NCBI GenBank assembly: GCA_937129395.1
Contig: CAKZNE010000222.1
Location: 1-34,930 of the forward strand
Direction: 5' to 3'
Origin: an uncultured Cryomorphaceae bacterium
Lineage (GTDB): Bacteria; Bacteroidota; Bacteroidia; Flavobacteriales; Schleiferiaceae
Length of the DNA stretch: 34,930 nt
Below are positions 1 to 34,930 of this stretch, in pieces. Below the pieces are notes generated by a model. That model was not told the origin of the DNA and made no database searches. It was given only the letters and a program-made list of their open reading frames with translations. Positions within the stretch are counted from its first letter, which is position 1. The number at the start of each line of letters is the position of its first letter. The position numbers and the translations under genes were made by a program.

Positions 1-19
1 AACATTGCATTTCACTATT

Positions 20-895
20 TCAATCAGCTAATATCATCTCAGCGACTTTTTCTGCAATTGCAATAGTCGGTGCGTTCGTGTTACCGCTAGTCAATGTCGG
101 CATAACCGATGCGTCAATGACTCTAAGCGCTTCAATGCCATGTACCTTTAATGCAGTATCAACTACGGCAAGCTCATCGTGTCCCATTTTACACGTCCCC
201 ACGGGATGATAAACTAAGCCAAGACGCTCTTTTGCTTTAGCAAGAATACTTTCGTCTGATTCATTTTCAAAGCCAGGATGCATTTCATCTATTCGATATT
301 CATCAAATGCTGGCGCTGCCATGATTTTTCTTACTTGGCGCATACCATCGATCATCACTTTTCGGTCTTTTCCTTGCTCATCGGAAAGGAAGTTAAAGTC
401 AATAATTGGGTCGTCTAAGTAATTATTAGATTTGAGCTGAATACTCCCCCGACTTTCCGGGCGTAATACGCATATATGGCAAGAGTAACCGTGGCCGCCC
501 ATGAGTTTGATATCCCGCCCGTTGTCGTCATATAACAATGGCACCATATGCAATTGGATATCGGGTCTGCTAAGTTCATCGGACGATTTTAAAAAGGCTC
601 CCGCTTCAAGCATACTGTTGGCTAATTTACCTTTCTTCTTGAGCATATATTCTAGTGTGTCGGGCAGCATTTTTAACATACTCATTGGCGAGCTGGTAAA
701 ACCATCGCGCTTTTTACTGCGTACTAGAATGCATGAATCAACGTGTTCCTGGAGGTTTTTGCCAACGCCAGGTAGATGCTTTTGAAGCGCAATATTGTGC
801 TTTTCTAACTCGTCTTTATCTCCAATTCCCGACAGCATCAGTATCTGAGGAGACTGAATAGAGCCAGCACTCAAAATAACTTCTTTGTTGGCCAT
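20..895 (-). pseudogene. GMC-family FAD oxidoreductase (choline/alcohol dehydrogenase type), C-terminal half only
   Basis: The 291 residues match the second half of glucose-methanol-choline oxidoreductases. Visible landmarks are the second GMC signature (GSIQSPQILMLSGIG, residues 11-25), the catalytic HPVGTC histidine (H230) and the C-terminal GNTNAPT with N274. Family members are about 530-560 residues and begin with a Rossmann FAD-binding GxGxxG domain; that half is absent, so the product could not bind FAD normally. The ATG at 895 is probably an internal Met: the same frame stays open upstream, but the added residues do not look like the GMC N-terminus. Base composition differs from the neighbours: the 60-base rows at 181 and 481 are 47% and 50% G+C, against 37% at 3481. 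The protein style resembles marine gammaproteobacterial homologues (from memory). It is a truncated gene or a chimeric contig end. Confidence 0.8.
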
Positions 896-1020
896 GATTG
901 TAACCCTCAGTTTATTATAATTTATTATTTGCTGCGTGAATAATAGTCCAGTTTCGTACTTTTGAAAGACTTTTAAGGGCGAAAACTGTTGCTCTTGCCC
1001 CAGGCTTGAACTGCTAGCTA
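896..1020. other. Unexplained spacer between the GMC fragment and the serA terminator
   Basis: I recognise no gene or RNA here. The half next to the terminator (about 960-1020) is richer in G+C than the A+T-rich half next to the GMC fragment (about 900-950). The minus-strand frame leading into the GMC fragment is open throughout but does not resemble a GMC protein. A breakpoint between two DNA sources probably lies in or beside this stretch. Confidence 0.4.
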
Positions 1021-1052
1021 AAAAAAAATCTCGCTTTTGCGAGATTTTTTTT
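1021..1052. terminator. Bidirectional intrinsic terminator downstream of serA
   Basis: A 12-bp stem (AAAAAATCTCGC, 1023-1034, paired with 1039-1050) closes a TTTT loop. It has A-runs on one side and T-runs on the other, so it works as a terminator on either strand. It lies about 20 bases after the serA stop and is the natural end of the serC-serA transcript. Confidence 0.85.
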
Positions 1053-1074
1053 ATTCCAATTAATTAGCTTAATA

Positions 1075-2031
1075 TTATTTCAAAAGGGTAGAAATTTGAT
1101 CGGCTAATTCCTCACCAATTCTATCCTGAGCTTCCATTGTAGCCGCACCAATGTGTGGAGTAAGACTGGTATATGGGCTCATAAGAATACTGATTTTTGG
1201 ATTAGGTTCATTTTCAAATACATCCAACCCAGCATATTTTAGTTTTCCGTCTTCTAAGGCTTCTAAAAGTGCTTCCTCATTAACAACCCCACCACGGGCG
1301 GTATTAATAATTGCAGCATTATCTTTCATCATTGCAATTTCTTTTGCACCTATTACACTTTGTCCTGCTCCTGAAATATGAACGGTTACAAAATCAGAAT
1401 TATTCAATAGCTCTTTTATTGAAACTGGTGTGATTTTAGTTTTTAAGGATTGGCCGTCGGCAAATTCTACATCCAAATCAAAAGGATCTTTGAAAAAAGA
1501 ATCATGACCCATAATATTCATTCCCAAACCGTAAGCCATTTTCGCTACTTCACGACCAATTCTTCCAAGACCAATAATACCAATGGTTTTTCCTTTTAAT
1601 TCAGAACCTCCACCGTAGTTTTTCTTAAGGGCTTTAAAATTAGTATCACCTTCTAGAGGCATTTTTTGGTTGCTATCAAAAAGAAAACGCACCATTCCAA
1701 AAAGGTGGGCGAATACCAATTCGGCAACTGATCTAGAACTAGCAGCAGGTGTGTTAATTACATGAATCCCCTTACTACGGGCATATTCCACATCAATATT
1801 GTCCATACCTACACCACCCCGACCAATTAATTTTAATTGTCCGCCTAAAGCGTCAATTAAATCTTGGCGAACTGTTGTTGCACTTCTTACAAGGATGGCC
1901 TCAACATTATTTTCTTTACAATAGGCAAGCAATTGATCTTGGGCAACTTTTGAAAGGTCCACTGTAAATCCAGCTTCTTCAAGTTTTGTTTTTCCTGATG
2001 GTGAAATACCATCATTTGCTAATATTCTCAT
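1075..2031 (-). CDS. serA: D-3-phosphoglycerate dehydrogenase, short form
   Basis: Oxidises 3-phosphoglycerate to 3-phosphohydroxypyruvate with NAD, the first step of serine synthesis, in the cytoplasm. The 318 residues form a complete D-2-hydroxyacid dehydrogenase: NAD-binding GLGRIG at 154-159 and the catalytic triad R246 (NTARGG), E275 (FENEP) and H293 (TPHIGAA). There is no C-terminal ACT domain, so this is the short form without the serine-binding regulatory domain of E. coli SerA. It follows serC by 18 bases on the same strand, which supports phosphoglycerate over other 2-hydroxyacid substrates. A strong terminator follows. Confidence 0.93.
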   Translation of the reverse strand: MRILANDGISPSGKTKLEEAGFTVDLSKVAQDQLLAYCKENNVEAILVRSATTVRQDLIDALGGQLKLIGRGGVGMDNIDVEYARSKGIHVINTPAASSRSVAELVFAHLFGMVRFLFDSNQKMPLEGDTNFKALKKNYGGGSELKGKTIGIIGLGRIGREVAKMAYGLGMNIMGHDSFFKDPFDLDVEFADGQSLKTKITPVSIKELLNNSDFVTVHISGAGQSVIGAKEIAMMKDNAAIINTARGGVVNEEALLEALEDGKLKYAGLDVFENEPNPKISILMSPYTSLTPHIGAATMEAQDRIGEELADQISTLLK

Positions 2032-2049
2032 TTTATTTTTTGATTTCAG

Positions 2050-3123
2050 TTATGCGTGTTTTTTCGCTAGTTCTGCCATAACATCGGTAAGTACTTTTAC
2101 GCTTTCCAATGGAAGGGCATTGTACATGCTAGCTCTATATCCACCAACACTTCTATGACCATTTATTCCGCTAATTCCCGCAGCTTTCCACATTGAATCA
2201 AATTCCTCAGAAAGATTTTCATCATTTAGTAGAAAACAAACATTCATATTGGATCGATCTTCTTTTACCGCAGTTCCTTTAAACAAAGGATTCGAATCAA
2301 TTTCGGAATAAATAAGATCCGCTTTTTGTTCATTTCTGTTTTCAATCCAAGAAACACCGCCCTTGCTTTTCATCCATTCCATGGTAAGCATTGAAACATA
2401 AACAGCAAAAACTGGAGGAGTATTAAACATGGAATCCTTACTAATATGGGTAGAGTAATCCAAATAGGCGGGAATATCTCTTCCAGACTTTCCTAAAATT
2501 TCATCCTTTACAATTACAAGAGTTGCTCCAGCTGGGCCCATGTTTTTCTGAGCGCCGGCATAAATAAGGTCAAATTTTGAAACGTCGATTGTCCTGCTGA
2601 AAATATCAGAAGACATATCGCATACCATTAAACAATCCGGTTCTGGAAAGGATTTCATTTGGGTTCCAACAATGGTATTATTAGAAGTGCAATGGAAATA
2701 ATCAATATCTGAGGGAATTGTATATCCCTTGGGAATGAAATTGAAATTGGCATCTTTAGAACTCCCAACAACGTTTACCTCTCCAACTCTTTTGGCTTCT
2801 TTTATCGCGTTTTTGGCCCAAGTTCCGGTTTCAGTATAGGCTGCGGAACCGCCTTCATTTTTCATTAGGTTATAAGCTACCATAATAAACTCTAAACTAG
2901 CACCGCCCTGTAGGAAAAGGACAGAATAACCTTCTGGTACATTCAGTAATTCCTTTACGAGGCTTACGGCTTTGTCCATAACGGCTACAAAGTTTTTGCT
3001 TCTGTGGCTGATTTCTATAAGGGATAAATCAAGGTTGTCGAAATTTAATACAGCATCGGATGCTTGCTTTAAAACCTCCGGAGGAAGAATACATGGTCCG
3101 GCAGAGAAATTGTGTACTTTCAT
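2050..3123 (-). CDS. serC: Phosphoserine aminotransferase
   Basis: PLP enzyme converting 3-phosphohydroxypyruvate and glutamate to phosphoserine and 2-oxoglutarate; related members also act in PLP synthesis. The start is set at the ATG at 3123 because the product then begins MKVHNFSAGPCILPP, the usual SerC N-terminus; a longer frame from 3165 would add 14 non-conserved residues and run across the promoter. The 357 residues are full length. K193 in AGAQKNMGPAG is the Schiff-base lysine, and HRSVGGYRASMYNA near the C-terminus is typical. It is the first gene of the serC-serA operon. SerB is not in the window. Confidence 0.95.
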   Translation of the reverse strand: MKVHNFSAGPCILPPEVLKQASDAVLNFDNLDLSLIEISHRSKNFVAVMDKAVSLVKELLNVPEGYSVLFLQGGASLEFIMVAYNLMKNEGGSAAYTETGTWAKNAIKEAKRVGEVNVVGSSKDANFNFIPKGYTIPSDIDYFHCTSNNTIVGTQMKSFPEPDCLMVCDMSSDIFSRTIDVSKFDLIYAGAQKNMGPAGATLVIVKDEILGKSGRDIPAYLDYSTHISKDSMFNTPPVFAVYVSMLTMEWMKSKGGVSWIENRNEQKADLIYSEIDSNPLFKGTAVKEDRSNMNVCFLLNDENLSEEFDSMWKAAGISGINGHRSVGGYRASMYNALPLESVKVLTDVMAELAKKHA

Positions 3124-3153
3124 AATAGTTGAATGAGCTATCTTAATTTGCCC

Positions 3154-3161
3154 CAAAAATA
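3154..3161 (-). promoter_or_regulatory. Promoter -7 element for serC-serA
   Basis: On the minus strand this reads TATTTTTG, a perfect TAnnTTTG. Transcription would begin about 27 bases before the serC ATG. No clear -33 TTTG is seen at the expected distance. Confidence 0.5.
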
Positions 3162-3359
3162 ACAAAATTGAAAAGGCTAGCGCCCTATTTGAAGGTTATT
3201 ATTATTTGCTAATCTGGTTAACATTAAATAATTACCAAACCAAGTCTGGGTCATTAGTGTAATGATTTAAATTTTCAGTTAAGTAGTTTCAGCTTTTTCT
3301 TAATTCTAAGTTTTAAAATCCATAAAACAATTAATTTAGCAGCCTTTTAATTAATAACT

Positions 3360-4592
3360 ATGTCTGAAACCACCCAAAGTTTCCAAATTCAGGGCATTAA
3401 TGCTCTCGAGTTATGTGAGGAGTTCGGAACTCCCATTTATGTTTATGATACTGCCAAAATGGAAAGTCAGTATAAACGCTTGAAGGATGCTTTTAAGGGA
3501 AGTAAGATGAAAATTAACTACGCCTGTAAAGCGCTAACAAATATTAACGTTTTGCGATTTTTTAAGTCGCTTGGAAGTGGTTTAGATACTGTTTCAATCC
3601 AAGAAGTACAGATTGGCTTAAAGGCTGGTTTTTCTCCGGAGGACATCATGTTTACTCCCAATGGAGTTTCCATTCAAGAAATAAAAGAGGCTGTTAATTT
3701 AGGAGTAAGAATTAATATCGATAATCTAAGTATACTAGAACAGTTTGGAAGTGAATATGGAAATTCATATCCAGTTTGTATTCGAATGAACCCACACATT
3801 ATGGCTGGAGGAAATTTGAAAATTTCGACGGGCCATATTGACTCTAAATTTGGAATTAGTATTCACCAATTAAGACATTTAGGAAGGCTTATTAAAAGTT
3901 TGAACATAAATGTTGAAGGTTTGCACATGCATACCGGTAGTGATATTTTGGATGTGGATGTTTTTCTTAGAGGAGCAGAACTGTTGTTGGATATAGCCCA
4001 TGATTTTAAAGATTTGAAATTTGTAGATTTTGGTAGCGGATTTAAAGTCGCCTACAAACCGAATGATTTTTCTACGGATATAGAGGAACTGGGATCAAAA
4101 ATGACCGCTTTATTCTCCAAATTCTGTAAAGAATATGGAAGAGAATTAGAGATTGAATTTGAACCAGGGAAATTTTTGGTGAGTGAGTCTGGATATTTTT
4201 TCACAAAAGTGAATGTGATAAAACAAACCACTGCAACTGTTTTTGCAGGTGTTGATACTGGGTTAAACCACATGATTCGCCCAATGTTTTACGATGCATA
4301 TCATCATATTGAAAATGTTTCGAATCCTTCTGGGAGACAAAGAATTTACACTGTCGTTGGATATATTTGCGAAACAGATACATTCGCAAATGATCGTCAG
4401 ATTGCGGAAATAAAAGAGGGTGATATTTTGTGTTTTAGAAATGCCGGAGCCTATTGTTATACAATGAGTAATAATTACAATAGTAGATTTAAACCTGCGG
4501 AGGTATTGATCCACAATGGCAAGGCCCAACTTATTACAAAAAGGCAGGAATTGGAGGATATTCTTAGAAACCAAATTGAAATTGAACTATGA
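3360..4592 (+). CDS. lysA: Diaminopimelate decarboxylase
   Basis: PLP-dependent decarboxylation of meso-diaminopimelate to L-lysine, the last step of lysine synthesis. The 410 residues show an alanine-racemase-like barrel and a C-terminal sheet domain. K57 in YACKALTN is the PLP lysine; HMHTGSDI at 189-196 and EPGKFLV at 268-274 contact PLP (most phyla have EPGR; EPGK is familiar in Bacteroidota); CETD at 337-340 supplies the active-site Cys and Glu from the partner subunit; R307 lies in the substrate region. It is divergent from serC, across 236 bases with no convincing promoter for lysA. Its stop overlaps the next start (ATGA), so the two are translationally coupled. Confidence 0.93.
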   Translation: MSETTQSFQIQGINALELCEEFGTPIYVYDTAKMESQYKRLKDAFKGSKMKINYACKALTNINVLRFFKSLGSGLDTVSIQEVQIGLKAGFSPEDIMFTPNGVSIQEIKEAVNLGVRINIDNLSILEQFGSEYGNSYPVCIRMNPHIMAGGNLKISTGHIDSKFGISIHQLRHLGRLIKSLNINVEGLHMHTGSDILDVDVFLRGAELLLDIAHDFKDLKFVDFGSGFKVAYKPNDFSTDIEELGSKMTALFSKFCKEYGRELEIEFEPGKFLVSESGYFFTKVNVIKQTTATVFAGVDTGLNHMIRPMFYDAYHHIENVSNPSGRQRIYTVVGYICETDTFANDRQIAEIKEGDILCFRNAGAYCYTMSNNYNSRFKPAEVLIHNGKAQLITKRQELEDILRNQIEIEL

Positions 4593-5047
4593 GCGACTTT
4601 ATAATTAGAAAGGGAGAAGCTAGGGATATTCCGAGTTTAATGAATCTTATTTATGACTTGGCAGTTTTTGAAAAGGCGCCAGAAATGGTAATTAATACCA
4701 AAGAAAAATTATTGGAAGATTGGCAAAATCACAAATCCTTTGATTTTATAGTTGCTGAATTGGATAAGGATATAAAAGGAATTTCCTTGTTTTACCCGAG
4801 ATATTCTACTTGGCAGGGGAGGTGTTATTATTTGGAGGATTTATTTGTAAAACCAGAATGCCGAGGTTTGGGTATGGGTTTAGCACTTCTAAATAAAACG
4901 GCAAAAACGGCAAAAGAAAATGGAGCTAATCGATTGGATTGGCAAGTTCTAGATTGGAATAAATCAGCTGTGGAATTTTATGAAAACCAAGGCGCCATGG
5001 TAGAAAAAGAATGGTGGAATTGCAAAATGGTTTTGGATAACTTCTAA
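4589..5047 (+). CDS. GNAT N-acetyltransferase, SSAT/thialysine acetyltransferase type
   Basis: A 152-residue GNAT acetyltransferase that would move acetyl from acetyl-CoA to a small amine. The acetyl-CoA loop is RGLGMG (92-97). The stretch LFYPRYSTWQGR...YYLEDLFVKPE (67-90) and VLDWNKSAVEFYENQGA (120-136) match the spermidine/spermine-thialysine acetyltransferase subfamily closely; that subfamily acetylates diamines and side-chain amines of lysine-like amino acids. The start ATG overlaps the lysA stop by four bases, so it is made together with the lysine-forming enzyme. This favours lysine, diaminopimelate or a lysine analogue as substrate, but that is inference. Confidence 0.82.
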   Translation: MSDFIIRKGEARDIPSLMNLIYDLAVFEKAPEMVINTKEKLLEDWQNHKSFDFIVAELDKDIKGISLFYPRYSTWQGRCYYLEDLFVKPECRGLGMGLALLNKTAKTAKENGANRLDWQVLDWNKSAVEFYENQGAMVEKEWWNCKMVLDNF

Positions 5048-5064
5048 GAATAAACAATAAAATA

Positions 5065-5099
5065 AAAGGCCGCTATTTTCCAAGGTAGCGGCCTTTTTT
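5065..5099. terminator. Bidirectional intrinsic terminator between convergent genes
   Basis: AAGGCCGCTA (5066-5075) pairs with TAGCGGCCTT (5086-5095) around a 10-base loop. A T-run follows on the plus strand and an A-run precedes it. It serves the lysA operon and the convergent gene ending at 5117. Confidence 0.88.
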
Positions 5100-5116
5100 A
5101 TGAATATACATCCTTT

Positions 5117-6076
5117 TTAATCCAATTCCTTAGCAATCTTTTTCAAATCTCCCTTATCCAAATTATAAGAGTTTACCTCATATTTTTGAAAAAGAAGCTG
5201 TCCATTGGTATTGTAAACGGAATAATATTTATCATCTCCACATTGAACATAAAGTAAAACATAATCTCCTCCTGCCTCTGGATCCAATAGCAAAGCATCC
5301 AAATCTTCAGTGAGCATTAATTCATGGTCATAAGGGTATTTGTCAAATAGTTCTTCCTCAGTTTGGTCGGTCAATTCCTTGCTGAGTTTATCCTTGGTAG
5401 TTAACGCGTAATCTGGGTAAAAAAGAATATTATTACTCAAATCAATTAGTAGGTCGGGGTTTTCGTAATCTTCTTTATGAGCAAAGCCCTGTCCTGCAGA
5501 AAGTTGGTCGCTCATAAATTGCAAATAGAGTTTCAAAAATCCAGGGCTCCAATTATAAGCTGTAGATTTTGAATAGAGGTAGTTTATTTTTTCCTTTCTA
5601 TTTTTTAATTTGATAAGAACTTCAACATCCTCGTGGCTCGTAAACAAATCCAATCTGGCAAAAGTCTTTTTCTCTTTACCCTTTTTTAGCCAAAAATGCA
5701 GAAACACTTTAATGTCCGACTCCGTTTTTGTGCCTAAAGATGGATGAACTTGAGTAACTGTTTGAATATCCAAAGTGGCAAAACTAAAGCCTCGTTTGCG
5801 GTCATATTTAGGTAGGTTTGCAATATCATCTAAAATTATTGGGGAAAATGTCCAGGATTTAATTGCCTCTGTAAATCCTGCTAAATGAGCCGAATCCTTA
5901 TCGCCATAAAAAATAACCAGGGTAGCTCTTTTTACCTTTTTTAGATCCGGCGTTTTAATTTCTCCATTGCCTGTTCTCTTGGTGGTGTTTTTTATTGTTC
6001 CAATATTAATTTGAGCAAAACCAGTGAAACTTAGAGCAAACAAGAGGCTAAGGCAATAAATAATTTTAAATCTCAT
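5117..6076 (-). CDS. Secreted protein of unknown function
   Basis: The 319-residue product has a clear signal peptide (MRFKIIYCLSLLFALSFTGFAQ) without a lipobox, so it is exported to the periplasm or beyond. After cleavage it is a mixed alpha/beta, Lys- and Asp-rich protein; I recognise no catalytic motif. The segment around residues 50-110 (ATLVIFYGDKDSAHL... then SFATLDIQTVTQ) suggests a small alpha/beta fold, and the C-terminus has a YYSVYNTNGQLLFQ hairpin. It stands alone, convergent with the lysA operon and divergent from aspartate kinase. The family is probably restricted to Bacteroidota. Confidence 0.8.
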   Translation of the reverse strand: MRFKIIYCLSLLFALSFTGFAQINIGTIKNTTKRTGNGEIKTPDLKKVKRATLVIFYGDKDSAHLAGFTEAIKSWTFSPIILDDIANLPKYDRKRGFSFATLDIQTVTQVHPSLGTKTESDIKVFLHFWLKKGKEKKTFARLDLFTSHEDVEVLIKLKNRKEKINYLYSKSTAYNWSPGFLKLYLQFMSDQLSAGQGFAHKEDYENPDLLIDLSNNILFYPDYALTTKDKLSKELTDQTEEELFDKYPYDHELMLTEDLDALLLDPEAGGDYVLLYVQCGDDKYYSVYNTNGQLLFQKYEVNSYNLDKGDLKKIAKELD

Positions 6077-6119
6077 ATAGAAATAGGTATTTGGGTTATG
6101 ATTTTTCTTCTAAGGTTTA

Positions 6120-6127
6120 CAAATATA
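6120..6127 (-). promoter_or_regulatory. Promoter -7 element for the secreted protein gene
   Basis: The minus strand reads TATATTTG, a perfect TAnnTTTG, about 43 bases before the ATG at 6076. A minus-strand TTTG occurs at 6155-6152, but 24 bases upstream, wider than the usual 19-21. Confidence 0.5.
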
Positions 6128-6239
6128 TCAATCTGAGTTAAAGTCTCTAGTCAAACTTTATTAGTTTGCTAATTGTCATTTTTTTGTTTTCAATAATTGC
6201 AGTTTAGTGTCAATTCTTAAATTCGCTGAAAATTTTTCA

Positions 6240-7499
6240 ATGAAGGTTTTTAAATTCGGAGGGGCATCAATTAGGGATGCAGCAAGTGTTAGAAATGTAT
6301 TTAATGTTTTAAAACATTATCGCAATGAAGATTTGTTGATCGTTGTTTCCGCAATGGGGAAATCCACAAATGCATTGGAAAGTATTTTAGAAAGCTACAT
6401 TAAAGGCAAAAAGGATTTATCCGAAGGGATTGAGAATCTAAGGGCTTTTCACTTTGAAATATTAAAAGAATTATTCCCAAATAAAACCCACAGAATTTAT
6501 AATGAGGTAGAAATAACCCTAAGTCAGTTGGAAATTATTACCCAAACCCGTAGCGAGGAGGATTATAATTTGCTTTATGATAAAATTGTCCCCCACGGTG
6601 AAATAATTTCTACTAAAATCATTTCAGCATTCTTGAATGATCAAGATTATTCGAATGAGTGGCTGGATGCCAGAAAATTGGTAAAAACCGACAAGAACCA
6701 CCGTTTTGCTCGAGTGGATTGGGAACAAACTCAAAACCTAATTCAAGAAAAAGTAAAGCCGGGTAAAAACTATGTTGTGCAAGGTTTTATTGCCTCGGAT
6801 GAGGATTGCAATTCCACAACTTTAGGGCGGGAAGGATCGGATTATACTGCTTCTATTTTTGCCTATTCTTTGAATGCTGATGAGGTTATAATTTGGAAGG
6901 ATGTACCAGGGATTTTAAATGGAGATCCAAAAGTATTTGAAAAAACAGAATTGCTTAATCAATTGAGTTTCAAAGAAGCCATCGAATTGGCTTATTATGG
7001 AGCCTCGGTTATTCACCCAAAAACGATTCAACCGCTACGAAAAAAAGGAATTCCACTTTTTGTAAAGTCTTTTATTAATTCAAAAGATCCTGGGACCAGA
7101 GTTGGGAATGGCCTAGACCTGGAACCCTTTTTACCTTGTTTTATCAAGAAAGAAAACCAAGCCTTAATTACCATTTCAACTAAGGATTTAGCCTTTATTG
7201 TTGAAGATCATTTGAGTAAGGTTTACAATATTTTTCATGAATTTGGAGTAAGGGTGAATTTGTCTCAGAACACCGCGGTGAGTACTTCCTTCTGTATTAA
7301 CAATGATCCTATTATTTGTCCGAAAATATTAAAAGCCTTGCAGACTGAGTTTAGCACAACATTTAACACTGGCGCTAATTTATTTTCGGTAAGACATTAC
7401 GATGAAAAATCAAAAATGATCGTTAAGGAAAGTGGGAAAGTTCTTTTGGAACAAATTAGTAGGAACACATACCAAGTGGTGACGATTCCTCAGGAATAA
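6240..7499 (+). CDS. Aspartate kinase, monofunctional
   Basis: Phosphorylates L-aspartate, the entry step to lysine, threonine and methionine. The start is placed at the ATG at 6240, giving the usual N-terminus MKVFKFGGAS; an in-frame GTG at 6207 would add 11 unconserved residues. The 419 residues contain the amino-acid-kinase motifs KFGGAS (5-10), GEIISTK (120-126), GREGSDYTAS (196-205), VPGI (222-225) and GDP (228-230), with HPKTI at 259-263. The last 110 residues form an ACT-type region expected to sense an end product. No homoserine dehydrogenase domain is fused. It supplies the pathway that lysA, 3 kb away, completes, but is not in the same operon. Confidence 0.9.
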   Translation: MKVFKFGGASIRDAASVRNVFNVLKHYRNEDLLIVVSAMGKSTNALESILESYIKGKKDLSEGIENLRAFHFEILKELFPNKTHRIYNEVEITLSQLEIITQTRSEEDYNLLYDKIVPHGEIISTKIISAFLNDQDYSNEWLDARKLVKTDKNHRFARVDWEQTQNLIQEKVKPGKNYVVQGFIASDEDCNSTTLGREGSDYTASIFAYSLNADEVIIWKDVPGILNGDPKVFEKTELLNQLSFKEAIELAYYGASVIHPKTIQPLRKKGIPLFVKSFINSKDPGTRVGNGLDLEPFLPCFIKKENQALITISTKDLAFIVEDHLSKVYNIFHEFGVRVNLSQNTAVSTSFCINNDPIICPKILKALQTEFSTTFNTGANLFSVRHYDEKSKMIVKESGKVLLEQISRNTYQVVTIPQE

Positions 7500-7518
7500 T
7501 AAAATTTTCTTCATTTTT

Positions 7519-8421
7519 TTAAAACCAAATTTCTTTTGCCAAGCGAAATGTATTTGCATGGGCTTTAACTATATCCGATATTTTCTCTGAATATCCGCCC
7601 CCCATGTTAATAGCTAAAGGAATTTCATGGTTTTTGCAGGTTTGTAAAACGAATCGATCCCTTTCTTTGCACCCCTGTTGGCTTAATCCCAATCTACCAA
7701 GTTTGTCTGTCTTTAAAATGTCTACACCACTCTGGTAAAAAACAAACTCTGGATTTAACTTTTGGATTAACTGGCTCAAGTTTTTCTGAAGTAAATCCAA
7801 GTACTGCTGATCCTCAATTCCGTCCTCCAAGCCAATATCTAAATTTGATTTTTCTTTGTGCAAAGGGTAGTTGTTTTCACCATGCATGGAGAAAGTGAAA
7901 ACGCGATCTTCCTTTTCCATAATTTTCGCCGTTCCATTGCCTTGGTGAACATCGAGATCTACAATTAATATTTGTTTAATGTTTTGATGATCCAATAAAT
8001 AATGAGCAGCAATGGCACTGTCATTTAATAGGCAAAAGCCTTCTCCACTTTCTTTATAGGCATGATGGGTTCCTCCAGCTGTATTAAGGGAAACTCCAAA
8101 TTCCAATGCAAAATTACTTGTGTCAATTGTGCCTTGGCAAATTCGGATTTCTCTTTCAACCAATTCTTTACTTAATGGAAACCCAGTTTTTCGTTCTTCT
8201 TTTTTACTAAGATTTTGGTTTTTTAATTTCTCCCAATACTCTTTAGAATGGGTCCTTAAAAGTTGGGATTCTTCCAATGGTTTTGGAGCAAAGAAATTTT
8301 CCTCAACACAGGTGCCGTCATACAGCAACTGCTGCGGTAAAAGGGAATATTTTTCCATGGGAAACCGATGCCCTTCAGGAAGCGGATGGTGATAAATTGG
8401 GCTGTATGCAATTTTAAGCAT
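7519..8421 (-). CDS. Histone-deacetylase-family zinc amidohydrolase
   Basis: A 300-residue member of the HDAC / acetoin-utilisation / acetylpolyamine amidohydrolase superfamily, which removes acyl groups from amines. All key residues are present: the His pair in GGTHHA (H119, H120), the zinc ligands D157 and H159 in DLDVHQGNGT, D234 in SGVDILKTD, and GGGYS with Y277. Bacteria lack histones; likely substrates are acetylated lysines or polyamines. It starts 21 bases after the pheT stop on the same strand, so it is probably cotranscribed with pheT. It converges on aspartate kinase. The substrate is not decided by sequence. Confidence 0.88.
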   Translation of the reverse strand: MLKIAYSPIYHHPLPEGHRFPMEKYSLLPQQLLYDGTCVEENFFAPKPLEESQLLRTHSKEYWEKLKNQNLSKKEERKTGFPLSKELVEREIRICQGTIDTSNFALEFGVSLNTAGGTHHAYKESGEGFCLLNDSAIAAHYLLDHQNIKQILIVDLDVHQGNGTAKIMEKEDRVFTFSMHGENNYPLHKEKSNLDIGLEDGIEDQQYLDLLQKNLSQLIQKLNPEFVFYQSGVDILKTDKLGRLGLSQQGCKERDRFVLQTCKNHEIPLAINMGGGYSEKISDIVKAHANTFRLAKEIWF

Positions 8422-8442
8422 TCCGCAATTTTCGATGCTGCT

Positions 8443-10872
8443 TTAGCGTAATTCTGCCTTTATCTGGTGCTCCAAAGAGGAGATTATTTTCCCCATCATT
8501 TTATCTACATCCTTGTCGTTTAAAGTTTTGCTATCATCTCTAAACTTAAAACTTACTGCATAAGATTTTTTCCCTTTTGCAAGGTTCTTCCCTTCATAAA
8601 CATCAAACAAATTGATGTCTCTCAGCAGCTTTCGTTCTGCTCTAGAAGCAATTTCTTTAATCTCCGAATAATTTATTTTTTCATCCACCAAAAGAGCTAA
8701 ATCTCTTCGTACTTCTGGGAATTTTGGGATATCCTTATATTGTACTTTTACCTTTTTAGCTTTGGAGGAAATGTATTTCCAATCAAAATCTGCATAGTAA
8801 ACATCTTGTTTAATGTCCATTTTTTCCAATAAGGATTTTGACACTTTTCCTAAGCTTACAATTGTTTTATTATTTAGAACAAAATCCAACCCGTTGCTAA
8901 GAAAAGAATGATTTTCCTGTTCCTTTTCGCTGATATTGTTAAAGCCTAAACTTTTAATAATATGATTTACCTCTGCCTTTATACTGTAAAAGTTAGATAG
9001 AGATTTAATGTCATTATTCCAACTTTCTGGCTTTTCAAGACCTGCAATCCAAATTCCTAATCTGGAGCTTTCTGAGAAATCTTCACCATTTTTAGTATAG
9101 GTTTTTCCAAACTCATACATTTTAATATTAGAGCGTTGGCGATTCATATTATAGGTCATCACTTCCAATCCGCCAAAAAGTAAATCCTGACGCATTACCT
9201 CCAAATCCTTGCTCAATGGATTCAGCATTTTTATGGAATTCTCATCCTTATAGCCGTTCCCATCGAAATATTTTGGTTTTGTGAGGGAGTTGTTCATGAT
9301 TTCAGCATAGCCCCTACCACTCAATACTGTGCTTATTTTCTCACGATAGGAGGCTTCGCTTTTCGAGTCCGTTTGTGCAACCGAAATATGCATTTTACTT
9401 CCAAATTCAATGGCGTTAAAACCATAAATCCGAAGAACTTCCTCTATTAAATCTGCCTCCCTAGTTACGTCCGCTCTATAAGTTGGAACGGAAACCAATA
9501 AATGGCGATCCGATTTTGAAACCAATTTAATATCTAAACTTTCCAAAATGCTAATCACCCTTTTTTCTTCAATCTCTTGTCCAATCAACTTGGTCATCCG
9601 ATCCAAGCTTAATTGTACTTCTAATGGTTCAATAATATTGGGGTAAACATCCAAAATATCCATTGACACTTCACCACCAGCCAACTCCTGAATTAACAAG
9701 GCGGCTCTTTTTATAGCATAAATACCCATGTTCGGATCAACCCCTCTTTCATATCTAAAGGAAGAGTCGGTATTTAAACCGTGACGTTTTGCCGTTTTAC
9801 GAACACTAACTGGATTGAAATAAGCACTTTCTAAAAATAAATTTGTGGTTTCATTGCTAACGCCTGAGTTGAGTCCGCCCATAGTACCTGCGATCACAAG
9901 TCCATTTTTGGCATCACAAATCATTAGGTCATTTTCGTCCAATTCTCTTTCCTTATCATCTAGAGTGGTGAATTTTGTACCTGACTTTAATTTTTTTACA
10001 ATAATCGATTTCCCTTCAATTTTATCAGCATCAAAAGCGTGCAAGGGGTGACCTGTTTCGTGTAAAACATAGTTGGTTATATCCACCACATTATTGATAG
10101 GTCCTAAGCCGATTGCTTTTAGCCTGTTTTGCAGCCACTCTGGTGATGGCGCTACCTTTACGCCACTAATTGAAACTCCGGTATATCTCGGACAAGCTTC
10201 CTCATCTTCCACTTCTATGCTGATTGCGAGGTCCTGATTACTAACTTTAAAGGCCTGAATTGAAGCTAATTCCAATCCTACTTTTTCTTCCCCTAATCGC
10301 AATAAAGCTGCCCTTAAATCTCTAGCTACACCATAATGACACATGGCGTCCGTTCTATTCGGTGTAAGTCCAATTTCAAAAACAAAATCCGATTCTACTT
10401 TAAAATACTCCGCCGCTGGCATACCAACTTTTGCTTCGTTTTCTAATACCAAAATTCCATCATGGGATTGTCCAAGATTTAGTTCATCCTCGGCACAAAT
10501 CATCCCTTGACTAAGTTCGCCTCTAATTTTACTTTTCTTGATTTCGAATTGGTCCTCATCACCATAAATGATGGTGCCAACAGTAGCCACCAAAACTTTT
10601 TGTCCTTTTGCCACATTTGGTGCCCCGCAAACAATAGATAAAAGCTCTTCTGCTCCTACATCAACTGTAGTTTTCTTCAATCGGTCTGCATTTGGGTGTT
10701 GCTCACAGCTCATTACTTCGCCAACAAGCACACCCTTCAAGCCACCTTTAATAGATTCTACTTCTTGTAGCCCTTCAACTTCAAGTCCTGTATCCGTTAA
10801 TATTGTTGACACTTTTTCTACGTCAAGGTCAATATCTATATATTCCTTAAGCCACTTATAAGAAATTTTCAT
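8443..10872 (-). CDS. pheT: Phenylalanyl-tRNA synthetase beta subunit
   Basis: Large subunit of the alpha2-beta2 enzyme that charges tRNA-Phe. The 809 residues carry the standard domains: an EMAP-type tRNA-binding domain (about 40-155, with VCGAPNVAKGQ at 81-91), the B3/B4 editing region (about 200-390, with VVDITNYVLHETGHPLHAFD), the B5 domain (about 405-475), a catalytic-like core, and the ferredoxin-fold anticodon-binding domain at the C-terminus. Length is normal. The alpha-subunit gene pheS is not beside it: upstream is the divergent YggS gene. Downstream lies the HDAC-like gene. Confidence 0.97.
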   Translation of the reverse strand: MKISYKWLKEYIDIDLDVEKVSTILTDTGLEVEGLQEVESIKGGLKGVLVGEVMSCEQHPNADRLKKTTVDVGAEELLSIVCGAPNVAKGQKVLVATVGTIIYGDEDQFEIKKSKIRGELSQGMICAEDELNLGQSHDGILVLENEAKVGMPAAEYFKVESDFVFEIGLTPNRTDAMCHYGVARDLRAALLRLGEEKVGLELASIQAFKVSNQDLAISIEVEDEEACPRYTGVSISGVKVAPSPEWLQNRLKAIGLGPINNVVDITNYVLHETGHPLHAFDADKIEGKSIIVKKLKSGTKFTTLDDKERELDENDLMICDAKNGLVIAGTMGGLNSGVSNETTNLFLESAYFNPVSVRKTAKRHGLNTDSSFRYERGVDPNMGIYAIKRAALLIQELAGGEVSMDILDVYPNIIEPLEVQLSLDRMTKLIGQEIEEKRVISILESLDIKLVSKSDRHLLVSVPTYRADVTREADLIEEVLRIYGFNAIEFGSKMHISVAQTDSKSEASYREKISTVLSGRGYAEIMNNSLTKPKYFDGNGYKDENSIKMLNPLSKDLEVMRQDLLFGGLEVMTYNMNRQRSNIKMYEFGKTYTKNGEDFSESSRLGIWIAGLEKPESWNNDIKSLSNFYSIKAEVNHIIKSLGFNNISEKEQENHSFLSNGLDFVLNNKTIVSLGKVSKSLLEKMDIKQDVYYADFDWKYISSKAKKVKVQYKDIPKFPEVRRDLALLVDEKINYSEIKEIASRAERKLLRDINLFDVYEGKNLAKGKKSYAVSFKFRDDSKTLNDKDVDKMMGKIISSLEHQIKAELR

Positions 10873-10892
10873 TTCAATAAAATTTTGGGTAG

Positions 10893-10900
10893 CAAATGTA
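10893..10900 (-). promoter_or_regulatory. Promoter -7 element for pheT
   Basis: The minus strand reads TACATTTG, a perfect TAnnTTTG, which places transcription start about 17 bases before the pheT ATG. No -33 TTG is visible at 19-21 bases. Confidence 0.5.
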
Positions 10901-11002
10901 TTATTTATAATAATTGTGCTTGGATTAAATCGATGATAATCCTGAAATTAAATGAGCTTCGACCAAGCTTAAAGAAAATATTCATTTTCTCATTATGAAT
11001 TT

Positions 11003-11010
11003 TAATTTTG
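11003..11010 (+). promoter_or_regulatory. Promoter -7 element for the YggS-family gene
   Basis: TAATTTTG matches TAnnTTTG and lies 22 bases before the ATG at 11033. It is back to back with the pheT promoter. Confidence 0.5.
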
Positions 11011-11032
11011 CCAATCCTTAAATTGTGTCGAA

Positions 11033-11704
11033 ATGATCCAAAATGAAATTGCCGAAAATTTAATTAGAATTAAAAATTCCCTTCCTGATGGGGTTGAGCT
11101 AATTGCCGTTTCTAAGACTAAGCCTGTTGAGGATATTCGAGTGGCTTATAATGCTGGGCAAAGAGATTTTGGTGAAAACAGGATTCAGGAAATGGCTGAA
11201 AAGTTTGAGGTCTTACCGAATGACATTCGTTGGCATATGATTGGTCATGTGCAGGGGAATAAAATGAAATATATGGCTCCATTTGTATATATGGTGCATG
11301 GAATGGATAAGGAGAAAAGATTTAAGGAGCTAAATAAGGAGGCGCAAAAAAATAATAGAGTAATCAATTGTTTGGTACAGATCCATATTGCTAAGGAGGA
11401 AAGTAAATTTGGCTTTAGTTTTGACGAAGCAAATGCGTTTTTGGCCAAGGATCTAAAGGAAATTTATCCAAATCTAAACGTTTGTGGATTAATGGGAATG
11501 GCAACCAATACCTCAGATTCCGAGCAGGTGAAAAGGGAATTTGGTGCTTTAAATGATTTCTTCTTGATGAGCAAAAAAAAATCGCCCTCAATCCATTTTA
11601 ACATTCTTTCAATGGGGATGAGTGGCGATTATCCATTAGCAATAGAGCAGGGGTCTAATAGGGTTAGGATAGGTTCCTCAATATTTGGAACAAGAAATCA
11701 ATAA
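11033..11704 (+). CDS. YggS/PROSC-family PLP homeostasis protein
   Basis: A 223-residue single-domain fold-type III PLP protein, which binds PLP and helps control the cell's B6 pool without known catalytic activity. K28 in LIAVSKTKP is the PLP lysine; FGENRIQE, WHMIGHVQGNK (where most homologues have HFIGxLQxNK), GLMGMA and LSMGMSGDYPLAI are the family blocks. Length is normal. Its stop overlaps the stop of the convergent gene (11698) by seven bases, leaving no room for a separate terminator. Confidence 0.93.
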   Translation: MIQNEIAENLIRIKNSLPDGVELIAVSKTKPVEDIRVAYNAGQRDFGENRIQEMAEKFEVLPNDIRWHMIGHVQGNKMKYMAPFVYMVHGMDKEKRFKELNKEAQKNNRVINCLVQIHIAKEESKFGFSFDEANAFLAKDLKEIYPNLNVCGLMGMATNTSDSEQVKREFGALNDFFLMSKKKSPSIHFNILSMGMSGDYPLAIEQGSNRVRIGSSIFGTRNQ

Positions 11705-12405
11705 TAATCGTATTCCGTTCTTCCGATGTTTATCGCAAGCCTCAATCCAAATACAGGTCTAATGCCTTGGTAAGAAGGAACGAAAAAATCATCTGATTTA
11801 AAAGCCGATTCATTGAGTTGTTGGTAATAGGCTAAACCAGCAAAAATGTCGGTGGAAAGCCTGCCATGGTATAATTCAATTCCAAAAATTCCTTCATATC
11901 CGAGTCTGTAACTGTTTTCAGAAAAATTCCTTTTTTCATAATTTAAAAAGGTGTTTCCATCCAATTGGGTTTCAAACCAATCTTCTCTTGCATATCCATG
12001 TTTGGTATAATCGCCTCGAATCCCATGTTTGAAGTAAATGAAATTATCAACATAACTTCTGTTGAGATAGATTTTTTGGTAGACAGAAATGTCATATCCA
12101 GTATAGCTTCTTTCCATCAGTAAGTCCCCATCAACTTCCACATCAGCGGCTATTAAGTGACCTTCAATTCGGCTGATGCCAAAACCCACAATTCGATTGT
12201 TAAAATAGCGGTGATTCACATCAAATGACATCTGTAGTAACACCAAATTGGAAAAGGTCATTCCGATTTGCCAATCGTGTTTAGGGTAAACGGGACGATC
12301 TATTTCTTCTTGAGTTTTTTGATCCGTTTCAGCCTCACCCATCGTTTGGGCAAACATGCTTATTGAAAAGAACAAAATCAATGTTAGTAAGCTAAGCTTT
12401 TTCAT
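11698..12405 (-). CDS. Secreted, probable outer-membrane beta-barrel protein of unknown function
   Basis: The 235-residue product has a signal peptide (MKKLSLLTLILFFSISMFAQ, cleavage near residue 20). The mature part has alternating polar and aromatic strands ending RPVFGLRLAINIGRTEYDYY, the pattern of a small outer-membrane barrel. I recognise no specific family. It begins 10 bases after the second LVIVD lipoprotein, so it is the last gene of a three-gene minus-strand operon (13662 to 11698). All three products are envelope proteins, which suggests a shared envelope role; function unknown. Confidence 0.8.
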   Translation of the reverse strand: MKKLSLLTLILFFSISMFAQTMGEAETDQKTQEEIDRPVYPKHDWQIGMTFSNLVLLQMSFDVNHRYFNNRIVGFGISRIEGHLIAADVEVDGDLLMERSYTGYDISVYQKIYLNRSYVDNFIYFKHGIRGDYTKHGYAREDWFETQLDGNTFLNYEKRNFSENSYRLGYEGIFGIELYHGRLSTDIFAGLAYYQQLNESAFKSDDFFVPSYQGIRPVFGLRLAINIGRTEYDYY

Positions 12406-12415
12406 TTTTTCATTT

Positions 12416-13156
12416 TTAAATTTCGCTTAATAATGTCAATTGCCCATTTTTAAACCGGTATTGTTTTATTCCCTCAGAGGAAGTTATGATCATTAAATCA
12501 CCATTTGGAATAATATCAACCGCAGGAATATCTTCAATAGCATTTAAAAGTTTCAACTTGGTAGGATCTGAAACATCAAAAACCTTCACACCATTATCGC
12601 AAATTAATAGTGTATCCCCATAAAGACCTAAGCCTAGGGGCTTGATTAGTGGAAAGGAATTTACTATAAAAGGTTGGTTTAATTGCTCAATATTTACAAT
12701 ATCCAACTGGTTGATATTTCGCCCACAAAAGATATTACCAGGATCTGAGTGCAAAGTGACATAAGCAAATTTGTTATTGGCAACCACTGGGTCGCAACTA
12801 ACAATATGACTATAGGTGCTAATCAAATTTACATTTGGCGGATTGGCGATATCATAAATATGCATTCCACTTGTAGTTCCAATAAAAAGGGTTGCAGAAT
12901 CTCTAGCGAAAATGGTTTCTACATCTACATTAAGGTCTTTATTACTCAGGTAAACGGGATCCGCGGGGTTGGATAAATTAAACAATTTAAGATTTTGCTG
13001 ATCTACTATATATAGGTAGTCTTTAACAACAACAAAACGAGCTAAGCTCCCACCTTGTCCTGTTAATGTTCCATCTGTAGAGGAAAAACCTGCTTCGGAT
13101 TCGCAAGAATTAAAGATTAAAACGAGTGCGATAAAAGGAATGATTAGCTTTTTCAT
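12416..13156 (-). CDS. LVIVD-repeat-type lipoprotein
   Basis: The start is set at 13156: the product then opens MKKLIIPFIALVLIFNSC, a lipoprotein signal with C18 as acylation site. A frame from 13168 would put four residues (MDPK) in front. The body shows repeated units of the form (Y/L)-(I/V)-x-D followed by LKVFDLSNPADP-type turns (for example LYIVDQQNLKLFNLSNPADP, then MHIYDIANPPN, then VKVFDVSDPTK). This is the LVIVD repeat, which builds a beta-propeller-like surface protein. The start overlaps the upstream lipoprotein stop by four bases (ATGA). Function unknown. Confidence 0.85.
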   Translation of the reverse strand: MKKLIIPFIALVLIFNSCESEAGFSSTDGTLTGQGGSLARFVVVKDYLYIVDQQNLKLFNLSNPADPVYLSNKDLNVDVETIFARDSATLFIGTTSGMHIYDIANPPNVNLISTYSHIVSCDPVVANNKFAYVTLHSDPGNIFCGRNINQLDIVNIEQLNQPFIVNSFPLIKPLGLGLYGDTLLICDNGVKVFDVSDPTKLKLLNAIEDIPAVDIIPNGDLMIITSSEGIKQYRFKNGQLTLLSEI

Positions 13157-13662
13157 TTTAGGATCCATTTTACAATTACTGTATTTTCAGGTCTATTTTC
13201 GGCAGTGTATTCAGAAGGAATTCCAAAAACATCTGGCGGTCGTAATTCTGGAAAAACATTTTCGTTTCTATCCAAAAATTCAATGGAATTTCCATTTGCA
13301 ACTCTAAAAGTTACCAGGTCTCGAGTATTGTCGGCATAGAAAATATCCTCTCTAATTGATATATCTATATTTCCAGGAATGGTAATGAATCCTTTGGCCA
13401 CAGGATTGGAAGGATCACTATTGTCGTAAACATGAATGCCTTCAAATTTTTCATTAATAAAAAGCAGGTCACCTTTTATGTATATTTTCCCTGTTGTACC
13501 CAAAATTTTTGGTTCTACCCATTTTATGGAACTCTCCAACGCGGTTCGAGTCATGAGAACAGGTTGGTACTCAGAATAGTAACCAGTTTCGTAGGGCTCC
13601 ACATAGCAAGAGCTAATGAGTAAAGGGATGGTAGCTCCCAATAGCCAGATTATTTTTTTCAT
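13153..13662 (-). CDS. Short LVIVD-type lipoprotein, first gene of the envelope operon
   Basis: The 169-residue product has a lipoprotein signal with C19 in LLISSC. The mature region has GKIYIKGDLLFINEKFEGIHVYDNSDPSNP, one or two LVIVD-like blades, then FPELRPPDVFG and a terminal NTVIVKWI. From memory, related flavobacterial lipoproteins have this N-terminal part followed by further LVIVD blades; here the remaining blades are encoded by the next gene, overlapping by four bases and carrying its own lipobox. The two products may pair. Function unknown. Confidence 0.8.
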   Translation of the reverse strand: MKKIIWLLGATIPLLISSCYVEPYETGYYSEYQPVLMTRTALESSIKWVEPKILGTTGKIYIKGDLLFINEKFEGIHVYDNSDPSNPVAKGFITIPGNIDISIREDIFYADNTRDLVTFRVANGNSIEFLDRNENVFPELRPPDVFGIPSEYTAENRPENTVIVKWILK

Positions 13663-13900
13663 AGTAGTAGGTTTGTGATCTTAGTCACGTAATAAATTAT
13701 AAAAAGGTTAGGTTTTGGCATTTTATTGAGCTCTATTTTAATAGAAATCAAATTCAAATAAGGGTTTTTAAGCTATGTGAATATAGTATTTCTAAAATTA
13801 AAATTCAAGGTTTTAAAATATTTGAAATCAACAAATTGAAGCTTTTTAAAATCGAATAATAATTGATTTTGGAAATGTCATTAACCGCTAAAATTGTACT

Positions 13901-13908
13901 TATATTTG
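13901..13908 (+). promoter_or_regulatory. Promoter -7 element immediately before the exonuclease start codon
   Basis: TATATTTG is a perfect TAnnTTTG with only four bases between it and the GTG start at 13913. Transcription would start at or within a base or two of the start codon, implying a leaderless mRNA. No TTTG is seen 19-21 bases upstream (the nearest is 29 bases away). Confidence 0.5.
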
Positions 13909-13912
13909 CCAC

Positions 13913-15178
13913 GTGTATTGCGTATTAGATATAGAATCAACAGGTGGACCTTTTGGGAAGGAATCCATTATGGAAATCGCCCTTTTTCGTTTTGATGGTG
14001 TGGAAATAGTGGATCAATTAATTAGTTTGGTTCATCCGGATCGGGAGATTCAAAAATATGTTTCCAAAATTACAGGGATTACATCCAAAATGCTGGTAAG
14101 AGCTCCTCGTTTCCATGAAATTGCCAAGCGTATTCTAGAATTAACGGAAGGGGCTGTTTTAGTTGGCCACAATGCTGAATTTGATTACCGGATGCTGAGG
14201 CAAGAGTTTGGAAGATTAGGATATCCTCTTGAATTGCAAACTCTTGATACTATTCCCCTTGCCGAAAAACTTATTCCTGGATTAACTTCCTACGGGCTGG
14301 ATAGAGTTTGTGACGAATTGGGAATTTATCGTGGTCAAAAACACAGGGCGGAAGGAGACGCAAGAGCCACCTTGGATTTGTTGATAATGCTGCTTGAAAA
14401 GGACCAGAGGAAAGATATTAGCATTCTAAACCAAAGCATCCAGAATAACGATCCTATCCAGGATAAAATCCAAGATTTAAAAAGGTCGGTTAAGGCAAAT
14501 CGCGGTATCTATTACCTTCACAATAAAAAAGGTCAGTTACTGTATTTGTCTACATCAGAAAATATAAAGAGCTCTCTTAACAAACTTTTCATTGCTGAAA
14601 ATGACATATCTAAAAAATTAGTTGAAGAGGTTTATTCTGTTGAAGCTGTTTCCACAGGAAATTGGTTGGTTGGTCAGATAAAAAAACTTGAGGAGGCTAA
14701 AAAAGCGAAACCGAAATTCAATGAGATCACGAAACCAAAATTTGGGTTTGCTCTTGTAGAAGATGATTCCCCAAACGATAAACTATTAAGAGTTACCCCA
14801 TTAGAAAAAACGATTTCTGTGGAACCCTTGGTTAAAATTTCATCCCTAAAAGAAGGTTATCGTGCAATTCGGATGATGAGAAGGTCTTTAAATCAAGAGC
14901 AAAAAGAAGAGCTTTTAAAATTATTGAAAAAATTTCCAGACCAAGCTATATTTAGTGGAAAAGGAAGATCAAATGCCGAAAAATGTGCCTTTATTGTTGA
15001 AGGTCAAAAACTAATAGCCTATTATTATTTTAGGCTTAATGAGGAAATTGGAGATCCAAAACGACTTTCCAAAAGCAGGGTACCCATCGATGATTCGGAT
15101 ATTTTAACTCATTTATTAAAAATAGGCATTGTTAGTGGAGAATATAAATTGGTTCAAAAACACGGAATAGTAGTCTAG
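13913..15178 (+). CDS. DnaQ-like 3'-5' exonuclease fused to a degenerate GIY-YIG domain
   Basis: The GTG start gives MYCVLDIESTGG, the normal start of this family. Residues 1-165 are a DEDDh exonuclease with every catalytic residue: D6 and E8 (LDIEST), D91 (GHNAEFDYRML), H144 and D149 (HRAEGDARAT). Residues about 195-265 occupy the place of a GIY-YIG (UvrC/Cho-type) nuclease domain, but only GIY (198-200) survives; YIG is YLS (211-213) and the catalytic Arg is not recognisable. The C-terminal 150 residues are a further domain usual for this Bacteroidota protein. The exonuclease should be active and the second nuclease not. Its stop overlaps the convergent barrel gene by four bases. A DNA repair or proofreading role is inferred. 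Confidence 0.87.
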   Translation: MYCVLDIESTGGPFGKESIMEIALFRFDGVEIVDQLISLVHPDREIQKYVSKITGITSKMLVRAPRFHEIAKRILELTEGAVLVGHNAEFDYRMLRQEFGRLGYPLELQTLDTIPLAEKLIPGLTSYGLDRVCDELGIYRGQKHRAEGDARATLDLLIMLLEKDQRKDISILNQSIQNNDPIQDKIQDLKRSVKANRGIYYLHNKKGQLLYLSTSENIKSSLNKLFIAENDISKKLVEEVYSVEAVSTGNWLVGQIKKLEEAKKAKPKFNEITKPKFGFALVEDDSPNDKLLRVTPLEKTISVEPLVKISSLKEGYRAIRMMRRSLNQEQKEELLKLLKKFPDQAIFSGKGRSNAEKCAFIVEGQKLIAYYYFRLNEEIGDPKRLSKSRVPIDDSDILTHLLKIGIVSGEYKLVQKHGIVV

Positions 15179-15792
15179 AATAATTTAAAGCCAATTCCAA
15201 CTAAAATTTGACTTGCTCTAGCATCAGTTGCATAATCTTCTCCTTCAATTTGTATACTATCGGCCATTTTGCTAAAAGCTCCTTCATACCGGATATCAAT
15301 ACAAATATTTTTCACGTCTAAACCAATCCCAGCTTGGTAGCCCCAAGTAGCGTCTTTTACGCCTTTCTGAAAAGCTTCGTTTGGTTCGCTTATAGTGAAG
15401 CTCATAACTGGACCGGCATTTAATCGCAGGGGTCCCAGTTTTTTTCCTAATAAAATGGGAATATCAAAACGGTTAAATTCAAAATCGAAGGTTTTTACTT
15501 CATTGGATATACTTGTGCTGCTTATCTCATAATTAATATAAGTGTACAAAAGTTCTGTACGAATATGAAACAATGGAAGGTTGATATTGGCATATAATCC
15601 ACCGTGAAAACCGATTTTTTGATCGCCAGTATTTAGATTGTCAATAGTTTGCTGACCTTCAAATTCTTTAATCTCCAATTCTTGAAGGTTAATCCCAGCC
15701 TTAATTCCCAAATTTATTAATTGAGCTTTTGCCGGGTTGAATAATGAAAAAAGGACTAGTAAAAAGGCGCTGTATTTTAAGTTGCGGTTCAT
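15175..15792 (-). CDS. Outer-membrane beta-barrel protein (PorT-like barrel fold)
   Basis: The 205-residue product has a signal peptide ending PAKAQ and a repeated barrel pattern ([84 protein letters not shown], and a terminal [10 protein letters not shown] ending in Phe). This is the general Bacteroidota 'outer membrane beta-barrel' family; individual functions are unknown. Its ATG overlaps the purC stop by four bases (ATGA), so an envelope protein is translated together with a purine enzyme. It is the last gene of phoH-purC-barrel. Confidence 0.83.
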
Positions 15793-16754
15793 TTGATCAA
15801 TTCTTTAATGGCTTTTTCGGTATTTTTAAAAATACGGGCTTCTAGATCAATATTTTCATCATCTGTCTGAAATTTTTCACCAGTGATACTTTCATAAAGT
15901 TCAATATATCTTTCGCTTACACTTTTGATGAAATCATCCGACATGTCAGGTATTTGCTGCCCTTCCTTCCCTTGGAATCCATTTTCAATTAACCATTGTC
16001 TCACAAATTCTTTTGACAATTGCTTTTGTGGAAGATTCGATTCTAAATTTCTGGAATAATCAGCCAAATAAAAATAGCGACTGCTATCGGGGGTGTGAAT
16101 TTCGTCTATAAGGATAATTCTTCCTTCAGAATCCTTTCCAAATTCATATTTGGTGTCCACTAAAATCAATCCTTGCTTATTGGCAAATTCCTGACCTCTA
16201 GCAAAAAGATTTCTCGTTATTTCCTCTAGCTGTAAATAATCCTCCTCACTTACAATTCCTTGATTTAATATTTCTTCTCGAGAAATATCTTCATCATGAT
16301 TTCCCATTTCTGCCTTTGTAGTTGGGGTAAGAATTGGTTTTGAAAAAGCTTCATTTTCCTTCATCCCGTCTGGCATTTCCACTCCACAAATCATTCTTTT
16401 TCCAGAATTATATTCTCTCCATGCATGGCCGGTAAGAAAACCTCGAATCACCATTTCTACCATAAAAGGATCTGCCTTTTTGCCAATTGTCACCATAGGG
16501 TCAGGACAGTTTATTTTCCAATTTGGGATGATGTCGCTAGTTAAATCCAAAAATTTATTGGCGATCTGGTTTAAAACCTGACCTTTATATGGAATGCCTT
16601 CCGGTAATACCACGTCAAAAGCAGAAATTCTATCGCTGGCTACCATCACCAGCAAATCTTCATTAATACTATAAACATCTCGAACCTTGCCTTTGTAAAA
16701 TTTACTTTGTCCAGTCAACTTAAAGTTGGTTTCCCTCAGTGCTTTATTTGTCAT
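15789..16754 (-). CDS. purC: Phosphoribosylaminoimidazole-succinocarboxamide synthase
   Basis: Joins aspartate to CAIR using ATP to form SAICAR in purine synthesis. The 321 residues (the longer form common in Bacteroidota and eukaryotes) show the P-loop-like KGKVRDVY (21-28), SDRISAFD (40-47), VDTKYEFG (199-206) and [12 protein letters not shown] (216-227). The start overlaps the phoH stop by 11 bases and the stop overlaps the barrel gene start by four. No other pur genes are nearby. Confidence 0.96.
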
Positions 16755-17688
16755 CTTCCTTGTCGTAAGCTTTAATAATATTTTTCACCAATCCATGGCG
16801 GATCACATCCCCTTCGTTTAAGTGGATAAAAGAAATTCCTTTGATTTTGCTGAGTATTTTTTGGGCTTCATTTAATCCAGATGCTTGTTTTTTAGGAAGG
16901 TCAATTTGACTAGCATCGCCAGTAACCACAAATTTGGCATCCATTCCCATACGGGTCAGAAACATTTTCATTTGACTACGAGTTGTGTTTTGAGCCTCAT
17001 CTAAAATTACAAATGCGCCGTCCAAGGTTCTTCCCCGCATAAAAGCCAATGGAGCAATTTGTATTACACCAGTTTCCAGGTAATAGGTTAATTTTTCGGC
17101 AGGAATCATATCTCTAAGTGCATCGTAAAGAGGCTGCATATAGGGATCCAATTTTTCTTTTAAATCTCCAGGAAGAAACCCTAAATTTTCACCAGCCTCT
17201 ACAGCAGGTCTGGTAAGAATAATTCTTTTAACTTCTTTATTTTTTAAAGCCTTTACGGCCAAAGCTACTCCAGTATAAGTTTTTCCTGTTCCTGCCGGTC
17301 CAATAGCGAAAAGCATATCGTTGGATTCGATGGCTTTGACCATTTTCCTTTGGTTTACGGTACGAGCTTTTATTGGCTGACCGTTGGATCCGTAAAGGAT
17401 TAGGTTATTGGCATTTTCACTTTCCTTGCTGTCCATTTCCCCTTTTAAAATTCTTTCCAGTTGATTTACTGTCAATGAATTGTATTTGTTTAGATGACGG
17501 ATAATTTCCGCTATCCCATCTTCAAATTGGGCAATATTTTCTTCGGTGCCGTTTATTTTGAGGGAATGCCCTCTGGCTGTAATTTTTAATCCCTTGAAGT
17601 GAGATTTTAGAAGATTTAGATATTTATTGTTACTACCATAAATATCACGCGGATCAGCGTTTTCAATTAGAATGGTTTTTTCTATCAA
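16744..17688 (-). CDS. PhoH-family ATPase
   Basis: A cytoplasmic P-loop ATPase of the PhoH group, linked in other bacteria to RNA metabolism and stress. The 314 residues have an N-terminal KH-like segment (about 1-85), Walker A GPAGTGKT (130-137), Walker [10 protein letters not shown] (226-234), the sensor [10 protein letters not shown] (257-266) and DVIRHGLVK (294-302). The short PhoH form without a PIN domain fits. It is the first gene of the phoH-purC-barrel operon and is transcribed from the symmetric promoter region at 17739-17760. Confidence 0.92.
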
Positions 17689-17738
17689 TGTGGTATTAAT
17701 AACTATTTTAAGTACTGTGTTGCAGCGCTAAATATTGA

Positions 17739-17760
17739 TTACTTTTGGCGTCAAAAGTAA
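17739..17760. promoter_or_regulatory. Symmetric overlapping divergent promoters (phoH operon / SAM-HAT-gld operon)
   Basis: Positions 17740-17759 read TACTTTTGGCGTCAAAAGTA. Each arm is a perfect TAnnTTTG, the left on the plus strand (17740-17747) and the right on the minus strand (17759-17752); one more base on each side also pairs. Each -7 element covers the expected start point of the other transcript, so the two cannot both be occupied by polymerase. The plus transcript leads to the gene at 17812 and the minus one to phoH at 17688. A plus-strand TTG lies 17 bases upstream (17720-17722). Confidence 0.6.
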
Positions 17761-17811
17761 GGATTTTGAATCTCAAATCGTTAGATTTTTTAAATCTTAA
17801 GGATCCTAAGC

Positions 17812-18606
17812 GTGCCAGTAATAACACTCACATCTGATTATGGATTAACAGACCATCATGTGGCCTCTGTTAAAGGTGCTTTGATTAAGGAAATGGAAGA
17901 TTGCCACCTTGTGGATATCTCCCATTTAATTGAGCCCGGAAATTTTTTCGAAGCTGGATTTGTGGTAAGGAATTGTTATCAAGACTTTCCCAAAGGAACA
18001 GTACATTTAATTGCGGTGCAGGAGCTAGTAGAAAATGACAGGCTTCTGGTTGCCGAAATTGATGAGCATTTTTTTATTGCTGCAGATCAAGGAATGATCA
18101 CTTTAATTAATCCCGAAGTAAAAATTTCTAAAGTTGTAGAGGTAAATTTACGTCAGGATAAAACATTGTTTCCGGCAAGGGATATTATGACGAAAGCCGC
18201 ATTGCATATTATTCGTGGTGGTTCTATGGATTTATTGGGAAGGCGAGTTGAGGATTATAAAGAAAGTACCATAATGAGGCCACGAATAACAAATGAAGGG
18301 TCTGTAATTTTGGGAAGTGTAGTTTATATTGATAATTATGGAAACTTAATTACTAATATTTCAAGGAAAATATTTCTTGAAGCTTCAAAGGATAGGGAGC
18401 CAGAGATTTTGTTGCCAAGAAGGCGAACCATTAAGAAAATCCAGGATAATTATTTTCCTTCGTCGCCAGGAAGTGTTATTGCATTATTCAATTCCCAAAA
18501 TTTATTGGAAATTGCGCTCAGCAGATCAAGAGGTAAGGAATATAATGGGGCAAATACTTTATTAGGAATAGAAGTTCAAGGAACGATAAGCGTAAGTTTT
18601 AAATGA
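17812..18606 (+). CDS. SAM hydroxide adenosyltransferase family protein (DUF62) with altered catalytic triad
   Basis: Homologue of the enzymes that split S-adenosylmethionine with hydroxide into adenosine and methionine, related to fluorinase and chlorinase. The GTG start gives MPVITLTSDYGLTDHHVASVKGAL, the family N-terminus; 264 residues is full length. Features are TSDYG (7-11), VDISHLIEPGNFFEAGF (34-50), FPKGTVHL (59-66), ARDIMTKAALHI (122-133) and the C-terminal beta-barrel with YIDNYGNLITNIS. The family triad is Asp-Arg-His. Aligning VHLIAVQELVENDR with the usual VVDPGVGxxR gives Q70 in place of Asp, with R77 and H132 kept; the usual PDNG is ADQG. Its stop overlaps the next start by four bases. 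Confidence 0.88.
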   Translation: MPVITLTSDYGLTDHHVASVKGALIKEMEDCHLVDISHLIEPGNFFEAGFVVRNCYQDFPKGTVHLIAVQELVENDRLLVAEIDEHFFIAADQGMITLINPEVKISKVVEVNLRQDKTLFPARDIMTKAALHIIRGGSMDLLGRRVEDYKESTIMRPRITNEGSVILGSVVYIDNYGNLITNISRKIFLEASKDREPEILLPRRRTIKKIQDNYFPSSPGSVIALFNSQNLLEIALSRSRGKEYNGANTLLGIEVQGTISVSFK

Positions 18607-18896
18607 TAGTAAGAATTGTAAAAATGACTTTTGAACCCAGCAAAGTTCCTGAGTTTTTAGCGAATTTTGAAAAAAATAAAAATAATATCCGAAATTTTAA
18701 AGGATGTCATAAGTTGAGGTTGCTAAAGGGTTTAAATGATGAGAATGTATATTTCACCTATAGTTGGTGGGATAATGAAGAGGCCTTAAATCAATATAGA
18801 ATTTCGAATTTGTTTAAAGGAGTTTGGTCAAAAACCAAAACCTTATTTATTGAAAAACCTGAGGCTTGGAGCCTTGTTAATGCTGTAGAATTATAA
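18603..18896 (+). CDS. Small ABM-fold (antibiotic biosynthesis monooxygenase-like) protein
   Basis: A 97-residue ferredoxin-like alpha/beta barrel protein: MIVRIVKMTFEPSKVPEFLANFEKN, then CHKLRLLKG, then VYFTYSWWDNEEALNQYR and a C-terminal LFIEKPEAWSL. The repeated beta-alpha-beta pattern and W-x-x-x-x-A-L-x-x-Y are typical of ABM-domain monooxygenases and heme-degrading relatives, but no catalytic residue is diagnostic. It overlaps the SAM-HAT homologue by four bases and precedes gldF by three. Role unknown. Confidence 0.8.
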   Translation: MIVRIVKMTFEPSKVPEFLANFEKNKNNIRNFKGCHKLRLLKGLNDENVYFTYSWWDNEEALNQYRISNLFKGVWSKTKTLFIEKPEAWSLVNAVEL

Positions 18897-18899
18897 TAT

Positions 18900-19631
18900 A
18901 TGAGAGCTTTAATGCTAAAGGAAATTAGAAGTTTCCTAAATTCTATAACTGGCTATTTGGTAATCATAGTTTACTTGCTGATAAACAGTGTGTTTTTGTG
19001 GTTATTCTCTGGTAATTTTAATCTTTTGGATGGAAATTATGCAAGCGTAGATAGTTTATTTATTATCTCCCCATGGGTATTTATGTTTTTGATTCCAGCT
19101 ATAACAATGAGGATGTTTGCGGATGAAAAAAAGGGAGGAACCATGGAATTGCTTTTAACCAAACCCTTATCCGATATGAATATCGTGTGGTCTAAATTTA
19201 CCGCAGGGTTTATTCTGGTTTTGCTTTCAATCTTGCCAACGGTCCTATATTATTATAGTATCTATCAACTCGGAAACCCAATAGGGAATATTGATAGCGG
19301 TAGTGTTTTTGGATCCTATATCGGATTATTACTGTTGGGCTCAAGCTATGTCGCTATCGGCGTATTTTCCTCCTCCTTAACAGATAATCAAATCATTAGT
19401 TTTTTAATTTCATTATTTCTATGCTTCTTCTTCTATATTGGATTTGAGGAGATATCGAGTTTGGAAATTTTTAATAATGCAGATTTAATGATTAAAGGAT
19501 TGGGTATAAATGAACATTATAGTTCCATAAGCAGAGGGGTGGTTGATAGTAGGGATATTCTTTATTTCGGCGGATTAATATTCATTTTTGCCCAAGCAAC
19601 AAGGTTGGTGCTTCAAAGTAGAAAATGGTAA
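18900..19631 (+). CDS. gldF: Gliding-motility ABC transporter permease GldF
   Basis: The 243 residues form an ABC-2-type permease with about six membrane spans (about 15-36, 60-80, 101-122, 144-160, 167-190, 219-238). The opening MRALMLKEIRSFLNSITGYLV and the FADEKKGGTMELLLTKPLSDMNIVWSKF loop are characteristic of GldF. In Flavobacterium, GldF and GldG with the ATPase GldA (encoded elsewhere) form an ABC transporter needed for gliding. No gldA is in the window, as in known genomes. It is followed directly by gldG with overlapping stop and start. Confidence 0.92.
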   Translation: MRALMLKEIRSFLNSITGYLVIIVYLLINSVFLWLFSGNFNLLDGNYASVDSLFIISPWVFMFLIPAITMRMFADEKKGGTMELLLTKPLSDMNIVWSKFTAGFILVLLSILPTVLYYYSIYQLGNPIGNIDSGSVFGSYIGLLLLGSSYVAIGVFSSSLTDNQIISFLISLFLCFFFYIGFEEISSLEIFNNADLMIKGLGINEHYSSISRGVVDSRDILYFGGLIFIFAQATRLVLQSRKW

Positions 19632-21346
19632 TGAAAAGTAGAAGATCAAAAGATTTTATCCGGTTTGTATTGGTAGTTGCCATTGTTATTTTGGTAAATA
19701 TTATTGGTTCTTTAAAATTCTTTAGACTAGATCTTACGGCAGAGTCGAGATACAGCCTTTCGGATGCCACAAAGAATCTACTCGAAAGTTTTGACGAGAT
19801 ACTTTATGTAAAAATATATCTGGAAGGTGATTTTCCAGCAGGTTTTCAAAGATTACAAAGGGAATCCAAACAAATGTTGGATGAATTTCGTGCCTACAAT
19901 CCCAGGATTGAATATGAGTTTATTAATCCAAATGAAGGGGAAGATGTAGAGATAAATGATGATATAAAGGAGCAATTGCAATTTAAGGGATTAAAACCTT
20001 ACCAACTTCAGATCAATGATAAAGGAGGTACCTCTACCACCGATGTTTTTCCTGGGGCAATAATGAGCTATGGCGACAAGGAAATACCTGTATTACTGTT
20101 ATTGGATCAAATGGGTGTAAGTCCCGAATCTCAAATCAATAGTTCTATTCAAACATTGGAATTTACCCTTGCAAATGCAATAAGAGGTTTGGTAGTTCAA
20201 GCAAGGCCTACAGTGGGATTTCTTCAAGGGCATGATGAATTGGAACCTCGGTTTGTGGCGGATTTTGCACGGACATTATATGAAAATTATGATGTAGATA
20301 AATTTGATATTCGAAAATATAAAAGCGATAGTACTGGGGAAGAACTTAGCATTTTAGGCCAGCAAAGAAGAATTAATCGATTCGATGCTTTGATTGTTGC
20401 AAAACCTAAAAAACCATTTAGCGATTTAGACAAATATCTTATAGATCAATATGTGATGAATGGGGGTAAGGTGATATGGCTGGTAGATGCCGTGCATGCC
20501 GAAATGGACAGCCTTACAAAAAGAGCTCAATTTTTGGCCTATCCAATTATTGATCAACTTCGGATTTCCGACATGCTTTTTAAATACGGTGCCCGAATTA
20601 ATACAAATATTGTTCAAGATGCAATAGCTGGAGGGGTTTCGGATAGAAAGAGTATTAATAAATGGGTTTATTTTCCATTGATAATGCCTCAAGTAAAACA
20701 TCCGATTACAAAGGACTTAAATGCGATCCAACTCAATTTTGCATCTACCGTAGATACCATTATGGCCAAAGGAATAAAGAAAACGATTTTATTGAAAACC
20801 TCGCCATATTCAACATTTTCACCCAGCCCCCACATGGTGAATTTGGGCAAATTGTATAATGAACCTCCACAGAGTTATTTTAATAAACAGAACCTGCCGG
20901 TTGGAGTTCTTTTGGAAGGGAATTTTGAATCTGCTTTTAAAAACCGAATCGCACCCAAGGAAAATACCGGGGAGGAAATAAAAATAAAAGAGAAAGGAGA
21001 TTTTACACAAATGCTTGTTATTGGAGACGGAGATATTATTAGAAATCAGCTAAGTGTAGTTGATCCAAATATCCCAAAGGGAACTCCTTTACCACTGGGC
21101 TATGATCAATATACCGGTCAGCAATACGGGAATAGGGATTTATTACTTAACGCTGTAGATTATATGCTAGATGACTCAGGTTTGATCAGTATTAGGTCCC
21201 GAGAATTGAAATTGAGGTTATTAAATCCGCAAAAAATAAAGACCGAAAAGGGTTTTTGGAAGCTTTTAAATACAATTGTTCCAGTTTTATTAATTGTAAT
21301 TATGGGTGTGGTTCTAACATTTTTAAGAAAAAGAAAATACGCGTAG
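19631..21346 (+). CDS. gldG: Gliding-motility ABC transporter component GldG
   Basis: About 571 residues: one N-terminal membrane span (FVLVVAIVILVNIIGSL), a large periplasmic region with LDLTAESRYSLSDATKNLL and the GFLQGHDELEP motif of the GldG / ABC-type uncharacterised transport family, and a C-terminal span (about 545-565) followed by RKRKYA. It partners with GldF. The start at 19631 gives a TAATG stop-start overlap with gldF; an ATG six bases earlier is also possible. It sits one base ahead of the DUF4340-like gene, so the three are one operon. Confidence 0.93.
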   Translation: MKSRRSKDFIRFVLVVAIVILVNIIGSLKFFRLDLTAESRYSLSDATKNLLESFDEILYVKIYLEGDFPAGFQRLQRESKQMLDEFRAYNPRIEYEFINPNEGEDVEINDDIKEQLQFKGLKPYQLQINDKGGTSTTDVFPGAIMSYGDKEIPVLLLLDQMGVSPESQINSSIQTLEFTLANAIRGLVVQARPTVGFLQGHDELEPRFVADFARTLYENYDVDKFDIRKYKSDSTGEELSILGQQRRINRFDALIVAKPKKPFSDLDKYLIDQYVMNGGKVIWLVDAVHAEMDSLTKRAQFLAYPIIDQLRISDMLFKYGARINTNIVQDAIAGGVSDRKSINKWVYFPLIMPQVKHPITKDLNAIQLNFASTVDTIMAKGIKKTILLKTSPYSTFSPSPHMVNLGKLYNEPPQSYFNKQNLPVGVLLEGNFESAFKNRIAPKENTGEEIKIKEKGDFTQMLVIGDGDIIRNQLSVVDPNIPKGTPLPLGYDQYTGQQYGNRDLLLNAVDYMLDDSGLISIRSRELKLRLLNPQKIKTEKGFWKLLNTIVPVLLIVIMGVVLTFLRKRKYA

Positions 21347-21347
21347 C

Positions 21348-22367
21348 ATGAATAAAAATTTGATTTACCTCATCTTATTTGTCCTTCTTTTGGGAATTGC
21401 AGGATGGTTGGTTTCCGAGAATAACAATACAGGAACAATTAGCAATAAAGGAAAGGAGGCATACGCGTTTACCATCGCAGATACGGCCTCAGTGGATAAA
21501 ATTATAATCAAAGACAAAACTCCAAATGAAGTTATTCTCAGTCGATCAAATAAAGGTTGGTTGGTTAATGGAGATTTTAGAGCGCGAAAGGAAGCGATCC
21601 ACACTTTATTAGAAACTTTGGCTCGGATGGAAATGAGAAGTTTCATCCAAGATAAAATGCAACAAACCGTAATTAAAAGAATGGCGGTTTATGGTAAAGA
21701 AGTTAATATTTATAAAAATGGGGAGCTCTACAAAATTTTATATGTAGGTACAGAAACCCCAGATGAAATGGCTACCTATATGATGTTAAAAGGAAGTGAC
21801 CAACCTTTTGCAGTTCATATTCCGGGGTTTAATGGCTATTTGTCGTCTAGGTTCTTTTCTCAAGCCCATCTTTGGAGAAGTAGAGATGTAATTACAATTC
21901 CCTCCAATCATATAAGAGAAATTGAAATGGTTTATCCTGATTCAGCTGAAGCATCTTTTAAGTTGACTCGGTACTCTGCCGACAGTTTATTTGTTACTCG
22001 ATTAAATGATGGCTCCATAGTGAAAAAGAGAAATGTAATTAATACCAATTTGTTTTTAAGTGCCTTCCGAAACCTAAAATATGAAGGCGTAATTATTCCA
22101 AGTGATAAGATTTTTTCAAAACAAGATTCGCTTTTATCCAGTACAGCAGTGTTTAAATTAAAGATTACGGATATTCAAGGGGAGCTAACTGAATTAAGCG
22201 GTTACCACATTAAAGCGCCTACAGAAAGTTACGATCCTGATGTGGCATTAAAAGAGTTTGATCCAGATAGGATGTATGGATTTATTAATAATAAACAAAT
22301 GGTTTTGATCCAGTATTATGGACTTAGACATGTTCTAAAAGGACTAGGCTATTTTTCAAACCCTTGA
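21348..22367 (+). CDS. DUF4340-like membrane-anchored protein
   Basis: The 339 residues have one N-terminal membrane span (LIYLILFVLLLGIAGWLV, about 5-22) and a long extracytoplasmic part with DKIIIKDKTPNEVILSRSNKGWLVN and repeated beta-rich segments. This matches the DUF4340 pattern often found beside GldG-like proteins. The start lies one base after the gldG stop, so it is likely an accessory subunit of the GldFG transporter; its biochemical role is unknown. No terminator is apparent before dnaN. Confidence 0.8.
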   Translation: MNKNLIYLILFVLLLGIAGWLVSENNNTGTISNKGKEAYAFTIADTASVDKIIIKDKTPNEVILSRSNKGWLVNGDFRARKEAIHTLLETLARMEMRSFIQDKMQQTVIKRMAVYGKEVNIYKNGELYKILYVGTETPDEMATYMMLKGSDQPFAVHIPGFNGYLSSRFFSQAHLWRSRDVITIPSNHIREIEMVYPDSAEASFKLTRYSADSLFVTRLNDGSIVKKRNVINTNLFLSAFRNLKYEGVIIPSDKIFSKQDSLLSSTAVFKLKITDIQGELTELSGYHIKAPTESYDPDVALKEFDPDRMYGFINNKQMVLIQYYGLRHVLKGLGYFSNP

Positions 22368-22417
22368 CTTTTTTAAATTACTTCTAAAAAGTAGGGTGGA
22401 AAAATTTTAAATCGCTC

Positions 22418-22425
22418 TATATTTG
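22418..22425 (+). promoter_or_regulatory. Promoter -7 element for dnaN
   Basis: TATATTTG is a perfect TAnnTTTG 25 bases before the dnaN ATG. No TTTG is found at 19-21 bases upstream. It lets dnaN be expressed separately from the upstream gld operon. Confidence 0.5.
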
Positions 22426-22450
22426 CTTTCCTTATATAAGAATATTGATT

Positions 22451-23572
22451 ATGAAGTTTATAGTTTCTAGTGGTGCATTACTTAAGCAACTACAGGTTGT
22501 TGGTGGAGTTTTAAATAATAATAACACTCTGGCCATATTGGATAATTTTCTTTTTGAATTAAATGAAAATACACTCAGTATTTCTGCTTCTGATTTAGAA
22601 ACTACAATAAGTTCCAATATAGAGGTGGATAGCACGGATACTGGTTTGGCAGCCGTGCCAGCCAGAATGTTGTTGGATGGTTTAAAAGCTTTACCAGAAC
22701 AACCTGTTACCTTTATTTTCGATCCGTCTTCAAGTACGGTAGAAATGAGCTCTGATTATGGAAAATATTCACTGGCTTTTGTTGAAGGAGACGAGTTTCC
22801 AAAACTTCCAGAAATGGAGGATATTCACACCACTGTTATTCCAGGAGATACCCTAGGGTCTGCAATTAATAAAACTTTGTTCGCTGCTGGGAATGATGAG
22901 CTTAGACCCGTAATGTCTGGCGTGTTTTTTCAGTTTGCTAGTGATAGCCTAACTTTTGTAGCCACAGACGCTCATAAACTAGTTCGGTATAGAAGAACAG
23001 ATTTAAGCAGTGATCATACAGTGGAGTTCATAATGCCTAGAAAACCTTTGACCATTCTTAAGAGCACATTGAGCTCTGGAGCGCAAGAGGTAAAAATTCA
23101 TTACAATGATACAAACGCTCGTTTTGAGTTTGAAAATATCATACTTACCTGTAGATTAATTGACGGTAAATACCCAAATTATGAGGCGGTAATCCCAAAA
23201 GAAAATCCGAATAAAATGGAGATTGAAAGAGTTAGTTTCCATAGCTCAGTAAAAAGGGTGGCGATTTTCTCAAATAAAACAACACATCAAGTAAGATTGA
23301 AGTTGGCAGGATCTGAATTAAACGTTTCTGCTGAGGATATTGACTTTTCAAATAAAGCTCATGAAAGATTGAGTTGTAATTACCAAGGCGATGATATGGA
23401 AATTGGTTTTAATAGCCGTTTTCTAAGCGAAATGTTAAGCAACCTTGATTCCGATTCCATAAGTTTAGAAATGTCCGCTCCAAATAGAGCTGGAATTATA
23501 TTGCCAAATGATGGATTAGAAGAAGGGGAAGATATTCTTATGCTGGTTATGCCAGTGATGCTAAACAGCTAA
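22451..23572 (+). CDS. dnaN: DNA polymerase III sliding clamp (beta subunit)
   Basis: Ring clamp that holds DNA polymerase III on DNA. The start is ATG 22451 (MKFIVSSGALLKQLQ), the usual beginning; a TTG two codons earlier is less likely. The 373 residues make three clamp domains, with PARMLLDGLKALPEQPV in the first, MSGVFFQF...FVATDAHKLVRYR in the second and GFNSRFLSEML in the third; the C-terminal LMPVMLNS is the standard ending. As in other Bacteroidota it is away from dnaA, behind gldFG. Confidence 0.97.
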   Translation: MKFIVSSGALLKQLQVVGGVLNNNNTLAILDNFLFELNENTLSISASDLETTISSNIEVDSTDTGLAAVPARMLLDGLKALPEQPVTFIFDPSSSTVEMSSDYGKYSLAFVEGDEFPKLPEMEDIHTTVIPGDTLGSAINKTLFAAGNDELRPVMSGVFFQFASDSLTFVATDAHKLVRYRRTDLSSDHTVEFIMPRKPLTILKSTLSSGAQEVKIHYNDTNARFEFENIILTCRLIDGKYPNYEAVIPKENPNKMEIERVSFHSSVKRVAIFSNKTTHQVRLKLAGSELNVSAEDIDFSNKAHERLSCNYQGDDMEIGFNSRFLSEMLSNLDSDSISLEMSAPNRAGIILPNDGLEEGEDILMLVMPVMLNS

Positions 23573-23586
23573 TTTTTTTTCTTGCA

Positions 23587-24255
23587 GTGAAAATTCTTGT
23601 TGTAGGTGATGTCCATGGATGTTATTATACCCTAAAAAAGTTAATTACTGAAAATTGGAATCCCGAAGAGGAGTGTTTAGTGCAATTGGGCGACCTTATA
23701 AATAAGGGCCCTAACTCCATTAAATGCCTAAAATATTTTAAAAAACTTCAGAAAAAATATCCTTCTAAAGTGATTTTTCTTCGCGGAAATCACGAGCAAA
23801 TGTTCTTGGACTATTTTCAAAAACAAAAGAAAAATCGATTTATCTCTGATCTAGTAAGAGAAATGGAATCTCAGGAAGTAAATGTTACTAAAATTTTAAA
23901 ATGGCTTTCCAAAAGTGATTTGTTTTGGGAAAATGAGTCCGTTTTAATTTCCCATGCCGGAATTGGGAATTCTTGTAAAATACCCCTAGAAGAAAACGAC
24001 CCGAAAGGAGTGCTTTATAACCGTGAAGGATTGAAAAACATCGGTCGATTACAAATTGCAGGACATACCATAGTTGAGGGAAATAAACCGCACTTTAACC
24101 CAAAAGAAAATGCCTGGCATATTGATACAGGAGCATGGATAAAAAAGAGTTTAACAGGTTTAAAGTTGAATGAAGACGCAACTAACATCACAGTTATAAA
24201 AGAGGCTCGTCATAAAAAGGACAATCAAAGTCTTTATTCACGCGGTATCCTGTGA
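23587..24255 (+). CDS. Calcineurin-like metallophosphoesterase (PPP-type phosphatase)
   Basis: A 222-residue two-metal phosphatase of the Ser/Thr protein phosphatase-ApaH type. Metal-binding motifs are all present: GDVHG (D8, H10), GDLINKGP (D36; most homologues have GDxIDRGP), RGNHE (N68, H69), SHAG (H123) and AGHT (H160). The start is GTG 23587, 14 bases after dnaN, giving MKILVVGDVHG as expected. Substrate unknown: phosphoprotein or a dinucleoside polyphosphate are both possible. It may be read through from dnaN. Confidence 0.88.
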   Translation: MKILVVGDVHGCYYTLKKLITENWNPEEECLVQLGDLINKGPNSIKCLKYFKKLQKKYPSKVIFLRGNHEQMFLDYFQKQKKNRFISDLVREMESQEVNVTKILKWLSKSDLFWENESVLISHAGIGNSCKIPLEENDPKGVLYNREGLKNIGRLQIAGHTIVEGNKPHFNPKENAWHIDTGAWIKKSLTGLKLNEDATNITVIKEARHKKDNQSLYSRGIL

Positions 24256-24289
24256 ATTTTATTAAGATACTATTCAAGTAGTTTTTGAC

Positions 24290-24320
24290 TTGGTTAAGGA
24301 TTTAGTTTCCATTAATTTTG
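24290..24320 (+). promoter_or_regulatory. Promoter for pruA
   Basis: TTG (24290-24292), 20 bases, then TAATTTTG (24313-24320): both Bacteroidota elements at the normal spacing. Transcription would start about 25 bases before the ATG at 24349. Confidence 0.65.
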
Positions 24321-24348
24321 CATTCCATAAATATTAAAACACGACATA

Positions 24349-25980
24349 ATGATTAAAGGATTTTACAATGTACCCTTGGCAATGAATGAACCGATTTTGA
24401 GCTATGCTCCGGGAAGTTCAGAGCGTGAGGAATTGCAAGCTACTTACGATAAAATGTGGGGAGAAACTATTGATATTCCCATGGTAATTAATGGTGAAAA
24501 AGTTTCTACTGGTAATATGGGTCGTGTAATTCCTCCTCATGATCACCAACATAATGTGGGCACTTACCATATTGGAGATGCGTCCCATGTAAATGCTGCT
24601 ATCGAAGCTTCCTTAGCTGCCAAAGAAAACTGGGAAAACATGAGTTGGGAAAATAGATCTACTATCTTTTTAAAAGCAGCAGATTTATTAGCAGGTCCGT
24701 ATAGAGCAAGAATCAATGCGGCAACTATGATCAACCAAGGTAAAAATGCTTTTCAAGCGGAAATTGATGCCTCTTGCGAAATGATCGATTTTTTAAGATA
24801 TAATGTTCAGTATGTAACTGATATTTATGCAGAACAACCAGATTCTGGTGAAGGCGTTTGGAATAGATTAGATTTTAGACCATTAGAAGGTTTTACTTTT
24901 GCAATTACTCCTTTTAATTTTACAGCTATTGCTGGAAACCTAACAACAAGTATGGCCATGTTGGGAAATACCGTTGTTTGGAAACCTTCCTTTAGTCAGA
25001 TATACTCCGCTAAAGTTTTAATGGATGTTTTTGAAGAAGCAGGATTACCAGCCGGAGTAATAAATATGATTTTTACGGATCCTGTGGAAACTTCTGATAT
25101 TGTTTTCAATCACCCAGATTTTGCAGGACTTCATTTCACAGGTTCTACAGATGTATTTAAAAACATTTGGGGAACTATCGGGACTAATATTCATAAATAC
25201 AAAACCTACCCAAGAATTGTTGGAGAAACTGGAGGAAAGGATTTTGTTGTAGCCCATAAAAGTGCGAATGCAGAAGAAGTTGCTACTGGCTTAATGAGGG
25301 GTTCATTCGAGTACCAAGGACAAAAATGTAGCGCTGCATCTAGAGCCTATGTTCCTAGTTCCATGTGGCCAGAAGTGAAATCTATCATGCAAAGAGAAAT
25401 GGCTACCATGAAAATGGGAAGCCCTAGAGATTTTACAAATTATATTAATGCTGTAATTCACGAAGGGTCTTTTGATAAAATTGCTTCTTTTATTGATGCT
25501 GCCAAAAAAGATTCCAATGTGGAAATTATTGCTGGTGGAGGATATGATAAATCCAAAGGATATTTTATTGAACCTACTGTAATTGTAGCTCAAGATCCAA
25601 AATACACCACAATGTGTACAGAGCTATTTGGACCTGTTCTTACTTTATATGTTTATGATGACGATAAATTTGAAGAGACTTTGAATTTGGTAGATGAGAC
25701 GTCGATTTACGCCCTAACCGGTTCTATTTTTAGTAAAGATAGATATGCGGTAGAGCTAGCCACCCAGAAATTGAAAAATGCTGCAGGTAACTTTTACATC
25801 AATGATAAACCCACAGGAGCAGTTGTTGGTCAGCAACCCTTTGGTGGAGCTAGAGCCTCTGGTACAAATGATAAAGCAGGATCAATGCTAAATCTTTTAA
25901 GATGGATGAGCCCAAGAACAACTAAAGAAACCTTGGTTACGCCAAGAAACTATAGATATCCTTTCTTATCGGAAGATTAA
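24349..25980 (+). CDS. pruA: 1-pyrroline-5-carboxylate dehydrogenase
   Basis: Oxidises pyrroline-5-carboxylate (as glutamate semialdehyde) to glutamate, the second step of proline breakdown. The 543 residues are a full aldehyde dehydrogenase: N190 in PFNFT, FTGST (263-267), E293 in VGETGGKDF and nucleophile C327 in GQKCSAASR. The N-terminus (FYNVPLAMNEPILSYAPGSSERE) and the C-terminal GGARASGTNDKAGS are those of the mono-functional eukaryotic-like P5C dehydrogenases. The proline dehydrogenase is not in the window. It has its own promoter and terminator. Confidence 0.96.
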   Translation: MIKGFYNVPLAMNEPILSYAPGSSEREELQATYDKMWGETIDIPMVINGEKVSTGNMGRVIPPHDHQHNVGTYHIGDASHVNAAIEASLAAKENWENMSWENRSTIFLKAADLLAGPYRARINAATMINQGKNAFQAEIDASCEMIDFLRYNVQYVTDIYAEQPDSGEGVWNRLDFRPLEGFTFAITPFNFTAIAGNLTTSMAMLGNTVVWKPSFSQIYSAKVLMDVFEEAGLPAGVINMIFTDPVETSDIVFNHPDFAGLHFTGSTDVFKNIWGTIGTNIHKYKTYPRIVGETGGKDFVVAHKSANAEEVATGLMRGSFEYQGQKCSAASRAYVPSSMWPEVKSIMQREMATMKMGSPRDFTNYINAVIHEGSFDKIASFIDAAKKDSNVEIIAGGGYDKSKGYFIEPTVIVAQDPKYTTMCTELFGPVLTLYVYDDDKFEETLNLVDETSIYALTGSIFSKDRYAVELATQKLKNAAGNFYINDKPTGAVVGQQPFGGARASGTNDKAGSMLNLLRWMSPRTTKETLVTPRNYRYPFLSED

Positions 25981-26000
25981 TTTTCTTTTATACTTTTAAA

Positions 26001-26027
26001 AAGCCGAGTCTTGTACTCGGCTTTTTT
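26001..26027 (+). terminator. Intrinsic terminator of pruA
   Basis: AAGCCGAGT (26001-26009) pairs with ACTCGGCTT (26015-26023) around a short loop, followed by a T-run. It starts 21 bases after the pruA stop. Confidence 0.9.
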
Positions 26028-26130
26028 GTTTTTTCTTGTAACGAATATTAATAAAACTGAACTTTTGGGACAAGATGAAACCGTGAAAAAAGAAATTTTA
26101 AACCAAACGTTGAAAACTTTCGGTATTTAA
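26026..26130 (+). other. Possible small ORF or gene remnant
   Basis: A frame open from the TTG at 26026 to the TAA at 26128-26130 gives 34 codons. Its second half has protein-like composition (ELLGQDETVKKEILNQTLK) and stops just before an inverted repeat. There is no ATG and no promoter separate from the pruA terminator, so it is either a decayed C-terminus or chance. I recognise no family. Confidence 0.2.
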
Positions 26131-26137
26131 AACAAAA

Positions 26138-26165
26138 GGGATTTAGTACTAAATCGCCTTTTTTT
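26138..26165 (+). terminator. Palindromic hairpin with T-run upstream of yaaA
   Basis: GATTTAGTACTAAATC (26140-26155) is a perfect 16-base palindrome; flanking GG and CC extend it with one bulged base, and a seven-T run follows. It resembles a terminator, yet it also covers the -33 region of the yaaA promoter, so an operator role is equally possible. Confidence 0.55.
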
Positions 26166-26172
26166 ATTTTTG
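26165..26172 (+). promoter_or_regulatory. Promoter -7 element immediately before yaaA
   Basis: TATTTTTG is a perfect TAnnTTTG with four bases before the ATG at 26177, implying an almost leaderless transcript. Confidence 0.5.
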
Positions 26173-26176
26173 ACTA

Positions 26177-26944
26177 ATGCAATTATTCATTTCCCCAGCA
26201 AAATCTTTAGACTTTGATTCAGCCAAACAAATTGGTGAATCGGCTGATCCATTTTTTCTTAATGATGCAATTAAAGTAAATGCAGGGATAAGAAGGAAGA
26301 GTAGGAAAGCCTTAAGAGAACTTCAAGGAATTAGTTCCCAATTGGCAGAGTTGAATTTTCACCGAAATCAAGAATGGGCTGGAGATGCTATAAAAATTGC
26401 CCAAGCAGCAATGGCTTTTAAAGGAGACGTTTATTTAGGAATGGAAGCCGAAAAATGGTCTCAAGAAGATATGGCTTTTGCAAATAATCATCTTTTTATT
26501 TTATCTGGGCTTTATGGTCTGTTGCGACCAAATACTTCAATAAAGCCTTACCGACTTGAGATGGGCACAAGTTTGAAAATTGGAAGGAGGGAAAATTTAT
26601 ATAAGTTTTGGGCAGATAAACTTGCAGCTCATTTTAAAGCAGAAATTGACCCAAAGGAGCTTTTGGTAAATCTCGCTAGCCAAGAATATTTTAAAGCCAT
26701 CTACTCTGCCAAGGTCAAAAACCCAGTTTTAAATATTGAGTTTAAGGATTTTTCAAATGGCAGCTACAAGGTTCTTGGTTTTTTCGCGAAAAGGGCAAGA
26801 GGATTAATGGCAAACTATATTATTCAAAATCGTATAACTTCGCCAGAGGAAATACGATCCTTTAATATTAACGGTTATTATTTTGATGAAAGTTCTTCGA
26901 ATGAATTTCATTATATATTTTTGCGTGAATCAAAAGACAACTAA
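26177..26944 (+). CDS. yaaA: YaaA/UPF0246-family peroxide stress protein
   Basis: The 255 residues are a full-length YaaA protein. Family blocks are FISPAKSLDF (4-13), YLGMEAEKW, LSGLYGLLRPNTSIKPYRLEMG and FFAKRARGLMANYII. In E. coli YaaA lowers intracellular iron during hydrogen peroxide stress and binds DNA; the same role is assumed here. The palindrome over its upstream region could carry peroxide- or iron-responsive control, but the sequence is not a known OxyR or Fur site. The barrel gene follows after 13 bases. Confidence 0.92.
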   Translation: MQLFISPAKSLDFDSAKQIGESADPFFLNDAIKVNAGIRRKSRKALRELQGISSQLAELNFHRNQEWAGDAIKIAQAAMAFKGDVYLGMEAEKWSQEDMAFANNHLFILSGLYGLLRPNTSIKPYRLEMGTSLKIGRRENLYKFWADKLAAHFKAEIDPKELLVNLASQEYFKAIYSAKVKNPVLNIEFKDFSNGSYKVLGFFAKRARGLMANYIIQNRITSPEEIRSFNINGYYFDESSSNEFHYIFLRESKDN

Positions 26945-26957
26945 TTAGCCCTAGATT

Positions 26958-27632
26958 ATGAAATACAGACTTGTGGTCTTTTCTTTTTTGATGTTCATTT
27001 CCAGTCTTGGTTATGGTCAATCAAGGTTGAAATATCAGGAATATGGATTTGGAATTGGTAGCCTTACATCGGCCAATGAAATTGCCACAACATCTAGTGT
27101 TGGGTCCGTTTTGAAAGAATTGAGGCCTCAGGGAAGGATTTATGCTATGTATCATCCTAATGATTGGTTCGGGTTTGGAGCTGATCTAAATTATGGATGG
27201 ATTTATGGTGACGATGCCAACCATACAAATCCAAATCGCGGATTAGAATATTACGCAAGTATTTCCCAAGCAAATGTTTTTCTTGAGTTTGACCTAATTA
27301 GATATGGAAAATTTCACAGGGATACCAAATTTGGGATGTTCGTAAAAACGGGTGCTGGCTTTATGTCTTACAATCCAAATATTACTTTTAATAACCTTCA
27401 ACCAACTGGTATAGACGTATCCCCGGATTCTTATACTTCCCTAAATTATTTCTTTAGTGGGGGCTTTAAATTCAGAACCAGCTATAGATCTAGTGTTAGA
27501 CTAGAAGCATATCTGCACAATTCCGGAGTTGACAACCTTGAAGGTTTTGAATATGACCAAAGTGTTTTAGCAAATACCAACAACGACTTATTTGGTGGTG
27601 TTATGGTCTCCTATAGCTTTTTAGTATTTTAA
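26958..27632 (+). CDS. Outer-membrane beta-barrel protein, PorG/DUF6089-like
   Basis: The 224-residue product has a signal peptide (MKYRLVVFSFLMFISSLGYGQ) and a barrel pattern: EYGFGIGSLTSANEIA, LRPQGRIYAMYHPNDWFGFGADLNYGWIYGDD, QANVFLEFDLIRYG, FGMFVKTGAGFMSYNP, FFSGGFKFRTSYRSSVRLEAYL and a C-terminal GVMVSYSFLVF. The order and the FxxNP element resemble PorG, the outer-membrane barrel of type IX secretion, but Bacteroidota have many such paralogues. It lies 13 bases after yaaA. If related to PorG it would act in envelope secretion or assembly; this is inference. Confidence 0.75.
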   Translation: MKYRLVVFSFLMFISSLGYGQSRLKYQEYGFGIGSLTSANEIATTSSVGSVLKELRPQGRIYAMYHPNDWFGFGADLNYGWIYGDDANHTNPNRGLEYYASISQANVFLEFDLIRYGKFHRDTKFGMFVKTGAGFMSYNPNITFNNLQPTGIDVSPDSYTSLNYFFSGGFKFRTSYRSSVRLEAYLHNSGVDNLEGFEYDQSVLANTNNDLFGGVMVSYSFLVF

Positions 27633-27639
27633 ATTCTTT

Positions 27640-29115
27640 TTAAGGAATACGTTCAATTGCCCCCAAATCTGGAGAATTCCTTGTATTACCATAAATATCC
27701 AAGGTTATTATATCTGTGAAGTTCCCTTGATCTATCGCTTGGGATGAGGCGCCCAAACCATAATTGTTGGTTGATGTGTTTTTAAAATCTGGATCTAAAT
27801 TAACCAAAGGAGAAATGAATTCTGCCGAACTCACATCAAAGCCTCTTTCTGTTAAATCAGAATTTAACTTAAAAAGAACGTGGTTGAAATTATAACTTAT
27901 TAATTCGGAGGGATCTTCTAAAATACTTAGTTCTTGTTGGTTATTACCGAAAATAATGCAATTTCCAAAATAGGCAGACTGCAAAGGTCGTAAAACCCGA
28001 TATCCATTCCCGTTGTTGTCTGTTAAGTCCAAAAAGTTCGATAATACCACGGAAGGGGTTGTTCGAGTTGAAAGATTCCAATAATTAGCAAAAGTACAAT
28101 GGACAAATCTGTAATTTCCACCGAATCCATAAAAGCTATATAAGCCACTATTTGCTATAATCACATTTTCCGCATTTACATTTCCGAAACCGCCGTAAAT
28201 TGCGGTTCTACTGCTATTTAGGATATAAGAATTTGTTAGTAAAAGTTGGTCGGTAAGCTGAGCTGAATCCAAGCGAATGGCATTGTTTGCATTTTTAATA
28301 ACTGCTTTATTGATTACTGCCTTTGCGCTATCATCAATAAAAATCCCTCCAAAAACACCGCCCCACTGACCAGGGTCTTCTTCAAAACCAGGCTCCAAAC
28401 GGTCCCCAGAAAAAATCACTGAGTCAGGGAAATCAGCAGAAAAACCTTTGGCAATATTTAGGGTTCCTCCATTAAAAACCCACATTCCACTATTTTGGTG
28501 AAAAAACACCTCCGTACCGGGGTCGATATTTAATTCGCAACCATCATTAATAATTGCATAACCATAAATCACATGCCGTTTGGCACTTGTCCATGTCTCG
28601 TCGCAATTAATAATAGAATAAGGGATGGTAACTGTATTCGGACTGGTGCCCAAAACGATATAATCTGTAGGATAATGAAATTCGGCATCCCAAACTAAGG
28701 TCACTAGTTGTACAGATTGATCTGTTCCTTTATTGGTAAAAAGAATTTTATCCTCAAACACCATTTCATTTGGAATGGCCGCTGTTGTGCTAATTTCAAT
28801 AAATATATATATGCTATCCTTTGGTAATATTTGAACATCGTTTAGCGAATTTGCTGCAATTCCATTAATGTTAATTCGGTAGTACCCAGTGTTTTTCTCA
28901 AGACGAACATTGTCTAATTCTACAATTTCATCTGCAGGATTAAAAACTTTGAGAGTATAAGTAGAAGATCCTACAGTAGTGAAAACTGTATCGAGGTAAA
29001 TGGTGTCGGAGGAAAAAGTGAGGTTTACTCCGCTACTTTTAATAATGGGATCCTTGTGGCAAGAGGAAAAAAGGGCAATGGAACAAAAAATAAGCAGTCC
29101 TAAAATATTCTTCAT
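27640..29115 (-). CDS. Surface lipoprotein with beta-helix repeats
   Basis: The 491-residue product has a lipoprotein signal with C19 in LFSSCHKD. Residues about 30-140 look like an Ig/Big-type domain (TYTLKVFNPADEIVELDNVRLE). From about 150 there is a right-handed parallel beta-helix pattern (INDGCELNIDPGTEVFFHQNSGMWV, VINKAVIKNANNAIR, AENVIIANSGLYSFYG), ending SSQAIDQGNFTDIITLDIYGNTRNSPDLGAIE, the familiar last coil of Bacteroidota right-handed helix proteins. It is probably a surface polysaccharide- or adhesion-related protein; no catalytic residue is evident. It stands alone, convergent with the barrel gene seven bases away. Confidence 0.85.
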   Translation of the reverse strand: MKNILGLLIFCSIALFSSCHKDPIIKSSGVNLTFSSDTIYLDTVFTTVGSSTYTLKVFNPADEIVELDNVRLEKNTGYYRININGIAANSLNDVQILPKDSIYIFIEISTTAAIPNEMVFEDKILFTNKGTDQSVQLVTLVWDAEFHYPTDYIVLGTSPNTVTIPYSIINCDETWTSAKRHVIYGYAIINDGCELNIDPGTEVFFHQNSGMWVFNGGTLNIAKGFSADFPDSVIFSGDRLEPGFEEDPGQWGGVFGGIFIDDSAKAVINKAVIKNANNAIRLDSAQLTDQLLLTNSYILNSSRTAIYGGFGNVNAENVIIANSGLYSFYGFGGNYRFVHCTFANYWNLSTRTTPSVVLSNFLDLTDNNGNGYRVLRPLQSAYFGNCIIFGNNQQELSILEDPSELISYNFNHVLFKLNSDLTERGFDVSSAEFISPLVNLDPDFKNTSTNNYGLGASSQAIDQGNFTDIITLDIYGNTRNSPDLGAIERIP

Positions 29116-29178
29116 AAGTGTAAGTAACGACCGGAAATAAAATTAATTTTGAACTTAACAATAGTAAAGCACAAAAGA

Positions 29179-29209
29179 TTTGGCAAAAGTACAAGTTTTT
29201 ATATCTTTG
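29179..29209 (+). promoter_or_regulatory. Promoter for rpmE2
   Basis: TTTG (29179-29182), 19 bases, then TATCTTTG (29202-29209): the textbook Bacteroidota promoter and the best match in the window. The start would be near 29213-29215, giving a leader of about 45 bases. Confidence 0.8.
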
Positions 29210-29258
29210 CAGCCCTTAAAAAGTTGGGCAAAAACCTAACCGTAAAGAAATTGATACT

Positions 29259-29510
29259 ATGAAAAAAGGAATTCACCCAGATAATTACCGTGCTGTTGTA
29301 TTCAAAGACATGAGCAACAATGAAACAGTAATTTCTAAATCATGTGCTGAAACCAGAGATACAATTGAGATTGATGGTACAGAATACCCATTAATTAAAA
29401 TGGAAATTTCTGCAACTAGCCACCCATTTTATACCGGAAAAATGAAACTTGTTGATACTGCAGGACGTGTTGACAAATTCCGTAACCGTTACGCGAAATT
29501 TAAGAAATAA
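29259..29510 (+). CDS. rpmE2: 50S ribosomal protein L31, type B
   Basis: The 83 residues (MKKGIHPDNYRAVVFKDM...FRNRYAKFKK) are the zinc-free type B L31: the CxxC zinc motif of type A is absent. Length and ends are normal. In many bacteria the zinc-free form is used when zinc is scarce, but Bacteroidota often carry only this type, so no zinc control is implied. It is a single-gene unit with its own promoter and terminator. Confidence 0.96.
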   Translation: MKKGIHPDNYRAVVFKDMSNNETVISKSCAETRDTIEIDGTEYPLIKMEISATSHPFYTGKMKLVDTAGRVDKFRNRYAKFKK

Positions 29511-29530
29511 TATTTTTCAGAATATTTTAG

Positions 29531-29561
29531 AAAGCCTCCTTATATTCGGGAGGCTTTTTTA
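29531..29561 (+). terminator. Intrinsic terminator of rpmE2
   Basis: AAAGCCTCC (29531-29539) pairs with GGAGGCTTT (29549-29557) around a nine-base loop, followed by TTT. It starts 21 bases after the rpmE2 stop. Confidence 0.9.
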
Positions 29562-29594
29562 TTTCTAGTAATTTGATCACCTAAATTTCTCCAA

Positions 29595-30764
29595 ATGACA
29601 ATTATTTTAAACGACGAAACTTCTCACCAATATTTATTGCCTCTCACATACACCAAACCAGCTTCTGAATTGAGGATTGGAATACTTACCATTCGCGAAA
29701 AATGGGAAAAGATGATAGAAGGGGAATATTCGTGGAAAACCGTGGATTACCTTTCCAAAAAATATTCTACATCCACAAACCCTGATGCCCTAATTATTAA
29801 TGCTTCTGTTTGCCCAAATGAAAATTTGGTGGAAGCCATTTCTAATCTGAAAAATGGAGAAGTTTTACAAGATGGAGAGTTGCTAATCGCCCAAAAAGGG
29901 AACAAAGAAGAAGGTAGATTTTCAAAGGATTTTGCTATTGTACAATTCAATGGAGAATACAATAACATTGATCGTTCTTGGAAAATATTTAGTCAAAATG
30001 CAGAGGAATTAGAAACAGATTTTGATTTAGTTACAAAAGGAAGAACCTCCGCAACAATTAGCAAAACCAATACTTTAATTGGAGACAGAATTTTCTTAGA
30101 AGAGGGTGCTCAAGCAGAATGTGCCATTTTTAACAGCACGTCCGGAGCCATTTATTTAGGAAAAGACTCTCTAGTAATGGAGGGATCTGTTGTAAGAGGA
30201 GGCCTGGCATTATGCGAGCACTCGCAATTGAAATTAGGAACTAAAATTTATGGTGCTACTACGGTGGGCCCACATTCTAAAGTAGGAGGAGAAGTGAATA
30301 ACTCCGTAATTACTGGTTTTAGTAATAAAGGTCATGATGGATTTTTAGGGAACTCTGTAATTGGAGAATGGTGCAATTTGGGGGCGGATACGAATAATTC
30401 AAACCTTAAAAACAATTACGACGAAGTGAAATTATGGTCCTACACCAAAGGCGGTTTTGAAAGAACGGGATTGCAGTTTTGTGGATTGGTAATGGGCGAT
30501 CATTCCAAATGTGGAATTAACACCATGTTTAATACAGGTACCGTGGTAGGAGTAAGTTCAAATATTTTTGGATCAGGATTTCCTCGAAACTTTATTCCTT
30601 CCTTTAGCTGGGGTGGAGCCGCTGGATTTTCCAATTATAATTTTGAAAAAGCCATGAAAACAGCCGCCTTGGTTTTTGCAAGGAGGGGAGTGGAATTGGA
30701 TCAAATAGAAAAGGATATTTTGGAAAATGTCTTTGAATTAAGTTCTGACTACCGACAAAAGTAG
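29595..30764 (+). CDS. GlmU-related sugar-nucleotide transferase (Bacteroidota type)
   Basis: The 389 residues have an N-terminal NTP-transferase-like domain of the Bacteroidota GlmU-related group (MTIILNDETSHQYLLPLTYTKPASELRIG) and a left-handed beta-helix (about 165-350) of hexapeptide repeats (IYLGKDSLVMEGSVVRGG, TKIYGATTVGPHSKVGGEVNNSVITG, SNKGHDGFLGNSVIGEWCNLGADTNNSNLK). It is thought to supply UDP-GlcNAc synthesis where classical GlmU is missing, but the usual pyrophosphorylase signature is not clear. The exact reaction is inferred. Confidence 0.85.
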   Translation: MTIILNDETSHQYLLPLTYTKPASELRIGILTIREKWEKMIEGEYSWKTVDYLSKKYSTSTNPDALIINASVCPNENLVEAISNLKNGEVLQDGELLIAQKGNKEEGRFSKDFAIVQFNGEYNNIDRSWKIFSQNAEELETDFDLVTKGRTSATISKTNTLIGDRIFLEEGAQAECAIFNSTSGAIYLGKDSLVMEGSVVRGGLALCEHSQLKLGTKIYGATTVGPHSKVGGEVNNSVITGFSNKGHDGFLGNSVIGEWCNLGADTNNSNLKNNYDEVKLWSYTKGGFERTGLQFCGLVMGDHSKCGINTMFNTGTVVGVSSNIFGSGFPRNFIPSFSWGGAAGFSNYNFEKAMKTAALVFARRGVELDQIEKDILENVFELSSDYRQK

Positions 30765-30851
30765 ATCGGCCTTAATTGGCATACCTCTTGACCCCTATAG
30801 CGGATACAATAAAGAGCCCTTGATTAAATGTCATTTTGGCTCAAATACTCA

Positions 30852-33314
30852 ATGATGAATAAGAAAGACATTTTGAATTTAGACAGCCTGTCACTAGATA
30901 ATATAAATTACGAAGACGCCGAATTTATCCCTTTGATGACGAATGAAGACGAGGATAAAATGGAAAATGAAAATATCCCTGAGGAACTTCCCATTCTCCC
31001 ATTGCGAAATACAGTATTGTTTCCAGGGGTTGTAATTCCTATTACAGCAGGAAGAGATAAGTCCATACAATTACTGCAGTTTGCAAATAAAACAGATAAA
31101 ACTGTCGGCGTGATAAGTCAGAAAGATCCTGATAATGAGGATCCTGGAAAAGATGATGTTCACCAAATTGGTACTGTAGCAAGAATATTGAGAATGTTTA
31201 AAATGCCTGACGGGAATACAACCGTTATTATCCAAGGGCAGAAAAGATTCGCTCTAAATGAGGTAGTTTCCGAGGTTCCTTTTATGAAGGCTAAGGTTGA
31301 CATCTTAAAAGAAAGAAGAATTGAAGGGGAAAATTCTAAAATGAAAGTTTTGATGAGCACCATAAAGGAAATGGCTCTTCAAATTATTAAAGAATCTCCT
31401 ACAATTCCGAGCGAAGCTGCCTTTGCTTTAAAGAATATTGAAAGTGACAATTTCCTGCTCAATTTTATTTCCTCCAATATGAATTTGGATGTTGATAAAA
31501 AGCAAGCTCTTTTGGAAATGGAAGGAATGCATCTACGTGCCGATGAAGTTTTAAAACATTTGAATCTAGAGCAGCAAATGCTTGCCATGAAAAATGAGAT
31601 TCAAAGTAAAGTAAAAACTGAATTTGATCAGCAGCAAAGAGAATATTTCCTAAACCAACAAATGAAGCAGATTCAAGAAGAACTAGGTGGTTCTTCCTCT
31701 GAAGCGGAGATTGAGGAAATGCGAAAAAAAGCAGCCGCAAAAAAATGGAGTAAAGAAATTCACGAAACTTTTGGAAAGGAGTTAAAAAAACTCCAAAGAA
31801 TGAACCCACAAGTTCCTGAGTTTGGGATTCAAAGAAATTACCTTGAATTTTTACTGGATCTTCCTTGGAATGATTTTACCAAGGATAAATTTGATCTTAA
31901 AAAGGCTGAAAAAATCCTAGACCGTGATCATTATGGCTTGGATAAAGTAAAAGAAAGAATTATTGAACATTTAGCCGTATTGAAGTTAAAAGGTGATATG
32001 AAAGCGCCAATTTTATGTCTTTATGGCCCTCCTGGAGTTGGTAAAACTAGTTTGGGTAAAAGTATCAGCGAAGCCTTAGGTAGAAAATATATACGAATGT
32101 CATTAGGAGGCTTGCGCGATGAAGCGGAAATTCGTGGTCACCGTAAAACCTATATCGGAGCTATGGCCGGACGAGTTGTTCAAAGCATAAAAAAGGCTGG
32201 AAGTTCAAATCCTGTTTTTGTTCTTGATGAAATTGATAAGTTGGCAAGTGGCGGAGGTCATGGTGATCCATCTTCTGCCATGTTGGAGGTTTTGGACCCC
32301 GAGCAAAATTCTGATTTCTACGATAATTATTTGGAATTAGGTTATGATCTAAGCAAGGTGATGTTTATCGCCACGGCTAATAACCTAAGAACTATTCACC
32401 CCGCTTTAAGGGATAGAATGGAGATAATTGATATCACTGGATATACTATTGAGGAAAAAGTAGAAATTGGAAAAAGACACTTATTGCCCAAGCAAATAAA
32501 GGAACACGGTTTAGGTAAAAAAGCGGTAGCTATAGACAAGAAGACCATGGAATTTGTGGTGGAAAATTACACAAGGGAATCTGGTGTAAGAGGTCTGGAT
32601 AAAGTTATTGCCAAAATTGTAAGAAATGCAGCGAAAAGTGTTGCAATGGAAACGGAGTATGATCCAATGCCTAAATCTGATAAAATTCTTGAAATTTTAG
32701 GGCCACAAAGATTTAACAAAGACCGATACCAAGGAAATGATATAGCTGGAGTAGTAACAGGCTTGGCTTGGACACCAGTTGGTGGAGATATTTTATTTAT
32801 TGAAACAGCCTTGAGTCCAGGGAAGGGAAAGCTTTCCATTACAGGTAACCTTGGTTCTGTTATGAAGGAATCTGCTACTATAGCCATGGCCTACCTTAAA
32901 TCTCATGCGGAGAAGTTTAACATTGCTCATGAGGTTTTTGATAATTGGGATGTGCATTTACATTTCCCAGAAGGAGCGGTACCCAAGGATGGCCCATCTG
33001 CAGGTATTACTATTTTAACGGCTTTGGCTTCCTTATTTTCTCAAAGGAAAGTGAAGAATAAATTGGCAATGACTGGAGAGATTACTTTAAGAGGGAAGGT
33101 GTTGCCTGTTGGCGGAATAAAGGAGAAAATTCTTGCCGCGAAAAGGGCAGATATTAAAGAATTAATCCTTTGTGCTGAAAATAGAAAGGATATTGAGGAG
33201 ATCAGAGAGGATTATAGAAAGGGACTTACTTTCCATTATGTTGAAAATATGATGGAGGTGATTGAAATTGCTTTAACCAAGCAAAAAGTAAAAAACCCAA
33301 TAATTGTAAAATAA
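30852..33314 (+). CDS. lon: ATP-dependent protease Lon
   Basis: Cytoplasmic AAA+ protease removing damaged and short-lived proteins. The start at 30852 ([12 protein letters not shown]) fits homologues; an ATG at 30828 would add eight unlike residues, and 30855 is also possible. In the 820-residue form: LON substrate domain (about 45-245, [14 protein letters not shown]), coiled linker, Walker A GPPGVGKT (392-399), Walker [10 protein letters not shown] (455-463), and the protease domain with S716 in KDGPSAG and K759 in GGIKEK forming the Ser-Lys dyad. The acidic N-terminal extension is usual in Bacteroidota. It lies 87 bases after the GlmU-related gene, with no recognised promoter or heat-shock element. 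Confidence 0.97.
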
Positions 33315-33328
33315 GAAGAGGTAATTAA

Positions 33329-33361
33329 TTTGCGCTTGGTTCGTTTTATATGATATTTTTG
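33329..33361 (+). promoter_or_regulatory. Promoter for porQ
   Basis: TTTG (33329-33332), 21 bases, then TATTTTTG (33354-33361). Only five bases separate it from the porQ ATG, so the transcript should have a leader of zero to two bases. Confidence 0.6.
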
Positions 33362-33366
33362 TTTCA

Positions 33367-34407
33367 ATGAAGAAAATCATCGCTTTACTTTTCCTACCTT
33401 TTTTATCAGCAAATGCTCAGATCGGAGGTAATTCTATTTTTCAATTTTTAAATTTAGTTCCATCGGCAAGAGTGTCAGCTCAAGGGGGTAATGCTATTGC
33501 GAACCCAGAGGAGGATCTCAATTTTGCTATTTACAATCCATCATTGTTAAACGAAAATGTACATGGCCAACTTACCTTTAGTTTGGTTGATTATGTTGCA
33601 GGAATAACGCTGAGCGATGTAAATTATGCACACCATTTTGAAAATGTAGGAACTTTTTATGGAGGAATTCGCTACGTGGATTATGGTGATTTTTCGCGAG
33701 CTAGTAATATCGGAATCCGAGAAGGAACCTTTACTGCAGCGGACATGGCTTTGAATATTGGTTATGGATATAAATTGGATTCCAACTGGAGCTTCGGCGC
33801 TGGTCTGAAAGTCATTAACGCGAATTACGAAAACTACAATTCCTATGGTGGGGCGGTGGATTTAGCAGCAACTTATCAAATACCTTCCAAAAGATTTGTT
33901 TTGGCACTTGTTGCAAAAAACCTTGGTTACCAATTTAGCCCCTTTAATGAAGAAAGAGAATCTCTGCCATTTGAACTTCAATTTGGGATTTCGAATAGGT
34001 TTGAGCACCTCCCTTTAAGATGGCAAATTACATTCGAACAATTGGAAACTTGGGATTTACGATATAGAGATCCAGCCGATGTTAGTGTTAACCAGTTTAC
34101 TGGCGAGGTTGATGATAATTTCCCTTCACAATGGAATAACTTTTTTAGGCATGTGGTAGTTGGGGCTGAGTTTGCCCCCACAAAAGGATTGAATGTACAA
34201 TTCGGATATAATTATAGAAAAAGACAAGAATTGAATCTCGATACTAGAAGAACCTCTGCAGGATTTTCCTTTGGAATAGGGGTGAAAATATCCAAGTTCA
34301 GACTGAATTATGGTCGCAATTTCTACCACGTATCAGGAACCGCGAATCATTTTACCCTAAGAACAGATCTTCAAGATTTCAAAAAGAAAAAAGGACCAAA
34401 AATTTAA
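33367..34407 (+). CDS. porQ: Type IX secretion system outer-membrane protein PorQ
   Basis: The 346 residues carry a signal peptide (MKKIIALLFLPFLSANAQ), then the PorQ/PorV-family barrel opening IGGNSIFQFLNLVPSARVSAQGG and the conserved NPSLL, GGIRYVDYGDF, WSFGAGLKVINANYENY blocks, ending in RLNYGRNFYHVSGTANHF. PorQ is part of the type IX secretion machinery, which also drives gliding in Flavobacteriia, linking this gene functionally to gldFG. It is followed within six bases by cmk, an order recalled in many Bacteroidota. Confidence 0.93.
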   Translation: MKKIIALLFLPFLSANAQIGGNSIFQFLNLVPSARVSAQGGNAIANPEEDLNFAIYNPSLLNENVHGQLTFSLVDYVAGITLSDVNYAHHFENVGTFYGGIRYVDYGDFSRASNIGIREGTFTAADMALNIGYGYKLDSNWSFGAGLKVINANYENYNSYGGAVDLAATYQIPSKRFVLALVAKNLGYQFSPFNEERESLPFELQFGISNRFEHLPLRWQITFEQLETWDLRYRDPADVSVNQFTGEVDDNFPSQWNNFFRHVVVGAEFAPTKGLNVQFGYNYRKRQELNLDTRRTSAGFSFGIGVKISKFRLNYGRNFYHVSGTANHFTLRTDLQDFKKKKGPKI

Positions 34408-34412
34408 GGGCT

Positions 34413-34930
34413 TTGAGTAAACAACTAGTTATAGCAATTGACGGATTTTCATCAACAGGAAAAAGTACAATGGCTAGGGAATTGGCTAAAACATTGGGAC
34501 TTAGTTATATCGATACAGGGGCTATGTACCGGGCTGTGGCTCTTTATGCCTTAAGAAATGATCTATTTACCAAGGTTGATGGAATGAAAATTCTTCTGGA
34601 TTCTTTGGACGAAATTAAACTGGACTTTCAGTTTAACCCAATATCCAAAAAATCTGAAATTACGCTTAATGGTGAAATTGTGGAATATGCATTTTTAGGA
34701 AAAGAGTACGACAACGATGTGGTACGATGTTATTTAGAATTGACCGATGTAAATTTTTCTGAACTGAAGTCAATATCCATCCAAAATGAAATCTTAACCG
34801 ATATGTTTGAAGAACAACAAAACGTTGTCCATGTAAATACCCACGATCGTTCCGCAGGTTATTTAGAATTTGAAAACGCAAGAGTAAGGTGGTTTTTATC
34901 AATAAATGAAGATGATTTACCTAAGGATAT
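34413..34930 (+). CDS. cmk: Cytidylate kinase N-terminus continuing into unrelated sequence (partial at window end)
   Basis: From a TTG start five bases after porQ, the frame reads IAIDGFSSTGKSTMARELAK (7-26) with a P-loop, then GLSYIDTGAMYRAVALYAL (29-47): CMP kinase, which makes CDP/dCDP from CMP/dCMP. Homology ends at about residue 88 (LNGE). A real Cmk would go on to the VREALV and GRDIGTxVFP blocks; these are absent. The frame stays open, but residues 86-142 read like DUF6702 and residues from about 137 like a Gfo/Idh oxidoreductase. The start is secure, the rest is not Cmk. No stop is reached in the window. Confidence 0.8.
   Translation, partial: MSKQLVIAIDGFSSTGKSTMARELAKTLGLSYIDTGAMYRAVALYALRNDLFTKVDGMKILLDSLDEIKLDFQFNPISKKSEITLNGEIVEYAFLGKEYDNDVVRCYLELTDVNFSELKSISIQNEILTDMFEEQQNVVHVNTHDRSAGYLEFENARVRWFLSINEDDLPKD
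34665..34838 (+). other. In-frame insert resembling the C-terminal part of a DUF6702-type protein
   Basis: In the cmk frame, LNGEIVEYAFLGKEYDNDVV is followed by RCYLEL, LKSISIQNEILTDMFEEQQ and NVVHVN. DUF6702 proteins (small Bacteroidota secreted proteins of unknown function) have VNG...FLGKEYEDDxVxCYLE...LKSIEVxNTxLTDxFEEQQNIVHV in the same order and spacing. The fragment lacks the family's N-terminus and its terminal SLLLTxExPxGLLxF. Confidence 0.7.
34821..34930 (+). other. In-frame segment resembling a Gfo/Idh oxidoreductase (WbpB/BplA type), continues past window
   Basis: Continuing the same frame, NVVHVNTHDRSAGYLEFENA and then RVRWFLSINEDDLPKD match the middle of the UDP-sugar 3-oxidase group of Gfo/Idh proteins, where THDRAAGYLELEKARVRWFLSI is a hallmark. 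Neither the NAD-binding N-terminus nor the preceding catalytic lysine region is present. Confidence 0.7.

Follow-up and report, generated by a model that had tools for sequence, protein, structure and literature searches.

The window analysed here, a stretch of 34,930 nucleotides of DNA, contains two tightly packed gene clusters that diverge from a 123-bp gap. On the minus strand, phoH (16744–17688; Pfam PhoH, 2.5e-94; TTG start) overlaps purC (15789–16754; SAICAR synthetase, 4.8e-70; NF009251, 478.8 bits against a cut-off of 371), which in turn overlaps a gene for an outer-membrane beta-barrel protein (15175–15792; PF13568, 4.2e-12). On the plus strand, a homologue of SAM hydroxide adenosyltransferase (SAM-HAT; 17812–18606; SAM_HAT_N, 2.8e-35; SAM_HAT_C, 3.1e-16; GTG start) overlaps a gene for a small ABM-domain protein (18603–18896; PF03992, 1.9e-13) and is followed by gldF (18900–19631; TIGR03518, 316.8 bits, cut-off 288.5), gldG (19625–21346, overlapping gldF; TIGR03521, 596.5 bits, cut-off 389.85) and a gene for a DUF4340 protein (21348–22367; PF14238, 1.9e-09), the final gene ahead of a 77-nt gap. 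Adjacent genes of the phoH cluster overlap at their ends; those of the SAM-HAT cluster either overlap or stand a few bases apart. GldF, GldG and PurC all exceed their curated NCBIfam cut-offs. The first-pass annotation had placed gldF and gldG, as probable members, in the plus-strand operon, an assignment borne out by these scores and by the gene order of a sampled relative (G005), in which purC-phoH / SAM-HAT-ABM-gldF-gldG-DUF4340-dnaN are arranged as in the window. No barrel gene was found beside purC in G005 at E 1e-8, this being the one relative readable further in that direction. The label of a "stress" operon, which had been given to the phoH side, has the name PhoH as its sole basis.

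Between the two divergent units, positions 17739–17760 read TTACTTTTGGCGTCAAAAGTAA and hold two exact TAnnTTTG boxes set face to face. TACTTTTG lies on the plus strand at 17740–17747, as the −7 box predicted for SAM-HAT-ABM-gldF-gldG-DUF4340, and again on the minus strand at 17752–17759, as the −7 box predicted for phoH-purC-barrel (the phoH arm being TACTTTTGA); they are separated by a GCGT spacer (17748–17751, no strand), the length of which is not conserved among relatives. Each arm is positioned where its own operon would require a promoter. The sequence confirms the two perfect, opposed TAnnTTTG elements with a four-base centre that had been described at first reading, and the arms form perfect inverted repeats of nine bases flanking GCGT. 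Singly, TAnnTTTG occurs in the window at chance level (49 observed versus 49.4 expected), and the facing pair TAnnTTTG-N4-CAAAnnTA occurs once versus 0.01 expected (a single shuffle in 100 contained it). Neither strand of the phoH/SAM-HAT gap contains a further exact TAnnTTTG beyond the two arms, leaving each operon with one exact box there. At up to one mismatch, TACTTTTG-N4-CAAAAGTA has a single copy in its own assembly, which comprises 346 contigs and 3.8 Mb and is 91% complete; it is therefore no dispersed repeat in that assembly. We also considered an RNA element at the site and rejected it, since Rfam gave no match at gathering scores across 13000–24500.

We then compared the locus among relatives. 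SAM-HAT was present in 55 of 60 genomes, our own included. From 56 SAM-HAT matches we took 54 loci, two partial matches in G017 being excluded, and phoH lay divergently upstream of SAM-HAT in 51 of them; the other three (L018, L024, L025), with no phoH in the fetched flank, were left out of the 51-locus set and show no facing pair. As judged from these sequences, the divergent phoH/SAM-HAT gene pair is old. A facing pair was defined as an exact SAM-HAT-side TAnnTTTG opposed to a phoH-side TAnnTTTG or TAnnTTGY, with 0–7 nt between them. Exact pairs were present in 33 of the 51 loci, compared with a mean of 0.175 and a maximum of 2 in 200 shuffles of the gaps (0.23 and 2 in a repeat with 100 shuffles), and the distance between the arms ranged over 0–7 nt across these 33. 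Counted per genus, 21 of the 32 genera with adjacent phoH and SAM-HAT have an exact pair. The remaining 18 loci have none; when one mismatch in total was allowed, 45 of 51 loci qualified (shuffles, mean 4.72, maximum 10; 100 shuffles), and six (L013, L016, L022, L044, L050, L055) had no facing pair even then. Regardless of position within the intergenic region, 41 of the 51 adjacent loci have an exact SAM-HAT-side TAnnTTTG, and an exact facing pair is still present in L059, where the gap measures 37 bp to the aligned gene starts. The fetched flank includes purC in 44 of the 51 loci; downstream flank sequence was available for 30 loci, of which 29 contain gldF. The gldF/gldG layout is also retained in genomes without the facing pair (L013, L016).

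For the set from beyond the order we took the 30 loci that scored best out of 146 genomes matched by phoH, plus a further batch; it yielded 26 adjacent loci, of which L086 belongs to the order (and has no pair), so that 25 were counted, four of them with an exact pair. Where phoH has no SAM-HAT in the fetched flank, inspection by eye showed that six of ten loci (L075, L088, L096, L097, L098, L100) have an exact TAnnTTTG no more than 130 nt upstream and that another (L099) has TAnnTTGY upstream. An upstream TAnnTTTG at a separated phoH fits a promoter, which does not in itself demonstrate that the arm travels with the gene.

The phoH arm varies in a consistent manner. TAnnTTTG stands on both sides in only 5 of the 51 loci (the window, L027, L029, L059 and L062), and in 28 loci, both congeners among them, the phoH arm is TAnTTTG followed by a pyrimidine (TAnTTTGY); the base after the G of this phoH-side TAnTTTG is a pyrimidine in 28 of 28 cases, drawn from related and thus not independent genomes. 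In an alignment with the two congeners, the arms of which are TAnTTTGY, the phoH arm of the window carries one additional base, as read from a single 346-contig assembly. The perfect palindrome is not the conserved feature, and it is probably a local form that arose from a one-base change. The prediction that both arms are conserved in relatives thus holds for the facing pair, present in 33 of 51 loci, and not for the phoH arm as TAnnTTTG. The first-pass annotation had named loss of one arm in close relatives as what would count against it; on a strict reading, in terms of TAnnTTTG, its claim fails, the arm being altered in the congeners and not lost. In 35 loci anchored on the plus-strand CAAA, places 6–9 hold T in 30, A in 30, A in 34 and C in 27, a column profile that gives an extended phoH arm of GTTAnTTTG on the minus strand and is weak outside the arms.

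TAnTTTGY matches TAnnTTGY, so that these 28 of 51 loci conform to SM5, a motif of Flavobacterium psychrophilum putatively read by an alternative sigma (PMC9723704). Passages of that paper give SM5 the same −12 to −5 position as the primary box but one base less between TA and TTG, hold an alternative sigma to be its most likely reader, and report promoter mutagenesis of one operon, remFG-sprCDBF, in which the conserved bases of SM5 matter (PMC9723704). The SM5 promoters given in its main text are a selection, and "PhoH" is absent from that main text. In the window gap, TAnnTTGY is absent from both strands, and the window arm does not fit SM5. Across three sampled genomes, TAnTTTGY was not enriched in the sense orientation (61 sense, 0.38/kb, versus 76 antisense, 0.34/kb). 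The extended form GTTAnTTTGY gave 7 sense and 0 antisense occurrences in one genome, and 5 sense and 2 antisense in three genomes (sense within 150 nt). We rejected GTTAnTTTGY as a genome-wide promoter word because these occurrences are too few over three genomes and TAnTTTGY is unenriched; we claim no regulon.

TAnnTTTG itself gave a different picture in the same three relatives, with genes called by a simple longest-ORF rule. It occurred 416 times in the sense orientation (2.60/kb, within 150 nt of a gene) versus 101 times antisense (0.45/kb, over whole gaps), a sense enrichment of 5.7-fold per kb with the sense count confined to those 150 nt; without that limit, the sense densities were 1.55, 1.62 and 2.39 per kb versus 0.41, 0.28 and 0.84 antisense. 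By its distribution, TAnnTTTG behaves as a promoter box in these genomes. The 261 divergent gaps of the three genomes contain 64 exact box pairs, of which 9 are facing pairs with k 0–7, compared with a mean of 2.35 and a maximum of 8 over 2000 runs of a null in which box-to-gene distances were drawn from the data. This suggests that the facing layout is preferred beyond a short-gap effect, though the number is small. Over 99 genomes, the k=4 facing pattern showed no clear genome-wide excess (118 matches versus 100 for reversed controls), and the k=24 pattern gave 104 versus 67 for controls. Of the 118 k=4 matches, the 30 with listed loci were classed, with the simple longest-ORF gene caller, as 7 divergent gaps, 7 tandem, 2 convergent, 12 coding and 2 undetermined.

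A further TAnnTTTG facing pair (N4) was seen in three genomes near position 1500 of L343, L344 and L345, between an 888-nt gene and a gene of 573–576 nt with about 20 nt on either side, making it a second recurring instance of the facing layout.

A public scan for TACTTTTGNNNNCAAAAGTA returned at least 116 stretches, with titles known for 80. Among the matches listed, 25 in 23 loci belong to Bacteroidota by title (7 divergent, 5 tandem, 5 convergent, 4 coding, 4 undetermined); the other 97 listed, untitled loci included, fall into 7 divergent, 17 tandem, 5 convergent, 28 coding and 40 undetermined. Several matches resemble repeats, and the distribution is not decisive. The exact palindrome TACTTTTGACCGCAAAAGTA recurs, among the matches listed, in L245, L246, L266 and L280 (Sphingobacterium, Parapedobacter and a member of the Bacteroidetes); L245 has two copies, and in those genomes the sequence has the look of a dispersed repeat. 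The TACTTTTGNNNNCAAAAGTA form also appears in several Gracilibacteria loci among the matches listed.

The primary-sigma promoter of Bacteroidota is described in passages on Bacteroides thetaiotaomicron (PMC7366714) and F. psychrophilum (PMC9723704) as TAnnTTTG at −7, and both arms in the window are exact matches to this consensus. With a box placed at −12 to −5 (PMC9723704), the predicted +1 of the SAM-HAT operon falls at 17752 on the plus strand (leader of about 60 nt) and that of the phoH operon at 17747 on the minus strand (leader of about 59 nt). These predicted starts are about 5 bp apart, each at the edge of the opposite box; the starts suggested at first reading, 17751 (plus) and 17748 (minus), came within one base of them. 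TTG at the usual −33 distance (16–23 nt upstream) is unenriched on either side, with 7 occurrences in 33 loci on each, the general rate being 0.24–0.32 per sense box. In the window, as read by eye, the plus side has TTG at 17720–17722, 17 nt upstream of the box, and the minus side has none at 16–23 nt; its TTTG lies only 14 nt upstream.

Divergent initiation from a single short site is established in Escherichia coli and Salmonella, where the transcripts of bidirectional promoters begin inside a shared −10 element or to either side of it (PMC12825309, PMC10268837; Warman, Grainger and colleagues). According to passages of these papers, the divergent starts are most often 18 bp apart, with 10 and 23 also common (PMC12825309), the class is defined by opposite-strand starts 7–25 bp apart (PMC10268837), and competition in E. 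coli arose only on strong activation (PMC12825309). The site in the window resembles these promoters, as they are described there, in being short, near-symmetric and predicted to start divergent transcripts, with binding in either direction exclusive of the other. It differs in having two whole facing boxes, at 17740–17747 and 17752–17759, which do not overlap and so share no −10, and in predicted starts about 5 bp apart, which is below the 7–25 bp range. TAnnTTTG is not self-complementary, so that symmetry would need two boxes, which may account for the difference from E. coli. By analogy, the site may be said to function like an E. coli bidirectional promoter without being a member of that type. 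The word "bidirectional" is absent from the main texts of PMC7366714 and PMC9723704, in passages of which no facing pairs are described. Our literature searches returned no paper on bidirectional promoters with Bacteroides transcription start sites, on divergent promoters with Bacteroidetes TTTG, or joining phoH and SAM hydroxide adenosyltransferase.

From the sequence, the gene layout, its conservation and the statistics, we infer promoter activity, start sites and shared binding at this locus. The site is in our judgement quite probably a bidirectional promoter in which two −7 boxes face each other, each over the predicted start of the other, and the promoter is probably a housekeeping one. 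Polymerase with the primary sigma would bind in either orientation and produce two transcripts that do not overlap, rightward SAM-HAT-ABM-gldFG and leftward phoH-purC-barrel. Because the footprints would overlap, only one polymerase could be bound at a time; at ordinary activity, this exclusion of a second polymerase need not matter. Most relatives with an exact pair would use the TAnTTTGY variant as the phoH arm, and one added base would have turned it into the standard TAnnTTTG here, which would be why the palindrome is perfect in the window. Counting against this reading are the loci with no exact pair, the few pairs beyond the order, the k=4 pattern with no clear genome-wide excess, the unenriched −33 TTG and the unenriched TAnTTTGY.

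The nearest competitor to this reading, which we regard as a serious minority view, assigns the arms to two classes of polymerase: the primary sigma would read the SAM-HAT arm, and an SM5 factor would read the phoH arm of most relatives that have a pair, with the asymmetry lost in the lineage of the window. The invariant pyrimidine after TAnTTTG in the facing arms is what SM5 demands; its TA and TTG stand one base tighter than in the primary box, with the remFG-sprCDBF mutagenesis backing its bases (PMC9723704), and the phoH arm is extended as GTTAnTTTG. Yet the extended word is too rare to define a regulon, the passages of PMC9723704 name no sigma for SM5, and related loci alternate between TAnTTTGY and TAnnTTTG, both of which one polymerase could read. 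The first-pass annotation had proposed a mutually exclusive switch, in which competition for the site would set the balance between phoH-purC and SAM-HAT-gldFG. Boxes 4 bp apart would indeed force polymerase footprints to overlap, and strong one-way activation in E. coli can repress the opposite direction (PMC12825309). The five E. coli bidirectional promoters tested, however, all had basal activity below the level at which they would compete, as that paper reports, the arm spacing varies among relatives, and no conserved regulator site is evident by the arms in the 35-locus column profile. The switch is thus unsupported, and we consider it improbable: nothing in our analysis points to activation, to a site for a regulator or to needs that would set the two operons against each other.

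Two further readings of the palindrome are less likely still. It could be the operator of a dimeric regulator lying over one or both promoters, as perfectly inverted nine-base arms around GCGT might suggest, but an arm distance of 0–7 nt among relatives argues against a fixed site, both congeners lack perfect symmetry, and the own assembly holds no second copy at up to one mismatch. Because the spacing between the arms is variable, two promoters fit better than a dimer operator, which we disfavour on this ground and on that of the asymmetric congeners and hold to be very improbable. It could also be a dispersed intergenic repeat or a functionless chance palindrome, in keeping with the many other genomes that contain TACTTTTGNNNNCAAAAGTA, a few loci among them having it twice in identical form. 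This last reading we find scarcely credible, for facing boxes recur at the same place and in the same orientation in 33 of 51 related loci; a dispersed repeat was rejected on the one copy, at up to one mismatch, in an own assembly that is 91% complete.

Returning to the facing-box promoter, we tentatively extend it, as a speculation somewhat weaker than the two-class reading, to a bidirectional promoter type of the Bacteroidota themselves, built from facing boxes because TAnnTTTG cannot mirror itself. On that proposal, different polymerase forms, one with the primary sigma and one with an SM5-like factor, would ancestrally have read the two faces at phoH/SAM-HAT, a two-sigma site that would have become symmetric in this lineage by a one-base insertion. 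If the facing-box reading is right, the geometry of bidirectional promoters in Bacteroidota would differ from that known in E. coli: predicted starts would lie 2–9 bp apart, and many such sites would be too close for the 7–25 bp definition and hence missed by surveys that use it. The locus would also offer a widely conserved and readily testable place to study promoter competition, and a test of the distinction between SM5-type and primary-type boxes, which in this genus would amount to one base.

Several minor observations concern the genes themselves. The block phoH / SAM-HAT-ABM-gldF-gldG (16744–21346 in the window; L003–L031) is widely retained, and phoH also adjoins SAM-HAT beyond the order, in 25 loci. 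The phoH start codon is TTG (17686–17688 in the window), and TTG also stands at the aligned first codon of phoH in 37 of the 51 related loci and in many of the loci examined beyond the order, a weak start codon that has seemingly been retained across long evolution. Past the gld operon by 77 nt, dnaN (22418–23572 in the window, box included) has its own TAnnTTTG at 22418–22425, 19 nt before its start, and read-through from the gld operon may link expression of the sliding clamp to that operon.
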